Assembly (NCBI RefSeq): GCF_011682175.1
Contig: NZ_WHJG01000017.1
Coordinates: forward strand, 62,001 to 126,000
Length of the DNA: 64,000 nt
Source of the DNA: Massilia frigida
GTDB lineage: Bacteria; Pseudomonadota; Gammaproteobacteria; Burkholderiales; Burkholderiaceae_D
Reading direction: 5' to 3'
The number at the start of each line of letters is the position of its first letter. Within the stretch, counting starts at the first letter, position 1. Position numbers and translations under genes: made by a program. Positions 1 through 64,000 of this stretch are shown piece after piece. Under the pieces are notes generated by a model. That model made no database searches and was not told where the DNA came from. It saw only the letters and a program-made list of their open reading frames with translations.

Positions 1-834
1 GACGAACATGCGCAGCGGCGCGCCGTCGATGCGAATGGTGACATCGAGTTCGCTGCCGAAGTCGGCGGCGCGGTGCGCGCAGCTCACGTTCGATGCGGCG
101 TCGAGGCCAAAAGTGATGGTGCGGCGGCCGGCGGCAATGCCCTGCCACAGCGGCGTGTACTCGTCGTCGCCCGGGAACACGGCCACGCCGTCTTGCGCCA
201 GGCTGGCCAGCACGGCGCCGTTTTCGCGCGCGACCGCTTCGACGGTGTGCATGAATTCCTGGTGCTCGCGCTGGGCGTTGTTGACCAGGCCAATGGTCGG
301 CGCGGCAATGGCGGCCAGGCGCGCGATTTCGCCCGGGTGGTTCATCCCGAGTTCGATCACAGCCGCCTTGTGCGCCCCGGTCAGGCGCATCAGCGTGAGC
401 GGCACGCCGATTTCGTTATTCAGGTTGCCGCGCGTGGCCAGGCGCGTGTCATCGGACAGGCCGGCCGCCAGGATCGCGGCGATCATTTCCTTGACCGTGG
501 TCTTGCCGTTGCTGCCGGTGACGCCGATCACGGGAAGGCCGAACTGCGCACGCCAGTGATGGGCGATACGGCCCAGGGCCACCAGCGTGTCGGGCACCAC
601 GATGGCCGGCAGGGTCCAGCCGTGCGGCAGGCTTTCCACCACCACCGCGGCGGCGCCGCTGGCGGCCACCTGCGCCAGGAAATCGTGGGCGTCGAAGGTC
701 TCGCCGCGCAGGGCGACGAACAGCGCGCCGGCGCCGGCGCTGCGGCTGTCGGTCGAGACGCTGTCAAAGGAAGCGTCGGCGGTCATGCGCGCGTGGGAAA
801 TAGCCGCGACCAGTTGTGCGAGCGTGCCGTGCAT
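1..834 (-). CDS. murF: UDP-MurNAc-tripeptide--D-Ala-D-Ala ligase MurF (3' end outside window)
   Basis: Cytoplasmic ligase that adds D-Ala-D-Ala to UDP-MurNAc-tripeptide, the last soluble step of peptidoglycan precursor synthesis. The 278 visible codons cover the N-terminal Mur domain and most of the ATP-binding domain. I translated the start as MHGTLAQLVAAISHAR. A GSNGKTT phosphate-binding loop lies at residues 107-113, followed by NLNNEIGVPLTL and ELGMNHPGEI, both typical of MurF. The start codon shares one base with the murE stop (TGATG), which indicates translational coupling. The C-terminal domain is cut off by the window edge. Identification is firm from motifs and operon position. Confidence 0.96.
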   Translation of the reverse strand, partial: MHGTLAQLVAAISHARMTADASFDSVSTDSRSAGAGALFVALRGETFDAHDFLAQVAASGAAAVVVESLPHGWTLPAIVVPDTLVALGRIAHHWRAQFGLPVIGVTGSNGKTTVKEMIAAILAAGLSDDTRLATRGNLNNEIGVPLTLMRLTGAHKAAVIELGMNHPGEIARLAAIAAPTIGLVNNAQREHQEFMHTVEAVARENGAVLASLAQDGVAVFPGDDEYTPLWQGIAAGRRTITFGLDAASNVSCAHRAADFGSELDVTIRIDGAPLRMFV

Positions 835-2399
835 CAGTTAGTCCTCATCATGGTCACGCGCGCGGCCAGCGCCAGCGCGGCGTGGTCGGCATCGGAAAAC
901 GGCATCTTGCGGCCCTTGATTTCCTGGTATGGCTCGTGGCCTTTACCGGCCAGCAGGATCACGTCCGGCTTGGCCGCATGCTTGATGGCCGACAGGATCG
1001 CGGCGGCGCGGTCTTCGATCGCCTGGAAGCGCGAGGTCGGATGGGCCGCATCCATGCCCGCGACGATCTGGGCGATGATGGCGGCCGGCTCTTCGCTGCG
1101 CGGATTGTCGCTGGTGACCAGCACGTGTTCGGCGATCTGCGCGATGGCGCCCATCTGCGGGCGTTTGCCCGGATCGCGGTCGCCGCCGCAGCCGAACACG
1201 CACCACAGCTGGCCGCCGCGTTCGTGCGCGACCTGGCGCAGGGCGCCCAGGGTTTGCTCCAGCGCGTCCGGCGTGTGGGCGTAATCGATCACCACCATCG
1301 GTGCGTCCTGGCCGCCGATCTGCTGCATGCGGCCCGGGGCCGGGGTCAGCGCTTCGACCGCGTCGAGCGCGCTGCGCAGGGCGACACCCTTGGCCAGCAG
1401 TGCGCCCAGTACCGCCAGCGCGTTGCTGATATTGAAGTGGCCAACCAGGCGCGTCTTGACCTGGGCGCTGCCGAGCGGCGAATCGAGATGGAATTCGGTG
1501 CCCGCATGACGGCTGCGGAACTGCGAGGCGCGCAGCATGGTCACGCCGGCGATGTCGGGCTGGGAGGCCGCGTCGCGCAGGGTGTAGCCGGTCACGGATG
1601 GTACGCCGCCGGTCTTGGAAATCAATTGGTTGACCAGGCGTTGTCCGGCCGGGTCGTCGAGGTTAAGCACTGCTGTTTTCAATCCTGGCCACGCGAACAG
1701 CTTGGCCTTCGCCGCTTCGTAGCATTCCATGGTGCCGTGATAATCGAGGTGGTCGCGCGTCAGGTTGGTGAACAGCGCAACGTCAAAATGCATGCCCAGG
1801 GTACGGCCTTGCCCGAGCCCGATGGAGCTTACCTCAATCGCCAACGCAGTGGCGCCCGCATCGCGCACGGCGGCGAGTTTTTCGGCCAGCAGCACGGCGT
1901 CCGGGGTGGTGTAGCCGGTGACGTCGTACTCGACGTCGCCGCGGCCGTTGAACAGGCCCACGCCCAGGGTGCCGATGACGGCGGCCGTCTCGCCCAGGCG
2001 CGCAAAGGCCTGGCCGAGCCAGACCGCGCACGAGGTCTTGCCGTTGGTGCCGGTCACGCCGACGGTGAACATGGCGCTATCGGGCATCCGGTGGCAGGCG
2101 TGCGCGATCGGGCCGGCGTGTAATTTCAGGTCGGCCACGGCCAGGTGCGGCACGCTCCAGGCATCAAGCCAGGCGAAATCGCGCGCGTCGTACACCACGG
2201 CGGCGGCGCCCTGGGCGATGGCCTGGGCAATGTAGGCACGGCCGTCGGCGGCGTCGCCCGGATAGGCGAAGAACACATCGCCCGGCTTGACGCGGCGCGA
2301 GTCGGACACCAGCTTCGCGCCGGGCGCCGCCTGGGCGATCCAGGCGCAGATTTCCTGTGGATTCAAAGACGGCATTACATGACGCATTACATGACGCAT
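834..2399 (-). CDS. murE: UDP-MurNAc-L-Ala-D-Glu:meso-diaminopimelate ligase MurE
   Basis: Adds the third stem-peptide residue to UDP-MurNAc-dipeptide in the cytoplasm. The P-loop GTNGKTS is at residues 117-123 and a DNPRSEEP motif lies near residue 425; DNPR is the family signature for meso-diaminopimelate as substrate. Three in-frame ATGs (2399, 2387, 2375) arise from a 12-bp tandem repeat, so the protein may begin MRHVMRHVMPSLNP or just MPSLNP. I chose 2399 because a GGGGAGG ribosome site lies seven bases upstream and the ATG shares one base with the ftsI stop (TAATG). Family proteins usually begin near the third Met, so the first nine residues may be a dispensable addition. Confidence 0.96.
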   Translation of the reverse strand: MRHVMRHVMPSLNPQEICAWIAQAAPGAKLVSDSRRVKPGDVFFAYPGDAADGRAYIAQAIAQGAAAVVYDARDFAWLDAWSVPHLAVADLKLHAGPIAHACHRMPDSAMFTVGVTGTNGKTSCAVWLGQAFARLGETAAVIGTLGVGLFNGRGDVEYDVTGYTTPDAVLLAEKLAAVRDAGATALAIEVSSIGLGQGRTLGMHFDVALFTNLTRDHLDYHGTMECYEAAKAKLFAWPGLKTAVLNLDDPAGQRLVNQLISKTGGVPSVTGYTLRDAASQPDIAGVTMLRASQFRSRHAGTEFHLDSPLGSAQVKTRLVGHFNISNALAVLGALLAKGVALRSALDAVEALTPAPGRMQQIGGQDAPMVVIDYAHTPDALEQTLGALRQVAHERGGQLWCVFGCGGDRDPGKRPQMGAIAQIAEHVLVTSDNPRSEEPAAIIAQIVAGMDAAHPTSRFQAIEDRAAAILSAIKHAAKPDVILLAGKGHEPYQEIKGRKMPFSDADHAALALAARVTMMRTN

Positions 2400-2404
2400 T
2401 ACAT
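2373..2404 (-). repeat. 12-bp tandem repeat at the murE start codon
   Basis: The unit cattacatgacg is present as two full copies plus eight bases of a third. It spans the ftsI stop and the murE start and creates ATG codons every 12 bp in the murE frame (MRHV repeated) and a second set in the ftsI frame. Because the unit is a multiple of three, copy-number change would lengthen or shorten the MurE N-terminus without a frameshift. Confidence 0.9.
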
Positions 2405-4183
2405 GACCTCCCCGGAGCCATCGTTTGGCGCGACGATTTCAGTCACGTCCGAATCGGGCGGAATATTGAGTGCGCGCAGCGCGTTGGCGGCCAGCGCGGC
2501 GAAGGTCGGCGCCGCCACGATGCCGCCGAAGTGGCCGATCGCGGTCGGTTCGTCGATCATGACGGCGATGATGAAGCGCGGGTTCGACATCGGCACCATG
2601 CCCACGAAACTGCCGATGTACTTGCGCGGCATGGCGTACTTGCCGTTTTCGACCTTGTACGCGGTGCCGGTCTTGCCGCCCACGCGGTAGCCCGCGACCC
2701 GCGCCTGCTTGGCGGTGCCGTGTTCGCCCGAGATCACGCGTTCGAGCATTTCGCGCATCTCGCGCGCGGTCTTCGGCTTGATGATCTGGCGCCCGACCGG
2801 CGGCTCCGTGACCTTCTGGAACGACAGCGGAATGGTGTCGCCATCGCGCGCGAACATCATGTAGCCGCGCGCCAGCTGCAGCAGCGAGACCGAGATGCCG
2901 TTCCCGTAGCTCATGGTGGCCTGTTCCACCGGACGCCACGATTTGTAGGGACGCACGCGCCCCGCCACAGCGCCGGGAAAACCGAACTTGGGCTGCTGGC
3001 CGAAACCGACCTCGGTAAACATCTCCCACATTTCGCGCGCCGGCATGGAGAGCGCAATCTTGGAAGTGCCGATATTGGACGACATTTCGATGATTTCGGC
3101 GACCGAGATCACGCCGTGCGGCTTGGTATCGGAAATCGGCGCGCCGTTGATCACCAGGCGCCCGGCGCCGGTATCGATGCGGGTATTGGGCGTGACGCGC
3201 CCGGTGTCGAGCGCCAGAGCCACGGTAAATGGCTTGAGGGTCGAGCCCGGCTCGAAGGTGTCGGTGATGACGCGGTTGCGCAGCTGCGCGCCGGTCAGGC
3301 CCTTGCGGTCGTTCGGGTCGTACGTCGGCCAGTTGGCCAGCGCCAGCACTTCGCCGGTTTTCACGTCCAGCACCACGGCGGCGCCGGCCTTGGCCTTGAA
3401 CTTGGCCACGGCTTCCTTCACCTGCGTAAAGGCGATGTACTGCAGCTTGCTGTCGACCGACAGGGTCAGGTCGCGGCCATCGTGCGGCTCCTTCGACAGG
3501 CCCACGTCTTCGACGATCTGGCCGAGGCGGTCCTTGATCACGCGGCGGCTGCCGGTGGTGCCGACCAGGGTCTTTTGCTGGGCCAGTTCCATGCTTTCCT
3601 GGCCGGCGTCTTCGACGTTGGTGAAACCGACCAGGTGGGTCATGGTTTCGCCCTGCGGATAGAAGCGTTTGTATTCCTTGCGCGTGTCCAGGCCCTTGAT
3701 GCCCAGTTTGGCGATCTGCTCGATCACCGGCATTTCCACCTGGCGCTTGAGGTAGACGAAGGTGCGGTCGGAATCGAGTTTCTTGCGCAGCTCGGCGTCG
3801 CTCATCTTGAGCAGCGCGGCCAGGGCGCGCAGTTTGTCCGGCGCCGAGGCCAGCACGTCTTCAGGGATGGCCCATACCGCCTTGACCGGTACCGACGACG
3901 CCAGCACCTGGCCGTTGCGGTCGAGGATGCGCCCGCGCGTGGCGGGCAGTTCGATGGTGCGCTCGTAGCGCTGCTTGCCATAGCCAATGAGAACGTCTTC
4001 GGTGACGGTTTGCAGCCACATGGCGCGCCCGGCCAGCGCAACAAAGGAGGCGAACAGCACGAACAGCACGACGCGCGAACGCCAGGTCGGCAGGCTCACC
4101 GCCAGGACCGGGCTTTTCGAGAACGATACGCCTTTCGAGGCCGCGACACGCGCGCCCGCCACACCATTGCCACCGCGTTTCAT
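2399..4183 (-). CDS. ftsI: Peptidoglycan D,D-transpeptidase FtsI (PBP3)
   Basis: Septal class B penicillin-binding protein that cross-links peptidoglycan at the division site. From the ATG at 4183 it is 594 residues: a short cytoplasmic tail, one membrane anchor at about residues 37-57, the dimerisation domain, then the transpeptidase domain. All three active-site motifs are present: STLK at 314-317 (nucleophile Ser314), SSN at 368-370 and KTGT at 504-507. The frame stays open further upstream to 4459, but the 4183 start overlaps the ftsL stop as ATGA and gives the usual family length. It sits in the order ftsL-ftsI-murE-murF of the dcw cluster. Confidence 0.97.
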   Translation of the reverse strand: MKRGGNGVAGARVAASKGVSFSKSPVLAVSLPTWRSRVVLFVLFASFVALAGRAMWLQTVTEDVLIGYGKQRYERTIELPATRGRILDRNGQVLASSVPVKAVWAIPEDVLASAPDKLRALAALLKMSDAELRKKLDSDRTFVYLKRQVEMPVIEQIAKLGIKGLDTRKEYKRFYPQGETMTHLVGFTNVEDAGQESMELAQQKTLVGTTGSRRVIKDRLGQIVEDVGLSKEPHDGRDLTLSVDSKLQYIAFTQVKEAVAKFKAKAGAAVVLDVKTGEVLALANWPTYDPNDRKGLTGAQLRNRVITDTFEPGSTLKPFTVALALDTGRVTPNTRIDTGAGRLVINGAPISDTKPHGVISVAEIIEMSSNIGTSKIALSMPAREMWEMFTEVGFGQQPKFGFPGAVAGRVRPYKSWRPVEQATMSYGNGISVSLLQLARGYMMFARDGDTIPLSFQKVTEPPVGRQIIKPKTAREMREMLERVISGEHGTAKQARVAGYRVGGKTGTAYKVENGKYAMPRKYIGSFVGMVPMSNPRFIIAVMIDEPTAIGHFGGIVAAPTFAALAANALRALNIPPDSDVTEIVAPNDGSGEVM

Positions 4184-4452
4184 TGCTCCCCTTCCGTCAG
4201 GTACTGCGTACGCGCCGGGGTCAGCGGCGTCATGTCGAGCTTGTCGCGCGCGATCTGTTCGATGCGCGCATTGGTACCCAGGGTCGACTGGTCCAGCTGC
4301 AATTGCGACCAGTCGATGTCGAGCTGGCGCGCCTGCTGTTCGAGCTTGCCCAGTTCGATGAACAGGTTGCGCGCCTGGAACTGGGCATTCACCAGCGACA
4401 GCGCGCAGCCGACCAGCAGCGCGGCGAGCACGATGTTGATCTTGCCGTTCAC
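4180..4452 (-). CDS. ftsL: Cell division protein FtsL
   Basis: Small bitopic divisome protein of 90 residues that works with FtsB and FtsQ to activate septal synthesis. A hydrophobic segment covers about residues 5-23, followed by a periplasmic region rich in Leu, Gln and Glu with heptad character ([20 protein letters not shown]) that should form the coiled coil with FtsB. Both ends overlap neighbours by four bases as ATGA (rsmH stop upstream, ftsI start downstream), as expected for a tightly coupled dcw operon. Sequence conservation is low in this family, so the call rests mainly on size, topology and position. Confidence 0.93.
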
Positions 4453-5414
4453 GGCGCACTCCGGGCAGGCAGGCGTTCGGCCACCCGCATCACGGCCGAG
4501 CGGGAGCGCGGATTGCCGTCGACCTCCAGGTCGGACGGTTTCATCTTGCTCACCAGCTTCATCAGCGGCTGCGGCAGGTCGACCGCGCGGATCGGCAGGC
4601 GGCGGTCGGGCTGCTCGACCTTGACCTTGCTGGCCAGGAACTGCTTGACCATGCGGTCTTCCAGTGAGTGGAAGCTGATCACGGCCATGCGCGCGCCGGG
4701 CGCGAGCATGGCGTAGGCCGCGCTCAAGCCTGTTTCAAGGTCTTCAAGCTCTTTATTGATGAAAATCCGGATAGCCTGAAAGGTCCGGGTGGCCGGATCC
4801 TTGCCCTTCTCCCGGGTTTTGACCGCGTTTGCCACGATGCCGGCAAGCTGTCGTGTGCTTGAAATTGGTTCGACTGCCCGGCGAGCAACAATCGCCTTTG
4901 CAATCTGAAAAGCAAACCGTTCTTCCCCATAATCGCGAATCACCCTTTCCAATTGTTGTTCAGTCTCGCTGGCCAGCCACTCGGCGGCGGAAACGCCGCG
5001 CGTGGTGTCCATGCGCATGTCGAGCGGACCGTCGTTGCGGAAGCTGAAACCGCGCGCGGCGTCGTCCACCTGGGGCGAGGAAATGCCCAGGTCGAGCAGG
5101 ATGCCATCGACCCGCGCCACGCCGCGCGCCTGTAGCGCCTGCTGCATGGTGGCGAAACTGTCGTGCACGATCTCGAAACGCGGGTCGTCGATCTGGCCCG
5201 CCGTGGCGATCGCCTGCAAATCCTTGTCGAAGGCGAACAAGCGCCCGTTCGGACCCAGGCGCGACAGGATCAGGCGACTGTGTCCACCGCGACCGAAGGT
5301 CCCGTCTATATATGTGCCATCGGCACGCGCACCCGTCAGATCGAGCGCATCGACCGCTTCGTCCAGCAACACCGTCCGGTGCTGAAATTCCGGCACCGCC
5401 ACCACATTCATCAT
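4449..5414 (-). CDS. rsmH: 16S rRNA m4C1402 methyltransferase RsmH (MraW)
   Basis: S-adenosylmethionine-dependent methyltransferase that modifies N4 of C1402 in 16S rRNA. The 321-residue protein shows [13 protein letters not shown] near the N-terminus, GTFGRGGHS at about 38-46, [18 protein letters not shown] and [13 protein letters not shown] near the C-terminus, all RsmH hallmarks. The start may be 5414 or the next codon (MM). The middle third, about 4740-4965, has much lower GC and A/T-ending codons than both flanks, although the protein it encodes looks normal; this may be a recombined segment. It lies between mraZ and ftsL and overlaps ftsL by four bases. Confidence 0.97.
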
Positions 5415-5423
5415 CGGCGCGCC

Positions 5424-5852
5424 TTAGAAAGAAAAATTAGATAACACATCGGGCATGCCACCGGCGACAGCGGCTTGCTCGTCCTCGGCCAGTTTGGCGG
5501 CATCCCAGATCTCGAAATGGCTGCCCATGCCCAGCAGCATGACCTCGCGGGTCAGGCCGACGGCGCTGCGCAGCTCGGGGGAAATGAGGATGCGGCCGGC
5601 GGAATCGAGCTCGACATCGCAGGCGTTGCCGAGGAAGATACGCTGCCACGCGCGGGCCGACATCGGCCAGGCGGCAATTTGCTCGCGGTGCGATTCCCAC
5701 ACCGGACGCGGAAAAAACAGCAGGCACCCGTGCGGGTGGCGGGTAAGCGTGAGGCGGCCTTCGCACTGGACTGCGAGTGCGTCGCGATGCTTGGCGGGAA
5801 TGGACATCCTGCCTTTCGCATCGAGATTGATTGCGGACGCGCCTTGAAACAC
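5424..5852 (-). CDS. mraZ: Transcriptional regulator MraZ
   Basis: First gene of the dcw cluster, 142 residues. It contains two AbrB-like SpoVT/MraZ repeats, recognisable by [14 protein letters not shown] near residue 10 and [14 protein letters not shown] near residue 82. MraZ binds repeated GTGGG boxes in its own promoter and in enterobacteria represses the cluster; four such boxes lie upstream here. The start codon is GTG at 5852 (CTC GTG TTT CAA), preceded by a modest GTAGGTAA ribosome site. The gap to rsmH is nine bases. Confidence 0.97.
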
Positions 5853-5916
5853 GAGTTACCTACTTGGAAAAGTTATTATGAATTCGGTGTTTTGGCGCAA
5901 GGAGCATCATTTTTCT

Positions 5917-5951
5917 CCCACAAAACTACACTTTTTCACACAGTTGCCCAC
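5917..5951 (-). promoter_or_regulatory. Four MraZ boxes (10-bp period) upstream of mraZ
   Basis: Read on the minus strand, GTGGG (5951-5947), GTGTG (5941-5937), GTGTA (5931-5927) and GTGGG (5921-5917) follow one another at exactly 10-bp steps. MraZ is known to bind direct GTGGG repeats spaced by about one helical turn, so this is a strong autoregulatory operator; the two middle boxes are degenerate. It overlaps the predicted -10 element and extends downstream of it, a position suited to repression. Confidence 0.85.
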
Positions 5952-5978
5952 TTTAGATGAAGCCATCTGGACGGTCAA
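5950..5978 (-). promoter_or_regulatory. Candidate sigma-70 promoter of the dcw cluster (Pmra)
   Basis: On the minus strand TTGACC (5978-5973) is followed after 17 bp by TAAAGT (5955-5950): five of six and four of six consensus positions. The -10 element overlaps the first MraZ box. A second possible pair, TTGACT (6022-6017) with TTTTAG (5999-5994), lies upstream and is weaker. The mraZ leader would be about 90 nt. Confidence 0.65.
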
Positions 5979-6390
5979 GCGCTTTCGATCGTGCTAAAAG
6001 GGAATTTTGTTAATGAAGTCAAGGACTTAGCGCATTACCTTGAAGGATCTTCAAAGTAAAATATGTCGAAAAATTAGAGACTTAGAGAAGACAGTGAATG
6101 TTCAACCTCATCTGTACACATGGGTTTGCGAGACACAACAAAGCTTAAAATAATTACATCTGCTTACTTTTACGCAACGGATGAGTAAATTGTCCGATGC
6201 GCGCGATGGAGTGTGGTAGTGGATCGGATCAGGTGGCAACGGTGCCGACCGAATCGGGTTGGCTGCTTGTGCAATAACGCGCCTCGGGAAAGCCGAAATG
6301 GGCACACATGCGGGGGAAATGACAGCGGCATGCCGCGCCGCCGGAGAGGCGGAGCGGAGTGCATCGGCGCCTTGCGCGCCGGATATTCAA
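5979..6390. other. Intergenic region between dcw promoter and rnpB
   Basis: About 410 bp with an AT-rich left part and a GC-rich right part. Short open frames occur but none has a ribosome site or recognisable product. Near 6367-6381, just past the 3' end of rnpB, there is a small GGCGC-GCAAG-GCGCC dyad without a clear T run, which might end or be processed from the rnpB transcript. I see no other feature. Confidence 0.6.
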
Positions 6391-6742
6391 TGTGAAGCAG
6401 GCCGATAGGCCGGATTTTGTTACGGCGACTACCCTTGCAGGCATTCGCTATGACAGCCATTCCTCTAGGCGCCGAATTACTCCGGCGCTCAAGCTCCCTA
6501 CCCGCACGCTCCGCGAGCCGCCTCAACGCGTGCCTATTTGGGATTGCTCCAGGTGGAGGTTACCGCGTTTCACCGTAACTTAATACGCTCGTCTCTGTGG
6601 CCCTATTCCTCGCCTTATACTCCCCGGCTTGCGCCGGTCGGCTTTCAGCGGACGGCCATTAACCGTCACCCTGCTCTATGGAGTCCGGACCTTCCTCCCG
6701 CCGACGCATTACGCGCCAGCCAGCGACTGTCTGGCCTGCTTC
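6391..6742 (-). ncRNA. rnpB: RNase P RNA (type A)
   Basis: Catalytic RNA of RNase P, which removes 5' leaders from tRNA precursors. On the minus strand the 5' end GAAGCAGGCCAGACAGTCGC pairs with the 3' end GGCCTATCGGCCTGCTTC to form helix P1. The universally conserved GAGGAAGGTCCGGACTCC lies downstream of the 5' end, followed by AGCAGGGTGACGG. GGTAAACCC-like tRNA-contact segments are not exact, but the 3' conserved block with AAATAGGCACGC and the closing helices is in order. The length of about 350 nt is normal for a type A RNA. The exact ends are inferred from the P1 pairing. No protein-coding claim should be made over this interval. Confidence 0.95.
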
Positions 6743-6750
6743 ACCCCACC

Positions 6751-6779
6751 ATTGTACCGTGCCCCGGCCCTGCGGACAA
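6751..6779 (-). promoter_or_regulatory. Promoter of rnpB
   Basis: On the minus strand TTGTCC (6779-6774) and TACAAT (6756-6751) are separated by 17 bp. Transcription would begin about eight bases later, at or near the predicted mature 5' end of the RNA. Motif and position both fit a strong stable-RNA promoter. Confidence 0.75.
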
Positions 6780-6909
6780 AGTTTCCGATTGCTATCGCCC
6801 CACTGATACCGATTTGGATATCAATCTCGCAAAAAATGTGATCGCTGCAAAGTTACCCAATGTACATACGTACTATTAAAATATCGACAATTTACAAAAA
6901 GGAAACTTA

Positions 6910-8346
6910 ATGACACTGTTGCCTCTTGCCGCACTGATCAGCACCACCCTGTTCGCCAGCACCGCCGCCCACGCCTCGGACTGGCCGGAGAGCTTCTCGA
7001 AATGCGCCGCCCAGGGCGGCACCTGTGACGCCGGCACCGGCAAGCGCCAGGTATCGTTCGGCATCAAGAACAAATGGGTGGTCAAATCGCTCAGCGGCAA
7101 AGTTGCCTGCACCACCGCCACGTTCGGCAGCGATCCTTATCCGGGTGTCGACAAGAAATGCGCGCTAGGCCCGCTCGATGGCGGCACCACGCCACCGACC
7201 ACCCCGCCGACGACACCGCCAACGACCCCGCCGACCACCCCGCCAGCCGGCACCGATCCGGTGACGCAGGCAGCCCCGGCAACCGGCTGGGCCAGCTACA
7301 GCACCGGCACCCGCGGCGGCGCGGCGGCGGTACAGAAGGATGTCTTCCTGGTCAGCTCGGCATCGCAACTGCTGTCCGCGCTCAAGACCGAGGGCGGCCG
7401 GCCGATGCAGATCAAGATCTACGGCACCATCGACATGGCGGCCGACGGCCCGTTCAAGAGTGTCGCCGAGCAGGGCGTGCGCAGCCTGATTTCGCTGCCA
7501 TCGAATACCACCCTGATCGGCGCGGGCCCGAATGCGGGCATCGTCAACGGCCGCATCATGATCAAAGGCGTGGACAATGTGATCGTGCGCAACCTGACCA
7601 TCGCCAACCCATGCGACATCGCCCCGGTGTGGGATCCGAAAGATACCAGTACCGGCAACTGGAACTCGCGTTATGACGGCCTGAACGTCGACAAGTCGAC
7701 CCACGTCTGGATCGACCACAACACCTTCACCGACGCGCCGCGCACCGACGACCAGTTCCCGAAAGAGAACGGCAAACTCAAGCAATGCCACGATGGCGCG
7801 CTCGACATCAAGAATGGCGCCGACTATGTGACCGTGTCGAACAATGTGTTCAAGCTGCACGAGAAAAACACCCTGGTCGGCTCGTCCGACGACACCACGT
7901 CCGACGATGACCACCTGACCGTGACCTTCCATGGCAATCATTACATGGACATCACCGGGCGTTCGCCGCGCGTGCGTTTCGGTAAGGTCCACGTGTACAA
8001 CAATTACTACCAGGGCGACCGCGACGCCAAACTGTACCCGCACCACTACAGCATCGGCGTGGGCTACAAGGCCAAGATCGTCTCGCAGCATAATGCCTTC
8101 GACGTCATCGGCGCCAAGGAATGCGGCAATGTGGTCGAGTCCTCGGGTTCCTCCGGCAAAACCGGCGCCATCATCGACAGCGGTTCCCTGCTGAACGGCG
8201 TGGCACTGGGCATGGGCGGCGACAGCTGCAAGTTCAGCAGCGCGATCGGCTGGACCCTGCCGTACACGCCGACCGTGATCGATGCGTCGACAGTGCGCGA
8301 ATCGGTGCTGCGCAACGCCGGCGCAGGCAAGCTCGTGGTCCGCTAA
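6910..8346 (+). CDS. Secreted pectate lyase, polysaccharide lyase family 1
   Basis: Cleaves pectate by beta-elimination outside the cell. The 478 residues comprise a signal peptide (about 1-22, ending AHA-SDW), a small four-cysteine N-terminal module (about 24-88), a linker of TTPP repeats (about 91-113) and a PL1 parallel beta-helix catalytic domain. PL1 landmarks are WIDHNTF, DGALDIKNGADYVTVSNN, VTFHGNHYMDITGRSPRVR with the catalytic arginine region, and VHVYNNYY. The start has an AAGGAAA ribosome site. It stands alone, with rnpB divergent and the CNNM/CBS gene convergent. The N-terminal module is of unknown role; wall or substrate attachment is possible. Confidence 0.93.
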   Translation: MTLLPLAALISTTLFASTAAHASDWPESFSKCAAQGGTCDAGTGKRQVSFGIKNKWVVKSLSGKVACTTATFGSDPYPGVDKKCALGPLDGGTTPPTTPPTTPPTTPPTTPPAGTDPVTQAAPATGWASYSTGTRGGAAAVQKDVFLVSSASQLLSALKTEGGRPMQIKIYGTIDMAADGPFKSVAEQGVRSLISLPSNTTLIGAGPNAGIVNGRIMIKGVDNVIVRNLTIANPCDIAPVWDPKDTSTGNWNSRYDGLNVDKSTHVWIDHNTFTDAPRTDDQFPKENGKLKQCHDGALDIKNGADYVTVSNNVFKLHEKNTLVGSSDDTTSDDDHLTVTFHGNHYMDITGRSPRVRFGKVHVYNNYYQGDRDAKLYPHHYSIGVGYKAKIVSQHNAFDVIGAKECGNVVESSGSSGKTGAIIDSGSLLNGVALGMGGDSCKFSSAIGWTLPYTPTVIDASTVRESVLRNAGAGKLVVR

Positions 8347-8432
8347 GAAAGGCAAGCACGCACGCAAGACAGCGACGCCGCCGCCCGCCCCCGGCCGCGG
8401 CATCGATGTCAGGAGCACAAGAGCGCTGCGCG

Positions 8433-9767
8433 CTAGCGCGGCCGGGCCGGCGCTGCGCCGCCGGCCTCCCCCAGCTCCGCCACCAGCACCCGGTCGATCC
8501 GGTGCCGGTCCATATCCACCACCTCGAAACGATAGCGCTCCCACACAAAGCGGTCGGACGCGGCGGGCACATGCCCAAGTTGCTCCAGAACAAAACCAGC
8601 CAGGGTTTGATACGCCCCGCTCGTCTCGCCGGGCAACATCTGCCCGATCCCGAGCACCTCGCGCAGGCGCGCCAGCGGCATGGCGCCGTCGAGCAGCCAG
8701 CTGCCGTCATCGCGCCGCACGGCGTCTGGCTCGCGCGTCGCATCGCGTGCGTCGCCGGGCAGCGCGCCGATCAGCGCCGCCATCAGGTCGTTCAAGGTCA
8801 CCATGCCCTTGAGCTGGCCATGCTCGTCGACCACCAGCGCCAGTTCGGCTTGCCGCTGGCGCAACTGTTCCAGCAAGCCGCGCGCGCTCACCGTATCGGG
8901 TACCAGCAGCGCCGGACGCATGGCCGCGCCGATATCGATGGCGTCCAGCGCCTGATGATGGATCGCCTGGGCGAACAGCTCGCCCGCATCGACCACGCCC
9001 AGCACCTGGGGCGGCTCGCCGCGCACCACCGGAAAGCGGCTGAACGGGCTGGCCGCGATGCGCGCCAGGTTCTCGCCGCAGTCGCCATCGAGGTCGATCA
9101 ATTGCAAGTCGGCGCGCGGGGTCATCAGCGCGTCGAGGCGCTGGTCGTCCAGGCGCAGGGCGCGCGCGGCGATGTCCGATTCGGTCTTGTCGAGCACGCC
9201 GGCGTCGGCGCTTTCCCTGAGCATGCCGCTGATCTCGTCGGCGGTCGGGGCGCTGTCGGGCGCGCGTCCCAGGCCCAGCATGCGCATGATCAGCTCGCTC
9301 AAGGCGGACAGCAGGCGCACGAACGGCGCCATCAGCCGCGACAGCGCCTGCAAGGGAGGCGCGATGACCGAGGCCACGAATTCCGGATACTGGATCGCGA
9401 TGCGCTTGGGCACCAACTCGCCCAGCAGGATGGAGACCAGGGTGATGCCGGCCACCACCAGCGCCAGCGCCACCTGGCGCGCATAGGGCGCCAGCAGCGG
9501 CACCGCAGCCAGTTGCGGTGCCAGGCGTGCGGTCAGCGACGCTTCGCCGAAGGCGCAGTTGAAGATTGAAATGACGGTAATGCCGACCTGGACCGTGGAG
9601 AGGAAGGCGCCCGGGTCGTCGGCCAGCCGCATGGCCACACGCGCGCCGCCACGGCCCTCGGCGGCCATTTTTTCGAGCCGCACGCGCTTGGACGACACCA
9701 GCGCCAGCTCGGACATGGCGAACACGCCATTGAGCAGGATCAGAACGAGGATGATCAGCAAATCCAT
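8433..9767 (-). CDS. CNNM (DUF21) / CBS-domain membrane protein, TlyC-CorC type
   Basis: Integral membrane protein of 444 residues. Hydrophobic segments in the first 190 residues form the CNNM/DUF21 domain, with ELALVSSKRVRLEKMA and LLGELVPKRIAIQYPE as family signatures. A CBS pair follows, then a CorC/HlyC C-terminal domain (DGSWLLDGAMPLARLREVLG). The family is linked to Mg2+/Co2+ efflux or tolerance; the old label hemolysin is misleading. I placed the start at 9767 (MDLLIILVLILLNG) because the open frame upstream adds only 16 unconserved residues. A second, different family member lies at 38381. Confidence 0.9.
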   Translation of the reverse strand: MDLLIILVLILLNGVFAMSELALVSSKRVRLEKMAAEGRGGARVAMRLADDPGAFLSTVQVGITVISIFNCAFGEASLTARLAPQLAAVPLLAPYARQVALALVVAGITLVSILLGELVPKRIAIQYPEFVASVIAPPLQALSRLMAPFVRLLSALSELIMRMLGLGRAPDSAPTADEISGMLRESADAGVLDKTESDIAARALRLDDQRLDALMTPRADLQLIDLDGDCGENLARIAASPFSRFPVVRGEPPQVLGVVDAGELFAQAIHHQALDAIDIGAAMRPALLVPDTVSARGLLEQLRQRQAELALVVDEHGQLKGMVTLNDLMAALIGALPGDARDATREPDAVRRDDGSWLLDGAMPLARLREVLGIGQMLPGETSGAYQTLAGFVLEQLGHVPAASDRFVWERYRFEVVDMDRHRIDRVLVAELGEAGGAAPARPR

Positions 9768-9957
9768 GGCAGGCGGTTGAAAGGACAGGGAATCTACCCA
9801 CGTTAGCCCTGCCATATCGCCGCAGTTTGAGGCAGGCCAATGTCGCGCGCCCTTCGCCCGGGATAGTAATTCTGATATTTAATGTCGTAATTTCAAAAGC
9901 TTGCAAGAATCGGCTCGCATAGAATGGCGCATACTCAACCATCAAGGCAGAGACGAC

Positions 9958-11661
9958 ATGACGCACCCTTCCCGCAGTGGCGGCCAGATCCTGGTCGATG
10001 CGCTCAACATTCACGGCGTCGACACCGCCTTCGGGGTTCCCGGCGAAAGCTACCTCGACGTGCTCGACGCCCTGCACGATTCCGACATCCGCTTCATCAT
10101 CAACCGCCAGGAAGGCGGCGCCGCCTTCATGGCCGAAGCCTACGGCAAGCTGACCGGCAAGCCCGGCATCTGCTTCGTCACGCGCGGCCCGGGCGCCACC
10201 AACGCCTCGATCGGCGTGCACACGGCCTACCAGGATTCGACCCCGATGATCCTGTTCATCGGCCAGGTCGGCAACGATTTCATCGACCGCGAAGCGTTCC
10301 AGGAAATCGACTACCGCCGCATGTACGGCCAGATGGCCAAGTGGGTCACCCAGATCGACCGCGCCGACCGCATTCCCGAATACATCGCGCGCGCCTTCCA
10401 GGTCGCCACCAGCGGCCGTCCCGGTCCGGTGGTGCTGGCGCTGCCGGAAGACATGCTGATCGACGTCGCCTCGGTGGCCGACACGCGCCGCTACCAGCCG
10501 GTGCAGGCATCGCCCTCGGGCGCCCAGATCGCCACCCTGCGCGAGATGCTTGCCAGCGCTAAAAAACCGGTCGTGCTGCTCGGCGGCGCCAGCTGGAACG
10601 CCCAGGCTTGCGCCGACCTGCAACGTTTCGCCGAAGCCAACGCGCTGCCGGTCGGCTGCACCTTCCGCTTCCAGGACTTGCTCGACAACGCACACCCCAA
10701 CTATATAGGTGACGTCGGCATCGGGATCAACCCGAAACTGGCGGCGCGCGTGAAAAACGCCGACCTGGTGATCGCCATCGGCCCGCGCCTGGGCGAAATG
10801 ACCACCGGCGGCTACACCCTGCTGGCCTCGCCCGTGCCGGCCCAGCGCCTGGTGCATTTCCATGCCGATGCCGAGGAACTGGGCAGCGTCTACCAGGCCG
10901 ACCTGATGATCAACAGCGGCGCCGCGCAAGCCTGCGCCATGCTGGCCGCGATGGAGCCGGTGGACTCGTCCGCCTGGCGCGGTACGGTGGCCGAGGCGAA
11001 AGCCGAGCTGGCCGCCTACCAGGAACAGCCGCCGATTTTCAAGGATGGCCAGGCCCCGCTCGACCTGTGGCAAGTGGTGCAGGAATTGATGGCGCAAGTG
11101 CCGCGCGATACCGTCATCACCAATGGCGCCGGTAATTACGCATCGTGGGCGCACCGCTTTTACCGCTATGGCGGCATGCGTACCCAGCTGGCGCCGACCA
11201 ATGGCGCGATGGGGTACAGCGTTCCATCGGGAGTCGCGGCAAAGATTGTCGATCCGACACGTACAGTGGTGACCTTTGCCGGCGATGGCGAATTCATGAT
11301 GAACGGCCAGGAACTGGCCACCGCGGTGCAATACAAGGCCGGCGTGATTATTATTGTCTTCAATAATGGCATGTTCGGCACCATCCGCATGCACCAGGAG
11401 CGCGATTATCCGGGCCGCGTCTCGGGGACCAGCTTGCATAACCCGGACTTTGCGGAACTGGCCGAGGCCTATGGCGCGCATGGCGAGGTGGTCAATGCGA
11501 CGGTGGAATTCGGTCCGGCGCTGGCACGCGCACTGGCCCACACCCGTGAAAAATCACTGCCGGCGGTGATCGAACTGCGCTATGACGGGAATTTGATTAC
11601 GCCGAATGCGACGCTGGAAACCATCAGGAAGACGGCGGAAGCCGCAAAAGCCGCCAAGTAA
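9958..11661 (+). CDS. Acetolactate-synthase-like thiamine diphosphate enzyme
   Basis: A 567-residue ThDP-dependent enzyme of the acetolactate synthase/oxalyl-CoA decarboxylase superfamily. The N-terminal PYR domain carries the activating glutamate in INRQEGGAAFMAEAYGK; a central domain follows; the C-terminal PP domain has the ThDP-Mg motif GDGEFMMNGQE continuing to FNNGMFGTIRMHQ. There is no regulatory subunit gene next to it, so it is unlikely to be the biosynthetic IlvB, and the 2-keto acid substrate cannot be told from sequence. The start at 9958 is preceded by AAGGCAGAG. Strong hairpins with a T run follow, so it is monocistronic. Confidence 0.85.
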   Translation: MTHPSRSGGQILVDALNIHGVDTAFGVPGESYLDVLDALHDSDIRFIINRQEGGAAFMAEAYGKLTGKPGICFVTRGPGATNASIGVHTAYQDSTPMILFIGQVGNDFIDREAFQEIDYRRMYGQMAKWVTQIDRADRIPEYIARAFQVATSGRPGPVVLALPEDMLIDVASVADTRRYQPVQASPSGAQIATLREMLASAKKPVVLLGGASWNAQACADLQRFAEANALPVGCTFRFQDLLDNAHPNYIGDVGIGINPKLAARVKNADLVIAIGPRLGEMTTGGYTLLASPVPAQRLVHFHADAEELGSVYQADLMINSGAAQACAMLAAMEPVDSSAWRGTVAEAKAELAAYQEQPPIFKDGQAPLDLWQVVQELMAQVPRDTVITNGAGNYASWAHRFYRYGGMRTQLAPTNGAMGYSVPSGVAAKIVDPTRTVVTFAGDGEFMMNGQELATAVQYKAGVIIIVFNNGMFGTIRMHQERDYPGRVSGTSLHNPDFAELAEAYGAHGEVVNATVEFGPALARALAHTREKSLPAVIELRYDGNLITPNATLETIRKTAEAAKAAK

Positions 11662-11674
11662 CAGGCAGCCATAT

Positions 11675-11748
11675 CAGCACTGATACCGATGGTATCGGTG
11701 CTGAGCACCAGAAGGAGCGCATGCCAAACAGGCCATGCGCTCCTTTTT
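11675..11748 (+). terminator. Tandem hairpins, the second a rho-independent terminator
   Basis: The first hairpin pairs 11675-11687 with 11691-11703 (13 bp with one G-T pair, 3-nt loop). The second pairs AAGGAGCGCATG (11712-11723) with CATGCGCTCCTT (11734-11745) and runs into TTTTT. This is a good terminator for the ThDP-enzyme gene. The A-rich start of the second stem also gives a T run on the opposite strand, so it may work both ways. Confidence 0.85.
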
Positions 11749-11769
11749 GACAATGAGGGGAAGAATGCC

Positions 11770-12012
11770 TTACTGCGGACTGACCAGCTGCGCTTGCGGC
11801 AGCAGTTCAAGACCAAGCTCGGCTGGCATAGGCAGCGGCCGGTCGTAGGCGTTTGGCGCTTCGGTCACTGGCGCCGTGAAAAAACAAGCCACCGTGGCGA
11901 TGAACGCCAATCCGATGACGTTGCGTATCCACATCGACCCCGCCACATGAATCGTCTCCGGCGAAATCAACAAGCTGAAATTGTCTGGGCTTTTCACACT
12001 GCCTCCTGTCAT
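11770..12012 (-). CDS. Small single-pass membrane protein, unknown function
   Basis: I do not recognise this 80-residue product. It has one hydrophobic segment (NVIGLAFIATVACFFTA) in the middle and a Pro/Leu-rich tail (PLPMPAELGLELLP). From the ATG at 12012 it reads MTGGSVKSPDNF; an AGGAGG ribosome site lies inside this start and points to an alternative GTG start at 11997, giving 75 residues. The frame is also open to 12078. It is convergent with the ThDP-enzyme gene and follows an AT-rich stretch containing TATAAATT on its strand, a likely promoter. Confidence 0.5.
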   Translation of the reverse strand: MTGGSVKSPDNFSLLISPETIHVAGSMWIRNVIGLAFIATVACFFTAPVTEAPNAYDRPLPMPAELGLELLPQAQLVSPQ

Positions 12013-12099
12013 AGTTTTGTAATAATTTATACCCTTTTCCGATAAAAGCATAGCTAATATTGAGTCGGATTGATGCATATGTGTGCCAGCACATACAGG

Positions 12100-12534
12100 C
12101 TAATTATTCGCCGCGCGTTTGAGCCAGCGCATGACACTTCCTAGCAATGGAAGCTTTTCATATAACTCCTCGGCGGCGTCCCAATAATCGCGATGGATCA
12201 TGACTGCCCCGCCCGCATCGAAGCGGATCCGGGTGGCGCCGCGGATGCATTGCGGCGTCCTGGAAAAGCGCTTCATTCGGAACAGAAATTCCCATGTCAG
12301 GAAGGCAGCGTCACCCTGCAGCACGGTCGACGTCACCACGAAGCGCGGCTGCTCGACCTGTGCAAACATGTGCACGAAAATGCCGATAATCGGCTCAATC
12401 CCGCACACCTCGTTGAACGGGTCCTTGAACTGCGCATCGGGCGCATACATCTGCATCAGCTGCGCGCGCACCGACGCGCGCTCGATACTCTCGTAAAAAC
12501 GCACCAGCGGTGCCAGTTCCGGCGCCCGGTTCAT
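12100..12534 (-). CDS. NTF2-like (SnoaL fold) protein
   Basis: A 144-residue protein of the nuclear-transport-factor-2-like fold, seen in VRFYESIERASVRAQLMQMYAPDAQFKDPF and the later FRMKRFSRTPQCIRG and WDAAEELYEKLPLLG. This fold is used by many small enzymes and binding proteins, so the activity is unknown. The start overlaps the SDR stop by four bases (ATGA), making it the last gene of the light/lipid-type cluster. It is intact although several upstream operon members are broken. Confidence 0.8.
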   Translation of the reverse strand: MNRAPELAPLVRFYESIERASVRAQLMQMYAPDAQFKDPFNEVCGIEPIIGIFVHMFAQVEQPRFVVTSTVLQGDAAFLTWEFLFRMKRFSRTPQCIRGATRIRFDAGGAVMIHRDYWDAAEELYEKLPLLGSVMRWLKRAANN

Positions 12535-13298
12535 AATCCCGTCACCTTGTGAATCAGCCAGAAATACAGGCGATACGGCAGCAGCCGCGCCAGCCGCATG
12601 CTGTTGGTGTAGCGCTTGGGGAAATGGATATGGAAGGCGCCGCGCTCGATCCCCTGCACCATCGCATACGCGGCATCGGCGGCGCTCATCAGGGCCGGCA
12701 TCTTGAAGTCGTTCCCGGCCGTCAGGGGCGTGTCGACGAAGCCCGGATTGATCTGGTACACCGCGATCCCGCGCGGACGCAAATCGAGGTACAGCGACTC
12801 GGAAAGGTTGATCAGCGCCGCCTTGGCCGGCCCGTACACCAGCGCCTTGGGCAGTCCGCCGTAACCGGCCACCGACGCCACGATGCCGATCCCGCCGGCG
12901 CCCTGCTTGATCAGCAGCGGCAGCGCCGCGTCGAGGCAGTTGAAGGCACCGCGCAGATTGAGGTTGATCATCCGGTTGGCCGCCGCCAGGTCGATCGCAT
13001 CGGCGCGCATTTCGTTGTAGCCGCCGGCCACGATCAGCACCAGGTCGATGCCGCCCCACGCCGCCACGATGCGCTGGCAGGCCGCGGCCACGCTGGCGTG
13101 GTCAAGCACGTCCAGCGGCAGGGCCAGCGCGTGCGGCTCGCCGGCCGCCGTCTGTTCCAGCCTGTCGGCACTGCGCGCGGAAAACGCCACGCGCGCGCCC
13201 AGGTCGAGCAGCAGGTGCGCGGCCGCCTCCCCGATGCCGGTCGAGGCGCCGATTATCCACACGCGCCGCCCGCGCCACTCGTCGATGCACGGATTCAT
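12531..13298 (-). CDS. Short-chain dehydrogenase/reductase
   Basis: Classical SDR of 255 residues. The NAD(P) loop GASTGIGEAAA is near residue 18 and the catalytic Tyr-x3-Lys is in VYGPAKAALINLSESL near residue 154, with the preceding serine in VASVAGYGG. After NPGFVDTPLT the C-terminal tail ends in a hydrophobic MRLARLLPYRLYFWLIHK segment that may touch the membrane. It overlaps the DUF3833 gene upstream and the NTF2-like gene downstream by four bases each. Similar SDRs accompany cyclopropane-synthase clusters in other proteobacteria; a lipid or aldehyde substrate is an inference. Confidence 0.88.
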   Translation of the reverse strand: MNPCIDEWRGRRVWIIGASTGIGEAAAHLLLDLGARVAFSARSADRLEQTAAGEPHALALPLDVLDHASVAAACQRIVAAWGGIDLVLIVAGGYNEMRADAIDLAAANRMINLNLRGAFNCLDAALPLLIKQGAGGIGIVASVAGYGGLPKALVYGPAKAALINLSESLYLDLRPRGIAVYQINPGFVDTPLTAGNDFKMPALMSAADAAYAMVQGIERGAFHIHFPKRYTNSMRLARLLPYRLYFWLIHKVTGL

Positions 13299-13837
13299 TG
13301 CGTCGCCGCGCGCTTGGTGAACGAGAGCGTCACGCTGCCCAGGTTCACGCCGAACTTGCTCATTGCCGTGCGGTTCAGCATGACCTTGTCGTCGATCAGG
13401 AACATCCAGTCATCCATGTCCATGTTGATGACCTTGCCGTCGACCGGCAGCGCCAGCACATACTGCCAGCGCAGCGCATTGCCCGACACCGTGCCCTGGG
13501 CGGTGCCGACGACATCCGCCGCAGTGGCGCTGAAGCGTCCCGGCCCGGTCCTGGTCAGCGTCCAGACGCGCTTCTGGCGCGTGCCGTCCGAGTACACGAA
13601 GTCTTCATCGAGCACGCCCGTGTCGCCATTCCACTGGCAGCGCATCACCACCACGAAGCGCTTGATGACTCTACCGGAGCGGTCCTGGAACATGCCGTGG
13701 GCGTCCAGCGTGCCGTTGAAATACTGCGTGATGTCGAGACCCGGCGCCTGTTTCGCATACGTCTCGGGCGTGGGGGTGCTGCAGCCGGCCATGGCCAAAG
13801 CCAGGGCGCCGGCCGCGAAAATGGTGGAGAGTTTCAT
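13295..13837 (-). CDS. DUF3833-type lipoprotein
   Basis: A 180-residue exported lipoprotein. The lipobox is LALAMAGC with the lipidated cysteine at residue 19. The body (DITQYFNGTLDAHGMFQDRSG, VIKRFVVVMRCQWNG, LDEDFVYSDGTRQKRVW) matches the lipocalin-like DUF3833 family as I know it, which recurs beside SDR, MFS and cyclopropane-synthase genes. Function is unproven; lipid binding in the periplasm is plausible. It lies 17 bp after the corrected end of the MFS pseudogene and overlaps the SDR gene by four bases. Confidence 0.8.
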   Translation of the reverse strand: MKLSTIFAAGALALAMAGCSTPTPETYAKQAPGLDITQYFNGTLDAHGMFQDRSGRVIKRFVVVMRCQWNGDTGVLDEDFVYSDGTRQKRVWTLTRTGPGRFSATAADVVGTAQGTVSGNALRWQYVLALPVDGKVINMDMDDWMFLIDDKVMLNRTAMSKFGVNLGSVTLSFTKRAATQ

Positions 13838-13854
13838 GGTTCAATCCTTGGTAG

Positions 13855-15026
13855 TTAACAGTGACGCAGGGGCGCGCGCCACAACATGGCGGCGGCCAGC
13901 AATTTGAGTGCGCACGGCAGCAGCGCGTAGGCTGCTGCCAGCGCGCTGCTGCCGCCCCCCGGCGCCGGGCACGTAACCGAGCCACGCCAGCAACGGCAGG
14001 GCGATGCCGGCGGCCAGCGCCAGCGTCATTTGCACGCCCCAGTTCCAGACGCCGAAGTAAGCCGCTTCACGCCAGCCGGCATGCCCGGCCGCGCCGATCA
14101 CGCCGGCCAGCAGCGCTGGCGGCAAGGCCAGGTCGGCGCCCAGCGCCAGTCCGGACAACAGGCAGATGACGCCAAAGGCGATGCTCGCGCCCGCGCCCAG
14201 CCCGAAGGCCCAGACGAAAACGGCGGCCGCCAGCAGCATGCCGGCGGCCCAGGCGCGCGCCTCGCCGAAACTGGCGGCGGCAGCTCTCCACAGCGGCATC
14301 GAGGCTGCCGCCGCGCCGAAGTACTGAATCAGGAACTGGCCCGACATGTCACCCAGTTGCAGCCGGTCGGCCGCGAAAAACAGGAACAGCGTGGCCGGAA
14401 TCGCCGATGCGACGCCGTTCACGATCAAGACCGCGAACAGGGCGCGAAACGGCGCTTCGCGAAATGGCGCCGTCATGGCGCGCCAGTCGGGCCGCGCGGC
14501 GGATGCCTTGCCGATGGCCGGCCTTGCCGGCCTTGCCGGTCACCGCCGCCGCCAGCACCACGCCCACCAGGCCGCAGGCTTCACGCACGCCGGTGACACG
14601 CGCGCGCTCGGCCGGGGCCTGGGTCAATGCCGCGCCCCAGCTCTGGTGCGCAATGGTGGCGATGCTGAAACCGACGTAGACCAGCATCAGCGCGCCGAGA
14701 AACCAGCCCATCGTCGCCAGGCTGCCCAGCACCGGCGGGTGGAACAGCGCCACGAAGCCGGCCAGCAGCAGCGGCAGCGACAGCGACAGCGCCACATAGC
14801 GCGCGTACGCGCCCTGCCCGCGCTCGATCCACCAGCCGAGCAGCGGGTCGATGAAGGCGGCGGCCACGCGCGCGGCGAGCAGGACGGCGCCGATCAGCGC
14901 CAGCGACAGCCCGGCGCGTCCGGAGTAAAACCGGGGCAGGTAAACATAGATCGGCAGCGCGACCATCGCCAGCGGCAGGCCGAACAAGCCGTACGACAGC
15001 AGCATCGGTAGCGACAGCCGGCTCAT
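13855..15026 (-). pseudogene. MFS (sugar:cation symporter-like) transporter, two frameshifts
   Basis: Reading starts at 15026 with MSRLSLPMLLSYGLFGLPLA and gives a normal N-terminal half, including TGVREACGLVGVVLAAAV. Near 14513-14540, in a repeated GGCAAGGCC tract, the frame must shift by one base to continue as AIGKASAARPDWRAMTAPF. Near 13955-13960, a run of six C (+ strand), it must shift again to finish as SSALAAAYALLPCALKLL and stop at 13855. The full product would be about 390 residues with 10-12 membrane segments. The start overlaps the preceding gene as ATGA. In the known Rhodobacter singlet-oxygen operon a GPH-family carrier occupies a comparable place. Sequencing error at either tract is the alternative. 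Confidence 0.8.
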
Positions 15027-15558
15027 CGTGCGGCAGCGGCTTTGAGCAGCGCGCTACGCAGCGCACGCGCACTGGTGGCCGGATCGAGCCAGATGCCGAA
15101 AAAGGCGCGCGCGAATTCCTGGTCGGGCAGCGCCGCCAGCGCCTTGCCATCGAGGTAAAAACGGGCGCCGCCGCCGGGCACGAACACGCCGCTGATATGG
15201 GTGCCTCTTTCACATCGGGGAAGATGGTTTTCATCCTGGCCAGCCACTGGGCGCGCTGGGCCGCGCTGCCGGCACCGATCTTTTCCATCTGCTCGGCGCT
15301 GGCCTCGGCGATCTTGACGCCATCGAGCTTGCGCGCGTAGCGCAGGTCCAGCACGAACGGCAGGTCGGCGCGATAGCCTTTCTCGCCCACCCACAGTTCG
15401 GCTTCGTAGATCGCCAGCCCGAACCAGGTGTACGTGCCCTTGCCCGCCAAGCGCGCCTGCGGCAGGTTTTCTTCGATGTGGGCCGGCGCGGCGCCGGGCG
15501 TCCCGCAGACCAGCATCGACCACAGTGCAAGGGCGGACAAGAATATGCGGCGGCGCAT
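15023..15558 (-). pseudogene. Chalcone-isomerase-like secreted protein, frameshifted
   Basis: The gene starts at 15558, one base after the cyclopropane-synthase remnant, with a signal peptide (MRRRIFLSALALWSMLVCG). The region TYTWFGLAIYEAELWVGEKG and LDLRYARKLDGVKIAEAS fits the bacterial chalcone-isomerase-like family. At about 15203-15205 a CCC appears as CC (+ strand): the frame after DVKE must change to continue as GTHISGVFVPGGGARFYLDG and end ALLKAAAAR at 15023. Restored length is about 178 residues. Without the shift the product runs on out of frame. A one-base sequencing loss is possible, but the neighbours are also damaged. Confidence 0.82.
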
Positions 15559-15559
15559 C

Positions 15560-16195
15560 TCAGGCTTTCGTCAGGGTGAAGTGCATGACGTCGGTGCTCT
15601 TTTCGCGGAACGCGGCCTCGCAGTAGCACAGGTAAAACTCCCAGGTGCGGATGAAGCGTTGGTCGAAGCCCTGTGCGCGCACCTCGTCCAGGCGCGCGTG
15701 GAACGCCTTGCGCCATTCGACCAGGGTGTCGGCGTAATCGATGCCGAAACGGTGCTGGCCGGTCACCGTGAGGCCATATTCAAACGCCATGCGCTCGAAT
15801 ACGGAAGGCGATGGCAGCATCCCGCCCGGGAAAATGAATTGCTGGATGAAGTCCGTGCCCTTGCGATAGCGCTCGAACAGCTCGTCGGCGATCACGATGG
15901 TCTGGATGCAGGCGCGCCCGCCCGGTTTGAGGTTGCGCGCGATGCACTCGAAATAGCTGGGCCAGTAGCTTTGGCCGACCGCCTCGAACATTTCGATCGA
16001 GGCGATCGCATCGTACTGGCCGGCGCTGTCGCGGTAGTCGCACAGGCGCAGGTCGGTTTTCCCACCCAGGCCGGCGTTTTCCAGGCGCGCTTTGGCGTAG
16101 GCCAGCTGCTGCTCCGACAAGGTCAGTCCGGTCACGTGCACCTCGCCATCGCGCGCAGCCAGTTCGGCGAATCCGCCCCAGCCGCAGCCCGCGCT
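15560..16195 (-). pseudogene. Cyclopropane-fatty-acyl-phospholipid synthase, 5'-truncated remnant
   Basis: C-terminal half of a SAM-dependent CFA synthase-family enzyme. It begins in the SAM-binding motif (GCGWGGFAELAAR) and continues through LTLSEQQLAYAK, IEMFEAVGQSYWPSYF, GGRACIQTIVI, FIFPGGMLPS and FYLCYCEAAF to the normal C-terminus at 15560. About 190 N-terminal residues expected for this family are missing: upstream the DNA passes directly into the FAD oxidoreductase gene in a different frame. No start codon with a ribosome site is seen at the junction, so it is probably not translated as a useful enzyme. Confidence 0.88.
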
Positions 16196-16882
16196 GGGGA
16201 ATCGCGGCCAGCAGTTTTTCCACATAGTTGCGCGAGCCGCCGCGCACGGTGCGCCACTGGGGCCGGTTGCTCACCTGCAGCAAGCCGTGGTTGTGGCAAA
16301 AGCGGATGAAGGTGGCCACCGGGAAGGCCAGCATCTGGTCCGATGGGCACGACCAGATGCAGGCCGCCATCGGCAGCAGGTAGCAGGAGCGGAACTGGGC
16401 GCTGTAGCCATGCTGGTCGAGGAAGTCGCCCAGCGACATGGCCGGCATGCGCTTGGCCACGGCCAGGCTGGTGGCGTGCCGGTTGAAGCGCAGGATGTCG
16501 CGCAGCATGCCCAGAAAGCGCGGCCGCAGCAGGTTGCCGCGCTGGGCGAACACGGTGTCGAGGTTGCTGCCGGCCCATTCCAGCACGCGCGCGCCGGGCT
16601 CCTGCCCGAGCGGCAGCTTGACCGAAAACGACATGTCGCTGGGCGCCGTGTCCACGTCCAGGTCGGCGAACAGGGCGATCAGGTTCGGATAGGTACGCTC
16701 GTTGAACACCAAAAAACCGGTGTCCACGCCATGCGTGATGCCATCGAGGGTGACGTCCACCGTGTTGCTGTGGCCACCGAAGTAAGCACCCGCTTCATAC
16801 GGGTTACGTCCGCTCCGCCATGGACAAGCCGGTATGCGCACGACAAACCCGACATTCCCGCTCCAATCACAGCTATCTTCAT
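16196..16882 (-). pseudogene. FAD-dependent amine-oxidase-like gene, frameshifted and 3'-truncated
   Basis: The start at 16882 gives MKIAVIGAGMSGLSCAYRLV, a Rossmann FAD-binding loop. After GGADVT, near 16805, one base appears to be missing; the correct frame resumes as YEAGAYFGGHSNTVDVTLDG and continues through NERTYPNLIALFADLDVD, FLDQHGYSAQFR and GGSRNYVEKLLAAIP. At about 16196 the sequence changes into the middle of the CFA synthase gene, so roughly the last 200 residues are lost. In intact clusters of this kind a DUF1365 gene usually lies between the two; its absence suggests one deletion removed it. The promoter and two palindromic operators upstream remain. Confidence 0.85.
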
Positions 16883-16903
16883 CATCCCACCCGTTTTCCT
16901 TGT

Positions 16904-16918
16904 TTTGTCCAGGACAAA
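16904..16918. promoter_or_regulatory. Palindromic operator 1 between the FAD gene and the B12 regulator
   Basis: TTTGTCCAGGACAAA is a perfect 7+1+7 inverted repeat. It sits downstream of the minus-strand -10 element, in the 5' leader of the FAD oxidoreductase pseudogene. A near copy lies 62 bp away, centre to centre, about six helical turns. The likely ligand is the adjacent MerR/B12 regulator; this assignment is an inference from position. Confidence 0.75.
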
Positions 16919-16933
16919 CAAATCGCCCGAAGG

Positions 16934-16962
16934 ATAATCCGTGAAATAATGAAATATGTCAA
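16934..16962 (-). promoter_or_regulatory. Promoter of the FAD/CFA cluster
   Basis: On the minus strand TTGACA (16962-16957), a perfect -35, is followed after 17 bp by GATTAT (16939-16934), four of six -10 positions. Operator 2 lies four bases upstream of the -35 and operator 1 about 15 bases downstream of the -10, so a repressor bound to both could enclose the promoter. Confidence 0.7.
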
Positions 16963-16965
16963 CTG

Positions 16966-16980
16966 TTTGTCCATGACAAA
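16966..16980. promoter_or_regulatory. Palindromic operator 2 between the FAD gene and the B12 regulator
   Basis: TTTGTCCATGACAAA shares TTTGTC-CAN-GACAAA with operator 1, six-base arms around a three-base centre. It lies directly upstream of the TTGACA element of the divergent cluster promoter. Confidence 0.72.
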
Positions 16981-17143
16981 ATACACTGTCATTGATGTAT
17001 ACGCAGTGGGTAATAAATTGGATTCAAGAAACATGATCCATTACCAAGCAGGAATATCGAGAGGCGTGGCATGATGTGGCGCGTGCGGCGGCTTGCGAAA
17101 GCAAGCTGGTACATAGAGTAGTTTTTTATTTACTATTTCGACT

Positions 17144-17170
17144 TACAATCGGGACGATGTCCTGAACAAA
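17144..17170 (+). promoter_or_regulatory. -10 element and degenerate operator half-sites at the B12-regulator gene
   Basis: TACAAT at 17144-17149 is a good -10; the -35 region (a T run near 17122-17127) is poor. Between it and the ATG, 17158-17170 reads TGTCCTGAACAAA, matching 11 of 15 positions of the operator palindromes upstream when taken as 17156-17170. This suggests weak autoregulation, with very short leader RNA. Confidence 0.45.
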
Positions 17171-17172
17171 CG

Positions 17173-18126
17173 ATGAATGCGACAATGAGCCAAGCACAGA
17201 CCACTGCCGTTTTCAGCAGCATCAGCGACGTGGAACGGGACACCGGTGTCCCCAAGGAAACGCTGCGCGTGTGGGAACGTCGCTATAACTTTCCGCAGCC
17301 GCAGCGCGACGCCAACGGCGAGCGCCTGTATCCGCTCGACCAGGTGGCGCGCCTGCGCGTGGTCAAGCGCTTGCTGGACATGGGTTACCAGCCCGGCAAG
17401 ATCGTGCACCTGGACACCGACGAGTTGAGCAGCATGGCCAGCAAGTCCGGCAGCGGCACTATCGCCGCCGACGCCGACGATCCGGTGCTGCGCCAGTGCC
17501 TGGCCATGATCAAGGCGCACCAGATGCACGAGCTGCGCCAGAAAATGGCCCAGGCGCTGCTGCAACTGGGCTTGCGCCGCTTCGTGCTGGAACTGGTGGC
17601 GCCGCTGACCACGCTGGTGGGCGACACCTGGGCCGCCGGCGGCCTGGCCGTTTTCGAAGAACACCTGTTCGCCGAACTGCTGCAAAGCGTGATGCGCAAC
17701 GCAATCTTTTCGGCCAACCAGCAGACCGGCCTGATCGACGCCACCCCGCGCATCCTGCTCACCACCGTGCCCCAGGAACGGCATGGCCTGGGCCTGTTGA
17801 TGGCCGAAGCGCTATTCGCATTGGAAGGGGCGCACTGCGTTTCGCTCGGCGTACAGACCCCGCTGGCCGATATCGTCGAAGCGGCGCGGGTGCAGCGCGC
17901 CGACATCGTGGCGCTCTCGTTTTCAAGCGTGACATCGCCGCGCGCGGCGGTCGACAATGTGATGGAGCTGGAAAACCGCCTGGGCGAGAGCGTGCAGGTG
18001 TGGGCCGGGGGCAGCTGCGCCGCGCTGGCCCGGCGCCAGCTCGGGCCGAACCGGGTGCTCGACCTGCACGACATCGACGTGGCGGTGGCGCGCTGGCGGG
18101 CCCGGAACAGCGCTGTTGGCGCTTAG
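17173..18126 (+). CDS. MerR-family B12-dependent photoreceptor regulator (CarH/LitR type)
   Basis: Transcription factor of 317 residues. A MerR winged helix covers about 14-82 (ERDTGVPKETLRVWERRYNF is the recognition region). It is followed by a helical cap and a cobalamin-binding Rossmann domain. The key adenosylcobalamin features are present: W153-x9-E163-H164 in the cap and E202-x-H204-x-x-G207, the base-off histidine motif. In characterised CarH/LitR proteins a dark tetramer represses DNA and light breaks the Co-C bond to release it. The gene is divergent from the damaged lipid-modifying cluster and shares the operator-containing intergenic region. I saw no ribosome site at 17173; Met5 is another start. 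Confidence 0.9.
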   Translation: MNATMSQAQTTAVFSSISDVERDTGVPKETLRVWERRYNFPQPQRDANGERLYPLDQVARLRVVKRLLDMGYQPGKIVHLDTDELSSMASKSGSGTIAADADDPVLRQCLAMIKAHQMHELRQKMAQALLQLGLRRFVLELVAPLTTLVGDTWAAGGLAVFEEHLFAELLQSVMRNAIFSANQQTGLIDATPRILLTTVPQERHGLGLLMAEALFALEGAHCVSLGVQTPLADIVEAARVQRADIVALSFSSVTSPRAAVDNVMELENRLGESVQVWAGGSCAALARRQLGPNRVLDLHDIDVAVARWRARNSAVGA

Positions 18127-18248
18127 CGCCACATACTGGCCAGCCCGGCGCAGGAAACCCCGCCCTGCTCTGGTAAAATACGCGGCATCGATTTCGTCGT
18201 GCCCGGCGCCGCCGGGCATCAGCATGCTGCGCCCTCCAACACACTCCC

Positions 18249-19400
18249 ATGTTTAGTTTTTTTAAGAAAAAACCGCCCGCTCCCGATCTTCCGCCGCCAC
18301 CGCAGCCCGCACCTCCTCCGCCGGTACCGGCCGTGCCCGCGCCAGCCGTGCCGCCCGCTCCCGTCGCCGCGCAGGCGCCTTCCGCACCGTCGTCACGCCG
18401 TTACGGCACCACCTCGACCTTCGTCGCGCCACCGCCAGCGCCCGCCGCAAGCAGCGAACTGATTGCGGAAACCGCCGAGCGCCTCGGCAACGACGCCGAC
18501 AGCAAAAGTTCCTGGATGGCGCGCCTGAAAGCGGGCTTGTCGAAGACCTCGAACAACCTGAGCCTGCTGTTCGTGGGCGCCCGCATCGACGAAGACCTGT
18601 ACGAGGAACTCGAAGCGGCCCTGCTGATGTCCGACGCCGGCATGGATGCCACCGACTACCTGCTCACCGAACTGCGGCGCAAGGTAAAAGAAGACAAGCT
18701 GCTTGACGCGGCCGCCGTCAAGGCCGCGCTCAAGGTGCTCATGACCGACATGCTGCGCCCGCTCGTCAAGCCGCTCGAACTGGGCCGCCACGAACCGCTG
18801 GTGATGATGATCGCGGGTGTCAACGGCGCCGGCAAGACCACCACCATCGGCAAGCTCGCCAAGCACATGCAGAAATACGAGCAATCGGTGCTGCTGGCCG
18901 CCGGCGACACCTTCCGCGCCGCCGCGCGCGAGCAATTGATGGTCTGGGGCCAGCGCAACAACGTCACCGTGATCGCCCAGGAATCGGGCGACCCGGCCGC
19001 CGTGGCCTTCGACGCCGTGCAGTCCGGCAAGGCGCGCAAGATGAACGTGGTCATGGTCGACACGGCCGGCCGCCTGCCGACCCAGCTGCATCTGATGGAA
19101 GAATTGAAAAAAATCAAGCGCGTGATCGGCAAGGGCATGGATGGCGCCCCGCACGAAGTGCTGCTGGTCATCGACGGCAATACCGGCCAGAACGCCCTGG
19201 CCCAGGTCAAGGCCTTCGACGATGCCTTGCAGCTGACCGGCCTCGTGATCACCAAGCTGGACGGCACCGCCAAGGGTGGCGTGTTGGCCGCGATTGCCCG
19301 CACCCGCCCGATTCCCGTATATTTCATCGGGGTCGGCGAAAAGATCGAAGACTTGCAACCGTTCAGCGCCGACGAATTCGTCGAGGCGCTGCTGGGATAA
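18249..19400 (+). CDS. ftsY: Signal recognition particle receptor FtsY
   Basis: GTPase that docks SRP-ribosome complexes at the inner membrane. The 383 residues begin with MFSFFKKK and a Pro/Ala-rich low-complexity A domain (about 9-70), then the N domain and the G domain. GTPase motifs are GVNGAGKTTT (190-199), DTAGRLPTQ and TKLDGTAKGG. A TAAAAT -10-like box lies 70 bp upstream at 18172. It precedes ftsE by six bases and forms the conserved ftsY-ftsE-ftsX group. Confidence 0.97.
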   Translation: MFSFFKKKPPAPDLPPPPQPAPPPPVPAVPAPAVPPAPVAAQAPSAPSSRRYGTTSTFVAPPPAPAASSELIAETAERLGNDADSKSSWMARLKAGLSKTSNNLSLLFVGARIDEDLYEELEAALLMSDAGMDATDYLLTELRRKVKEDKLLDAAAVKAALKVLMTDMLRPLVKPLELGRHEPLVMMIAGVNGAGKTTTIGKLAKHMQKYEQSVLLAAGDTFRAAAREQLMVWGQRNNVTVIAQESGDPAAVAFDAVQSGKARKMNVVMVDTAGRLPTQLHLMEELKKIKRVIGKGMDGAPHEVLLVIDGNTGQNALAQVKAFDDALQLTGLVITKLDGTAKGGVLAAIARTRPIPVYFIGVGEKIEDLQPFSADEFVEALLG

Positions 19401-19406
19401 GCGCCC

Positions 19407-20081
19407 ATGATCGAATTCCGCTGCGTCTCCAAAACCTACTCGGCCGATGCCACCGCCCTGCGCGAGGTGACCCTGAACATCGCGCGCGGCGAACTGGTCT
19501 ACCTGGCCGGCCCGTCCGGCGCCGGCAAGTCGACCCTGCTGAAGATGATCGCGGCCATGGAGCGCCCCACCTCGGGCAGCGTACTGGTCAACGAACAGGA
19601 TATCGGGCGCATGAAAAATGCCAGCCTGCCCTATCTGCGGCGCAATCTCGGCCTGATTTTCCAGCAGCAGCGCCTGCTGACCGACCGCTCGATCCTGGCC
19701 AATACCATGCTGCCGCTGCTGGTCACCGGCGCCTCCAAGGCCGAGGCCGAACTGCGGGCCCGCGCCGCGCTGGAAAAAGTCGGGCTGGAGGGGCGCGCGC
19801 TGGCCAGGCCGCTCGAATTGTCGGGCGGCGAACAGCAGCGCGTGGCGATTGCCCGCGCCATCGTCAACCGGCCCCAGATCATCCTGGCCGACGAACCCAC
19901 CGCCAACCTCGACCGCGCCAGTGCCGACAAGGTGCTCGACGCCCTGCGTGCCTTTCATTCGGTGGGCGTGACTTGCCTGATCGCCACCCATGACGAACTG
20001 GTGCTGTACGACGCCGCGCGCCAGGGCCGCGCGCGCGTGATCCGGCTCGACCATGGCGCCGTGGTGGGAGACGCCACATGA
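19407..20081 (+). CDS. ftsE: Cell division ATP-binding protein FtsE
   Basis: ABC ATPase of 224 residues that with FtsX controls septal peptidoglycan hydrolases. Walker A is GPSGAGKST near residue 36, the Q-loop is in LIFQQQRLL, the signature is LSGGEQQR, and Walker B is IILADEPTANLD. The C-terminus runs slightly longer than in E. coli. The stop overlaps the ftsX start by four bases (ATGA), so the pair is translationally coupled. Confidence 0.95.
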   Translation: MIEFRCVSKTYSADATALREVTLNIARGELVYLAGPSGAGKSTLLKMIAAMERPTSGSVLVNEQDIGRMKNASLPYLRRNLGLIFQQQRLLTDRSILANTMLPLLVTGASKAEAELRARAALEKVGLEGRALARPLELSGGEQQRVAIARAIVNRPQIILADEPTANLDRASADKVLDALRAFHSVGVTCLIATHDELVLYDAARQGRARVIRLDHGAVVGDAT

Positions 20082-20998
20082 AGCGCTGGTTCCGCCAACA
20101 CGGTTTCGCCATCGGCTCGGCGCTCGGCCAGCTGGGCAAGTCGCCGCTCAGCTTCCTGTTCAATGTGATCGTGGTCGCCATCGCGCTCACACTGCCGTTC
20201 GCCGGCTTGACCCTGCTCGACAATGTGCGCCCGATGTCCGAGCAGTTGTCGGTCGAGCCGGAAATCAGCGTCTTCACCAAGGCCGAGACCACGCGCGAGC
20301 AGGCGCAGGCGCTGGAACCGGCGATCCGCGCGATCCTGGCCGATCCCAAGTCGCGCATCGTGTTCGTGCCGCGCGAACAGGCGCTCGACAGCCTGAAAAG
20401 CAAGAGCGGCCTGGCCGACGTCCTGGCCACGCTGGGCGAAAATCCCCTGCCGGACGGCTATGTGTTAAAGCTCGACAGCTTCCGCAGCGTGAGCGAAGCG
20501 GGCAGCGTCGATGCCATCGCCGCGCGCCTGCGCGCCTTGCCGGGCGTGGACGCGGTGCAGGTCGATTCGGCCTGGGTCAAGCGCCTGGCCGCCCTGCTGC
20601 GCGTGCTGCGCCTGATCCTGCTGCTGCTGGCCGTGACCCTCGGCATGGTGGTCATTGCCGTGGTATTTAATACGATCCGCCTGCAGGTGCTGACCCAGCG
20701 CGACGAGATCGCCGTGAGCAAACTGATCGGCGCGACGGACGGCTTCATCCACCGTCCCTTCTATTACACCGGCGGCTTGCTGGGCTTGTGCGCCGGCGGC
20801 GTGGCGCTGGGCGCGGTGACCTTGTCATTGCAGCCTCTCAATACGGCCATCGGCGAGTTCGCCCGCCTGTACGGTTCGTCCTTCCAGCTGGCGCCGCTCA
20901 ATCCGGTGGCGATGGGCGTGCTGCTTGCCGTCAGCGCCGCGCTCGGCCTGGCCGGCGCGGTACTGTCGGTGCGCAGGCATCTGGCGCGTTTGCGCTAG
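20078..20998 (+). CDS. ftsX: Cell division protein FtsX
   Basis: Inner-membrane partner of FtsE, 306 residues. The first membrane segment (FLFNVIVVAIALTLPFAGLT) is followed by a periplasmic loop of about 130 residues that would contact hydrolase activators. Three C-terminal membrane segments follow (ILLLLAVTLGMVVIAVVF, GLLGLCAGGVALGAVTL and the last near VLLAVSAALGLAGAVL). The topology and the FNTIRLQVLTQRDEIAVSKLIGA signature match FtsX. It ends the ftsYEX group; no clear terminator follows. Confidence 0.94.
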   Translation: MKRWFRQHGFAIGSALGQLGKSPLSFLFNVIVVAIALTLPFAGLTLLDNVRPMSEQLSVEPEISVFTKAETTREQAQALEPAIRAILADPKSRIVFVPREQALDSLKSKSGLADVLATLGENPLPDGYVLKLDSFRSVSEAGSVDAIAARLRALPGVDAVQVDSAWVKRLAALLRVLRLILLLLAVTLGMVVIAVVFNTIRLQVLTQRDEIAVSKLIGATDGFIHRPFYYTGGLLGLCAGGVALGAVTLSLQPLNTAIGEFARLYGSSFQLAPLNPVAMGVLLAVSAALGLAGAVLSVRRHLARLR

Positions 20999-21083
20999 CC
21001 AGGATAGGTCGCCAATGAGTATCTGCCTGGCCCTTAACGCGCCCCGCGGCGCAAGCGCCAAGCTCTACTCATGACATATCGGA

Positions 21084-22103
21084 CTACATGGAGGTCGCGC
21101 CAGCGTCAAACACCGCCTGCAGGCTGGGCGCATTGAGGCTGCGCTCGAACCACTGTTCAAGCTCAGCCTGCGTGGCCTGAGCGATGCGCTGCGTTGCCGG
21201 CGCCGGCAACTCGCCGAAGCGGCTGCGCAACAGGCTGCCCAGCACCGCGCGAAGTGCAATGACTTGCCCTTCCGCCTTGCCTTCCGCCTTGCCATCTTCC
21301 TTGGCTTTCTCCGCCAGCGCGAATCCTTTTTGAAAGCCGAGTTCCTCGAACTGTTCGGCCCAAGTTGAAAGCTTACTGTCCATATCAGCATCCTCCTCCA
21401 CACTATCCAAGGTGAACCATTCCGGTTTGCCGGTTGCGCGTGCCAGCAAACCGTTTACCCATACCTGGACCGAGCGCCGCAGATTGGCCTCGGGCGTGCC
21501 CTTGAACCACGTCATCAGCGCAGGCAGGACGTTTTTTGAGACATCGGGACCGGCTGAAAGTTCACACCGAAACAGCAGCGCCAGCAGGCTGGCGTTCGCT
21601 TCCAGCTCGGTCCTGTCCAGGCGCTGCTGGTCGATCAGCAGGTAGCGCTGGGATGGCTGGAGCGCAGCCAGCTCGGCGGGCGCTTGCATGAGGAGTCCGG
21701 TCAAGTCCAAGCTGGCGCTCCAGTGCGGCATACCGTTGTAGAACACCAGCGGCAACACCGACGGCAACAGCAAGCCAGGAGACAATTCGTGGCCCTTGAC
21801 CAAGTCCTGGTACAGCAAGCCGATATAGGTTTGCATGCGCAAGGCCATCCAGCGGTCCACGCCGGACTGGCATTCCAGGAGAATATACACGTACAGAAAT
21901 TCGTCACCCAGCCGTACGCGCCAGACGAGATCGTCCTGGCGTGCCGACAAACGGTCGCTCACATACGCCGGATTGACCCGCTCGAAGGCCGACAGCGGGA
22001 TCTCGTCGAACAGCTTGGCGGAAGTAAAGCCGGTGATCAGTTCGCGCACCAGTTCCGGGTGGGCGAACAGCGAACGGTATCCGAGGTCGTGAAGGGCGGG
22101 CAT
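21084..22103 (-). CDS. Rpn-family PD-(D/E)XK nuclease (transposase_31 type)
   Basis: A 339-residue protein of the Rpn/YhgA family, RecA-independent recombination-promoting nucleases often mislabelled as transposases. It begins MPALHDLGYRSLFAHPELVRELI, the usual opening, and shows the nuclease core as DDLVWRVRL...YVYILLECQSGVDRWMALRM (the D and E-x-Q positions). The C-terminal region has a helical tail with GKAEGKAEG repeats. It is transcribed against the flanking genes and separates ftsX from rpoH, genes that are normally adjacent. Such genes spread between genomes; no terminal repeats were found, so it is not itself an insertion sequence. Confidence 0.85.
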   Translation of the reverse strand: MPALHDLGYRSLFAHPELVRELITGFTSAKLFDEIPLSAFERVNPAYVSDRLSARQDDLVWRVRLGDEFLYVYILLECQSGVDRWMALRMQTYIGLLYQDLVKGHELSPGLLLPSVLPLVFYNGMPHWSASLDLTGLLMQAPAELAALQPSQRYLLIDQQRLDRTELEANASLLALLFRCELSAGPDVSKNVLPALMTWFKGTPEANLRRSVQVWVNGLLARATGKPEWFTLDSVEEDADMDSKLSTWAEQFEELGFQKGFALAEKAKEDGKAEGKAEGQVIALRAVLGSLLRSRFGELPAPATQRIAQATQAELEQWFERSLNAPSLQAVFDAGATSM

Positions 22104-22592
22104 GGCGCATTGTAGCGAGCGTCCCCGCCCTTCCTTTGCGCTACCTCAGGCGTGTGCGGGGCCGGCGCTCGCGGCGCGAGACACACTATCCAGGGTCCTC
22201 ACACCAGAGCGCTTGCTGCTGGCGGCCTTCGCCTATGCTTTGATGAGCAATCCGCGCCGCCTGCCTTGGCACACATCATGTCCGTATCCGACCCGGCCCC
22301 GCCATACAGATCGTTGTCATTGTCGTCACCGTCCATGATGATGGGATGCATGGCGCGGCCTGACATGCGACCAGCGCCTTGCGTGTGTAAACGAACAGAG
22401 GCGACCGCCCTGATCGGCGACACTGGAACCGGGTTTAGATACTGTGCTGGCGCAAACGCATGGCGATCGGCCGCGCCGCAAATTTGATCTGGATCAAAGG
22501 GCAAACAGCACCCTCCACTAGAGTGAAACTTGCGAATTTATGCTTGCCTCTAAGTAATATCATTTCGCTATCGCCGCCATATATTCTCGACA
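22104..22592. other. Intergenic region upstream of rpoH
   Basis: About 490 bp without a convincing gene. On the minus strand near 22270-22340 a reading frame contains DGDDNDNDLYGGAGSDT, resembling one or two RTX nonapeptides, but with no start signal or continuation; it may be a relic or chance. The rpoH-proximal part (22500-22592) is AT-richer and may hold additional promoters. Confidence 0.5.
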
Positions 22593-22622
22593 TTGGCACT
22601 CCACACGAGAGAGTGCTAATAT
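22593..22622 (+). promoter_or_regulatory. CIRCE-type HrcA operator overlapping an rpoH promoter
   Basis: TTGGCACTC (22593-22601) and GAGTGCTAA (22611-22619) are separated by nine bases. This is the CIRCE inverted repeat (TTAGCACTC-N9-GAGTGCTAA) with one mismatch. TTGGCA can act as -35 and TAATAT (22617-22622) as -10 at 18 bp, so HrcA bound here would cover the promoter. HrcA control of rpoH has been proposed for some betaproteobacteria on comparative grounds. Confidence 0.85.
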
Positions 22623-22744
22623 AGGGTCTTGCATGGCGGGGAATCCCCGAAGCCACCGCTGGCATCAGACCGCAACAGTCGCCCCGGACCCGCATCCGGC
22701 CCGGGCATTCGATGATGCAGCACAGACACTCTACGAGGAAATAC

Positions 22745-23644
22745 ATGATGACGTTGTCCGCACAATCCGCATTGGTTCCGACCGGCAATCGTGCTTTAGG
22801 ACTCGGTTTCACCGGCAATCTGGGCAATATCGACGCCTATATTTCGGCGGTCAACCGCCTGCCGATGCTGACCCACGAGGAAGAGATTTCCTTGGCTCAA
22901 CGCCTGCAACAAAATAACGATCTCGCCGCCGCGCAAGAGCTGGTGCTGTCGCACCTGCGGCTGGTGGTGTCGATCGCGCGCGGCTACCTCGGCTACGGCC
23001 TGCCGCACGCCGATTTGATTCAAGAGGGCAATATCGGCCTGATGAAGGCGGTCAAGCGTTTCGATCCCGACCAGGGCGTGCGCCTGGTGTCGTACGCCAT
23101 GCACTGGATCAAGGCGGAAATGCATGAGTACATCCTGAAGAACTGGCGTCTGGTCAAGGTCGCGACGACCAAAGCCCAGCGCAAGCTGTTCTTCAACCTG
23201 CGCAGCAACAAGCAGGGCCTCGATGCCATGACCCCGACCCAGATCGATGCGCTGGCCAAGCTGCTCGACGTCAAGCGCGAAGAAGTGATCGAGATGGAAA
23301 CGCGCCTGTCGGGCCGCGACATCGCCCTCGAAGCGCCAACCGATGACGAAGACGACAAGTTTTCGCCGATCGCCTACCTGTCATCGGACCTGTCCGAGCC
23401 GACCAAGGTACTCGAAGCCGAACAGGTCACGCGCCTCCAATCGGAAGGGCTGGAAACGGCGCTGGGCAAGCTCGACGCCCGTTCGCGCCGCATCGTCGAA
23501 GCGCGCTGGCTGGCCAACGACGACGGTTCCGGCGCCACCTTGCACGCGCTGGCGGACGAATTCGGCGTCTCCGCCGAGCGTATCCGCCAGATCGAAAGTG
23601 CTGCCCTGAAGAAAATGAAAAGTGCATTGTCGGCTTATATCTGA
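22745..23644 (+). CDS. rpoH: Heat-shock sigma factor RpoH (sigma-32)
   Basis: RNA polymerase sigma factor for heat-shock genes, 299 residues from the ATG at 22745 (a second ATG follows at once). Region 2 contains HLRLVVSIARGYLGYGLPHADLIQEGNIGLMKAVKRFDP. The RpoH box QRKLFFNLR, unique to sigma-32 and needed for its regulated turnover, is present. Region 4 ends in DEFGVSAERIRQIESAALKKMK. A GAGGAA ribosome site precedes the start. A CIRCE-type operator lies about 125 bp upstream and a strong terminator downstream, so it is monocistronic and separated from ftsX by the Rpn gene. Confidence 0.97.
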   Translation: MMTLSAQSALVPTGNRALGLGFTGNLGNIDAYISAVNRLPMLTHEEEISLAQRLQQNNDLAAAQELVLSHLRLVVSIARGYLGYGLPHADLIQEGNIGLMKAVKRFDPDQGVRLVSYAMHWIKAEMHEYILKNWRLVKVATTKAQRKLFFNLRSNKQGLDAMTPTQIDALAKLLDVKREEVIEMETRLSGRDIALEAPTDDEDDKFSPIAYLSSDLSEPTKVLEAEQVTRLQSEGLETALGKLDARSRRIVEARWLANDDGSGATLHALADEFGVSAERIRQIESAALKKMKSALSAYI

Positions 23645-23673
23645 GCCCGCGCACGCCTGGCGCCCCCGCGCCG

Positions 23674-23707
23674 ATGCCGCCTGGTGTAGACTAGGCGGCA
23701 TTTTTTT
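23674..23707 (+). terminator. Rho-independent terminator of rpoH
   Basis: ATGCCGCCT (23674-23682) pairs with AGGCGGCAT (23693-23701) around a 10-nt loop and is followed by seven T. Clear intrinsic terminator 30 bp after the rpoH stop. Confidence 0.93.
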
Positions 23708-23727
23708 CGTCAGTACAAAGCGTCAAG

Positions 23728-23765
23728 CTTGTACAAGTCAATACACTTGATTACATATTTATAAT
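23728..23765 (+). promoter_or_regulatory. Putative promoter of the first PEP-CTERM gene with TTGTACAA palindrome
   Basis: TATAAT at 23760-23765 is a perfect -10, but no good -35 lies 17 bp upstream. Instead the palindrome CTTGTACAAG (23728-23737) sits around -35, followed by CAAGT-N6-ACTTG. This arrangement suggests an activator-dependent promoter. The leader would be about 120 nt. Confidence 0.45.
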
Positions 23766-23889
23766 CCGAGATTGACGTATCATGCATACCGTGCCGGTGT
23801 CTGAGCGCGGCAATAACATGGGCCCCGAGCGCTGCCCCGCGCGCCGTCACAGCCTTTTTCACAGCCAAACATGAATAGGTAGTCAGCAA

Positions 23890-24387
23890 ATGAAACACTT
23901 TACATGGACACGAAGCCTGGCCGTCCTGGTGCTGGCGCCAGGCCTGGCCGGCGCCGCACCGGCCCTGATCGAGTCCCCGGTCCTGAACAATATGAGCAAA
24001 CGCTATGCCCAGCACGCCGGCATCGAACTGGCCGACAGCCGCGGCGTTGGCGCGTTCAGCCTGGGCGACGTCACCCGCGCCATGCACGGGCGTCCGGGCG
24101 AGGCCGCGCTCGGCGGCGAAGTCGACCTGAGCGGCGCCATCAGTGCCTACGCCAACGGCAATGTGCCCGCATGGGGCGGCTCCGGCACGCGCCACGGCTT
24201 TGCGGAAGTACGCGCCAACTATGCCAAGGACGCCAGGAGCGGTTTCAGCGCCGCCAGCGCGCGCCCGAGCGTGGCCTCGCAGTCGGTCCCGGAACCGGAA
24301 ACCTATGTGATGCTCGCCGTCGGCGTGGCCGTCATCGTCTTCACGCGCGGCACCCGCAAGCGCTTGCAGGACAGCCTCGACGCATGA
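23890..24387 (+). CDS. PEP-CTERM sorted secreted protein, short
   Basis: A 165-residue exported protein. The signal peptide (about 1-22, ending LAGAA) is followed by a Gly/Ala-rich body of unknown fold. The C-terminal sorting signal is complete: VPEPETYVMLAVGVAVIVF then basic TRGTRKR. In PEP-CTERM organisms the exosortase (EpsH/XrtA) recognises this signal and processes the protein on its way to the cell surface or biofilm matrix. No exosortase gene is in the window. The start at 23890 lacks a strong ribosome site. The body has no similarity I recognise. Confidence 0.85.
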   Translation: MKHFTWTRSLAVLVLAPGLAGAAPALIESPVLNNMSKRYAQHAGIELADSRGVGAFSLGDVTRAMHGRPGEAALGGEVDLSGAISAYANGNVPAWGGSGTRHGFAEVRANYAKDARSGFSAASARPSVASQSVPEPETYVMLAVGVAVIVFTRGTRKRLQDSLDA

Positions 24388-24503
24388 ACGGCCGGGCCGC
24401 CGCTGCTCCCCTTGGCGGCCGGGTGTGCTCAGCGATTGCCTTGTCGCGCTAAATATCTTTCTTACAATGTTTTACTTTGATGCCAGCCGGCCCACGCTTA
24501 TGA

Positions 24504-24518
24504 TGGCAAGCCTGGTGC
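24504..24518 (+). promoter_or_regulatory. Candidate sigma-54 promoter of the second PEP-CTERM gene
   Basis: TGGCAAG (24504-24510), four bases, then GTGC (24515-24518) fits the -24/-12 pattern TGGCACG-N4-TTGC with correct GG-to-GC spacing. The start of transcription would be about 35 bp before the ATG. PEP-CTERM genes are known to be controlled by RpoN with the PrsK/PrsR system in related bacteria, which supports but does not prove the call. Confidence 0.5.
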
Positions 24519-24564
24519 GCCGTTGCGGCGTTCGTCGATGTGACAATGAAAAGGAATGCGACCA

Positions 24565-25293
24565 ATGAACATGTTTAAATTGCAGATGGGCGCAGTGGCG
24601 CTGGCTTTTGCGTCCGCCACGGCATCGGCTGCGCCGACCGTCATCGAAGCGACCGGCTTCACGTTCACCAATCCCGATTCGACGCTGGCCGACGTGCTCG
24701 TGTCCGACGTGGCGGGCGCGACCACCATCCGCTTCAGTGATTTTGCCAACAGCATGTCCCTCAACACCAGCGATGCCGACGGCAATGCCTACTCCGCCGA
24801 CATGACGTTCGCGGTGCGTGCCGGCTATCAGGTCACCGGCTATTCCTTTTCGGCCAGCTTCGCCGGCACCCTCGACCCTGCCGTGCCGCCGGGCGGCGTC
24901 GCTGGCGCCGGCATGGCCAGCAACCGCGGTTCGGTCAGCCTGATCGCCAGTGGCGCGAACGACTGGAGCAGCCAGGGCAACCGCAGCGTCAACAAGCTCA
25001 ATGGCAACGATTCCTTCGTGTTCAGCGCCGCCAACCTGACGCTCAGAGACATGATGACCATCTCCTTGAACAGCAGCATGACCTTGTTCGCCGCCCCGGC
25101 GGTCTGGACCACGCCGGATGGCGTAGTCCAGCGCCAGGATTCGTGGGCTGGCCTGAGCGTGCTCAATCCGACCCTGACCGTCTACACCACGGCCGTGCCG
25201 GAACCGGAAACCTACGCCATGCTGGCGCTCGGCCTGGCCGTGATCGGCCTGACCCGCCGCACCCGTTTGCGCCTGCAAGAGAGCGTGGCCTAA
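24565..25293 (+). CDS. PEP-CTERM sorted secreted protein
   Basis: A 242-residue exported protein starting MNMFKLQMGAVALAFASATASAA (signal peptide). The body is Thr/Ser/Asn-rich and beta-strand-like, with no family I recognise. The C-terminus carries VPEPETYAMLALGLAVIGL followed by TRRTRLRL, a textbook PEP-CTERM tripartite signal. I chose 24565 over the ATG nine bases earlier because AAAAGGA lies at a suitable distance only for 24565. Its sorting tail is close to that of the upstream gene while the bodies differ, so the two are probably separate cargoes of one exosortase rather than a recent duplication. Confidence 0.87.
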   Translation: MNMFKLQMGAVALAFASATASAAPTVIEATGFTFTNPDSTLADVLVSDVAGATTIRFSDFANSMSLNTSDADGNAYSADMTFAVRAGYQVTGYSFSASFAGTLDPAVPPGGVAGAGMASNRGSVSLIASGANDWSSQGNRSVNKLNGNDSFVFSAANLTLRDMMTISLNSSMTLFAAPAVWTTPDGVVQRQDSWAGLSVLNPTLTVYTTAVPEPETYAMLALGLAVIGLTRRTRLRLQESVA

Positions 25294-25431
25294 GCGCCAT
25301 ACGGGGGGGCGCCTGGCCGGCCCTTCCATTCCCGGCGGGCATGCACGGCGCCACAGCTCGCCAATTGCGCGGCCACACAGTGACGAAATTGATATGATCT
25401 ATGATCGGCTTTCCACTACTGAGGAGCCATC

Positions 25432-25848
25432 ATGAACAAGTTGATTTTCGCGCTCGCCGCCTGTGTGTTGACCGTGTGCGGCGCGGCGCCCGTGAAGGAA
25501 GAGTCGATGCATCGCAAACACAAGGGCACCATTGTCTTGTTGCCGCAGACCAGCACCATCGTGGCGCCCGACGCCACCCTGCGCTACGAGCGCGTCGACG
25601 ACAGCCGCTGCCCGCCCGACGTGGTGTGCATCACCGCCGGCAAGATCGTCTACTATTTCACGCTGATCTTTCCCAACGGTGTAGAGCCGTTTACGCTGGA
25701 ACCGGCCGCGCCGGTCTATACATCGGTGCAGCAGCCCGCGCTGTTCATCGCGCTGGCCAACGAGCCGCCGCCCAAGCTGCCCTCGAATGCACCGCCAGCC
25801 CCGCCACTGCCACTCGTCCTGAACGTAGGCCAGCCTCCACAACCGTAA
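25432..25848 (+). CDS. Small secreted Cys-containing protein, unknown function
   Basis: A 138-residue protein with a signal peptide (MNKLIFALAACVLTVCGAA). The mature part includes LRYERVDDSRCPPDVVCITAGKI, in which two cysteines six residues apart probably form a disulphide. I recall a similar RVDDSRCP-type segment in many uncharacterised exported proteins of this bacterial group. The C-terminus is a Pro-rich tail (PPPKLPSNAPPAPPLP). The GAGGAG ribosome site is strong. It lies 14 bp before the gamma-glutamyltransferase gene and is likely co-transcribed. No function can be assigned. Confidence 0.7.
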   Translation: MNKLIFALAACVLTVCGAAPVKEESMHRKHKGTIVLLPQTSTIVAPDATLRYERVDDSRCPPDVVCITAGKIVYYFTLIFPNGVEPFTLEPAAPVYTSVQQPALFIALANEPPPKLPSNAPPAPPLPLVLNVGQPPQP

Positions 25849-25862
25849 GCCGACAAGACCAC

Positions 25863-27611
25863 ATGACCCACACCGCCCGCCGCCTCGCCCTCGCCTGTTC
25901 CATCATCCTCGTCATTCCCCTGGGCCATGCCAGGACCCCGGTGGCGAGCGGCACCGGCGGCGCGGTCGCCACCATCAGCGAACAGGCGTCGCAAGCGGCC
26001 ATGGCCATACTCGACAAGGGCGGCAATGCGATCGACGCTGCGGTCGCCGCGGCCGCCACCCTGGGCGTGACCGATCCCTACAGCTGCGGCATCGGCGGCG
26101 GCGGCTTCATGATGATCTACCTGGCCAGGGACAAGCGCGTGATCACGGTCGATCACCGCGAAACGGCCCCGGCCAGCGTCACCCCCACCATGTTCCAGGA
26201 AAACGGCAAGGAGAGCGACGTCGACGCCACGCTCGCCAGCGGCGCCTCGGTCGGCGTGCCCGGCACCGTGCGCGGCTGGCATGAAGCGCTGAGCCGCTAC
26301 GGCACCATGTCGTTCAAGCAGGTACTCGCGCCGGCCATCGGCGTGGCCACCAAGGGCTTCATGGTGAGCGACAACTTCCACCGCATGAGTGCCGACAACC
26401 AGAAAAAATTCTCGCTGTTTGGCAGCAGCAGCGCCCTCTACCTGAAAGACGGCAAGCCCCTGCCGGTCGGCACCCTGCTCAAGAACCCCGGCATGGCCAA
26501 GGCTTACCGCGAGATCGGTGCGCAGGGCCAGAAAGCCTTTTACCAGGGACCGATCGCGCGCGCCATCGTCGACGCCGTGGCCAGGCCGCCGGTGGCCGCC
26601 GGCGTGCGCGTGCGCGCCGGCGCGATGACCCTGGCCGACCTGGCCAACTACGAAGCGCGCATCCGCCAGCCGGTGAAAACCACCTACCGCGGCTACGAAC
26701 TGTACGGCATGGCGCTGCCGAGCAGCGGCGGCATCGCCATCGGCGAAGCGCTCAACCTGCTCGAGGGCTACAACCTCAAGAGCCTGCCGCGCGCCAGCGC
26801 CGAGCACCTGTACCTGGAAGCGAGCCGGCTCGCCTTTGCCGACCGCAACGCCTACCTGGCCGATCCCGAATATGTCGACGCCCCGGTGGCCGGCCTGCTC
26901 AGCAAGGAATACGCGGCACGCCGGCGCACCCAGATGAACGCCGAGCGCGCCGGCCCCAAGGTGCTGGCGGGCGACCCGTATCCCTTCCAGAACGACCCCA
27001 GCGTGCCGCAGCGTCCGCAGGCCGCGCGCCTGCTGGCCGACAGCGCCCACACCACCCACCTGGCCGTGTCCGACAAGGAAGGCAATGTGGTGGCCTACAC
27101 CTTCACCATCGAATCCTGGGGCGGCAGCGGCATCGTGGTGCCGGGCTACGGCTTCTTGCTCAATAACGAACTGACCGATTTCGATTTCAGCGGCCCGCAC
27201 CCGAACGTGCCGGAAGCGGGCAAGCGTCCGCGCAGCAGCATGGCGCCGACCATTGCGCTTCGCAACGGCAAGCCGGCGTTTACGGTCGGCAGTCCGGGCG
27301 GCGCGACCATCATCACCACCGTGCTGCAAACCATCGTCAACCACGTCGACTTCGGCATGCCGATGGACCAGGCCATCAATGCCCCGCGCCTGAGCCAGCG
27401 CAACGATGCGGCCACCGACGCCGAGCCCGGCTTTGCCGGCGGCGCCCAGGCGCTGGCGCTGGAAAAACTCGGCTACAAATGGCGCGCCAAACCGGAAGAA
27501 ATCGGCGCGGCGAATGCCATCGTGTTCAATGCCGACGGTACCGTGACGGCCGTCAGCGAAGGCAAGCGCCACGGCGTGGGCAGCGCGCTGGTCCAGAAAA
27601 GCGCCCACTGA
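25863..27611 (+). CDS. ggt: Gamma-glutamyltransferase / glutathione hydrolase
   Basis: Periplasmic N-terminal-nucleophile hydrolase of 582 residues that cleaves the gamma-glutamyl bond of glutathione and related peptides. A signal peptide (about 1-23) precedes the large-subunit region with GGNAIDAAVAAAATLGV and CGIGGGGFMMIYL. Autocleavage is expected before the threonine in SAHTTHLAVSD near residue 400. FLLNNELTDFDF, RPRSSMAPTI and GSPGGATIITTVLQ complete the small subunit. I placed the start at 25863 because upstream reading adds no conserved sequence. No clear terminator is visible before the decayed genes downstream. Confidence 0.93.
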   Translation: MTHTARRLALACSIILVIPLGHARTPVASGTGGAVATISEQASQAAMAILDKGGNAIDAAVAAAATLGVTDPYSCGIGGGGFMMIYLARDKRVITVDHRETAPASVTPTMFQENGKESDVDATLASGASVGVPGTVRGWHEALSRYGTMSFKQVLAPAIGVATKGFMVSDNFHRMSADNQKKFSLFGSSSALYLKDGKPLPVGTLLKNPGMAKAYREIGAQGQKAFYQGPIARAIVDAVARPPVAAGVRVRAGAMTLADLANYEARIRQPVKTTYRGYELYGMALPSSGGIAIGEALNLLEGYNLKSLPRASAEHLYLEASRLAFADRNAYLADPEYVDAPVAGLLSKEYAARRRTQMNAERAGPKVLAGDPYPFQNDPSVPQRPQAARLLADSAHTTHLAVSDKEGNVVAYTFTIESWGGSGIVVPGYGFLLNNELTDFDFSGPHPNVPEAGKRPRSSMAPTIALRNGKPAFTVGSPGGATIITTVLQTIVNHVDFGMPMDQAINAPRLSQRNDAATDAEPGFAGGAQALALEKLGYKWRAKPEEIGAANAIVFNADGTVTAVSEGKRHGVGSALVQKSAH

Positions 27612-27619
27612 GCGCCATT

Positions 27620-28690
27620 CACGCCATGCGGCCGCCCGGAAACGCCGGCGGCGGCGCCACCATCCGCGCCCAGCGATGCCGTACCCAGCCGGCGCCCGCC
27701 AGCAGCGCGGCAACGCCGATCAGCAACCATGTGGCGTTGTCGACGCTGCCGTGCAGGGCCGCATACTCCAGTGCCCAGCCCGGCACCAGCCAGAGCGCAT
27801 AGGCCACCGCCCCCCTGTCACCGCGCTGTCGGCGGCGGCATAATTACGCAAGGCCATCGCGCCGGCGCCCATGCCCAGAAAGCCAGCCGGCAGCAGGCGC
27901 ACTACCTCCGTGGCGCTGGCGCCGAGGCCGAACGCCAGCGCCAGGGTAAGCAGGCTGATCCCCGCCCAGCAGCCGGCCAGTTCGCGCAGCAAGGCGCGCG
28001 CCATCGCGCACCAGCGAGCGCATAGCGTCCCGCCGCAGACCACCTGGCCGCCCGGGCCTTGCCCCCACCTTGGCCGCGCACTGGCCACGGAGCGCGCGAC
28101 AAACGCCGCAGCAAGGCATACCCCATGACACGCAAAACACGACGTCGGCGGCGGCCAGCCGGCCTTCGCTGAGCAACAGCTCCGGCAATCCGGGCGCGAC
28201 CCATGACAACACGGCGGGCATGAACGGCATCGCGCAACTGAGGTAGCCCATGACCGGCACCACCATGATGGTGGCGAAATAGGTCAGGACCGGGCACACG
28301 ATGACCAAGGTCAGCAGCACGGGCGCGCCGGTGCAGGCGAACAGCAGCGCCAGCACGGCGGCGATCGCCAGATAAGCCAGCGCCAGCACGCGCAGCGAGC
28401 GTTCGGCAAAGCGCGGCACCAGCTTGCTGGCCCGGTGGTTTTGCTGCACGACCGACGCCAGCAGCAGCCCCCACCACAGCAGCGCCAGCGGCACCCCGGC
28501 GCCCATCCCGATCGAGCGCCCCCAGCGCCCGCTGAGCGCGCCGGCCAGCGGCGGCCCCACCAGCACGGCCGCCAGCAAAATCCAGCTCAGCCAGTTGCCG
28601 CCCACGCTGGCGCGGCTCTGGACGGCGGCCATCGCGATGGCGCGGCTGGCGCGCCATTCGGCGCCGGCATGTTCGATGCGCAGCGGCGGC
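27620..28690 (-). pseudogene. Multi-pass membrane protein (ABC permease-like), frameshifted
   Basis: Hydrophobic coding sequence in three successive frames. The first runs from about 28680 with NWLSWILLAAVLVGPPLAG and LRVLALAYLAIAAVLALL to VVFCVSWGM near 28130. A second frame gives ALLRELAGCWAGISLLTLAL from about 28010. A third begins at a six-C run (27810-27815, + strand): restoring one base joins it as AVAYALWLVPGWALEYAAL and ends near 27620. Membrane content and the adjacent ATPase fragment suggest the permease of an ABC exporter. At least two indels disable it unless they are base-calling errors. Confidence 0.65.
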
Positions 28691-28850
28691 GTCGAAACCC
28701 CAGCGCGCCAGCAGCTGCGTGACGCGCGCGCCGTTCCAGCGCGGGTACAGGGCCTCGAAATAGGCCAGCATCTGGTGCGCCGTCATCCACTCGAACAGGT
28801 CGCTGGCCTGCGGCACGTCGCCGATGCGCGCACCTGCGGCCGGGCAGCCT
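28691..28850 (-). pseudogene. ABC transporter ATPase fragment
   Basis: About 45 residues remain: ARIGDVPQASDLFEWMTAHQ and MLAYFEALYPRWN match the Q-loop region of exporter-type ABC ATPases. The Walker A part upstream and the signature/Walker B part downstream are both missing, replaced directly by the recQ-uvrD end on one side and the membrane gene on the other. This can only be a remnant after two deletions, not a sequencing artefact. Confidence 0.7.
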
Positions 28851-28871
28851 GGTCAAGCTTTTCAGGCAATC

Positions 28872-31800
28872 TCAGGAAGCTGCGTCAAACACCAGTTCGG
28901 GCAGCACCACTTCCCACTGCGCGCAGCGGGCCAGGCGACGGTACTCGGTCTCGTCGTCATCGGCCTGGCGCACCAGGATCGCGGCCACCCGGCCCGCGCT
29001 CCAGCGCAGATGTGGCGGCGGCTTGAACGACCTGGCCAGCTGTCCCACCAGCACGCCGCCTGCCGTCACCAGTTCCCATCTGGATTTGCCTTCGCGTAGC
29101 TGCAGCGCGTCGTCGATGCGCAGCGCGGCAATGGCGCGGTGGACCGGGTCGCCCGGCGCCATCCGCCCGACGAAGCCGATATCGACATCCTGCAAGGTGA
29201 GCTGCAAATAACGGCGCCGCAGCGCGCCCGCTGGCGCGGCCACCACCACCGGCGCGCGGCGCAGCAGGCATGGTGCGTCGGCCAATTGGTCGAGCAGATT
29301 GGCCGTGCGGCTGCGCGACGGCGCGAAGCGCGCCAGGGTCAGCGTCTGGCGCGCGCGCGTCATGGCCACGTAGTACAGGCGGCGCGGCGCATCGGCGTCT
29401 TCGTTGGCACTGAGTGCGGTCCAGTCGCCGTCGGCCACGGCCACGTGGTCGAACTCGAGCCCCTTGGAACGGTGTGCCGTCAGCAGCAGCAAGCCACCCT
29501 GGCGGCGGCGCGCTTCGCGGCCCCATTCGGCCAGCCATTCGATGAAATGCGCCACCGGCAGTTCGGTGCCGTCCGTCTCCAGCGCATACTCCTGGACCGC
29601 CTGGCGCAAGAGACTGAGCCAGGTGCCCTGCGGCTGGGTGCCCAGCCAGGCCTCGATGGCGGCCGTGTCGACCAGCGCCGCGCCGCCGGCGCGCAGCCAG
29701 CGCACCAGCGCCTGGGTTTCGCGCAGGCGCCAGAACTGCGCGGTTTCTTCATTGGCCAGCTGCACCGGGATGGCGTTTAACATGCAAAAAGTGCGCAGCG
29801 GTTCCAGGGTTTTCCACTCGCGCGCGATGACCGCCACGCCGGCCCAGTCCCAATCGGGGTCGAGTGCGGCCAGGCGGCGCAGCTCCGCCATGATGGCCAG
29901 CGCCTGGCTGGCATCGTCGGCGCCGGCGTCGATCATTTGCACGCGTCCCTGGCCGACCGGGTCGCGCGCCTGCCACACGCCGCCCGCATCGACCCTGGCG
30001 CGCGCGCGGTCGATGCTGACCGGGTTCTCGTTTTTCATGCGCTCGGAGGCGGGCGCTATCATGAAGTTGGACGCGTCGATGATATGCCGGGTCGAGCGGT
30101 AATTCTCGGTCAGGTAGGCCGGTTTGGCGCTGTAGTCCTGTTCGAAGCGGCGGATAAAGTCGACCGAGGCGCCATTGAAGGCGTAGATGTTCTGGTCATC
30201 GTCGCCGACCGCGAACAGGCTCAGTCGCGCATCCTCGTCGGCGCTGTTGCGCCCCGCCAGCGCCGAAATCAGCGCGTACTGGTCCGGGCCAATGTCTTGG
30301 TATTCGTCCACCAATATCGCCCGAAACGCGCCGAGCAGGCGGTCGCGCTGTTGGTCGGCTTCCTGCGGCGCCAGGCCCGTTCCGTTCAACAAGGCCACCG
30401 CCTGCGGGATGACTTGTCCGAGCAGGTCGTCGGCGGCCGCCCCGCGTTTCTCGAAGCTGATGCCGGCCAGGCGCATCGCCAGCGCGTGGCAGGTCAGCAC
30501 GATGACGCCGTTGGCGTCCGCCCCGATCAGCGCGGCGAGGCGGCGCCGGATTTCGACGGCGGCGTGGCGGTTGTAGGTCAGCACCAGGATGGCGCGCGGA
30601 TTCTCGCGCCGCACCCGCACCAGATAGGCGATGCGGTGCACCAGCACGCGCGTCTTGCCCGACCCGGGACCGGCCAGCGCCAGCACGTTGGTGCGCTCGC
30701 GGTCGTCGGCCACGATCCTTTGCTGGGCCGTGTGATTGAGGCTGTCGACGATCGCGCGCCACGACGCCGGCGTGGTCTGGCGTTCCAGTTCCTTCTCGCG
30801 CGCGGGCAGCCATTGGGCGATGAATTGATCGCGCTCCATGCTGAAGTAATCCATCGCCAGTTGCAGGGCGTCGGCCATCTTCTGCAAGCCGCGCTGCACG
30901 TATTCGGCCATCACGTGGATCTGCACCACCTGCTCGCTGTAGTGCAGTTGCAGGGGCGCGAAATCGGCCTTGTAAAAACCGCGGCGTTCCGGCGCCAGGC
31001 GGATCGTCATGGCCGGCCGGAACACCGCCATGCCTTTGTTCAGGCGGATCACGCCCTGCTCGTGAAGCCATAGCAGGCCACGGTCAACCAGCTTGGGACA
31101 CGACCTGGACCGCCCCGCCAGCTCCAGGTCGCCCTCGATCGATGCCAGCAGCTGGCCGAGCGTGGTGCTGGCCAGCTGGTCGTTGCCGCGCGCGCCTGGC
31201 GGCAGGCAGGTGCCCAGATGCTCCAGCAGCCTGGTCGCGCCATCGCGCCGCAGGGCGGCGGTGCTGGCGATCAGGTTCCAGCTGCGCTGCAAGGTGATCT
31301 GCACGCTCTCCGCATCGAGCTGGCGCACGCCGAAGCTGCCCACGCCATCGTCGCCGTGGCCATCGTTGGCGATGCTGCGCACGATGCGCAGCAGCTTTTC
31401 GGGCAAGGCCCAGGCCAGGCCGGCGTCTTTCAAACGCTGGCTGGCGTGACGCAGGTGCAGTACCGACGCGCCGCCCTTGGCCAGGTCGGGCGCGCCTTCG
31501 CGCATGGCGTCGAGCAGCGCCACTTCGAGCGCGCAGGCTTGTTCGAGCAAGCGTTTCGACGACATCTCCACCGCCACATGCACGAAGGCGGTCAGCGCGG
31601 TGTCGTTGCTGGCGATCTTGTACTGCTCCAGTTCATACAGGGCGGCGCGTACCTTCTCGGCCGACAGGCCCGAGGCATTCATCAATTCGTCGGTGGAGAT
31701 GCCTTGGTCGGCGTCGGCGCCGATCAAGGCTCCCACCAGCGCCAGCAAGGCGTCGCGCTTGTCCTTGAACAGCGGGTAGGCAGCCAGCTTTTTTTCGGCT

Positions 31801-34037
31801 TCTTCCAGGGTAGCTACGCGCAGCGAGGAAGGGAAGATCTGCACCTGGTTTTCTTCGCGCGTGAGCAGCCTGGCTTCTTCCAGCCAGGCGATGGCGGTGC
31901 GCACGCGGGTATCGTCGGTGGTGGAGTCGCGCGCGAAGTCGCCGTCGGCGTCCTCGGTCAGGATCTCGCCGGCGGTGGCGACGATGTCGGCGTCGCCATG
32001 CTTCTTGCGCTCCAGGCGCTTGATCGCCTTGAGCACCACCTGGATATCCTGCTGCGACAGGCGCGACCGCGCCGACATGGCGAACTGGCGCTCCACATCC
32101 TCCACCGTGTACAGCAGCACGCACAGGGCGGCGCCGCAATCGCGTCCGGCGCGCCCGGCTTCCTGCAGGTAGTTTTCGAGCGAGCCGGGAATGTCGGCGT
32201 GGATCACCAGGCGCACGTCCGGCTTGTCGATGCCCATGCCGAAGGCATTGGTGGCGACGATGACCTTGAGCTCACCGGCGATGAAGGCTTGCTGCCGGTC
32301 TTTCTTGTCGCGCCCGCGCAAGCCGGCATGGAAGTGCCCCGCGCTCACCTCTTTCTGGCGCAGGAAAGCGGCGATTTCCTCGCTCTGTTTCTTGGTCGCG
32401 CAGTAGACGATCGCGCCGCCGGGCGCGTGCGCAGGCAGTTCGGCGTCGAGCAACTGGTGGATGTGCGCGAATTTTTCGGCCGGCGTGGTCGGCACCACCG
32501 AGAACGACAGATTGACCCGCTTGGCGCCGCCGTCGAGCAAGGCCAGTTCGATGCCAACCTTGTCGCGAAAATGCGCCAGCATGTCGGCCACCACGTCCGG
32601 CTTGGCGGTGGCGGTCAGGCACAGCACCGGGGCAATCTCGCCCCCACCTGCCCCGTCCGCAGCGCGTTCGCGGATGAAGCGGCCCACGTAGCGGTAGTCG
32701 GGACGGAAATCGTGGCCCCATGTCGAGATGCAGTGCGCCTCGTCCAGCACCCAGGCGCCGATCTCGCGCTGTTCCAGCACGCGCCGCACGCCGGGGCTGC
32801 GCAACTGCTCGGGCGAGACGATGACGATGCCGGCGTCGCCCAGGCGCACCCGGTCCAGCGCGGCGGCGCGCTCGGGAATCGACAGCAGGCCGTTGATCGC
32901 CACCGCGCAGCCGATGCCGCGCCCTTCCAGCCCGGCCACCTGGTCGGCCATCAGCGCCACCAGCGGCGAGATGACCACCGTCAGGGCGCCGGTCTTGTCG
33001 TAGCGCGACAGGGCCGGAATCTGGTAGCACAGCGACTTGCCGGTGCCGGTCGGGAGGATGCCGAGCACGTGGCGCCCGCGCATGGCGGCGTCGACGATCG
33101 CTTCCTGCAGCGGGCGGCCCTGGGCGTCGCAGGGTTCGGGGCGGAACGCGTCGAAGCCGAACCAGCGCTTGAGCTCATGGCGCGCATCGTGGCGCTCGCG
33201 GCACCAGGCGCAGGCCGCATCGGCGCACGGCGTATCGCGCAGGCGCCGCACCAGCTGGGCCGCTTGCGGGAACTGGTGGCGCACCCACGGCGGCATGACC
33301 GAGCTGCCGCCGGCGACCGCGAGCCAGGCCAGCGCGTATGCCAGCGCCCAGCCCAGGGTGGGGGCATCGGCGGCGATGGCGCGCGCCTGGACCAGGCACG
33401 CCTGGCCCTGCAGGCGGCGCAGGATCGCGGCCCCGGCCTCGATGTCGCCCGGCCGCGCGCCGCGGCGCACCATCATGAACAGGGAGTTCAGTCCCGAGAG
33501 CGTGGCGGCGCTGGTGGTGAGCCAGTGCCAGGCCAGCAGCAGGTCGGGCGCGCTGTCCTGCATCTCGCGAAAAGCGGCCAGCTGGTCGGCGAACACTTGC
33601 AGGGTCAGGCGGGCATCGCCTTCGGGGTCGTTCAGGCTGCCGCGCTGGAGCTGGCCGTGCTTGTAGTGCTTGACCAGATGGTGGTACGGGTGGCGCGGAA
33701 AAGCGAGCGGATTGAGGCGCAGGGTGTCGACCATCGGCAGCTTGAGCAGGCGCAGCTGCGGCGCGGCGGCGGCCAGGTGCGGCGCGTCGAATGCGATCAG
33801 GTTGTGGCCGAGCACGAAGGCGACCGGGTCGGCGAAGTCGTCGAGCTGCGCCAGCGCCGCGTGCAAGTCGCCTTTGGTGAACACGATGGCATCGCCGGTG
33901 TCGCCCCGCACGGCCGCGAACTGGTGGATGCGGCCATCTTTCAGGCCCACTTCGAGGTCGATCGAGAGGCAGCGCGGCGTGATGGCGGCCGCTGGCGGGT
34001 CCGGCTGCGCGGGCACGCGGGTAAGGTCAAGGGTCAT
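28872..34037 (-). CDS. Three-module DNA repair protein: DEDD exonuclease, RecQ helicase, UvrD helicase
   Basis: A single 1,721-residue open frame. Module 1 (about 20-190) is a DEDD/RNase-H-fold 3'-5' exonuclease: SIDLE (D27, E29), HNLIAFDAPHL and NDPEGDARLTL supply the acidic residues. Module 2 (about 310-800) is RecQ SF2 helicase: GTGKSLCYQ near 332, DEAHCISTWGHDFRPDY near 434, QEAGRAGRD. Module 3 (about 1115-1720) is UvrD/PcrA SF1 helicase: GPGSGKTR, DEYQDIGPDQ, GDDDQNIYAFNG, YVAMTRARQTL. A CADAACAWCRERH cysteine cluster lies before RecQ. Similar RecQ-UvrD fusions occur in related bacteria; their role is untested. No ribosome site is evident at 34037. Confidence 0.9.
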   Translation of the reverse strand: MTLDLTRVPAQPDPPAAAITPRCLSIDLEVGLKDGRIHQFAAVRGDTGDAIVFTKGDLHAALAQLDDFADPVAFVLGHNLIAFDAPHLAAAAPQLRLLKLPMVDTLRLNPLAFPRHPYHHLVKHYKHGQLQRGSLNDPEGDARLTLQVFADQLAAFREMQDSAPDLLLAWHWLTTSAATLSGLNSLFMMVRRGARPGDIEAGAAILRRLQGQACLVQARAIAADAPTLGWALAYALAWLAVAGGSSVMPPWVRHQFPQAAQLVRRLRDTPCADAACAWCRERHDARHELKRWFGFDAFRPEPCDAQGRPLQEAIVDAAMRGRHVLGILPTGTGKSLCYQIPALSRYDKTGALTVVISPLVALMADQVAGLEGRGIGCAVAINGLLSIPERAAALDRVRLGDAGIVIVSPEQLRSPGVRRVLEQREIGAWVLDEAHCISTWGHDFRPDYRYVGRFIRERAADGAGGGEIAPVLCLTATAKPDVVADMLAHFRDKVGIELALLDGGAKRVNLSFSVVPTTPAEKFAHIHQLLDAELPAHAPGGAIVYCATKKQSEEIAAFLRQKEVSAGHFHAGLRGRDKKDRQQAFIAGELKVIVATNAFGMGIDKPDVRLVIHADIPGSLENYLQEAGRAGRDCGAALCVLLYTVEDVERQFAMSARSRLSQQDIQVVLKAIKRLERKKHGDADIVATAGEILTEDADGDFARDSTTDDTRVRTAIAWLEEARLLTREENQVQIFPSSLRVATLEEAEKKLAAYPLFKDKRDALLALVGALIGADADQGISTDELMNASGLSAEKVRAALYELEQYKIASNDTALTAFVHVAVEMSSKRLLEQACALEVALLDAMREGAPDLAKGGASVLHLRHASQRLKDAGLAWALPEKLLRIVRSIANDGHGDDGVGSFGVRQLDAESVQITLQRSWNLIASTAALRRDGATRLLEHLGTCLPPGARGNDQLASTTLGQLLASIEGDLELAGRSRSCPKLVDRGLLWLHEQGVIRLNKGMAVFRPAMTIRLAPERRGFYKADFAPLQLHYSEQVVQIHVMAEYVQRGLQKMADALQLAMDYFSMERDQFIAQWLPAREKELERQTTPASWRAIVDSLNHTAQQRIVADDRERTNVLALAGPGSGKTRVLVHRIAYLVRVRRENPRAILVLTYNRHAAVEIRRRLAALIGADANGVIVLTCHALAMRLAGISFEKRGAAADDLLGQVIPQAVALLNGTGLAPQEADQQRDRLLGAFRAILVDEYQDIGPDQYALISALAGRNSADEDARLSLFAVGDDDQNIYAFNGASVDFIRRFEQDYSAKPAYLTENYRSTRHIIDASNFMIAPASERMKNENPVSIDRARARVDAGGVWQARDPVGQGRVQMIDAGADDASQALAIMAELRRLAALDPDWDWAGVAVIAREWKTLEPLRTFCMLNAIPVQLANEETAQFWRLRETQALVRWLRAGGAALVDTAAIEAWLGTQPQGTWLSLLRQAVQEYALETDGTELPVAHFIEWLAEWGREARRRQGGLLLLTAHRSKGLEFDHVAVADGDWTALSANEDADAPRRLYYVAMTRARQTLTLARFAPSRSRTANLLDQLADAPCLLRRAPVVVAAPAGALRRRYLQLTLQDVDIGFVGRMAPGDPVHRAIAALRIDDALQLREGKSRWELVTAGGVLVGQLARSFKPPPHLRWSAGRVAAILVRQADDDETEYRRLARCAQWEVVLPELVFDAAS

Positions 34038-34130
34038 ACAACGCTTTGCAATGAAGAGTGTCGCATCGCGGGCGGTTCCTCGCTTGCTGTTCTGAGCGCG
34101 ATTCTAGCAGCGGGCACTTCATCAATGCAC

Positions 34131-34194
34131 AAAAAAGAAGCGCCCCGCGCCAAACACCCGTGTCGCATAAGGACAGGGATCGGTGCGGGGCGCT
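34131..34194 (-). terminator. Terminator of the ter-type operon
   Basis: On the minus strand AGCGCCCCGC (34194-34185) pairs with GCGGGGCGCT (34148-34139) around a long loop and is followed by TTCTTTTTT. It separates the second terD gene from the exonuclease/helicase gene. Confidence 0.75.
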
Positions 34195-34242
34195 GCCAGC
34201 GCAGGGCGCCATGCCGGGATCGTGCCCGGCCAGCGCACGAAC

Positions 34243-34824
34243 TTACAGGTGCGGCGTGATCTTCGGCATCAGTTCGTCGAAGGTGCGGCCGCTGCCGTTT
34301 TCGCCGATCGCGTGCATCTTCCACTCGCCGCCGTGACGGTACAGCTTGGCCATGATCTGGGCCGTGTGATCGCCCTGCACTGACAGATTGAAGCGCGCCA
34401 CTTCCTTCTGGTCGGCCCCGTTGATGATGCGGCAGTAGGCGTTCTCGACCTGCGAGAAGTTCTGGCCGGTGAAGCTGTTCACGGTAAATACCAGCGACTT
34501 GACGGTGGCCGGCACCTGGCTCAGGTCGACCAGGATTTGCTCGTCGTCGCCATCACCGGCGCCGGTGCGGTTGTCGCCCGTGTGCACGACGCTGCCATCC
34601 TTGCTCTTGAGCTGGCGGAACCAGACCGCATCGACCGCGCGGTTGCTCTCGTCGAACAGCAGGCAGGATGCGTCCAGGTCGACCGACTGGCTCTTGCCGC
34701 CAAAGCCGAACAAGCCCTTGGTCTTGATGGCATCCCACCCCAGACCCATGGTGATGCGGGTCAGGGTGCTGCCGGCTTCTTTATCCAGAGAAATTTTCTG
34801 GCCTTTTTGCAGATTGACTGACAT
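34243..34824 (-). CDS. TerD-family stress protein (distal copy)
   Basis: A 193-residue TerD/TerZ-type protein, last gene of the operon. Family landmarks are [50 protein letters not shown] (the acidic Ca2+-binding loop) and FTGQNFSQVENAY. TerD proteins bind calcium and are associated with tellurite resistance, phage resistance and membrane stress; no function is shown for this one. It differs clearly from the proximal copy at 35585, so it is not a recent duplicate. A hairpin terminator follows. Confidence 0.9.
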   Translation of the reverse strand: MSVNLQKGQKISLDKEAGSTLTRITMGLGWDAIKTKGLFGFGGKSQSVDLDASCLLFDESNRAVDAVWFRQLKSKDGSVVHTGDNRTGAGDGDDEQILVDLSQVPATVKSLVFTVNSFTGQNFSQVENAYCRIINGADQKEVARFNLSVQGDHTAQIMAKLYRHGGEWKMHAIGENGSGRTFDELMPKITPHL

Positions 34825-34842
34825 GGTAGGACTCCTTGGTTT

Positions 34843-35538
34843 TTAACGCGCGTTGCCGGCCGCCCAGGCTTGGAACGAGGCACGGTTGCGCGAACAAATA
34901 TACACTTTGCCATTGCCGGAGAAGCGTAGCACGATGCCTTCCCCGCTGGTCTGGCTGTTGATCAGGTTGCCTAAAAAGCCGCCGCTGGTGCCGGTCGTGA
35001 TCGACGGCGTGTAGTGCAGGCTGCTGTCCCAGGCGACCACGTGCGAATTATCGATAGTGATGTCCTTGCCCTGCTCGACCACCAGCTCGTTCATCGAGCC
35101 GAAGCCGGACACCACCACCTGGCCATGGCCGCTGGTCTCGGTCACGAAAAAGCCGCCGCTGTCGGCGAACAGCGCATTGCCGAGGCTTTGCGTGCGCACC
35201 TTGAGATCGACCTTGGAACTGGCGGCGACAAAGGCGCCGTCGCTGAGCATGTACTGGCGCTGGCCGCACTCGATGATCTGCATCGCGCCCGGCAGGGTCG
35301 GCGAGAGCAGGCAATCGCCATCGCCGCGCACCGCTTCGATGTGCTGCTGGAAGAACGATTCGCCGTTGGCGAAGCGCCGCATCAGCGCGCTACCGATACC
35401 GCCCTGCATCTTGCCCTTGAGGTCAAGCGCGGCTTCCATCATGACCATGGCGCCCGATTCGCAGTAAATCGTGTCGCCGCGCGTCATGGAGACGTGCAGG
35501 AAAGGATCGATATCGCCTGTGACTGTAAAAACTGCCAT
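34843..35538 (-). CDS. AIM24/TIGR00266-family protein
   Basis: A 231-residue protein of the AIM24 (DUF124) family with a trimeric beta-sandwich fold known from structural genomics. Visible pieces are LHVSMTRGDTIYCESGAMVMME, GGIGSALMRRFANGESFF, FVTETSGHGQVVVSGFG and the C-terminal ILRFSG-like end. I placed the start at 35538 (MAVFTVTGDIDPFLHV), preceded by AAGGAGC; the open frame upstream is out-of-frame terD DNA. It lies between two terD genes. AIM24 proteins often accompany TerD in bacterial stress operons; biochemical function is unknown. Confidence 0.88.
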   Translation of the reverse strand: MAVFTVTGDIDPFLHVSMTRGDTIYCESGAMVMMEAALDLKGKMQGGIGSALMRRFANGESFFQQHIEAVRGDGDCLLSPTLPGAMQIIECGQRQYMLSDGAFVAASSKVDLKVRTQSLGNALFADSGGFFVTETSGHGQVVVSGFGSMNELVVEQGKDITIDNSHVVAWDSSLHYTPSITTGTSGGFLGNLINSQTSGEGIVLRFSGNGKVYICSRNRASFQAWAAGNAR

Positions 35539-35584
35539 GTGTGCTCCTTGTTGGCGGCCCGCCGGGAAGCGGGCCGCACACGAC

Positions 35585-36160
35585 TTAAACGTTGACGCCG
35601 TAGCTTTTTGCCAGGGGGCCCAGGCCGCCCTGGAAGCCTTGGCCGATGGCGCGGAATTTCCAGTCCGCGCCAGCGCGGTAGACTTCGCCGAAGACCATGG
35701 CCGCTTCGGTCGAGCCATCTTCCGACAGGTCGTAGCGGGCGATTTCGGCATTGCCGGCGGCGTTGATGCAGCGAACGAAGGCTTTCGACACCATACCGAA
35801 ATTCTGGCGCCGTGTCTCGGCATCGTGAATCGTCACGGCCAGCACGACCTTGTCGATATCGGCCGGCACGTTGGCCAGGTCGATGGTGACGCTTTCATCG
35901 TCGCCGTCGCCGGCGCCGGTGGTGTTGTCGCCCGAGTGGGTGATCGAGCCGTCGGCCGATTTCAGGTTGTTGTAGAAGATGAAGTCGGCGTCGGAACGGA
36001 CCTTGCCGCTGGCGTCGAGCAGGAATACCGCACCGTCCAGGTCGAACGCGCTGCCATCGGTGGCGCGGGTATCCCAGCCTAAGCCGACGATCATTTTGGT
36101 CAGGCCGGGTGCTTCTTTACTCAGGTTGACGTTACCGCCTTTTTGCAAGCTGACTGGCAT
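35585..36160 (-). CDS. TerD-family stress protein (proximal copy)
   Basis: A 191-residue TerD protein. It shows [54 protein letters not shown] (Ca2+-binding loop) and [17 protein letters not shown], the standard TerD order. The ATG at 36160 has GGAGAATTAAC upstream. It follows the DUF475 gene after 110 bp containing a 10-bp-stem hairpin and precedes the AIM24 gene, consistent with a stress-response operon whose later genes may be differentially expressed. Confidence 0.93.
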
Positions 36161-36218
36161 GTTAATTCTCCAAAAGTTAGTAAAAAATAAAACAAAGCAA
36201 TGAACACCGGGGGAATGA

Positions 36219-36250
36219 CGCGGCACACGGGTGTTCTTCAGTGTGCCGCG
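36219..36250 (-). terminator. Intercistronic hairpin between DUF475 and terD
   Basis: CGCGGCACAC (36219-36228) pairs perfectly with GTGTGCCGCG (36241-36250) around a 12-nt loop. There is no strong T run on the minus strand, so it may protect or attenuate the transcript rather than end it. Confidence 0.5.
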
Positions 36251-36270
36251 TTTGTATGACGCAGCGCTTA

Positions 36271-37308
36271 TTACGCAAGCGCCAATTGCTGTTTCTTGTG
36301 ACGCACCGACGACCACAGCGAGGCAACAATGAAGGCCACGCCTATCAGGCCGGTAAAGATTTCAGGCACGTGGAACTTCATGCTGGCCAACATGATCAGT
36401 GCCAGGATACCGATCGCATAGTGCGCGCCGTGCTCCAGGTAGACGAATTCGTCGAGCGTGCCCTTCTTGACCAGGTACACCGTCATCGAACGCACGAACA
36501 TCGCGCCGATTGCCAGGCCCAGCATGATGATCACGACGTCGGTGGTGATCGCAAACGCGCCGATCACGCCGTCGAAGGAGAACGATGCATCAAGCACTTC
36601 CAGGTACAGGAAACCACCCACGCCACCGCGCTTGACCATATCGCCGACATTGCTGCCTTCATCTTCGCTTTCCAGCAGGCTGCTGATCGTGTCGACACCC
36701 ACATAAATCAAGATACCCCACAGACCGGCCATCAGCACCACCATCTTTTGTGCTTCCTCGACCATCGTCATGCTGGCCATCAAGGTACCGAGAGCAATCA
36801 TCACCGAGATCGAACCAACCTTGCCGAGTGCGCCGAGTTTTTCTTCGATGCGGCCAAGCCAGTGGGTCTCTTTCTCATCGTCCAGCAGGAAGTTCAGGAA
36901 TACCAGCAGCAGGAACATACCGCCGAAGGCCGCCACTTCCGCATGGTGGGCCGTCAGGTGCGCCGAGTACGCTTTCGGATCGGACAAGGCCAGGTTCCAC
37001 ACTTCCATGATGCCCAGGTCGGCAGCTTGCGCCACGATGACCAGCGGGAACAGCAAGCGCATACCGAACACGGCGATGATGATACCGACGCCGAGGAACA
37101 GCTTTTGCCAGTAATCGTCCCAGGTCTTGAGCACCGAGGCGTTCACGACCGCGTTATCGAAGGACAGCGACACTTCCATGATACCCAAGATCGCCGCCAC
37201 GCCCAGCGCCGTGAACATGCCGCTCACGCCGTGGTGCTGGTAGCCCCACCATCCGGCTACCGCAAGGCAGACGAAGGTGACTAAAAATGAAATTCTGAAG
37301 TGCTTCAT
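36271..37308 (-). CDS. DUF475 / TerC-like integral membrane protein
   Basis: A 345-residue multi-pass inner-membrane protein. Paired acidic motifs [15 protein letters not shown] near residue 47 and [15 protein letters not shown] near residue 240 are the metal-site signatures of the TerC/DUF475 superfamily, implicated in metal-ion export or co-translational metalation. Hydrophobic segments flank these motifs, with a cytoplasmic loop around [15 protein letters not shown]. It heads the operon DUF475-terD-AIM24-terD and is divergent from the NhaR-like regulator; the 120-bp gap holds their promoters. Confidence 0.88.
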
Positions 37309-37428
37309 GGTTTGATTTCCCTCACTTGTTATTGTTGATGGATGCAGTGTAGACCCATGCGCCGAATTTAAAAATAGGAGATAATCTGAGGATTACTTCT
37401 GAAAAACCGAAGCATGAAAAATACTGGA

Positions 37429-38322
37429 ATGAATTTTCGCCACCTCTATTACTTCTGGGTGGTGGCCAAGGAAGGCGGCGTCACGCGTGCCGCCGAGCGC
37501 CTGGGACTGGCGATCCAGACCATCAGCACCCAGCTCAGCCAGCTCGAACAATCGATCGGCAAGGCTCTGTTCATGCAGCAGGGCCGCGGCTTGCAGCTGA
37601 CCGAGGCCGGGCGCCTGGCGCTGGCCTACGCCGACCAGATCTTCCTGCTGGGCGAACAATTGCAGGAAGCGCTGGGCGAAGCCGATAGCGGGCGCACCCG
37701 GCTCACGGTCGGCATTTCCGACTCCCTGCCCAAGCTGACCGCCTTCCGCCTGCTGGAGGCCACCCTGCACCTGGCCACGCCGGTGCGCCTGGTGTGCTAC
37801 GAAGACCAGTTCGAGGCCTTGCTGGCCGACCTGGCCCTGCACAAGCTGGACGTGGTGCTGACCGACCGCGCGGTGCGCTCGGGCACCACCCTGCGGGTAT
37901 TTAGCCACATGCTGTTCGAAAGCGACACCATCGTGGTCGGCACGCCGGCCTTGGCCGGAATGTACGCGCAAGGTTTTCCGGGCAGCCTGAACGGCGCGCC
38001 CTTCCTGCTACCGACCCGCAACAACGCCTTGCGCGGGCGCATCGACGAATGGTTCGAGCTGCACAATGTGCGGCCCGACGTGGTCGGCGAGTTCGAAGAC
38101 AACGCCTTGCTCAACACCTTCGGACGGCGCGGCGCCGGCCTGTTTTTCGCGCCGGCGGCGCTGGCCACCGACCTGGCCGACCAGTTCGGCGCGGTGCTGG
38201 CCGGCCACGTGCCGCAGGTGCGCGAGCACGTCTATGCCATCTCCAACGAGCGAAAAATCAAGCATCCGGCAGTCGAAGCGATCCTTTCCGCAGTGCATCA
38301 GGGTGTGTTCAGCACGCCATGA
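37429..38322 (+). CDS. nhaR: LysR-family transcriptional regulator, NhaR type
   Basis: A 297-residue LysR regulator. The N-terminal helix-turn-helix reads MNFRHLYYFWVVAKEGG and VTRAAERLGLAIQTISTQLS; the FRHLYYFW opening is characteristic of NhaR. The effector domain contains GISDSLPKLTAF and VRLVCYEDQFEALL. NhaR in E. coli activates sodium-proton antiport and polysaccharide genes. I set the start at Met6 (37429) as in the family; the ATG at 37414 would add five residues. It is divergent from the DUF475 operon, whose control is therefore a candidate target. Confidence 0.85.
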   Translation: MNFRHLYYFWVVAKEGGVTRAAERLGLAIQTISTQLSQLEQSIGKALFMQQGRGLQLTEAGRLALAYADQIFLLGEQLQEALGEADSGRTRLTVGISDSLPKLTAFRLLEATLHLATPVRLVCYEDQFEALLADLALHKLDVVLTDRAVRSGTTLRVFSHMLFESDTIVVGTPALAGMYAQGFPGSLNGAPFLLPTRNNALRGRIDEWFELHNVRPDVVGEFEDNALLNTFGRRGAGLFFAPAALATDLADQFGAVLAGHVPQVREHVYAISNERKIKHPAVEAILSAVHQGVFSTP

Positions 38323-38380
38323 ACGGTACAATGTCCATCCCGGCCCCCTGTGGCCAAGCGAAAAACTAACCCAACTCCTT

Positions 38381-39721
38381 ATGCAAAATGCCTTACTGGT
38401 CGTGCTCGCCCTGTTCCTGGTCGCGCTCAACGGCTTTTTCGTGGCCGCCGAATTCGGCATCGTCACCCTCCGAAAAACCCGCGTGCGCGCGATCGCCAAG
38501 AGCCAGGGCGTGCGTGGACGCCTGCTGGGCAAGGTCCACGGCCAGCTCGACGCCTACCTGTCGGCCTGCCAGCTGGGCATCACGCTCGCGTCGCTCGGCT
38601 TGGGCTGGGTAGGCGAACCGGCCTTTGCCAGCCTGATGGAACCGGTGTTCGGCCTGATCGGCGTGACTTCCGACAAGATCATCCACACGGTATCGTTCGT
38701 GATCGCCTTCAGCGTGATTTCCTTCCTGCACATCGTGGTCGGTGAGCTGGCGCCGAAATCGCTGGCGATCCGCAATCCGGAAGTGGTCGGCCTGTGGACC
38801 GCGCCGGCGCTGTATATTTTTTACTGGTCGATGTACCCGGCCATTTACCTGCTCAACGGCAGCGCCAACCTGGTGCTGCGCCTGGCGGGCCTGTCCGGTT
38901 CGGGCGGGCATGATGCGCATTATTCGACCGAAGAACTCAAGCTGATCCTGCGCACCAGCCAGCCCGGCGAAAAATTTACGCGCGACGAACGCCACATCCT
39001 GGCCCAGTCGCTCGACTTCAGCCAGCTGTCGGTGGCCGACCTGATGCGCCCGATCAATGAAGTCATCGCCCTGCACGCCAGCAAATCGCTGGAAGACAAT
39101 TTGCAGACCGTGGTGAGGAATCGTTTCAGCCGCTATCCCTACTTCGATGCCAATGGCGAAGACGTGCTCGGCGTGATCCATTTGAAAGACCTGTTTTTCG
39201 CCCAGCAAGCGGGCCGTCCGATCAAGGACTTGACCCAATTCCTGCGTCCGGTCGAAACGATGTCGGCGCGCACGCCGGCGCAGCAAATGTTCAGGCGCTT
39301 TCGCGACGGGGCGCCGCACTTTGCGCTGATCGGTGAAAAGGGCAAGCGCCCGGTCGGCTTCATCACGCTCGACAACCTGCTCGGCGCCATGGTCGGTGAA
39401 ATCCGCGACGAATTCCGCCTCAACGAAAACGATTGGCTGCGCCAGCCGGACGGCACCCTGATCGGCAAGGCCAGCCTGCCGATCTTCTCGCTCGAACGCA
39501 TTCTCGGCATCGATATCGATAACGAAACGCTCGGCCTGGATGAAGTGGAATCGGTGGGTGGTTTGCTGATGGTCAAGCTGGGCGACATTCCCAAGCAGGG
39601 CCAGCGGATCGAATTCCCGCACTTCGACATCGTGGTCAAGAAGATGAACGGGCCGCGCATCGTGCTCATCAAGGTGATTCCGCAGATCGAGCGCACGCTC
39701 GACACGGACGAGCAGGACTGA
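38381..39721 (+). CDS. CNNM (DUF21) / CBS-domain membrane protein, second copy
   Basis: A 446-residue integral membrane protein with four N-terminal hydrophobic segments (LVVLALFLVALNGFFVAAEF opens the DUF21 domain; VVGELAPKSLAIRNPE is a signature). A CBS pair (about 215-335) and a CorC/HlyC domain (LPIFSLERILGIDID) follow. The family is linked to magnesium/cobalt transport or tolerance. It shares architecture but limited sequence with the protein at 8433. The gene follows nhaR by 58 bp on the same strand and may be co-transcribed. Confidence 0.9.
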   Translation: MQNALLVVLALFLVALNGFFVAAEFGIVTLRKTRVRAIAKSQGVRGRLLGKVHGQLDAYLSACQLGITLASLGLGWVGEPAFASLMEPVFGLIGVTSDKIIHTVSFVIAFSVISFLHIVVGELAPKSLAIRNPEVVGLWTAPALYIFYWSMYPAIYLLNGSANLVLRLAGLSGSGGHDAHYSTEELKLILRTSQPGEKFTRDERHILAQSLDFSQLSVADLMRPINEVIALHASKSLEDNLQTVVRNRFSRYPYFDANGEDVLGVIHLKDLFFAQQAGRPIKDLTQFLRPVETMSARTPAQQMFRRFRDGAPHFALIGEKGKRPVGFITLDNLLGAMVGEIRDEFRLNENDWLRQPDGTLIGKASLPIFSLERILGIDIDNETLGLDEVESVGGLLMVKLGDIPKQGQRIEFPHFDIVVKKMNGPRIVLIKVIPQIERTLDTDEQD

Positions 39722-39732
39722 TCAAACGGGGA

Positions 39733-39769
39733 TAAGGCGCCGCGCTCCGCCTACGGGCGGGCGCCTTTG
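39733..39769 (+). terminator. Hairpin after the CNNM/CBS gene
   Basis: AAGGCGCC and GGCGCCTT enclose a GC-rich loop, followed by only two or three T. It also overlaps the end of the convergent pilin-like pseudogene, so it may act on both transcripts. Confidence 0.5.
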
Positions 39770-40140
39770 CACCTGGCAGGCATGTCATGGTCCGGGGCGC
39801 CGATGCAGCGCCACTGTATTTTCCCATCAAGCAATGAGGGCGACAAGACGATCATCTGTCCGTCCCTCCCGCCTTTTGCGATAATCACGCCGGCCTCGCT
39901 GATCTCGAACGCTGTCAGCTTATTCGGCATCATGGCCGGGTTCGCGAGGTGCTTCGCCATGCCCGCAAACGATTTTGGTTTGACAGCATCGCCTTCGATG
40001 GCGCGCTGCACGGGTTCGAGTTGAACAAGTAAATGATCGGTTTCCGCTCGCGCACGCTAATCCGCATACTGAGGAATGATCGCGGCCGCCAGGACCAGCA
40101 TCAACAAAGCGCCCAGCAAACCCTTCAGGAAACACCGCAT
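39751..40140 (-). pseudogene. Pilin-like protein gene with an in-frame amber stop
   Basis: From 40140 the frame reads MRCFLKGLLGALLMLVLAAA then IIPQYAD, resembling the hydrophobic helix and IPQY(x)DY of type IV pilins, then TAG at 40059-40057. The same frame continues RARAETDHLLVQLEPVQ and ends in a pilin-like C-terminal half with KGGRDGQMIVLSPSLLDG and a disulphide-type C...C pair (WRCIGAPDHDMPARCK). A tyrosine codon is expected at the stop, so one base change (TAT/TAC to TAG) explains it. A normal prepilin cleavage site is not present. Total about 129 codons. Alternatively two small unrelated frames. Confidence 0.6.
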
Positions 40141-40153
40141 GATCCCGCGCGGC

Positions 40154-41215
40154 TCAGGCGTCGTTGACGACCGCCGGCTCGATGCCGGTCCATTCGCGCA
40201 GCAGCGAGTAGCCCACCGCGAGCAGGGTCGGGCCGATGAACAGGCCGACAAAACCGAAGGCCAGCACCCCGCCCAATACGCCCAGCAACACCAGCAGGAA
40301 TGGCAGGCTGCTGCCGCGGCTGATCAGCATCGGCTTGACCACGTTGTCCACCCCGCTGATCAGCACCAGGCCCCACACCACCATGAAGATGGCCCAGCCG
40401 GTCTGGCCCTGGTTGAACAGCCAGATCGCCGCCCCGCCCCAGATGATCGGCGGGCCGACCGGCACCAGCGACATCACGAACGTGGCCACGGCCAGCAGCG
40501 GCACCCCCGGCACCCCGGCGATGACAAAGCCGAGGGCGGCCACCAGGGCTTGCGCCAGCGCCGTTCCCAGCAAGCCGTACATGACGCCGCGCACGGTCTG
40601 GCTGACGGTGGTGGCGATGCGCTGCGCGCGCTCGCCGATGATGCGGTCCATGGCCACGCCGATGGCGACCAGCAGGGTATGGCCGTCGCGGTATAAAAAG
40701 AAGCTGACGAAGGCGGCCAGGCTCATCTGTGCCACGCCGGCGCCCAGCACGATGCCGCCGCCCAGCAGGTAGTGGCGCGCCGGCTCCAGCAGGCGCTGGG
40801 CCAGTTCCATCATCTGTTCACGGCTCGATACCAGGCTGCCGACATAGGAGTACAGCGTTTCGCCGACCAGGGGCAACTCGCGCAGCCAGGCCGGCGGCTC
40901 GACGTGGCCGGTGGCCACGGCGGCCTTGAGCTGATCGTAGAAGCGGCCGATATCATCGGCCAGGTTGTAGGCCACCAGCGCGATCGGCAGGATCACCAGG
41001 CAGGTCAATGTCAGGGTCAGGGTCAGGGCGGCCAGGGTACGGCGTCCGCGCATGCGCGCCAGCACGTACAGGTAGATCGGCCAGGACGAGATGACGATGG
41101 CGGCGGCGAACAGGATCGCCGCCAGGAAAGGCCGCAGCACGTACAGGCAACCGATGGTGAGCAGCGCGATGGCGCCCATGTAAGCGTAATTCCTGCCGCC
41201 GCGTGCCTGGTCCAT
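40154..41215 (-). CDS. AI-2E-family (PerM/TqsA-type) membrane transporter
   Basis: A 353-residue inner-membrane protein with seven to eight hydrophobic segments. Family features are the early pair of membrane helices (LLTIGCLYVLRPFLAAILFA), a soluble loop at about 85-140, and the conserved C-terminal block with FVMSLVPVGPPIIWGGAAIW and DNVVKPMLISRGSSLPFL. Members export diverse small molecules; the substrate is unknown here. A TCAGGG-type repeat encodes LTLTLTLT in helix 2. It lies 26 bp after the SCO gene on the same strand. Confidence 0.88.
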   Translation of the reverse strand: MDQARGGRNYAYMGAIALLTIGCLYVLRPFLAAILFAAAIVISSWPIYLYVLARMRGRRTLAALTLTLTLTCLVILPIALVAYNLADDIGRFYDQLKAAVATGHVEPPAWLRELPLVGETLYSYVGSLVSSREQMMELAQRLLEPARHYLLGGGIVLGAGVAQMSLAAFVSFFLYRDGHTLLVAIGVAMDRIIGERAQRIATTVSQTVRGVMYGLLGTALAQALVAALGFVIAGVPGVPLLAVATFVMSLVPVGPPIIWGGAAIWLFNQGQTGWAIFMVVWGLVLISGVDNVVKPMLISRGSSLPFLLVLLGVLGGVLAFGFVGLFIGPTLLAVGYSLLREWTGIEPAVVNDA

Positions 41216-41241
41216 GGTCGTCCCGTGAGGTGGTAGGTGGA

Positions 41242-41841
41242 TCAGTCGAGCAATTGTTTGATGTCGTGCACGATCGGCCCCGCGCCGTTGCCATGACGCA
41301 CGAACAAGCGGACCTTGCCATTGCGGTCGAACACATAGCTGGCGGCGGTGTGGTCCATCGAATAGCTGCCCGGCGTCTTGCCGTCGACCCTGGCGTAGAA
41401 CACCTTGAATTCCTTGGCCACCTTGGCGGTGGCATCAAGGTCGCCATACAGGCCGAGGAAGCGCGGATCGAAGGCCGGCACGTACTGGGCCAGCAGGGCC
41501 TGGGTGTCGCGCGCCGGGTCGATGGTGACGAACAGCACCTGCACCTGGTCGGCCTTGGGACCGAGCTCCTTCATCACCGCCGCCATTTCGGCCATGGTGG
41601 TCGGGCACACGTCCGGACACTGGGTGAAGCCGAAGAACAGCACCACCACCTTGCCCTTGAAATCGGCCAGGGTGCGTGGCTTGCCGTTGTGGTCGGTCAA
41701 GGCGAAGTCGCGCGCGTAACCCAAGCCGCTCAGGTCGGTGTTCTGGAAGGCAAGCGCCTTGGCGGACGGCGCGGAGGCCGGTTTGTCGCACGCGGCCAGC
41801 AACACGGCCAGCGCGCACAGGGAGAACAGTTTTTTGATCAT
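41242..41841 (-). CDS. SCO1/SenC copper chaperone for cytochrome oxidase
   Basis: A 199-residue lipoprotein (lipobox LAVLLAAC, Cys18) with a thioredoxin fold facing the periplasm. [18 protein letters not shown] carries the CPxxCP copper/thiol site and [13 protein letters not shown] supplies the third copper ligand, histidine. SCO proteins deliver copper or reduce thiols for the CuA centre of subunit II. The start overlaps the ctaB stop by four bases, placing it at the end of the oxidase assembly unit. Confidence 0.94.
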
Positions 41842-42731
41842 AATTTGACGTAGTGGTCGAGCAGCAAGGCGGCAAACAGCAGCGACAGGTAAATGATGGA
41901 CCAGGTGAACGCCTTGCGCGCCACCTGGTCGGAATAGTGGCGGTACACCTGCCAGCCATGCCACAGGAACACGGCATTGAGCACCACCGCCGAGGCCAGG
42001 TAGATGTGGCCGCTCATGCGCACCGCGTATGGCAGCACGGTGGTGGCCGCCAGTGCGATCGAATACAGCCAGACGTGGAAACCGGTGAAATTCATGCCGT
42101 GCGTGACCGGCAGCATCGGCAGGCCCGAGCGCGCGTAATCGTCGCGCCGGTACATGGCCAGCGCCCAGAAGTGCGGCGGGGTCCACACGAAAATGATCAG
42201 CACCAGCAGCCAGGCTTGCATCGGCACGTCGTTGGCCACCGCCGCCCAGCCCAGCGCCGGCGGCATGGCGCCCGACAGGCCGCCGATGACGATGTTTTGC
42301 GGCGTGGCCGGTTTCAGGATCATGGTGTAGATGACGGCGTAGCCGACAAAGGTCACGAAGGTCAGCCACATGGTCAGCGGATTGACCAAGGTGTACAGCA
42401 CGGCCATGCCGGCCCCGCCGATGATGGCGGAAAAGATCAGGGTCTGGGTCTTGGTCAGTTCGCCCATGGCGGTGGCGCGGCGCGCGGTGCGCGCCATGCG
42501 CGCATCGATCTCGGCTTCGACCAGGCAGTTGACGGCGAAGGCGGCGCCGGTCAGCAGCCAGATGCCGACCGTGGCCGGCACCAGGATGCGCCAGCTGGGT
42601 ATGCCATCGGTGGCCAGCAGCATGCCGATCACGGCGCAGAACACGGCCAGCTGGGTGACTCTCGGTTTGGTCAGCGCCCAGTACTGGGCGACGCGGTTGG
42701 CGGATTTGTGTGTTGCGGTCTGGGTTGTCAT
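41838..42731 (-). CDS. ctaB: Protoheme IX farnesyltransferase (heme O synthase)
   Basis: Membrane prenyltransferase of 297 residues that converts heme B to heme O. It has about nine membrane segments. The allylic-diphosphate motif appears as [20 protein letters not shown], with Glu in place of the first Asp; as I recall, this variant is common in betaproteobacterial homologues. The second motif region is [19 protein letters not shown]. Both ends overlap neighbours by four bases (ctaA upstream, SCO downstream). Confidence 0.95.
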
Positions 42732-43861
42732 GGGTGGTGGCTTGCTTGCAGTACCGGGCCGGAGGGGTACTTGATCTTGTAGTTTAACATGGTCACCATC
42801 AGTACCAGCAGCGCCGCGCCGGCGTTATGCAGTACCGCGATGGTCAGCGGGAAGTTCAGGTAGACGGTGGCGATGCCGGTGACGGCCTGGAGCGCGAGCA
42901 CGACGGCGATCCCGCGCGCATGCCTGCCCACGCCCGGATGGGCGCGCGCGCGCCAGGCCGCCAGGCCCAGCACGGCCAGCACGACGAAGGCGAAGTTGCG
43001 GTGCACCCAGTGGATCGCGGTCAGGGCGGCGAACGGCAGGTAGTGGCCGGCCGCGGTCTTGCCCAGCGCGCGCCACAGGGTAAAGCCATGCTCGAAGTCC
43101 ATCTCGGGCACCAGCTTGCCGTTGCACAGCGGGAAATCAAGGCAGGCCAGGGTGGCGTAATTGGTGCTGACCCAGCCGCCCAGGGCGATCTGCACGGCCA
43201 GCACCAGGGCCGCGGCCAGCGCCAGGCGGCCCAGCATCGAGGGTGCCGCGGCGGCCGGCGCCGTGAAGCGTCCATGGGCCAGCGCGGCGGCGCGGTTCTG
43301 GCGCGCGCCCAGCCACACCAGCATGGCGAGCAAGCCCATGCCCAGCAACAGATGGATGGTGACGATCACCGGTTGCAGCTTGAGCGTCACGGTCCAGGCG
43401 CCAAAGGCGCCCTGCACCAGCACGAAGCCGAACAGCACCGTCGGCAAACCGGGCGCAAACTCGGCGCGGCGCGTCTTGCGCCACTGGATCCAGGCGGTCG
43501 CCATCAGCGCCACGATCAGCACGCCAATGCCCATCGCCAGGTAGCGGTGGATCATTTCGATCCAGGCCTTGATCAGCGTCACCGGGCCGCTCGGCATCAG
43601 CGTTTCGGCGGCGACGATCTCGGCATGCGCGAGGAAGGGATTGGCCGCGCCATAGCAGCCCGGCCAGTCCGGGCAGCCCAGGCCCGAATCGGTCAGGCGC
43701 GTGAAGGCGCCGAACACGATCAGGTCGAACGTGAGAAATACCGTGACCCAGACCAGCTTGCGGTATTTGTTGGGGTCGGACGACATCCAGACCATCGCCA
43801 GCGGCAGGCAGGCCGCCAGCAAGCCCGTCACGCCGAGTTGCACCATGGACGCGAGCTGCAT
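42728..43861 (-). CDS. ctaA: Heme A synthase (COX15/CtaA)
   Basis: Eight-helix membrane enzyme of 377 residues that oxidises heme O to heme [21 protein letters not shown] and the matching [19 protein letters not shown] mark the two four-helix halves, with cysteines in the first extracytoplasmic loop. Conserved histidines lie in [24 protein letters not shown] and VLHNAGA, the heme ligands. It overlaps ctaB by four bases and follows the SCO-like gene by three. Confidence 0.95.
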
Positions 43862-43864
43862 GGC

Positions 43865-44470
43865 TTAACCGATCGCGGAAGCTTTGAGCAGCTTGTACAT
43901 GTCCTTCTTCACCTTGGCCGGATCAGGCTGCTTTGGGAAACGCATCATCAGGTGGCCCATCGGGTCGATCAGATACATGTGCTCGTCCACCTTGCCGCCC
44001 GCCTCGACCGGCAGCCAGGACGTCACAGCAGCGGCCGGCACGCGCAGCATGCGGGTGCCGTCGACCACGCGCATGAGCATGGTGTCGATCGGGGTGGCGT
44101 CCGTCACCAGCCAGACGCGCTCGATGCGCTCCATTTCCTTGCCCTGCATCAGGCGCAGCTGGCGCATCGCGACCAGCTGGTCGCGGCAGGCTTGCGGGCA
44201 TTCGCCGGGACCCACCTGCAGCATGATCCATTTACCCTTGTAGGCGTCGAGCGCGATCGGCTTGCCGTCGAGCGTGGTGATGCCCATTGCCGGCGGGATC
44301 GGGTACTTCTGCGGCTCGATCAGGGTCCCGTAGTTGGTGCGCCCGGTCGGCTTGATGACGTAATAGGTCAGGTAGGAAAACAGCATCGGCGCCGCGCACA
44401 CGAAGACCACGGCCAGCAGTTTCCAGCGGCCGCTCCATTGACTTGCTTTAGTCGTTTTGTTTTGTTCCAC
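43865..44470 (-). CDS. SCO-like thioredoxin-fold protein of oxidase assembly locus
   Basis: A 201-residue protein with one N-terminal membrane anchor (LLAVVFVCAAPMLFSYLTYY) and a periplasmic thioredoxin-like domain. The potential redox or copper site is GPGECPQACRDQL (Cys-x3-Cys), and EHMYLIDPMGHLMMRFPK resembles the end of SCO domains. Proteins like this are found beside SURF1 and CtaA in betaproteobacteria. A copper-delivery or thiol-reducing role is inferred, not known. It overlaps the SURF1 gene end by 23 bases. Confidence 0.8.
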   Translation of the reverse strand: MEQNKTTKASQWSGRWKLLAVVFVCAAPMLFSYLTYYVIKPTGRTNYGTLIEPQKYPIPPAMGITTLDGKPIALDAYKGKWIMLQVGPGECPQACRDQLVAMRQLRLMQGKEMERIERVWLVTDATPIDTMLMRVVDGTRMLRVPAAAVTSWLPVEAGGKVDEHMYLIDPMGHLMMRFPKQPDPAKVKKDMYKLLKASAIG

Positions 44471-45176
44471 GTTGAAATCCTGTAATCACGAAAAAGAGCA
44501 GCGCCATGACCGCCAGCGCATACCATTGAAATGCATAACCCTGGTGTTTTTCCACGTTCAGGGAGGGGGCTGGCCAGTTGCGCACCAGCTTGTCGCCGGC
44601 CGGCGCAGGGCCGCTTTGCTCGATAAAAAAGGGCTGCACCGCCAGCTTGCTCGCTTGCGCAAACTCGGCCGGCGTCAGGTTTTGCAGGATGGCCTTGGGC
44701 GCAACCGGGGCGGCCGTTCCGAGCTGCATCACCTTGCCCATGCTTGGGCGCGCCAAACCCGTGACGGTCACGGTGCCGGCCGGCGTATCGAACTCCGGCA
44801 AGCGGTCGTACTGGCCGGTGTAGCGCGGCAGCCAGCCGCGCGCCACCAGCACGTGCATATCGCTGCCCTCGATACGCAGCGGCATCAGCAAGTAAAAGCC
44901 GGCCTTGCCTTCTTGCGGACGGTTGTTCAAGAACAGCGGCCAGTCGCGCACAAACGTGCCGCTCACCGATACCGGGCGCAGCTCGACCTGCGCGGGCGTG
45001 CGCGGGGTCGCGCCGAGCACCAGCGGGGCGGCGCCAGCGCGCGCCGTGATGGTCTGCTGCAGGCCGATTTTCTCGGCGGCGCGGCCATCCTGCCAGCGCC
45101 CCAGGGAGATGCCGAGCGCCACCAGCAGCCCCGTGGCCACGAAGGGGATCGCCCGAAACCGGAAGCGGATACGCAT
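44448..45176 (-). CDS. SURF1-family cytochrome oxidase assembly protein
   Basis: A 242-residue protein with a membrane helix at each end (FVATGLLVALGISLGRWQ and WYALAVMALLFFVITGF) and a periplasmic domain between. GRWQDGRAAEK, LFLNNRPQEGKAGFYLL and VLVARGWLP are SURF1 signatures. SURF1 helps insert heme A into subunit I. It opens the second oxidase unit (SURF1, SCO-like, ctaA, ctaB, SCO) and is divergent from the small DUF2909 gene 36 bp away. Confidence 0.93.
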   Translation of the reverse strand: MRIRFRFRAIPFVATGLLVALGISLGRWQDGRAAEKIGLQQTITARAGAAPLVLGATPRTPAQVELRPVSVSGTFVRDWPLFLNNRPQEGKAGFYLLMPLRIEGSDMHVLVARGWLPRYTGQYDRLPEFDTPAGTVTVTGLARPSMGKVMQLGTAAPVAPKAILQNLTPAEFAQASKLAVQPFFIEQSGPAPAGDKLVRNWPAPSLNVEKHQGYAFQWYALAVMALLFFVITGFQRGTKQND

Positions 45177-45212
45177 TACAATGGTGCCTTACTCAAAAAA
45201 TTCGAGCTCATT

Positions 45213-45413
45213 ATGAAAATCCTCGTCGCTATTGCCTTCATGCTCATCATCGGAAGCCTGGGCTCGGCCCTGTTCTTCCTGATGCGCGACAAGGGCAAGA
45301 GCAACCGCACGGTGCACGCGCTGGCGATGCGCGTGGGCCTGTCGATCACCCTGTTCCTGGTGCTGCTGGGAAGCTACAAGATGGGCTGGATCGCGCCGAC
45401 CGGCATTCGCTGA
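45213..45413 (+). CDS. Twin-transmembrane DUF2909-family protein
   Basis: A 66-residue protein with two membrane helices (VAIAFMLIIGSLGSALFFLM and LSITLFLVLLGSYKMGWI) joined by a basic loop (RDKGKSNRTVHALAMR). It matches the small DUF2909 family that recurs in oxidase loci. Here it lies on the strand opposite all the other oxidase genes, divergent from SURF1 and convergent with coxC. Role unknown; a small oxidase subunit or assembly factor is possible. Confidence 0.82.
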   Translation: MKILVAIAFMLIIGSLGSALFFLMRDKGKSNRTVHALAMRVGLSITLFLVLLGSYKMGWIAPTGIR

Positions 45414-45454
45414 CGCTGAGCGACCCTCAGGCCGTCAAGGTTATTCCCAACCGC

Positions 45455-45502
45455 AAAAAACCGGGGACAGGCCACCGCTTGGTGGACTGTCCCCGGTTTT
45501 TC
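45455..45502. terminator. Bidirectional terminator between coxC and DUF2909
   Basis: AAAAACCGGGGACAG (45456-45470) pairs with CTGTCCCCGGTTTTT (45487-45501), a 15-bp stem. A and T runs on both sides allow it to end transcripts from either direction, fitting two convergent genes. Confidence 0.93.
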
Positions 45503-45549
45503 TTGTTCTACACCTGGCGGAGGGCGTACCCCCCGCTGCATGCCGCCAT

Positions 45550-46416
45550 TTACAGCCAGTAGACGACGATGTACAGGCCGAGCCAGACCACGTCGACAAA
45601 GTGCCAGTACCAGGCCGCGCCTTCGAAGCCGAAGTGGTTCTCGGCGGTGAAGTGGCCCTTCATGACGCGGTACAGGATCACCGACAGCATGATTGCGCCG
45701 AGCGTCACGTGGAAGCCGTGAAAGCCCGTCAGCAGGTAAAAGATCGAACCGTAGATGCCCGAGGTCAGTTTCAGGTTCAGTTCGCTGTAAGCGTGCATGT
45801 ACTCATACGCCTGGAAGCCCATGAAGGTCGCGCCCAGCAAGATCGTGGCGGCCAGCCAGAACGCGGTCTTGGCACGGTGGCCGGCGCGCAGGGCGTGGTG
45901 CGAAATGGTCAGCGTCACGCCCGACAGCAGCAGCAGCGCGGTATTGATGGTCGGGATCGGGAACGGACCCATGGTGGTGAAGCTGTCGACGGTGCCGGCC
46001 GGGCTGGCGCCGCCCCACTGGGCCGCGAAATCAGGCCAGATGATCTTGTGATCGAGGTCGCCCAGCCATGGCGTGGAAATGGTGCGCGCATAGAACAGGG
46101 CGCCGAAGAAGGCGCCGAAGAACATCACTTCGGAAAAGATGAACCAGCTCATCGACCAGCGGAACGACAGGTCGATGTTCTTGCCGTACTGGCCCGCCTC
46201 GGATTCGCCGATGGCGTCGCCGAACCAGAAGTACAGGACCAGCAAGGTCGACAGGATACCGGCGATATTGACTGCCGGGCCCCAGGACAGGTCATTGACC
46301 CAGGCCGAAGCGCCCAGCATCGTAACGAGCAGCGACAAGCCGGCGGCCATCGGCCATTTGGACGGGCCGGGCACAAAATAATGCGGTACGGCGGCGTGTG
46401 GTGAACTCATCTTCAT
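45550..46416 (-). CDS. ctaE: Cytochrome c oxidase subunit III
   Basis: Seven-helix membrane subunit of the aa3/caa3 oxidase, 288 residues. FVPGPSKWPMAAGLSLLVT, FRWSMSWFIFSEVMFFGAFF, LTGFHGFHVTLGAIML and WYWHFVDVVWLGLYIVVYWL are the standard subunit III blocks. The start may be 46416 or Met3. It is the last gene of the coxB-coxA unit and ends before a bidirectional terminator. Confidence 0.96.
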   Translation of the reverse strand: MKMSSPHAAVPHYFVPGPSKWPMAAGLSLLVTMLGASAWVNDLSWGPAVNIAGILSTLLVLYFWFGDAIGESEAGQYGKNIDLSFRWSMSWFIFSEVMFFGAFFGALFYARTISTPWLGDLDHKIIWPDFAAQWGGASPAGTVDSFTTMGPFPIPTINTALLLLSGVTLTISHHALRAGHRAKTAFWLAATILLGATFMGFQAYEYMHAYSELNLKLTSGIYGSIFYLLTGFHGFHVTLGAIMLSVILYRVMKGHFTAENHFGFEGAAWYWHFVDVVWLGLYIVVYWL

Positions 46417-46499
46417 CTCCTAAATCAAACTGTATGCGGTGAATTTATTGCTAATTTGTAAAACCTGAGCGGGCATCCGGCACCCTGGCCGCCCTGTCG

Positions 46500-46736
46500 T
46501 CAATGACCCGACACGGCAAATTTCACCAGGGCGATCAGTACGCCAATGAACAACATCACCCCAATCAATCCGGCAATCACCACGTGCACCGGATTCAGGC
46601 TGGCCGAATCTTTTTCGTAATCGCTGCGTTTGCGGATGCCCAGGAACGACCAGAACACCGCTTTCATCGTGGCGCCGAACGCGATCTTGCGCTCGTTCTT
46701 TATATTGCGTTCGTCGCCTTTATTCAAATCCCTCAT
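46500..46736 (-). CDS. DUF2970-family small membrane protein
   Basis: A 78-residue protein with a basic cytoplasmic N-terminal half (FGATMKAVFWSFLGIRKRSDYEKD) and one C-terminal helix (VVIAGLIGVMLFIGVLIALV). The FWSFLGIRKR segment is the DUF2970 signature. The family is found almost only between ctaG and coxC in such operons, so a role in oxidase assembly or as an accessory subunit is inferred. It lies nine bases after ctaG. Confidence 0.85.
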   Translation of the reverse strand: MRDLNKGDERNIKNERKIAFGATMKAVFWSFLGIRKRSDYEKDSASLNPVHVVIAGLIGVMLFIGVLIALVKFAVSGH

Positions 46737-46744
46737 CGCGGCCC

Positions 46745-47305
46745 CTACTTCGCTGCCACTGCCTGGGTACCGGCAATCTCGAAAAACGTGTACGACAGCG
46801 TCATCGTCTTCACGTCGCGCGGCAGGGCTGGATCGATGTAGAACACCACCGGCATCTGGCGCGCTTCATGTGCCTTCAAGGTCTGCTGCTTGAAGCAGAA
46901 GCACTCGACCTTCTTAAAATGCGACATCACCAGCTGCGGCGCGAAGCTGGGAATCGCTTGCGCCTGCACGGTCCGGTTCTGCGTATTGACCACCTCGTAC
47001 ACCACGGTGGTCAGTTCGCCCGGATGGACGTCGATCGAACGCGTGGTCGGGCGGAAGCGCCACGGACCCTGCGCATTGCCGTCGAACTCGATCGTGATCG
47101 TGCGCGACTTGTCGACCTGGGTATTCTTGTCGTACGTCACCGTGCCATCGGCCTGGGTCAGTACGTTGATCCCCAGCATTTCGCACAGGTGCTTGTACAC
47201 GGGAATCAAGGCATAGCCAAAACCGAACATGATCACGGTAACGACCAGCAGCTTGCCCAGCATCGTGCGATTGAGCTTGAGCTTTCCGGATTCTTCAGTA
47301 GCCAC
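46745..47305 (-). CDS. ctaG: Cytochrome c oxidase assembly protein CtaG (Cox11)
   Basis: Membrane-anchored copper chaperone of 186 residues that delivers CuB to subunit I. One N-terminal helix (LLVVTVIMFGFGYALIPVYK) is followed by an immunoglobulin-like periplasmic domain. The copper ligands are in VECFCFKQQ (CFCF), and YEVVNTQNRTVQAQAIPSFAP and VFYIDPALP complete the family pattern. It begins seven bases downstream of the small assembly-protein gene. Confidence 0.96.
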   Translation of the reverse strand: MATEESGKLKLNRTMLGKLLVVTVIMFGFGYALIPVYKHLCEMLGINVLTQADGTVTYDKNTQVDKSRTITIEFDGNAQGPWRFRPTTRSIDVHPGELTTVVYEVVNTQNRTVQAQAIPSFAPQLVMSHFKKVECFCFKQQTLKAHEARQMPVVFYIDPALPRDVKTMTLSYTFFEIAGTQAVAAK

Positions 47306-47311
47306 GTCGAC

Positions 47312-47416
47312 TCACAGCCAAATGCGTTTGATGAACACCATCGCGAAGAAAAATAAGGCCAGCGCGCCCAGGATCAGGCCCGTTCTTGCATTGTTCGGCT
47401 TTTTTGGATCAGACAT
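47312..47416 (-). CDS. Cytochrome oxidase small assembly protein, 34 residues
   Basis: I translated this short frame by hand: MSDPKKPNNARTGLILGA then LALFFFAMVFIKRIWL and TGA at 47312. A basic N-terminal tail is followed by one membrane helix and a short basic end. Peptides of this size and pattern lie between coxA and ctaG in many betaproteobacteria and are annotated as a small oxidase assembly protein. It is only seven bases from ctaG. Confidence 0.85.
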   Translation of the reverse strand: MSDPKKPNNARTGLILGALALFFFAMVFIKRIWL

Positions 47417-47482
47417 GGCATTTCACTTACAAGTTCAGTAGCGCGGGCAAGCCAAGGCTGCCCGCGCCGCTGTATGACCGGA

Positions 47483-49078
47483 TTACTTAACCGTCGGCGG
47501 TGTTTCAAAGGTGTGGAACGGAGCCGGGCTCGGCACGGTCCACTCCAGGCCTTCAGCGCCATCCCATGGCTTGTCGGCCGCCTTGGCGCCGCCACGGATG
47601 GTCGGCAGGATCACGCAGAACAGGAAGTACACCTGCGACAGGCCGAAACCAAACGCGCCGATGGTGGCGATCGTGTTGAAGTCGGTGAACTGCGCCGGGT
47701 AATCCGCGTAGCGACGTGGCATCCCCGCCAGACCCAGGAAGTGCATCGGGAAGAAGGTGATGTTAAACGTGATCAGCGACAGCCAGAAGTGCATCTTGCC
47801 GCGGAATTCGCTGTACATGTGGCCAGTCCACTTCGGCGACCAGTAGTAGAAACCGGCGAACAGGGCGAACAGGGAACCTGCCACCAGCACATAGTGGAAG
47901 TGGGCCACGACGTAGTAGGTATCCTGCAGCTGGATGTCGATCGGGGTCACGGCCAGGATCAGGCCGGTGAAACCACCCATGGTGAACACGAAGATGAAGC
48001 CGACCGAGAACAGCATCGGGGTTTCGAAGGTCATCGAACCCTTCCACATCGTGGCGATCCAGTTGAACACTTTCACGCCGGTCGGTACCGCGATCAGCAT
48101 GGTGGCGTACATGAAGAACAGCTGGCTGGTCACTGGCATGCCGGTGGTGAACATGTGGTGCGCCCAGACGATGAACGACAGGATCGCGATCGAGGCCGTG
48201 GCGTAGACCATCGACGCGTAGCCGAACAGTGGCTTGCGGGCAAACGCCGGCAGGATCTGCGAGACGATACCGAAGGCCGGCAAAATCATGATGTACACCT
48301 CGGGGTGTCCGAAGAACCAGAAGATGTGCTGGTACATGACCGGGTCGCCGCCGCCGGCGGCGTTAAAGAACGAGGTGCCGAAGTGACGGTCGGTCAGGGT
48401 CATGGTGATCGCGCCAGCCAACACAGGCATCACGGCGATCAGCAGGTAGGCGGTAATCAGCCAGGTCCAGCAAAACATCGGCATTTTCATCAGGGTCATG
48501 CCGGGAGCGCGCATGTTCAGGATGGTGACGATGATGTTGATCGAACCCATGATCGACGAAGCGCCCATCAGGTGCATCGCGAAAATCGCCATGTCCATGC
48601 CGGGTCCCATCTGGGTCGACAGCGGAGCGTACAGGGTCCAGCCGGCAGCGGTCGCGCCGCCAGGCACCAGGAACGAGGTCGCCAGCAGGATGGCCGCAGG
48701 CGGCAGCAGCCAGAACGAGAAGTTGTTCATCCGTGCGAAGGCCATGTCGGAGGCGCCCACTTGCAGCGGGATCATCCAGTTGGCGAAACCGACGAAGGCC
48801 GGCATGATCGCGCCGAACACCATCACCAGGCCGTGCATCGTGGTCAGCTGGTTGAAGAACTCGGGCTGGAAGAATTGCAGGCCCGGCTTGAACAGTTCGG
48901 TACGGATCATCAGCGCCAGCACGCCGCCGGACAGCAGCATGATGAGCGAGAACCACAGGTACAGGGTACCGATATCTTTATGGTTGGTGGCGAACAGCCA
49001 GCGGGTCATCCCCGTCGGGTGATCGTGGCTATGATCGTGGTCATGGCCGTGTGCGTGATCTAGTGTGCTTGTGCTCAT
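47483..49078 (-). CDS. ctaD: Cytochrome c oxidase subunit I
   Basis: Catalytic heme-copper subunit, 531 residues, twelve membrane helices. Ligand regions are visible: [10 protein letters not shown] (heme a His), [17 protein letters not shown] (CuB His and cross-linked Tyr), [10 protein letters not shown] (CuB His pair) and [13 protein letters not shown] (heme a3 and heme a His). The N-terminus carries a run of histidines and aspartates ([13 protein letters not shown]) of unknown role, perhaps metal binding or only low complexity. It follows coxB by 13 bp. Confidence 0.98.
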
Positions 49079-49091
49079 AACTTACTCCCGA

Positions 49092-50276
49092 TTACTTGTT
49101 ACGTGCAGCCAGGACTTCGGCTGGTTGAACGATATTTTCCGCTGCCTTGTTCGACCAGTTGTTGCGGGTGTAAGTAATCACCGCAGCAATATCAGAATCC
49201 GACAATTGTTTCCAGGCTGGCATTTCGGTCGGGAACTTGCCCGACTTCTGGCCGTTCAGCAGCACCTTGATCTGCTCCGCTTTCGGGCCCATGACCAATG
49301 GCGACGCGTCCAGGGCGGCGAAGTTGTTCGGCAAGCCCTTGCCGTTGGCCTGGTGGCAGACCGCGCAGTTGGCGGCGTAGACTTTTTCGCCTTTGATTTT
49401 CAGCTCGTCGATGGTCCACACTTTGGATGGATCGTCGGCCAGGGCAGCCATTTTCTTTTTCTCGCCATCGACCCACTTGGTGTAGTCGGCGTCGGAGACG
49501 ACATTGACCACGATCGGCATGAAGGCGTGTTCTTTACCGCACAGCTCAGCGCACTGGCCGCGGTAGGTACCGATCTGCTCGGCCTTGAACCAGGTGTCGC
49601 GCACGAAACCGGGAATCGCATCCTGCTTGACGCCGAAGGCCGGGATCATCCAGGCGTGGATGACGTCGTTGGCGGTCAGGACGATGCGGATCTTCTTGTT
49701 GACCGGCACGTAGATTTCATTGTCGACTTCCATCAGGTAGTTGACGCCGCGCGCTTCGGTCGGCTCCACGCCGGGCGCGCCGACTTGCGAACGCGGGGTT
49801 TTCAGGTTCGACAGGAAGGAAATGCCTTCGCCCTCGCCCTTCAGGTAATCGTAGCCCCATTTCCACTGCATGCCGGTGGCCTTGATGGTGATGTCGGCGT
49901 TGGACGTATCTTTCATCGCCACCACGGTCTTGGTTGCAGGCAGCGCCATCACGATGACGATCAGGAAAGGCACGACAGTCCATGCGATCTCGACAGCGGT
50001 CGATTCGTGGAAGGTGGCTGGCTTGTGGCCCAGCGAACGGCGGTGTTTGAAGACCGAATAGAACATCACGCCGAACACCGCGACGAAGATCACCATGCAG
50101 ACGATCATCATCCAGGTGTGCAGGTCGTTGATTTCCGTTGCAATCTTCGTCACTGGCATTTGCAGGTTCAACTGGTATTCAACCGGACGTCCCTCCACCG
50201 GTGCAGCCAGCGCAGGGATGCTGGCCGAAATTGCCAGACCGAACATCAAGGCCTGAAGTCGCTTTGCATATGTCAT
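49092..50276 (-). CDS. ctaC: Cytochrome c oxidase subunit II with fused cytochrome c (caa3 type)
   Basis: Electron-entry subunit, 394 residues from the ATG at 50276, which has GGGGA nearby. A signal peptide (1-25) and two membrane helices precede the CuA domain: C242 and C246 with H250 and M253 in RGQCAELCGKEHAFMP. A C-terminal c-type cytochrome domain follows, with the heme site CAVCH at 304-308 and Met near MPAWKQL. The fusion identifies a caa3-type enzyme that can carry its own cytochrome c. It is the first gene of the operon, behind a long leader. Confidence 0.97.
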   Translation of the reverse strand: MTYAKRLQALMFGLAISASIPALAAPVEGRPVEYQLNLQMPVTKIATEINDLHTWMMIVCMVIFVAVFGVMFYSVFKHRRSLGHKPATFHESTAVEIAWTVVPFLIVIVMALPATKTVVAMKDTSNADITIKATGMQWKWGYDYLKGEGEGISFLSNLKTPRSQVGAPGVEPTEARGVNYLMEVDNEIYVPVNKKIRIVLTANDVIHAWMIPAFGVKQDAIPGFVRDTWFKAEQIGTYRGQCAELCGKEHAFMPIVVNVVSDADYTKWVDGEKKKMAALADDPSKVWTIDELKIKGEKVYAANCAVCHQANGKGLPNNFAALDASPLVMGPKAEQIKVLLNGQKSGKFPTEMPAWKQLSDSDIAAVITYTRNNWSNKAAENIVQPAEVLAARNK

Positions 50277-50547
50277 GTTTTCCCCAACCACCCAAAAATA
50301 AAAATATTTTTTCTACGCCGAAGCATCCTGATCGGATCCCGGCGCTCCGAAACCATCGCACAAAAAGGGCCCATACCGTCCCGGCGCGCTCACGGCACGG
50401 CGGACCCGACTGGAACCCTGACATCGGCCATAGGTGAACAAAGCACACTGATGAACGCTGACTTGCTATCGCTTTCGACTGCCGCACCGTTGAACATTCC
50501 TTGGTGTTTCCAAGAAAAATCAACACAGTCGATAAAATTAGTCCTTG
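50277..50547 (-). other. Long 5' leader of the oxidase operon
   Basis: About 265 nt between the predicted start of transcription and coxB. The minus strand contains a small CTTGG-AAACA-CCAAG hairpin near 50498-50512 and AT-rich sequence just before the ribosome site. Reading frames here lack ribosome sites and look spurious. The GC-rich centre may fold, but no known riboswitch pattern was recognised. Confidence 0.5.
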
Positions 50548-50577
50548 ATTATACTCAAGTATGCCCAACGTCATCAA
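50544..50577 (-). promoter_or_regulatory. Oxidase operon promoter with CTTGA-N6-TCAAG dyad
   Basis: On the minus strand TTGATG (50577-50572) and a perfect TATAAT (50553-50548) are 18 bp apart. The -10 is centred in CTTGAGTATAATCAAG (50559-50544), an inverted repeat with five-base arms, a possible operator for an oxygen- or redox-dependent regulator. The factor is unknown. Confidence 0.6.
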
Positions 50578-50703
50578 GGGAAAATCCTCCCGTAACGGGT
50601 CAGCTCCCCCTTGTTTGCCCCGCTTTCACGGCCGTTTTGTACCATGACGGGTACAACCGGGCGGCCCGGCGCGGCCCGCCCGTGGCGAAAAGCGCGCGCG
50701 CCC

Positions 50704-51615
50704 TCAGCGCCCCCTGCGCGGCTCGAAGCGGATGATCGCCTCGCCGGTGGCGGTCACGCGCGGCGCCGGACGGAAGGCGTGGCCGTAGATCACTTCGAAG
50801 CTCAGGCCGAGCTTGCCGTCGGGCCGGCGCTGCCGCTCCAGCGCCGCCAGCACCCGCCCCCAGGCCGCGCGCCCGAGCAGGCCGCGCGCGCGCGTGGCCA
50901 GCGGATTGCCGCCCAGCGCGCGCGCGTCGGCCAGCAGGGCCGCGGCCGTGTCGTAGGTGACCGTGATCATTTCCATATCCATCACCGGAGTGGAAAAGCC
51001 GGCCCCCACCAGCTGGTCGCCGAAGTCGTGCAGGTCGACGAAAGGCAGCACGTGCGGCGCCGCGTCGGCCTCGGCAAAGGCCGTGCGCAGCTCGCGCAAG
51101 GTATCCGGACCGAAATTGGAGAACATCAGCAAGCCATCCTGGCGCAGCACCCGGCGCCATTCCGCGAACACGCGGTCGGGCTGGGGATGCCAGTGCAAGG
51201 CCAGGTTGGACCACACCAGGTCGACCGAGTTCGGCCCGAACGGCAAACTGCCGAAATCGCCGCACAGCAGGTCGACCCCGGCCTTGCCCGGCAACAGGCG
51301 GCTGAGCATCTGGTTCAGCGCTTTGAGGGCCGAGGCTGGCGTCTTGGCCGCCTCGATCATGGCGGGGGCCGCATCGAGGCCGACGATGTGGGCGGCGGGA
51401 TAATCTTTTTGCAACAACGCCAGGTCGGCGCCGCTGCCGCAGCCGGCGTCGAGCACGCGTTTGGGCGCCACCTTGACCAGCATCAGGCGCTCATGCATGC
51501 GGGCGGCGATCTCGCGCCGCAGGAAATCGGACTGTTCCACGCGTTGCGGACGCGAGAACAAAGTACGCACGCGCGCCAGGTCGATCGGCGCGCTCAGGGT
51601 ATCGGGGGTAGCCAT
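50704..51615 (-). CDS. bioC: Malonyl-ACP methyltransferase BioC-like protein
   Basis: SAM-dependent methyltransferase of 303 residues. Motif I is VLDAGCGSGADLALL near residue 50, then LLCGDFGSLPF and DLVWSNLALHWHPQPD, a BioC-type sequence, and FSNFGPDTLRELR. BioC methylates malonyl-ACP to start pimelate synthesis for biotin. No other bio gene is in the window, so the assignment rests on these motifs. The start at 51615 gives the family N-terminus; the open frame beyond it runs into the tandem repeat and comF region. Confidence 0.78.
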   Translation of the reverse strand: MATPDTLSAPIDLARVRTLFSRPQRVEQSDFLRREIAARMHERLMLVKVAPKRVLDAGCGSGADLALLQKDYPAAHIVGLDAAPAMIEAAKTPASALKALNQMLSRLLPGKAGVDLLCGDFGSLPFGPNSVDLVWSNLALHWHPQPDRVFAEWRRVLRQDGLLMFSNFGPDTLRELRTAFAEADAAPHVLPFVDLHDFGDQLVGAGFSTPVMDMEMITVTYDTAAALLADARALGGNPLATRARGLLGRAAWGRVLAALERQRRPDGKLGLSFEVIYGHAFRPAPRVTATGEAIIRFEPRRGR

Positions 51616-51660
51616 GGGCGAGTGAAATAAGCGGTGAGATGAGATAATGCGGGCAGTGTA

Positions 51661-51697
51661 CCCGTTTGCCGTCTTCCCGTTTGCCGCATTCCCATTT
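51661..51697. repeat. 15-bp tandem repeat between bioC and comF
   Basis: CCCGTTTGCCGTCTT (51661-51675) is followed by CCCGTTTGCCGCATT (51676-51690) and a partial third unit CCCATTT. It fills the short divergent intergenic region, just upstream of the comF ribosome site, and could change promoter spacing by slippage. Confidence 0.85.
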
Positions 51698-51712
51698 AAA
51701 AGGGGCAGTCCG

Positions 51713-52447
51713 ATGAGCGCATGGCCGCGATGCGAAGCGATGGCAGGCAGGCTGCGCGCGCTGCTGCCCTGCGCCTGCGCCCTGTGCGGCGGCGCGGCCG
51801 ACGCCCCCGTGTGCACGCCCTGCGCGCGCCAGTTGGTCGATGCCGGCACGGCGCGCTGCCGCCGCTGCGCCAATCCGCTCGGCCCCGCCGACGCCGCCCT
51901 GGCCTGCGGCGCCTGCCTGGCCGGGGCGCCCGCCTACGACGCCACCGTGGCCGCCGGCGGCTACGCCAGTCCGCTCGACCAGCTGGTACTGCGGCTCAAG
52001 TTCGGCGGCGCCCTCGCGCTGGCACCCTGGTGCGCGCACACGCTGCATGCGGCCGTGCTGGCCGCACCCGGCTTCGCGCTGCCCGAACTGCTGTGTCCGG
52101 TGCCGCTGGGACCGGTGCGGCTTAGCGAGCGCGGCTACAACCAGGCGCTCGAAATTGCCCGGCCGCTGTCGGCACTGCTGGGCATCGCCCTGCAAGCGCG
52201 GCTGACGCTGCGCCGGCTCGACACGCCGGCGCAATCGGGCGTGACGGCGCAAGAGCGCAAGAACAATATGCGCCATGCATTCCTGGTGGCGCCCGACATG
52301 CTGGCCCAGGTGCGCGGACGCCACATCGGCGTGGTCGACGATGTCATGACCAGCGGCCATACATTGAATGCGCTGGCGGCCACGCTCAAGCGCTTCGGCG
52401 CCGCGCGCGTGAGCAACCTGGTGTTTGCGCGCACGGCGCCGCACTGA
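51713..52447 (+). CDS. comF: ComF-family phosphoribosyltransferase-like protein
   Basis: A 244-residue protein with an N-terminal zinc-finger-like region (CACALCGG...VCTPCARQL...CRRCANPLG...CGACLAG) and a C-terminal PRT domain (LLCPVPLGPVRLSERGYNQA and the PRPP loop VVDDVMTSGHTLN). ComF takes part in DNA uptake for transformation; homologues are also called amidophosphoribosyltransferase-like. The start at 51713 follows AAAAGGGG; upstream reading through the 15-bp repeats is unlikely. TrmL follows 20 bp downstream. Confidence 0.88.
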   Translation: MSAWPRCEAMAGRLRALLPCACALCGGAADAPVCTPCARQLVDAGTARCRRCANPLGPADAALACGACLAGAPAYDATVAAGGYASPLDQLVLRLKFGGALALAPWCAHTLHAAVLAAPGFALPELLCPVPLGPVRLSERGYNQALEIARPLSALLGIALQARLTLRRLDTPAQSGVTAQERKNNMRHAFLVAPDMLAQVRGRHIGVVDDVMTSGHTLNALAATLKRFGAARVSNLVFARTAPH

Positions 52448-52467
52448 CTTTACAAAAGGAGAATGAC

Positions 52468-52938
52468 TTGTTCCACGTCGTACTGGTAGAACCCGAAATC
52501 CCGCCGAACACCGGCAACATCATCCGCCTGTGCGCCAACACCGGCGCGCAGCTGCACCTGATCGAACCGCTCGGCTTCCCGCTGGACGATGCCAAGATGA
52601 AGCGCGCCGGGCTCGACTACCACGATTACGCCACCATGCAGGTCCACAAGAACTGGCAAGCTTATCTGGACGCCTGCCGGCCCGACCCGGCGCGCATGTT
52701 CGCGCTGACCACGCACGGCTCCGCACCGTTCGCCGATGCCAAGTTCCTGCCCGGCGACGTGTTCGTGTTCGGCGCCGAAACGCGCGGCCTGGCGCCCGCG
52801 CTGCGCGAATCTTTTCCCGAGACACAACGCATCCGCCTGCCGATGCGCCCGGACAACCGCAGCCTGAATCTGTCGAATACGGTGGCCGTGGTGGTCTTTG
52901 AAGCATGGCGCCAGAACGGTTACGCCGGCGGCGCCTGA
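52468..52938 (+). CDS. trmL: tRNA (cytidine/uridine-34-2'-O)-methyltransferase TrmL
   Basis: SPOUT-class methyltransferase of 156 residues that modifies the wobble base of certain leucine tRNAs. MFHVVLVEPEIPPNTGNIIR, HLIEPLGFPLDDAKMKRAGLDY, FVFGAETRGL and RLPMRPDNRSLNLSNTVAVV are the trefoil-knot signatures. The start is TTG, chosen because AAAGGAG lies eight bases upstream and the family begins with this Met; the nearby ATG at 52463 is out of frame and short. Confidence 0.95.
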   Translation: MFHVVLVEPEIPPNTGNIIRLCANTGAQLHLIEPLGFPLDDAKMKRAGLDYHDYATMQVHKNWQAYLDACRPDPARMFALTTHGSAPFADAKFLPGDVFVFGAETRGLAPALRESFPETQRIRLPMRPDNRSLNLSNTVAVVVFEAWRQNGYAGGA

Positions 52939-53023
52939 GGCGCGCGCACGATAGCATCTGTCCGGCAAGGATTTCAGCAAAGCCTTACTATCATGACATC
53001 AGCGTCCCTCTGTCCGCCCCCTC

Positions 53024-53323
53024 ATGATCAAGCTCCAGCTCGTGCTGCGCAATCCCTCCCGCGACCCCATCGACGACCCCGCCCTGTGCGCCCTGCTTGA
53101 GGCGCACGGCCTGCGCGTGAGCGCGTGCGGCATGGCCACCATCTCGGCGGAAACCTCCGTGGCCGAGGCGGAAAATTTATTCGGACCAATTCCAAATGTA
53201 AGAGCCGGGTTCGCTTCCGATGTAACATCCACACCGGCACTCGCCATTCCGGCGGACCTGCGACATGCCGTCAGCCTGATTACCATCGCTCCGCGCCACG
53301 CGGTGCCGGGCCAACCTACCTAG
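53024..53323 (+). CDS. Stand-alone subtilase-propeptide-like protein
   Basis: A 99-residue protein without signal peptide, nine bases upstream of the subtilase gene. I do not recognise it by name, but residues 29-54 (G-LRVSACGMATISAETSVAEAENLF-G core) align without gaps to residues 70-95 of the protease (core FTVSGRGRMTVSVRGSVAQ), with 12 of 26 identical. That stretch of the protease lies in its N-terminal pro-region. It may therefore be an inhibitor or folding helper of the protease. The C-terminal 35 residues are low in similarity to anything known to me. Function is inferred from this alignment and gene order only. Confidence 0.6.
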   Translation: MIKLQLVLRNPSRDPIDDPALCALLEAHGLRVSACGMATISAETSVAEAENLFGPIPNVRAGFASDVTSTPALAIPADLRHAVSLITIAPRHAVPGQPT

Positions 53324-53332
53324 GGGGAATCC

Positions 53333-54817
53333 ATGCAGCCATTCAAACCCAGCCCGCCAAGCCCTGCCCTCGACGAGCCAGCGCCGCCCGACGCCCAGCT
53401 GCGCATCGCCGTCACCTTCAAGGGCCGCGCCAGCGCCGGTCCGACCAAGCTGGCGGCGCGCCTGTCCTCGCGCAGCATACTCAGCTTCGAGCCCGCCCCC
53501 GGCGAAATGGAAACGGCCATCGAAGCGCTGCGCCAGCGCGGCTTCACCGTCTCCGGACGCGGCCGCATGACGGTGTCGGTGCGCGGCAGCGTGGCCCAGT
53601 TCGAGGAAGTGTTCGGCACGCACCTGACCCCGTTCAACCTGAGCAAAAAACAGAGCTATTCGAGCGACCAGGTGTTTTACCCGGCCAAGGGCGCCCCATG
53701 GAATCCCGATCCCGCCCTGTCCGCGCTGATTGACGACGCGTATATCCAGTGGCCCCATATCTACCTGGCCGACCCTGGCGCCAGCGCGCGCCCGCCGGCG
53801 GTCGGCTATTACCACCTCGACGTCCTCAAGGATGTGCCCGCCAAGCTCAACGCGGCCCATATCCACAAGGAACGCCATCACGGCGAAGGCATCCGCGTGG
53901 CCATGATCGATACCGGCTTCGACCATTCGCATCCCTTCTTCACGCGCAACGGCTTTACGTCCTCGGTGGTGCTGGCGCCCTCGGCCACCAACCGCCGCAC
54001 CGATCCGGGCAGCCACGGCACGGGCGAATCGGCCAATGTGTTTGCGGTGGCGCCGAAAGTGACTTTCATCGGCGTCAAGCTGGGCGACGATGACGATCCG
54101 AACGGCGGCGCCAGCATTCTCGAAGGCTTCCAGGAAGCGCTCAAGCACAAGCCGCACGTGATCACCGTGAGCATGTGCTACGACTTGCGCGACAACGATG
54201 GCGTGTCCGAACTAAAAGAATTGCCGAACGGCCTGAAAGCGCTGGAAGCGGAAATCCAGGCGGCGATTGCCAGCGGCATCGTGGTGGTCTTTTCCGCCGG
54301 CAACGGGCACTACGCCTTCCCGGCCTCGATGCCGGAAGTGCTGTGCGTGGGCGGCACCTTCGTGGCCGAAGATGGGGCCATGAAAGCCTCCGATTACGCG
54401 TCGGCCTTTACCAGCGGCATTTATTCAGGCCGTCACGTGCCCGATGTGTGCGGCCTGGTCGGCATGCTGCCGAATGCCGATTACATCATGCTGCCGGTCC
54501 CGCCCGGTGCCGAGATCGATACCGGCAACGCCGAGCATGACGGCACCACCGCCGGCGACGGCTGGGCCGTCTTCAGCGGCACCTCGGCCTCGGCCCCGCA
54601 AATCGCGGCCGTGTGCGCCCTGCTGCTGCAGAAAAACCCCAAGCTCACGCCGGCCGAGATCAAGGCCTTGCTGGTGCGCACCGCGATTGATGTGCGCGAA
54701 GGTTCGGCCAGCCCGGCCAGCGATCCGGAAGGCTTGGGCATCAAGGCCGGACCGGGCATCGATGGCGCCACCGGGGCTGGCCTGGTCGACGCCTTCGCCG
54801 CATGGCAGCAGGCGTAG
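53333..54817 (+). CDS. S8-family (subtilisin-like) serine protease without signal peptide
   Basis: A 494-residue protease. The pro-region (about 20-110) contains GFTVSGRGRMTVSVRGSVAQ and EEVFGTHLTPF, similar to propeptides that fold subtilases and sedolisins. The catalytic triad is Asp193 (MIDTGFDHSH), His228 (GSHGTGE) and Ser418 (FSGTSASAPQ), with oxyanion Asn324 (FSAGNGHY). There is no N-terminal signal peptide or membrane segment, so it is cytoplasmic or leaves by an unknown route. It follows the propeptide-like gene by nine bases and precedes the Gfo/Idh gene by two. Confidence 0.9.
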   Translation: MQPFKPSPPSPALDEPAPPDAQLRIAVTFKGRASAGPTKLAARLSSRSILSFEPAPGEMETAIEALRQRGFTVSGRGRMTVSVRGSVAQFEEVFGTHLTPFNLSKKQSYSSDQVFYPAKGAPWNPDPALSALIDDAYIQWPHIYLADPGASARPPAVGYYHLDVLKDVPAKLNAAHIHKERHHGEGIRVAMIDTGFDHSHPFFTRNGFTSSVVLAPSATNRRTDPGSHGTGESANVFAVAPKVTFIGVKLGDDDDPNGGASILEGFQEALKHKPHVITVSMCYDLRDNDGVSELKELPNGLKALEAEIQAAIASGIVVVFSAGNGHYAFPASMPEVLCVGGTFVAEDGAMKASDYASAFTSGIYSGRHVPDVCGLVGMLPNADYIMLPVPPGAEIDTGNAEHDGTTAGDGWAVFSGTSASAPQIAAVCALLLQKNPKLTPAEIKALLVRTAIDVREGSASPASDPEGLGIKAGPGIDGATGAGLVDAFAAWQQA

Positions 54818-54819
54818 CG

Positions 54820-55878
54820 ATGGAGGCGGCACGCGAAGTCCGGGTCGGACTGATTGGTTACGGCTTTTCCGGCGCCACCTTCCAGGCGCCGCTGATTGCA
54901 TCGGTGCCGGGCTTGCGCCTGACCCGCGTTTGCTCCAGCCAGGGCGAGCGCGTATTGCGCGACTTTCCGGATGTGCAGGTGGTGGCCGACCCGGGCGCCC
55001 TGGTCGATTCAAGCGAAGTGGACCTGGTGGTGGTGGCCACCGCCAACGCCAGCCATGCGCCGCTGGCCAGGCAGGCGCTGCTGGCCGGCAAGCACGTGGT
55101 GGTGGAAAAACCGTTCACCATCACCCTCGACGAGGGCGCCGAACTGATCGCGCTGGCCGAACAGCGCCAGCTGCACCTGAGCGTGTTCCACAACCGGCGC
55201 TGGGACAGCGATTTTTTGACCCTGCGCCAGACCATCGAAGCGGGCCTGCTCGGGCCCATTCATCTGTACGAAGCGCATTTCGACCGCTACCGCCCCAACG
55301 TGCGCGGGCGCTGGCGCGAACAGGATTTGCCCGGCTCCGGCATCCTGTACGACCTGGGCGCGCACCTGATCGACCAGGCGCTGGTCTTGTTCGGCAATCC
55401 GGATTGCGTCAACTGCGACATGGGCGTGCAGCGCGACGCTGGCAGCGACGCCGCCGACGACTATTTTCACCTGACCATGCGCTACGGCGCGCGCCGCGTG
55501 ATCCTGCACGCGTCCTCGCTGGTGCTGCAGGCCGGGCCGCGCTTCACCGTGCATGGCGATACCGGCAGTTTCATCAAGCATGGGATGGACCCGCAGGAAG
55601 CGGCGCTGATGCGCGGCGAGCGTCCCGGGGCGCCCGGCTGGGGCGTGGAAGCGGAGTCGCTGCACGCGCACATCAGTTTCGTGAAGGGCGCGCTGACCGT
55701 GAGCGGCAAGGCGCAATCGCTGCCCGGCTGCTACCAGGAATACTACCAGCGTGTGTTCGACGCCATCGCCCATGGCAAAAGCCTGCCGGTGACCGCGCGC
55801 GAAGGCCTGGCGGTGATCAAGATCATCCGCATGGCCATGCAAAGCCACGCGCAGCAGAGGAGCGTGACGTTCGAGTAG
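54820..55878 (+). CDS. Gfo/Idh/MocA-family oxidoreductase
   Basis: NAD(P)-dependent sugar-type dehydrogenase of 352 residues. The Rossmann fold starts VRVGLIGYGFSGATFQAPL; the family motif is VVVEKPFTITLDEG near residue 102, with the catalytic lysine; YDLGAHLIDQAL lies in the C-terminal domain. The substrate is unknown. The start at 54820 lies two bases after the protease stop; an upstream ATG at 54802 would overlap the protease. Linkage to the protease appears to be only transcriptional. Confidence 0.87.
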   Translation: MEAAREVRVGLIGYGFSGATFQAPLIASVPGLRLTRVCSSQGERVLRDFPDVQVVADPGALVDSSEVDLVVVATANASHAPLARQALLAGKHVVVEKPFTITLDEGAELIALAEQRQLHLSVFHNRRWDSDFLTLRQTIEAGLLGPIHLYEAHFDRYRPNVRGRWREQDLPGSGILYDLGAHLIDQALVLFGNPDCVNCDMGVQRDAGSDAADDYFHLTMRYGARRVILHASSLVLQAGPRFTVHGDTGSFIKHGMDPQEAALMRGERPGAPGWGVEAESLHAHISFVKGALTVSGKAQSLPGCYQEYYQRVFDAIAHGKSLPVTAREGLAVIKIIRMAMQSHAQQRSVTFE

Positions 55879-55904
55879 CCCCCGGCGCCCCCGCGCCGGC
55901 GGGG
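55879..55904. terminator. GC hairpin between convergent genes
   Basis: A CCCCGGCGC/GCGCCGGCGGGG dyad lies directly after the Gfo/Idh stop. No T run follows, so it is at best a weak or factor-assisted terminator. Confidence 0.4.
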
Positions 55905-55925
55905 ACGACGATATGCAGTTGACGC

Positions 55926-56048
55926 TTATTTCCGTACCAGCCGCAGGCCAATCTCGAGCGCGACGTCGCTGTTGAAAAATTCGAACTGGAGCAGCTGCTC
56001 CTGGCGCACCAGCATTGCCAGCAGCAGGCAAGGATCTTCCCGTCTCAC
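55926..56048 (-). pseudogene. N-terminal fragment resembling UPF0303 (heme-degrading domain) protein
   Basis: A 40-codon frame read by hand: it starts with GTG at 56048, overlapping the GH9 stop (GTGA), and contains LLLAMLVRQEQLLQFEFF and ALEIGLRLVRK before TAA. This resembles the opening of UPF0303/GlcG-like proteins (about 160 residues), in which a Q-E-x-x-L-x-F core and a LGL-L helix recur. The remaining three quarters are absent; only a hairpin and the Gfo/Idh gene follow. It is probably a deletion remnant, though a coupled micropeptide cannot be excluded. Confidence 0.45.
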
Positions 56049-57775
56049 GGCGCGGCGTCCCCCAGCACGTCGAGCGCGGCCGACACATACACCAGCGGCG
56101 CGTTCCAGTTGATCGCCACTTCATTGCTTGCATAGCTGCAATCGTCGTCGATATACGACAGCGCCGGCAGCGCCGACGGATAGGGCACCTTGCAGTCGCC
56201 CTTGTCCTGCTGGCCCGCGTGCGGCCCGCCAGCCAAAAAGCCCGGCACCGGCGCGGCCACCTGGTCGGCTACCGAGGGCCGGTGATGCGGATGCAGCACC
56301 TGGCGCGCACCGAAGCCGGTCACGAAGGAATACGCGGTGGCGTTACGCCCCAACACATAATCGAGGCCGGCCTGCGCCGCGTCGAGGTAATCGCGCTTGC
56401 CGTTCAGGCGGTACGCCTGCAGCAGCATCATCGACTGGTTCAGCGCCACCGCATTGCTGCCCCAGACGAAATCGCCGCCCTGCATCGGCACGCCGTAAGC
56501 CGAGGCGCGCCATTTGGCGGCCAGCGCCGCCGCCAGGCCATCGATGGGCCCGGCGATCAGGCGCTGGTCGGCGGCAGCGCTCAAGTGCTTGCGATGGTGC
56601 GCGAGCGAGATCCAGGCCAGGCCGCGCACGTCGGCCCATTCGGGCACGCTGGCCGTCACGGCGGCCGGCTTCATCGCCGCGTAGTAGCTGTCCTTGCCGC
56701 TGCTGATATACAGTTCGGCCGCAGCCCACGCGAATTCATCGTCGAAGCTGGCGTCGCCGTATTCGCCGGTGACCACGCCGGGCGGATTGCGAAACGCCAC
56801 CGCGGGGTTGGCGCGCGCCCATTCCCACGCCGCTTCGGCCGCGGCCAGCATGCGCGCCGACAGGCCGGGACGCTGCTGCTCGTACGGCTGCATGACGCGG
56901 CTGGCGGTGGCCATGGTGGCGGCGAAATCGAGCGCTGCGGCGGTCCCCTTTTGCACCACGTAGCGCGGCGCGCCGCTGGCCTTGTCCGGCATGACCATGC
57001 CGTCGAAGTTCTGGTTGGTCAGCTTGTTGTACACCCCGCCGTCATACGGGTCCTGCATGGACAGCATCCATTCCAGGTTCCACAGCGCCTCGTCGAGGAT
57101 GTCCGGCAGCGTGTTCCCGCTTTCCGGAATGCCGGTGCGCAGGCGCGTGAAATAGCCGGGAAAATGCTCGAACGCGGCCAGCAAGGTATAGGTGGAGATG
57201 CCCGAATTGACGATGTACTTGTTATAGTCGCCGGCGTCGTACCAGCCCTTGGGACTGGCAATGACGGTGCCTTCGGGGCGCACCGATGATGCGGCCGAGG
57301 CGTGCACCAGCACGCGCGTGTCGGGATGCCCGGCCGCGCGCGCATGCACGCCGGCGTGGGCGGCGTCGAGCGCGATGCCGGAGCGGTTGAAGTAGAACGC
57401 CTTGAGCGCGGCGCGGTTCAGCTCCACGTACACGCCGGCACGCACCGAAAAACGTTCGGATGGCGCGGCGCCGGCGGCGCGGATGCGATATTCGCCGGTC
57501 CGCGTCAAGGCCGAAAAATCGGCCAGCATGACCGTTTCGCCCGATTCCTTCCACATGGCGGCGGGACCCGCGCGGCCACGCCAGGCGAGCGCGCCGCTGG
57601 CGGCGTCGATCACCTCGACATCGCCGTTGGCACCGGCCGGCAGCACGGCCACCTTGTGCGCCTGCGGCAGGAAACCGAGCTGGTTGACGCGGATCTCGCC
57701 AAGCGCGGGAGCGGCAGCGGCGTGGGCACCTGCCCCCAGCAGCACCGTGAGCAGGCAGGCTGGCGCGCGCCTCAT
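56045..57775 (-). CDS. Glycoside hydrolase family 9 enzyme (endoglucanase/exoglucosaminidase type)
   Basis: A 576-residue exported enzyme for beta-1,4-glucans. A signal peptide (about 1-22) is followed by an immunoglobulin-like CelD N-domain (IRVNQLGFLPQAHKVAVL) and the (alpha/alpha)6 catalytic domain. The catalytic base region is PKGWYDAGDYNKYIVNSG near residue 185; the proton donor is the Glu in SYASNEVAINWNAPLVY near residue 555. HPHHRPSVAD is the conserved active-site histidine segment. The stop overlaps the UPF0303-like fragment and the start overlaps the MFS gene by four bases, so it is the distal enzyme of the beta-glucan operon. Confidence 0.92.
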   Translation of the reverse strand: MRRAPACLLTVLLGAGAHAAAAPALGEIRVNQLGFLPQAHKVAVLPAGANGDVEVIDAASGALAWRGRAGPAAMWKESGETVMLADFSALTRTGEYRIRAAGAAPSERFSVRAGVYVELNRAALKAFYFNRSGIALDAAHAGVHARAAGHPDTRVLVHASAASSVRPEGTVIASPKGWYDAGDYNKYIVNSGISTYTLLAAFEHFPGYFTRLRTGIPESGNTLPDILDEALWNLEWMLSMQDPYDGGVYNKLTNQNFDGMVMPDKASGAPRYVVQKGTAAALDFAATMATASRVMQPYEQQRPGLSARMLAAAEAAWEWARANPAVAFRNPPGVVTGEYGDASFDDEFAWAAAELYISSGKDSYYAAMKPAAVTASVPEWADVRGLAWISLAHHRKHLSAAADQRLIAGPIDGLAAALAAKWRASAYGVPMQGGDFVWGSNAVALNQSMMLLQAYRLNGKRDYLDAAQAGLDYVLGRNATAYSFVTGFGARQVLHPHHRPSVADQVAAPVPGFLAGGPHAGQQDKGDCKVPYPSALPALSYIDDDCSYASNEVAINWNAPLVYVSAALDVLGDAAP

Positions 57776-59106
57776 GCCGGTACCGCCTGCGTGGTTTTCG
57801 GATCGTCGCCGGCCGCATCAATGATGTGGAACGGTGCGAACCAGGTGGCGATGAACGAGGGGATGGTGGCGACCATCACGAAGACGAAGTAGGCGATGTA
57901 GCCCATCCACTCCTGCAAGTGGCCGCTGATGGCGCCCGTGACCATGCCGCACAAGCCCATGATGCCGGTGCCGAAGGCGTAGTGGGTGGTGGTGTACTTG
58001 CCCGGCGCGAGCTGCTGCATCAGGTAGATCATGAAGCCGACCGCGCCGAAGCCGAAGAAGAACTTCTCGATCATCACGCCGGCCGTGATCAGCGACAGGC
58101 TCGATGGCTGGTACACGGCCATGATCAGGAACGTCACATTCGGAATATTTACCGCGCAGCACAGCACGAACAGGGTTTCCTTGAGGCCGCGCTTGGCCAC
58201 GTACAGGCCACCGAGCAGGGACCCGAGCAGCACCGCCGCCAGGCCGTAGGTGCCGTAGATAAGGCCCAGCATTTCGTTGTTCAGCCCCAGGCCACCCTTG
58301 GCGACCGGATCGACCATGAAGAACGGGCCGATCTTTTCCAGGAAGCCGATACTGAGGCGGAACAGGAAGGCAAAGGCGATCATGCGCCAGATGCCGCGCT
58401 TCTGGAACAGGGTGACGAAGGCATCCATCAGGATATGCCCGGCCGCCTTGACGCTCGCTGGCGTGTTTTCGGCGCGCGCGCCGTCCGGCATGAAGCGCGC
58501 GTGCCAGATGGCCAGCAGCAGCGTCAGTCCGGCCACCAGGAAGAAGATAATGCGCCAGGCGTCGATCCAGTCCGGGCCGAACACGGTGGCGTCGTGGTGG
58601 AACACGTTCACGTGCAGCCAGCCGCTCAGGAACACCATGCCGCCGGAAGCGACGATCGGGCCGATATTCCAGCTCAGGCTCTGGATGCCGCAGTACAGCG
58701 ACTGCGCGCGCGAATCGAGCGAGGTGACGTAGACCCCGTCGCTGGCGATGTCGAGGGTCGCGCCGACGAACGACAAGCCCCAGAACAGCGCCATCAGGAT
58801 CGCCATGTAGTTCGGCAGGGCCATGACCAGCGCGATGCCGACGAAGCCCAGCCCAATCAGCACTTGCGCGCACAGCACGAAGAACTTCTTGGTGCGGTAC
58901 ATTTCAACGAAGGGAGCGAACAGCGGCTTGACCGTGTAGGCCAGGATCAGGAGGCTCGAATACTGGGCCGCCTTGCCGTTGTCCATGCCGAGATTCTTGA
59001 ACATGATGGCGGTGACGGAGGTCAGCATGACGTAGCCGAGCGCCATCATGAAGTAACCGGTCGGCACCCACAGCAGGGGCGAGACGGACGGTTTAGAAGC
59101 GTGCAT
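57772..59106 (-). CDS. MFS sugar/muropeptide-type transporter
   Basis: A 444-residue twelve-helix permease of the major facilitator superfamily, AmpG/SLC33-like in outline (GYFMMALGYVMLTSVTAIMF; TLDIASDGVYVTSL; THYAFGTGIMGLCGMVTG). In a locus with TonB receptor, beta-glucosidase, glucokinase and GH9 it most likely carries glucose or cello-oligosaccharides across the inner membrane. I chose the Met at 59106; 59124 is an alternative. Either start lies inside the end of glk, so the genes are coupled. Confidence 0.87.
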   Translation of the reverse strand: MHASKPSVSPLLWVPTGYFMMALGYVMLTSVTAIMFKNLGMDNGKAAQYSSLLILAYTVKPLFAPFVEMYRTKKFFVLCAQVLIGLGFVGIALVMALPNYMAILMALFWGLSFVGATLDIASDGVYVTSLDSRAQSLYCGIQSLSWNIGPIVASGGMVFLSGWLHVNVFHHDATVFGPDWIDAWRIIFFLVAGLTLLLAIWHARFMPDGARAENTPASVKAAGHILMDAFVTLFQKRGIWRMIAFAFLFRLSIGFLEKIGPFFMVDPVAKGGLGLNNEMLGLIYGTYGLAAVLLGSLLGGLYVAKRGLKETLFVLCCAVNIPNVTFLIMAVYQPSSLSLITAGVMIEKFFFGFGAVGFMIYLMQQLAPGKYTTTHYAFGTGIMGLCGMVTGAISGHLQEWMGYIAYFVFVMVATIPSFIATWFAPFHIIDAAGDDPKTTQAVPA

Positions 59107-60163
59107 GGTCGTTTTCCATTTCAAGAGGAGGCAGCGGCAAAGGCGCCGGCGCCATGGCGCGCGGCCCGGCGCCGCTTGGCGCCAGGTCGGCCAGGTGCGC
59201 CGACAGGATCGCCGCCGCGCCCAGCATGGCCGGATAGGGGGCGGTGATCAACAGGGTCGGAATCTGCGCGGTGAAGGCGGAAAAACGTCCCTTGTTCTCG
59301 AAGCGCGCCCGGAACGGCGACTGGGCAAAATACGCGCCCAGGCGCGGCACCACGCCGCCGCCGATATACAGGCCGCCGCGCGCACACAACGTGACCGCCA
59401 GGTTGGCCGCGACGGTGCCCAGCATACCCGAAAAGCAGTCCAGCGTTTCACGGCACAGCGGGTCGCTGCCGGCCAAACCGCGTTCCACGATATCCGCCGT
59501 GGACAGGCTGGCGTCGACCTGCAGGCCGCGCCTGTCGGCCAGCGCTTCGCGAATGAGCACGATGCCGGGTCCGGAGACGATGCGCTCGGCCGAGACGTGC
59601 TCGTAACGCTGCCAGCAATGCTGCAGGACTGCCACTTCGCGTTCGTCGAACGGCGAAAAGGCGACGTGGCCGCCTTCGCTCTGCATCGCCACCCAGCGCC
59701 CGTCGACCGGCACCAGGCCGGCCACGCCCAGGCCCGTACCGGCACCCACCAGCCCGATCACGCCGGTGGCAACGGCCTTGCCGCCACCGATCTGGTCCAG
59801 GTCCGCCGGCCGCAGGGCCGGCAGCGCCATGGCCAGCGCGGCGAAGTCGTTCACCACCAGCAGGGTATCGAGACCAAGCGTCTTGCGCGAGGCGTCGATC
59901 GAAAACGCCCAGTGGTGATTGGTCATCTTGACGGCGTCGCCGTCGACCGGATTGGCGATCGCGATGACCGCGTGGCGCACGCGCCGCGCCGGCAGCCTGT
60001 TTAAGTAGGCGCGCACCGCGTCGTCGAAGTGCGCGTAATCCGCGCAGGCCAGGGTGTGCACGTCGCCCACCCGCCCGGCGCCGTATTCGAGCGCGAAGCG
60101 CGCGTTGGTGCCGCCGATGTCGGCCAGCAGGCGCGCACCAACGGCATAGGAATCATGAACCAT
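59093..60163 (-). CDS. glk: Glucokinase
   Basis: Phosphorylates glucose released by the neighbouring glycosidases. The 356-residue protein has the ATP-binding LLADIGGTNARFALE at about 12-26, the substrate region VVNDFAALAMALP, GLVGAGTGLGVAGLV and the zinc-less SEGGHVAFSPFDERE typical of the proteobacterial Glk family. LYIGGGVVPRLG is the second phosphate motif. The start at 60163 has GGAGGCAAC upstream, a good ribosome site. It lies 26 bp after the GH1 gene. Confidence 0.94.
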   Translation of the reverse strand: MVHDSYAVGARLLADIGGTNARFALEYGAGRVGDVHTLACADYAHFDDAVRAYLNRLPARRVRHAVIAIANPVDGDAVKMTNHHWAFSIDASRKTLGLDTLLVVNDFAALAMALPALRPADLDQIGGGKAVATGVIGLVGAGTGLGVAGLVPVDGRWVAMQSEGGHVAFSPFDEREVAVLQHCWQRYEHVSAERIVSGPGIVLIREALADRRGLQVDASLSTADIVERGLAGSDPLCRETLDCFSGMLGTVAANLAVTLCARGGLYIGGGVVPRLGAYFAQSPFRARFENKGRFSAFTAQIPTLLITAPYPAMLGAAAILSAHLADLAPSGAGPRAMAPAPLPLPPLEMENDHARF

Positions 60164-60189
60164 GTTGCCTCCAGTGGAAGAACAGTCGA

Positions 60190-61512
60190 TCAGCGCTGGC
60201 GCTGGGCGGACAGGAAATCGCGGTACCAGATGGCACTGTCCTTGAGCGTACGCTCCTGCGTCTCGTAGTCGACGTGGACGATGCCGAAGCGCTTGGCGTA
60301 GCCGGAGTTCCATTCGAAGTTGTCGAGCAAACTCCAGAGGAAGTAGCCGCGCACGTCGACGCCCTGCTCCATGGCCGCCTTGAGCGCGTCCAGGTGCATC
60401 TGCACGTAGGCGATGCGCTCGGGGTCGGCCACCTTGCCGCCGCTGACCGCGTCCGGATTGGCCATGCCGTTTTCGGTGATGTAAATCGGCGGCAGCATGT
60501 ATTCGGCATGCAGTTTGACCAGCAGTTCGGTCAGCCCCTGCGGATAGATCTCCCAGCCCATGTCGGTGAACCCGAGCTTGCCGGGCGGCGTGCGCGGCGG
60601 CGTTTCGGCGCTGCAGAAGGAACGGAAATAGTAGTTCACGCCGAGGAAGTCGATCGGCTGGGCGATGGCGGTGAAGTCGCCGTCGTGCACCACGGGCGCG
60701 TTCTGGCCGTGCGCGCGCAGCGCCAGCTCCGGATAGCGGCCCTTGAAGATCGGGTCCATGAACCACTGCACCGAACGCGCGTACTCCAGTTCCGCCATGG
60801 CGCGGTCAGCCTCGGAATCGGTGGCCGGGTCGGCCGTCCACTGGTTCAGCACAATGCCCAGCTGGGCCGAGCTGGCGGTGGCGCGCATCGACGTCATCGC
60901 CAGGCCGTGCGAGAGCAGCAGGTGGTGCGAGACCTGGATCGCCTGTTTGGCGTCCGCCACGCCGGGCGCGAACTGCGCATTGCCGTAACCGAGGTTGGCG
61001 CTGCACCATGGCTCGTTGTGGGTGGCGATGGCCGCGACGCGGTTGCCGAAACGGCGCGCCACTTCGTGCGCGTAGTCGGCGAAGCGGTGCGCGCTGTCGC
61101 GATTGAGCCAGCCGCCGTCGTCCTGCAAGCCTTGCGGCAGGTCCCAGTGGTACAGGGTCAGGTGCGCCTTGATATCTTTCGCCGCCAGTTGGTCCAGCAG
61201 GCGGTCATAGAAGCCGAAGCCGGCCTCGTTCCAGGCGCCCTTGCCGCTCGGCTGGACGCGCGCCCAGGCCATCGAAAAGCGGTAGGCGTCCACGTTCAGC
61301 GACGAAATCAGGCTGACGTCTTCGCGATAGCGGTTGTAATGGTCGCAGGCGACCGTCCCGTCGCTCTTGTCCTTGATGTTGTTCGGGTTCAGGCAGAAGG
61401 TGTCCCAGATCGATGGCCCCTTGCCGTCAGCGCTGGCGCCGCCCTCGATCTGGAAAGCGCTGGTCGCGACTCCCCACGTAAAGTCGGCAGGGTAGTGATT
61501 GGATTGGTTCAT
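60190..61512 (-). CDS. GH1 beta-glucosidase
   Basis: Retaining beta-glucosidase of 440 residues, one TIM barrel. The acid/base Glu167 is in ATHNEPWCS and the nucleophile Glu347 in IYITENGMA. FTWGVATSAFQIEGG at the N-terminus and FLWSLLDNFEWNSGY near the C-terminus form the glycone site. There is no signal peptide, so it acts in the cytoplasm on imported cellobiose or short glucans. It is second in the locus, 104 bp after the TonB receptor. Confidence 0.95.
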   Translation of the reverse strand: MNQSNHYPADFTWGVATSAFQIEGGASADGKGPSIWDTFCLNPNNIKDKSDGTVACDHYNRYREDVSLISSLNVDAYRFSMAWARVQPSGKGAWNEAGFGFYDRLLDQLAAKDIKAHLTLYHWDLPQGLQDDGGWLNRDSAHRFADYAHEVARRFGNRVAAIATHNEPWCSANLGYGNAQFAPGVADAKQAIQVSHHLLLSHGLAMTSMRATASSAQLGIVLNQWTADPATDSEADRAMAELEYARSVQWFMDPIFKGRYPELALRAHGQNAPVVHDGDFTAIAQPIDFLGVNYYFRSFCSAETPPRTPPGKLGFTDMGWEIYPQGLTELLVKLHAEYMLPPIYITENGMANPDAVSGGKVADPERIAYVQMHLDALKAAMEQGVDVRGYFLWSLLDNFEWNSGYAKRFGIVHVDYETQERTLKDSAIWYRDFLSAQRQR

Positions 61513-61548
61513 TGTAGAGCTCGATATCGGTGGGGCAATGACGGGACA

Positions 61549-61603
61549 CGCGGCGCCCTTGCAGGCACGCCGCGCCGTGGTCCGCTCCCCGGGGGAAGCG
61601 GAC
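61549..61603 (-). promoter_or_regulatory. Two intercistronic hairpins between TonB receptor and GH1 genes
   Basis: CGCGGCG (61549-61555) pairs with CGCCGCG (61568-61574), and GTCCGCT (61580-61586) with AGCGGAC (61597-61603). They lie just past the receptor stop without a T run. They probably stabilise the upstream message or lower expression of the later genes. Confidence 0.5.
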
Positions 61604-61616
61604 GGGTTGGCGGTAC

Positions 61617-64000
61617 TTAGAAGTCGACGCCGGTGTTAAAGCCGATGGTACGCGGCGGCAGGTACTGCGCCATGTACGGGCCGAAGGAATTGCCGGCGCT
61701 GGTCTTGATGTTTTTGTCGGCCACGTTACGCACGAAGGCATCGATCCACCATTTGCTGGCCGTGTAGCGCAGGCCAAGGTCGGTGCGCACGTAGGCTTTC
61801 TGGCGGTCGCCCTCGCCCAGGTTGAACACGCTCAGCCAGGACGCGGTTTCGTAGTGGGTCGAGATACGCGGCACCAGGGTGGCGCCGCCGGCCAGCTCGA
61901 AGTTGTGCTGGTATTGCAGCTGCATCGAGAACTTCGGCGCGTGCGGCATGGTGTTGCCGCTTACGTCCAGGCAGGTGCTGATGCCCGGAATGGCGCACTT
62001 CGGCAGCGTGTAGTCATTGGTGCCGCCGACCAGTTTGCCCAGCTTGGCGCGGGTGTAGGCCAAGGTCAGTTGCAGCTTGTCGTCGCGCGTGATCTTGGCC
62101 GCGATTTCCGACTCCAGGCCCGACACCGTGGCGCCTTCGGCGTTGTTGGTGGCCAGGCCACGGGTGCCGTCCGGATTGGTGATCGGGGCGCTGAACTGGA
62201 AGTCCTTGAAGTCCGAGTAGTACAGCGCGTTGTTCATCTTGACCATGCCGCCGAAGAAGGTGCTCTTGGTGCCGATTTCGTAGTTGGTCAGGGTTTCGGC
62301 GCCGTACGGACGGCCGCCATCCTGCAGGCCGCCCGACTTGTAGCCGGTGGCGACGCTGGCGTAGACCATGTTGCTGCGGTCCAGGTCATAGTTCACGCGC
62401 ACCAGGCCCGTGACCTTGCTGCCGTGGTAGACGCCATCGTTCGATGGCACGCCCGGGCTGTAACCCTGGCCAGGAATGCGCGGATCGATCGATGGGGACA
62501 GCGGCACCTGGGCCACGTCCTTGTCGTAGTTCCAGGTGTAGCCGTTGCCGCCGACGTTGGTGCGCTTGTCCTTGGTGTAGCGCAGGCCACCGGTCAGGTG
62601 CAGGCTCTCGGTGGCGTTCCAGGTGGCCTGGCCGAAGGCGGCGCTCGATGCCACGGTTTCCTTCGGCTGGATGAAGGAACCCTGCCAACTGACGGTGCCT
62701 TCCTGGGTGCCGTTGAAGATCGGGATGTCGAAGCGGATGTCGTTCTTTTCAGCCGCGTAGTACAGGCCGAGCTGCCAGTCGATATCGTGCTTGCCGAGCG
62801 ACTGCAATTCCAGTTCGTGGCTGTGGTTCTTGTAGTTCGACGAGACCGTGTTGTTGGCCTGGTAGGTCGCGCCCGTGGCAAAGCTGGTCGGCACGGCGAC
62901 GCCGCCATCCTGGTCGAAGGTGGACGAGCCGGAGAAGCGCGACACGCCGGCGATGTAGTGCAGCGCCATCGAATCGTTGATCGTGTATTCCAGGCGCGAG
63001 CGGATCGCATCGGTATCGCGCTTGAGGGTCGGGGCCACGTCGGCCAGGGTCGACCACAGGTCGGTGCCGGCGCGCGGGTTTTGCAGCAAGTTCATGCTCG
63101 GGGTGCCGCGGTCGGCGAATTTTTCGTACGAGACGTTCCACTTGAGCGAAGGCGCGATGTTCCACAACAGCGCCAGGCGCACCGCGGTCTGGTCCTGGGA
63201 GCCGTATTTCGGGCCGCCGGCGACGAACAGGTTCGGATTGATCGGACGGAAATCGGCATCCTTGCCGCCGCCAGCCTTGAAGGCGGCGCGCTGGTCGGCC
63301 AGCGGAATGGCCGGCAGCTTCTGGTAATCGATGTAGCCGTCGTGCTGTTCGTGCACGGCGGAGATGCGCAGGGCCGCGCTATCGCTCAGCGGGATGTTGA
63401 CCGCGCCACGCGTGCCGAGACGCTTGTAGTCGCCCATGCCGGCTTCGAAACTGCCCGAGCGTTCACCGATGACCGGTTTGGTGGTCTGCATGTTGACCGC
63501 GCCGACGGTGGAGTTGCGGCCCCACAGCGTGCCTTGCGGGCCGCGCAGCACTTCGATCGCTTCCAGGTCGAACAGCAGCGAGGTGGCGCCTTCCGGACGC
63601 GGCGAGTAGATGCCGTCGACGAAGCTGGCCACTTCCGGATCGGCGTATTCGGTCTTGGCGCTGTCGTTGCCGATGCCGCGCAAGGTCATGGTGATGACGC
63701 CATGGTCGCCCTGGCCGGTGGCCTGGAAGCCCGGCACCAGGTTGACGACGTCCTGGATGGTCTGGACATGGTTGTCCTGGAGCGCGGCGGCGTTGATGGC
63801 GGTGATCGCGATCGGGGTTTTTTGCAGCGGGGTCGAACGCTTGGTCGCGGTGACGACGACTTCGGGAATCACGTTCGAGTCGCCGCTGGCGACACTCTTG
63901 CTGACCGCAGGCGCTGCCGGGGCTTGCGCCACATCCTGGGCGTGCGCCGCGCTGATACCCGCGAGCAAGGTCAGGATGGCAAGTTGAATTGGGGCGCGAG
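61617..64000 (-). CDS. TonB-dependent outer-membrane receptor (5' end outside window)
   Basis: Outer-membrane beta-barrel for energised uptake, at least 794 codons. The visible N-terminal residues form the end of a signal peptide (APIQLAILTLLAGISAAHAQ), continuing beyond the window, so the start is missing. The TonB box region is VIPEVVVTATKR, followed by the plug (TPIAITAINAAALQDNHV; TLRGIGND; EVLRGPQGTLWGRNSTVGAV). The C-terminus PRTIGFNTGVDF ends with the barrel phenylalanine. Together with the downstream genes it is likely to import beta-glucan oligosaccharides, an inference from context. Confidence 0.93.
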   Translation of the reverse strand, partial: RAPIQLAILTLLAGISAAHAQDVAQAPAAPAVSKSVASGDSNVIPEVVVTATKRSTPLQKTPIAITAINAAALQDNHVQTIQDVVNLVPGFQATGQGDHGVITMTLRGIGNDSAKTEYADPEVASFVDGIYSPRPEGATSLLFDLEAIEVLRGPQGTLWGRNSTVGAVNMQTTKPVIGERSGSFEAGMGDYKRLGTRGAVNIPLSDSAALRISAVHEQHDGYIDYQKLPAIPLADQRAAFKAGGGKDADFRPINPNLFVAGGPKYGSQDQTAVRLALLWNIAPSLKWNVSYEKFADRGTPSMNLLQNPRAGTDLWSTLADVAPTLKRDTDAIRSRLEYTINDSMALHYIAGVSRFSGSSTFDQDGGVAVPTSFATGATYQANNTVSSNYKNHSHELELQSLGKHDIDWQLGLYYAAEKNDIRFDIPIFNGTQEGTVSWQGSFIQPKETVASSAAFGQATWNATESLHLTGGLRYTKDKRTNVGGNGYTWNYDKDVAQVPLSPSIDPRIPGQGYSPGVPSNDGVYHGSKVTGLVRVNYDLDRSNMVYASVATGYKSGGLQDGGRPYGAETLTNYEIGTKSTFFGGMVKMNNALYYSDFKDFQFSAPITNPDGTRGLATNNAEGATVSGLESEIAAKITRDDKLQLTLAYTRAKLGKLVGGTNDYTLPKCAIPGISTCLDVSGNTMPHAPKFSMQLQYQHNFELAGGATLVPRISTHYETASWLSVFNLGEGDRQKAYVRTDLGLRYTASKWWIDAFVRNVADKNIKTSAGNSFGPYMAQYLPPRTIGFNTGVDF

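What the first reader, a model, noticed from the sequence alone, without database searches (positions are those of the whole stretch)
53024..54817. Protease with a separately encoded copy of its own pro-domain
A 99-residue protein nine bases upstream of a signal-less subtilase aligns, without gaps, over residues 29-54 to residues 70-95 of the protease pro-region with 12 of 26 identities, including the VS..G..T.S and SVA..E..FG pattern. Subtilase propeptides are foldases and tight inhibitors. An intracellular protease paired with a free inhibitor-like pro-domain would be a control module resembling toxin-antitoxin or conflict systems, and I know of no described example with this layout.
Basis: partly seen in the sequence, partly recalled or inferred. 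Interest (0 to 1): 0.62.

Follow-up and report, generated by a model that had tools for sequence, protein, structure and literature searches.

The report
Protease paired with a free pro-domain
A bacterial subtilisin-type protease that seems to stay inside the cell is encoded next to a small protein that is a separate copy of the protease's own inhibitory pro-domain, a gene pair kept together in several distant groups of bacteria and best read as a protease with a built-in safety catch plus a second, free one.

Summary
A profile of 18 free domains, run on the window's 7.8-Mb genome, finds itself, the adjacent protease's pro-region (E 2.5e-6), then nothing until 0.885. Profile-profile E is 4.4e-12 over 97 columns. 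The predicted fold is propeptide-like, with moderate support.

The pair occurs in 12 of 12 genus genomes carrying the protease, in 17 of 18 loci of the named-genome scan (8 of them the same genomes; exception SAR324), and in Calothrix and Nonomuraea. The free domain is under purifying selection but changes faster than the protease.

Best reading: an inhibitor-first module in which the free domain caps the protease after its own pro-domain is shed. Inhibition is inferred, not tested. Some distant copies lie near patatin, caspase, CHAT or TPR-S genes, without a background control. Stand-alone propeptide inhibitors are known in eukaryotes, and ASP/ORF2 in bacteria, so this is a new variant of a known kind.

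The parts
53024..53323 (+). Free (trans) pro-domain protein, 99 aa, no apparent signal peptide; [quoted passage not shown]
   Evidence: ORF and sequence; AlphaFold2 pLDDT 82.9, pTM 0.72; orthologue next to the protease in 12 of 12 protease-bearing genus genomes; median dN/dS 0.278 over 21 pairs of 7 genomes of the genus
53322..53332 (+). AGGGGGA run (53322-53328) overlapping the TAG stop of the small gene, 4 nt before the protease ATG: probable ribosome-binding site and translational coupling
   Evidence: read from the sequence; of 12 genus genomes 7 have the 9-nt gap, 1 a 36-nt gap, 3 a 14-nt overlap, 1 both genes in one open frame; function inferred
53333..54817 (+). S8 serine protease, 494 aa, no apparent signal peptide, with its own in-cis pro-domain
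   Evidence: Pfam Peptidase_S8 E 4e-30, residues 184-460; D193, H228, S418 and N324 invariant in 14 of 14 rows (catalytic and oxyanion roles assigned from knowledge of S8)
53396..53767 (+). In-cis pro-domain of the protease (about residues 22-145, borders set by me)
   Evidence: Pro-kuma_activ match, residues 52-109; the free-domain profile A5 hits 53507-53635 with E 2.5e-6 in the whole genome; the read-through AlphaFold2 model aligns from residue 121 to 597 with intact pro-kumamolisin 1t1e, 408 residues, rmsd 4.0, Z 29.1
53882..54712 (+). S8 catalytic domain (residues 184-460)
   Evidence: Pfam; conserved triad

Best explanation
A two-gene protease control module. The protease is made as a zymogen whose in-cis pro-domain sits on the catalytic domain. 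The small upstream gene, translated just before and probably coupled to it, makes a free copy of the same domain. Because it is homologous to the part that normally caps the active site, the free copy is expected to bind the same face of the catalytic domain once the in-cis copy has been cut off, and so to hold the mature protease inactive until it is degraded or removed. Shown: the homology, the conservation of the pair over distant groups, purifying selection, gene order (small gene first) and, within the genus, short or overlapping spacing. Predicted: the fold. Inferred: binding site, inhibition, coupling, cytoplasmic location and the trigger for release.
For: Homology by shuffles, profile-profile comparison and whole-genome profile search. 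In 5 of 6 further genomes the free-domain profile also finds the protease pro-region, with E 1.1e-5 to 1.1e-4; in the sixth (Bradyrhizobium) only the free domain. Predicted fold: 9 of the 10 best VIA-align rows are S8/S53 propeptides or zymogens. Conserved pair. dN/dS medians: free 0.278, in-cis pro-domain 0.161, catalytic part 0.089. The read-through model is consistent with the in-cis domain in the zymogen position, so the free copy could take that site only after in-cis removal (inference). Precedents in which such proteins inhibit: SUB1-ProM (PMC6993865, passages seen) and ORF2, IC50 84.3 nM (PMC5638518, passages seen).
Against: No biochemical test. The tools gave no coordinates or interface scores, so no docking of the free domain is shown. 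VIA Z values are all under 8; Foldseek has no match at E 0.001 or better and its top rows are unrelated proteins such as ribosomal protein S6. In most pairs the free domain is not most similar to its own partner's pro-domain (own rank 1 in 3 of 21, as low as 23 of 24), so there is no clear cognate signal. One family member (SAR324, L051) has no free copy upstream, and its genome gives no match but its own pro-region at E 0.01, so the free copy is not always needed. More distant S8 relatives of Rhizobium and Mesorhizobium show no free copy upstream by inspection.
Confidence: 0.6

Rival explanations
1. The free domain is chiefly a folding chaperone in trans, as ORF2 is for Aeromonas sobria protease, and inhibition is only a by-product.
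For: S8 propeptides are foldases (established knowledge). ORF2 is encoded next to its subtilase and is needed for maturation (PMC5638518, passages seen). Foldseek lists chain 3wqb_B of the ASP/ORF2 complex entry as its fourth row, at E 0.46.
Against: This protease keeps its own pro-domain, so a second foldase looks redundant; ASP is propeptide-deficient. The SAR324 member lacks the free copy.
Confidence: 0.2
2. The free domain is an activator or sensor: it binds the in-cis pro-domain or competes with it, so that its synthesis or degradation triggers release of active protease.
For: Two homologous domains encoded in fixed order; faster change of the free copy; the free copies lack the IDDAYIQWP segment that is invariant in 14 of 14 aligned in-cis members (part of that segment was a search pattern, so its invariance is partly by selection).
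Against: I recall no such example for S8 proteases; no interaction data.
Confidence: 0.12
3. The pair is part of a conflict or cell-death locus: the protease is a toxic effector and the free domain its antitoxin.
For: Small gene first, short spacing or overlap in the genus. Scattered distribution: 12 of 392 family genomes, all of one genus; 1 of 398 phylum genomes at E 1e-50. Neighbours of distant copies include patatin-like proteins (Massilia sp. CF038 by motif; Geminicoccaceae by Pfam), a caspase (Bradyrhizobium), a CHAT protein, a GMC oxidoreductase, an alpha/beta hydrolase and a TPR-S/MAP3K-TRAF-binding protein (gammaproteobacterium), and an S8 protease with an MBL-fold protein that matches LmuA and Avs1a models (Anderseniella). 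The Calothrix copy is on a plasmid predicted mobilizable, a few kb from an integrase and a transposase.
Against: No control for how often such genes lie near any locus. The window pair has a trmL-like and a Gfo/Idh-like neighbour (names recalled), and the trmL-like gene is near the pair in 10 of 12 genus genomes, a fixed place as for a house gene. L044 has an OmpA-type neighbour; the neighbours of L050 and L052 were not put to a family search. In PADLOC the window protease matches only generic subtilase and, weakly, IetS models.
Confidence: 0.25
4. Chance resemblance of a short stretch.
For: The single-sequence Pfam match of the small protein is not significant (E 0.32); in 6 of 21 pairs 13 to 82 of 500 shuffles reach the single-sequence score.
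Against: Profile tests and controls; 12 of 21 pairs, the window's included, have no shuffle as high.
Confidence: 0.01

Closest known systems
Plasmodium SUB1-ProM, with POIA1, yeast proteinase B inhibitor, Arabidopsis subtilisin propeptide-like inhibitor 1 and TgMIC5
   Same: Small stand-alone protein with a subtilisin propeptide fold; SUB1-ProM is encoded beside subtilisin genes and inhibits the protease whose propeptide it resembles (PMC6993865, passages seen).
   Different: Eukaryotic. Here bacterial, no apparent signal peptide, directly upstream and probably coupled, and detectably homologous in sequence to the adjacent pro-domain.
Aeromonas sobria ASP/ORF2
   Same: Bacterial subtilase operon with a separately encoded chaperone that inhibits the protease through its C-terminal end (PMC5638518, passages seen).
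   Different: ASP is extracellular and propeptide-deficient; ORF2 is encoded downstream. Here the protease keeps its pro-domain and the small gene is upstream.
S53 (kumamolisin) activation domain, Pfam PF09286
   Same: Best, though sub-threshold, Pfam match of the window's in-cis and free domains; structural alignments to pro-kumamolisin 1t1e.
   Different: Here on an S8 catalytic domain with Asp-His-Ser and oxyanion Asn, not the S53 catalytic residues (recalled).
IetS and other S8 defence proteases
   Same: S8 protease; weak PADLOC match (IetS E 0.0026, residues 414-452).
   Different: Similarity is confined to a short stretch around the catalytic Ser; whether an IetA-like ATPase gene lies near was not tested.

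Membership tests
S8 subtilases | Asp-His-Ser triad and oxyanion Asn in the S8 fold | tested here: met
   Peptidase_S8 E 4e-30; D193, H228, S418, N324 invariant in 14 of 14 rows; the model aligns to subtilisins with Z about 29
Pro-kumamolisin activation domain (PF09286) | Score at or above the Pfam gathering cut-off | tested here: not met
   Window protease 20.4 bits and small protein 11.7 bits against a cut-off of 23.5. At E up to 1, 6 of 18 free domains and 8 of 14 proteases matched, best E 0.0012 and 4.1e-4; scores of the other members were not shown
Stand-alone propeptide-like inhibitors (MEROPS I9-like kind) | Separate gene product with propeptide fold | tested here: met
   Separate ORF; sequence homology to the in-cis pro-domain; predicted fold with Z under 8, so the fold support is moderate
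Stand-alone propeptide-like inhibitors (MEROPS I9-like kind) | Inhibits a subtilase | not testable with these tools
   Needs an enzyme assay
ASP/ORF2 operons | Protease lacks its own propeptide | tested here: not met
   In-cis pro-domain present
ASP/ORF2 operons | Chaperone gene directly downstream of the protease gene | tested here: not met
   Small gene is directly upstream
Toxin-antitoxin systems | One product toxic alone, the other neutralises it | not testable with these tools
   Needs expression tests
Toxin-antitoxin systems | Two small adjacent co-oriented genes, often overlapping | tested here: inconclusive
   Adjacent and co-oriented; 9-nt gap in 7, 36-nt gap in 1, 14-nt overlap in 3 and one open frame in 1 of 12 genomes; but the protease is large

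The most novel reading that the evidence does not exclude
A scattered bacterial cell-death or conflict module: an intracellular subtilase effector with a double lock, an in-cis pro-domain and a free antitoxin-like pro-domain copy, tuned by turnover of the free copy and associated with patatin, caspase, CHAT and TPR-S loci in several lineages.
Probability: 0.25. Interest if true: 0.8.

Novelty: new variant of a known kind. Interest (0 to 1): 0.6.

Why it matters
It would show that bacteria, too, use detached copies of a protease's own pro-domain as a separately adjustable inhibitor, encoded directly beside the zymogen. The duplication appears old and the two copies have been kept side by side, so the pair lets one ask how a domain that acts as foldase and inhibitor in cis divides those jobs when a second copy works in trans.

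Tried and rejected
Chance match: rejected. Recent copying of the pro-domain into the neighbouring gene: not favoured. Trees were built with 19 of 21 free and 22 of 24 in-cis domains that I had (near copies L037 and L038 left out). The first (41 rows) was disturbed by long branches: free and in-cis sides separate (98/96), but the Mesorhizobium in-cis row falls among free domains and the Calothrix and Nonomuraea free domains fall on the in-cis side. For the second I dropped four more rows, three of them flagged as long branches: the in-cis domains of Rhizobium and Mesorhizobium and both domains of the gammaproteobacterium. There 16 free domains form one side of a branch (100/97), and the Calothrix and Nonomuraea free domains fall beside their own in-cis domains (81/83); one origin of all free domains is not rejected (p-AU 0.306). 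Roots are midpoints only.

Natural fusion in Massilia sp. H-1 (free domain and protease in one open frame): not used as evidence, because the assembly is rated 48% complete and the same frame also holds the tail of the patatin-like gene upstream.

Cognate pairing: I expected each free domain to score best with its own partner. Own rank was 1 in 3 of 21 (window, tied with two others; L036; Calothrix) and as low as 23 of 24. In the shuffle test 12 of 21 pairs had no shuffle as high, 3 had one to three (L035, L037, L042), and 6 had 13 or more (L044 82, L050 76, L046 21, L049 19, L048 18, L047 13).

Solved structures by sequence: profiles of free and in-cis domains find no convincing relative, best E 1.6 and 0.023 to unrelated enzymes. 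NCBIfam and PADLOC give nothing for the small protein. Viral contigs, protease profile only: 41 stretches matched a pattern, none a relative. Phages: 22 records with weak matches, none covering 80% of the query. In one search two further weak matches to the small protein (E 0.0063 and 0.0084) lie elsewhere and were set aside. A first alignment for the read-through model placed free domains on the in-cis region; I then used read-through rows plus protease rows. PMC8195603 was searched for six terms (subtilisin, subtilase, phospholipase, cholesterol, MAP3K, tyrosinase) with no occurrence.

Full report
What is there. Window 53024-53323 encodes a 99-aa protein; nine bases later, in the same frame, 53333-54817 encodes a 494-aa protease. 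The protease is an S8 subtilase (Peptidase_S8 E 4e-30, residues 184-460) preceded by a region that resembles, below the curated cut-off, the activation domain of kumamolisin-type proteases (Pro-kuma_activ E 6.7e-4, residues 52-109). The only Pfam hint of the small protein is the same family over residues 25-54, at a non-significant E of 0.32. No signal peptide is apparent by eye in either.

Is the resemblance real. None of 500 shuffles of the small protein reaches the score of the pair (61 against mean 28.4, sd 5.1, maximum 50). The single-sequence test is not so clear in every relative: of 21 pairs, 12 have no shuffle as high, 3 have one to three and 6 have 13 to 82. Profiles settle it. A5, 18 small proteins, against A6, 13 protease pro-regions: probability 97.6, E 4.4e-12, 97 columns, reaching the C-terminal strand. 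In my rerun (E 2.3e-12, 85 columns) the score is 69.8; the best of 100 column-shuffled versions of A6 is 18.6 and the best of 11 slices further down the protease is 10.6. The 9 small proteins from outside the genus alone give E 4.4e-11 against A6, and 9 small proteins of the genus against 10 pro-regions from outside it E 2.1e-7 over 36 columns. A5 against the window's own 7.8-Mb genome in six frames gives three matches up to E 1: the small gene (2.4e-33, itself a row of A5), the pro-region of the neighbouring protease (window 53507-53635, 2.5e-6), and a frame with two stops elsewhere (0.885). A5 contains no pro-region. In 6 other genomes at E 0.01 the same search finds the small gene in 5 (not in SAR324) and the protease pro-region in 5 (E 1.1e-5 to 1.1e-4; not in Bradyrhizobium), and nothing else.

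Fold. [quoted passage not shown] Foldseek has no match at E 0.001 or better; its first rows are unrelated (E 0.28 to 0.43, among them ribosomal protein S6), with the ASP/ORF2 chain at rank 4, POIA1 at 18 and subtilisin prosegments at 21 and 24. In the second look by VIA-align 2, 9 of the 10 best rows are S8 or S53 propeptides or zymogens (3cnq, 1t1e, 2z56, 1scj, 3whi, 2z58, 2z57, 1spb, 2zwp; Z 5.2-6.1); the tenth is ABCA1. All are under Z 8, which the tool warns can mean a common arrangement only, so the fold supports the homology but does not carry it. A second model, of the window DNA read through the TAG between the genes (597 residues, 18 rows, pLDDT 71.0, pTM 0.71), gives both domains the same order of core elements, with extra elements in the in-cis one. 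It aligns to intact pro-kumamolisin 1t1e over 408 residues (model 121 to 597, rmsd 4.0, Z 29.1) and to pro-subtilisin E 3whi over 320 (model 124 to 595, rmsd 3.2, Z 30.1), consistent with the in-cis domain in the zymogen position. No coordinates or interface scores were available, so nothing is known of where the free domain would dock.

Conservation. Of 60 relatives searched, 12 have the protease matched along its length, all among the 17 genomes of the window's genus (shorter matches to other S8 proteases set aside; in one, G013, the match is in two pieces). The small gene is next to it in 12 of 12. In a larger sample 12 of 392 family genomes have the protease at E 1e-80, all in this genus. 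Spacing: 9 nt in 7, 36 nt in 1, 14-nt overlap in 3, one open frame in 1. The small gene lies upstream in 17 of 18; the exception is SAR324 (L051). The scan was by two patterns of the protease, so it did not select for the small gene, but it did select for part of the IDDAYIQWP segment. In two Bradyrhizobium loci (L046, L052) the small frame has no ATG, GTG or TTG start before the conserved part. A tblastn of plasmid records added Calothrix sp. 336/3 (plasmid) and Nonomuraea gerenzanensis (an 11.85-Mb record filed as a plasmid) at about 44% identity, both with a small gene upstream. The Calothrix small protein resembles its partner's pro-region strongly (score 129, shuffles at most 45). Of the other plasmid hits I looked at three, Rhizobium, Mesorhizobium and Paenibacillus (35 to 43% or less identical); none showed such a small gene upstream by inspection. 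In a sample of 398 Pseudomonadota genomes only the window's own has the protease (E 1e-50) or the small protein (E 1e-4).

Evolution. Over 21 pairs of 7 genomes of the genus median dN/dS is 0.278 for the small gene, 0.161 for the in-cis pro-domain and 0.089 for the catalytic part: a real gene under purifying selection, looser than its partner. In the tree sixteen free domains from Massilia, Bradyrhizobium, alphaproteobacteria and Desulfosarcinaceae stand apart from the in-cis domains (100/97), pointing to an old duplication kept as a pair; the Calothrix and Nonomuraea free domains group with their in-cis domains (81/83), but one origin is not rejected (p-AU 0.306).

How it most likely works. 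Propeptides of S8 proteases help fold and then cap the catalytic domain (established knowledge). The protease here already has one. A free copy, made first and probably coupled by the purine run that overlaps its stop codon, would be in place to re-cap protease that has shed its own pro-domain. The free copies lack the IDDAYIQWP segment that is invariant in 14 of 14 aligned in-cis members, though the Calothrix and Nonomuraea in-cis domains lack it too and its invariance is partly by selection; if the segment marks the normal cleavage junction, the free copy would bind without being cut, which is a guess. Some free copies end soon after the last strand in an aromatic or leucine residue (for example Bradyrhizobium, Anderseniella, the gammaproteobacterium, Nonomuraea), as a product-like tail would; this too is a guess. 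Inhibition, location and trigger are untested.

Surroundings. A trmL-like gene lies near the pair in 10 of 12 genus genomes and a Gfo/Idh-like gene in 8 of 12, within the stretches held (names recalled). In Massilia sp. CF038 the gene upstream carries a patatin-type motif but no Pfam match was listed for the piece searched. Distant copies have a patatin and a CHAT gene (L048), a caspase (L042), a tyrosinase (L049), an alpha/beta hydrolase, a GMC oxidoreductase and a TPR-S/MAP3K-TRAF-binding protein (L045/L083), or a second S8 protease with an MBL protein like LmuA and Avs1a (L047/L084) nearby. Such genes are found in effector loci (recalled), but I ran no control, and the 10 proteins per family search were chosen by me from ORF lists.

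What is known. [quoted passage not shown] Of PMC5638518 I saw passages: ASP needs ORF2, encoded just downstream, and ORF2 inhibits it. Of PMC10580911 I saw passages on propeptide selectivity. My searches listed no bacterial case with a retained in-cis pro-domain that I could recognise from titles and abstract starts; the lists were capped (15 of 374, 12 of 5,170, 12 of 39, 10 of 146), and the library lacks most subscription journals. Hence: new variant of a known kind.

Noticed in passing
L081 (SAR324, genome behind L051), 1179-12488: The one close family protease without a free pro-domain lies a few kb from a Baseplate_J gene and a pretoxin-HINT/M48 protein, and just upstream of a calcineurin-like phosphoesterase; possibly a contractile-injection or polymorphic-toxin locus.
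   Followed up: partly
L083 6543-19862 (gammaproteobacterium MAG): Run of genes on one strand: endonuclease/exonuclease/phosphatase, a TPR protein, a TPR-S/MAP3K-TRAF-binding protein, GMC oxidoreductase, alpha/beta hydrolase, an unsearched 141-aa ORF, then the free pro-domain and the protease.
   Followed up: partly
L084 10666-13949 (Anderseniella MAG): A 711-aa S8 protease beside an MBL-fold protein that matches LmuA (E 1.1e-53) and Avs1a (E 6.7e-29) models, next to the free pro-domain pair on the other strand.
   Followed up: partly
L046 2550-2942 and L052 2456-2860 (Bradyrhizobium): The free pro-domain frames are intact but have no ATG, GTG or TTG start before the conserved part; an unusual start, frameshift or sequencing error may be involved.
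   Followed up: no
L055 and L057 (Rhizobium and Mesorhizobium plasmids): More distant S8 relatives without a visible free copy sit among purine or deazapurine-type biosynthesis genes (folE, purB, queE in one, purH in the other), perhaps proteases of a biosynthetic cluster.
   Followed up: no
L087 9862-11988 (Massilia sp. H-1): Tail of a patatin-like gene, the free pro-domain and the protease lie in one open frame, in an assembly rated 48% complete; fusion or sequencing error.
   Followed up: no
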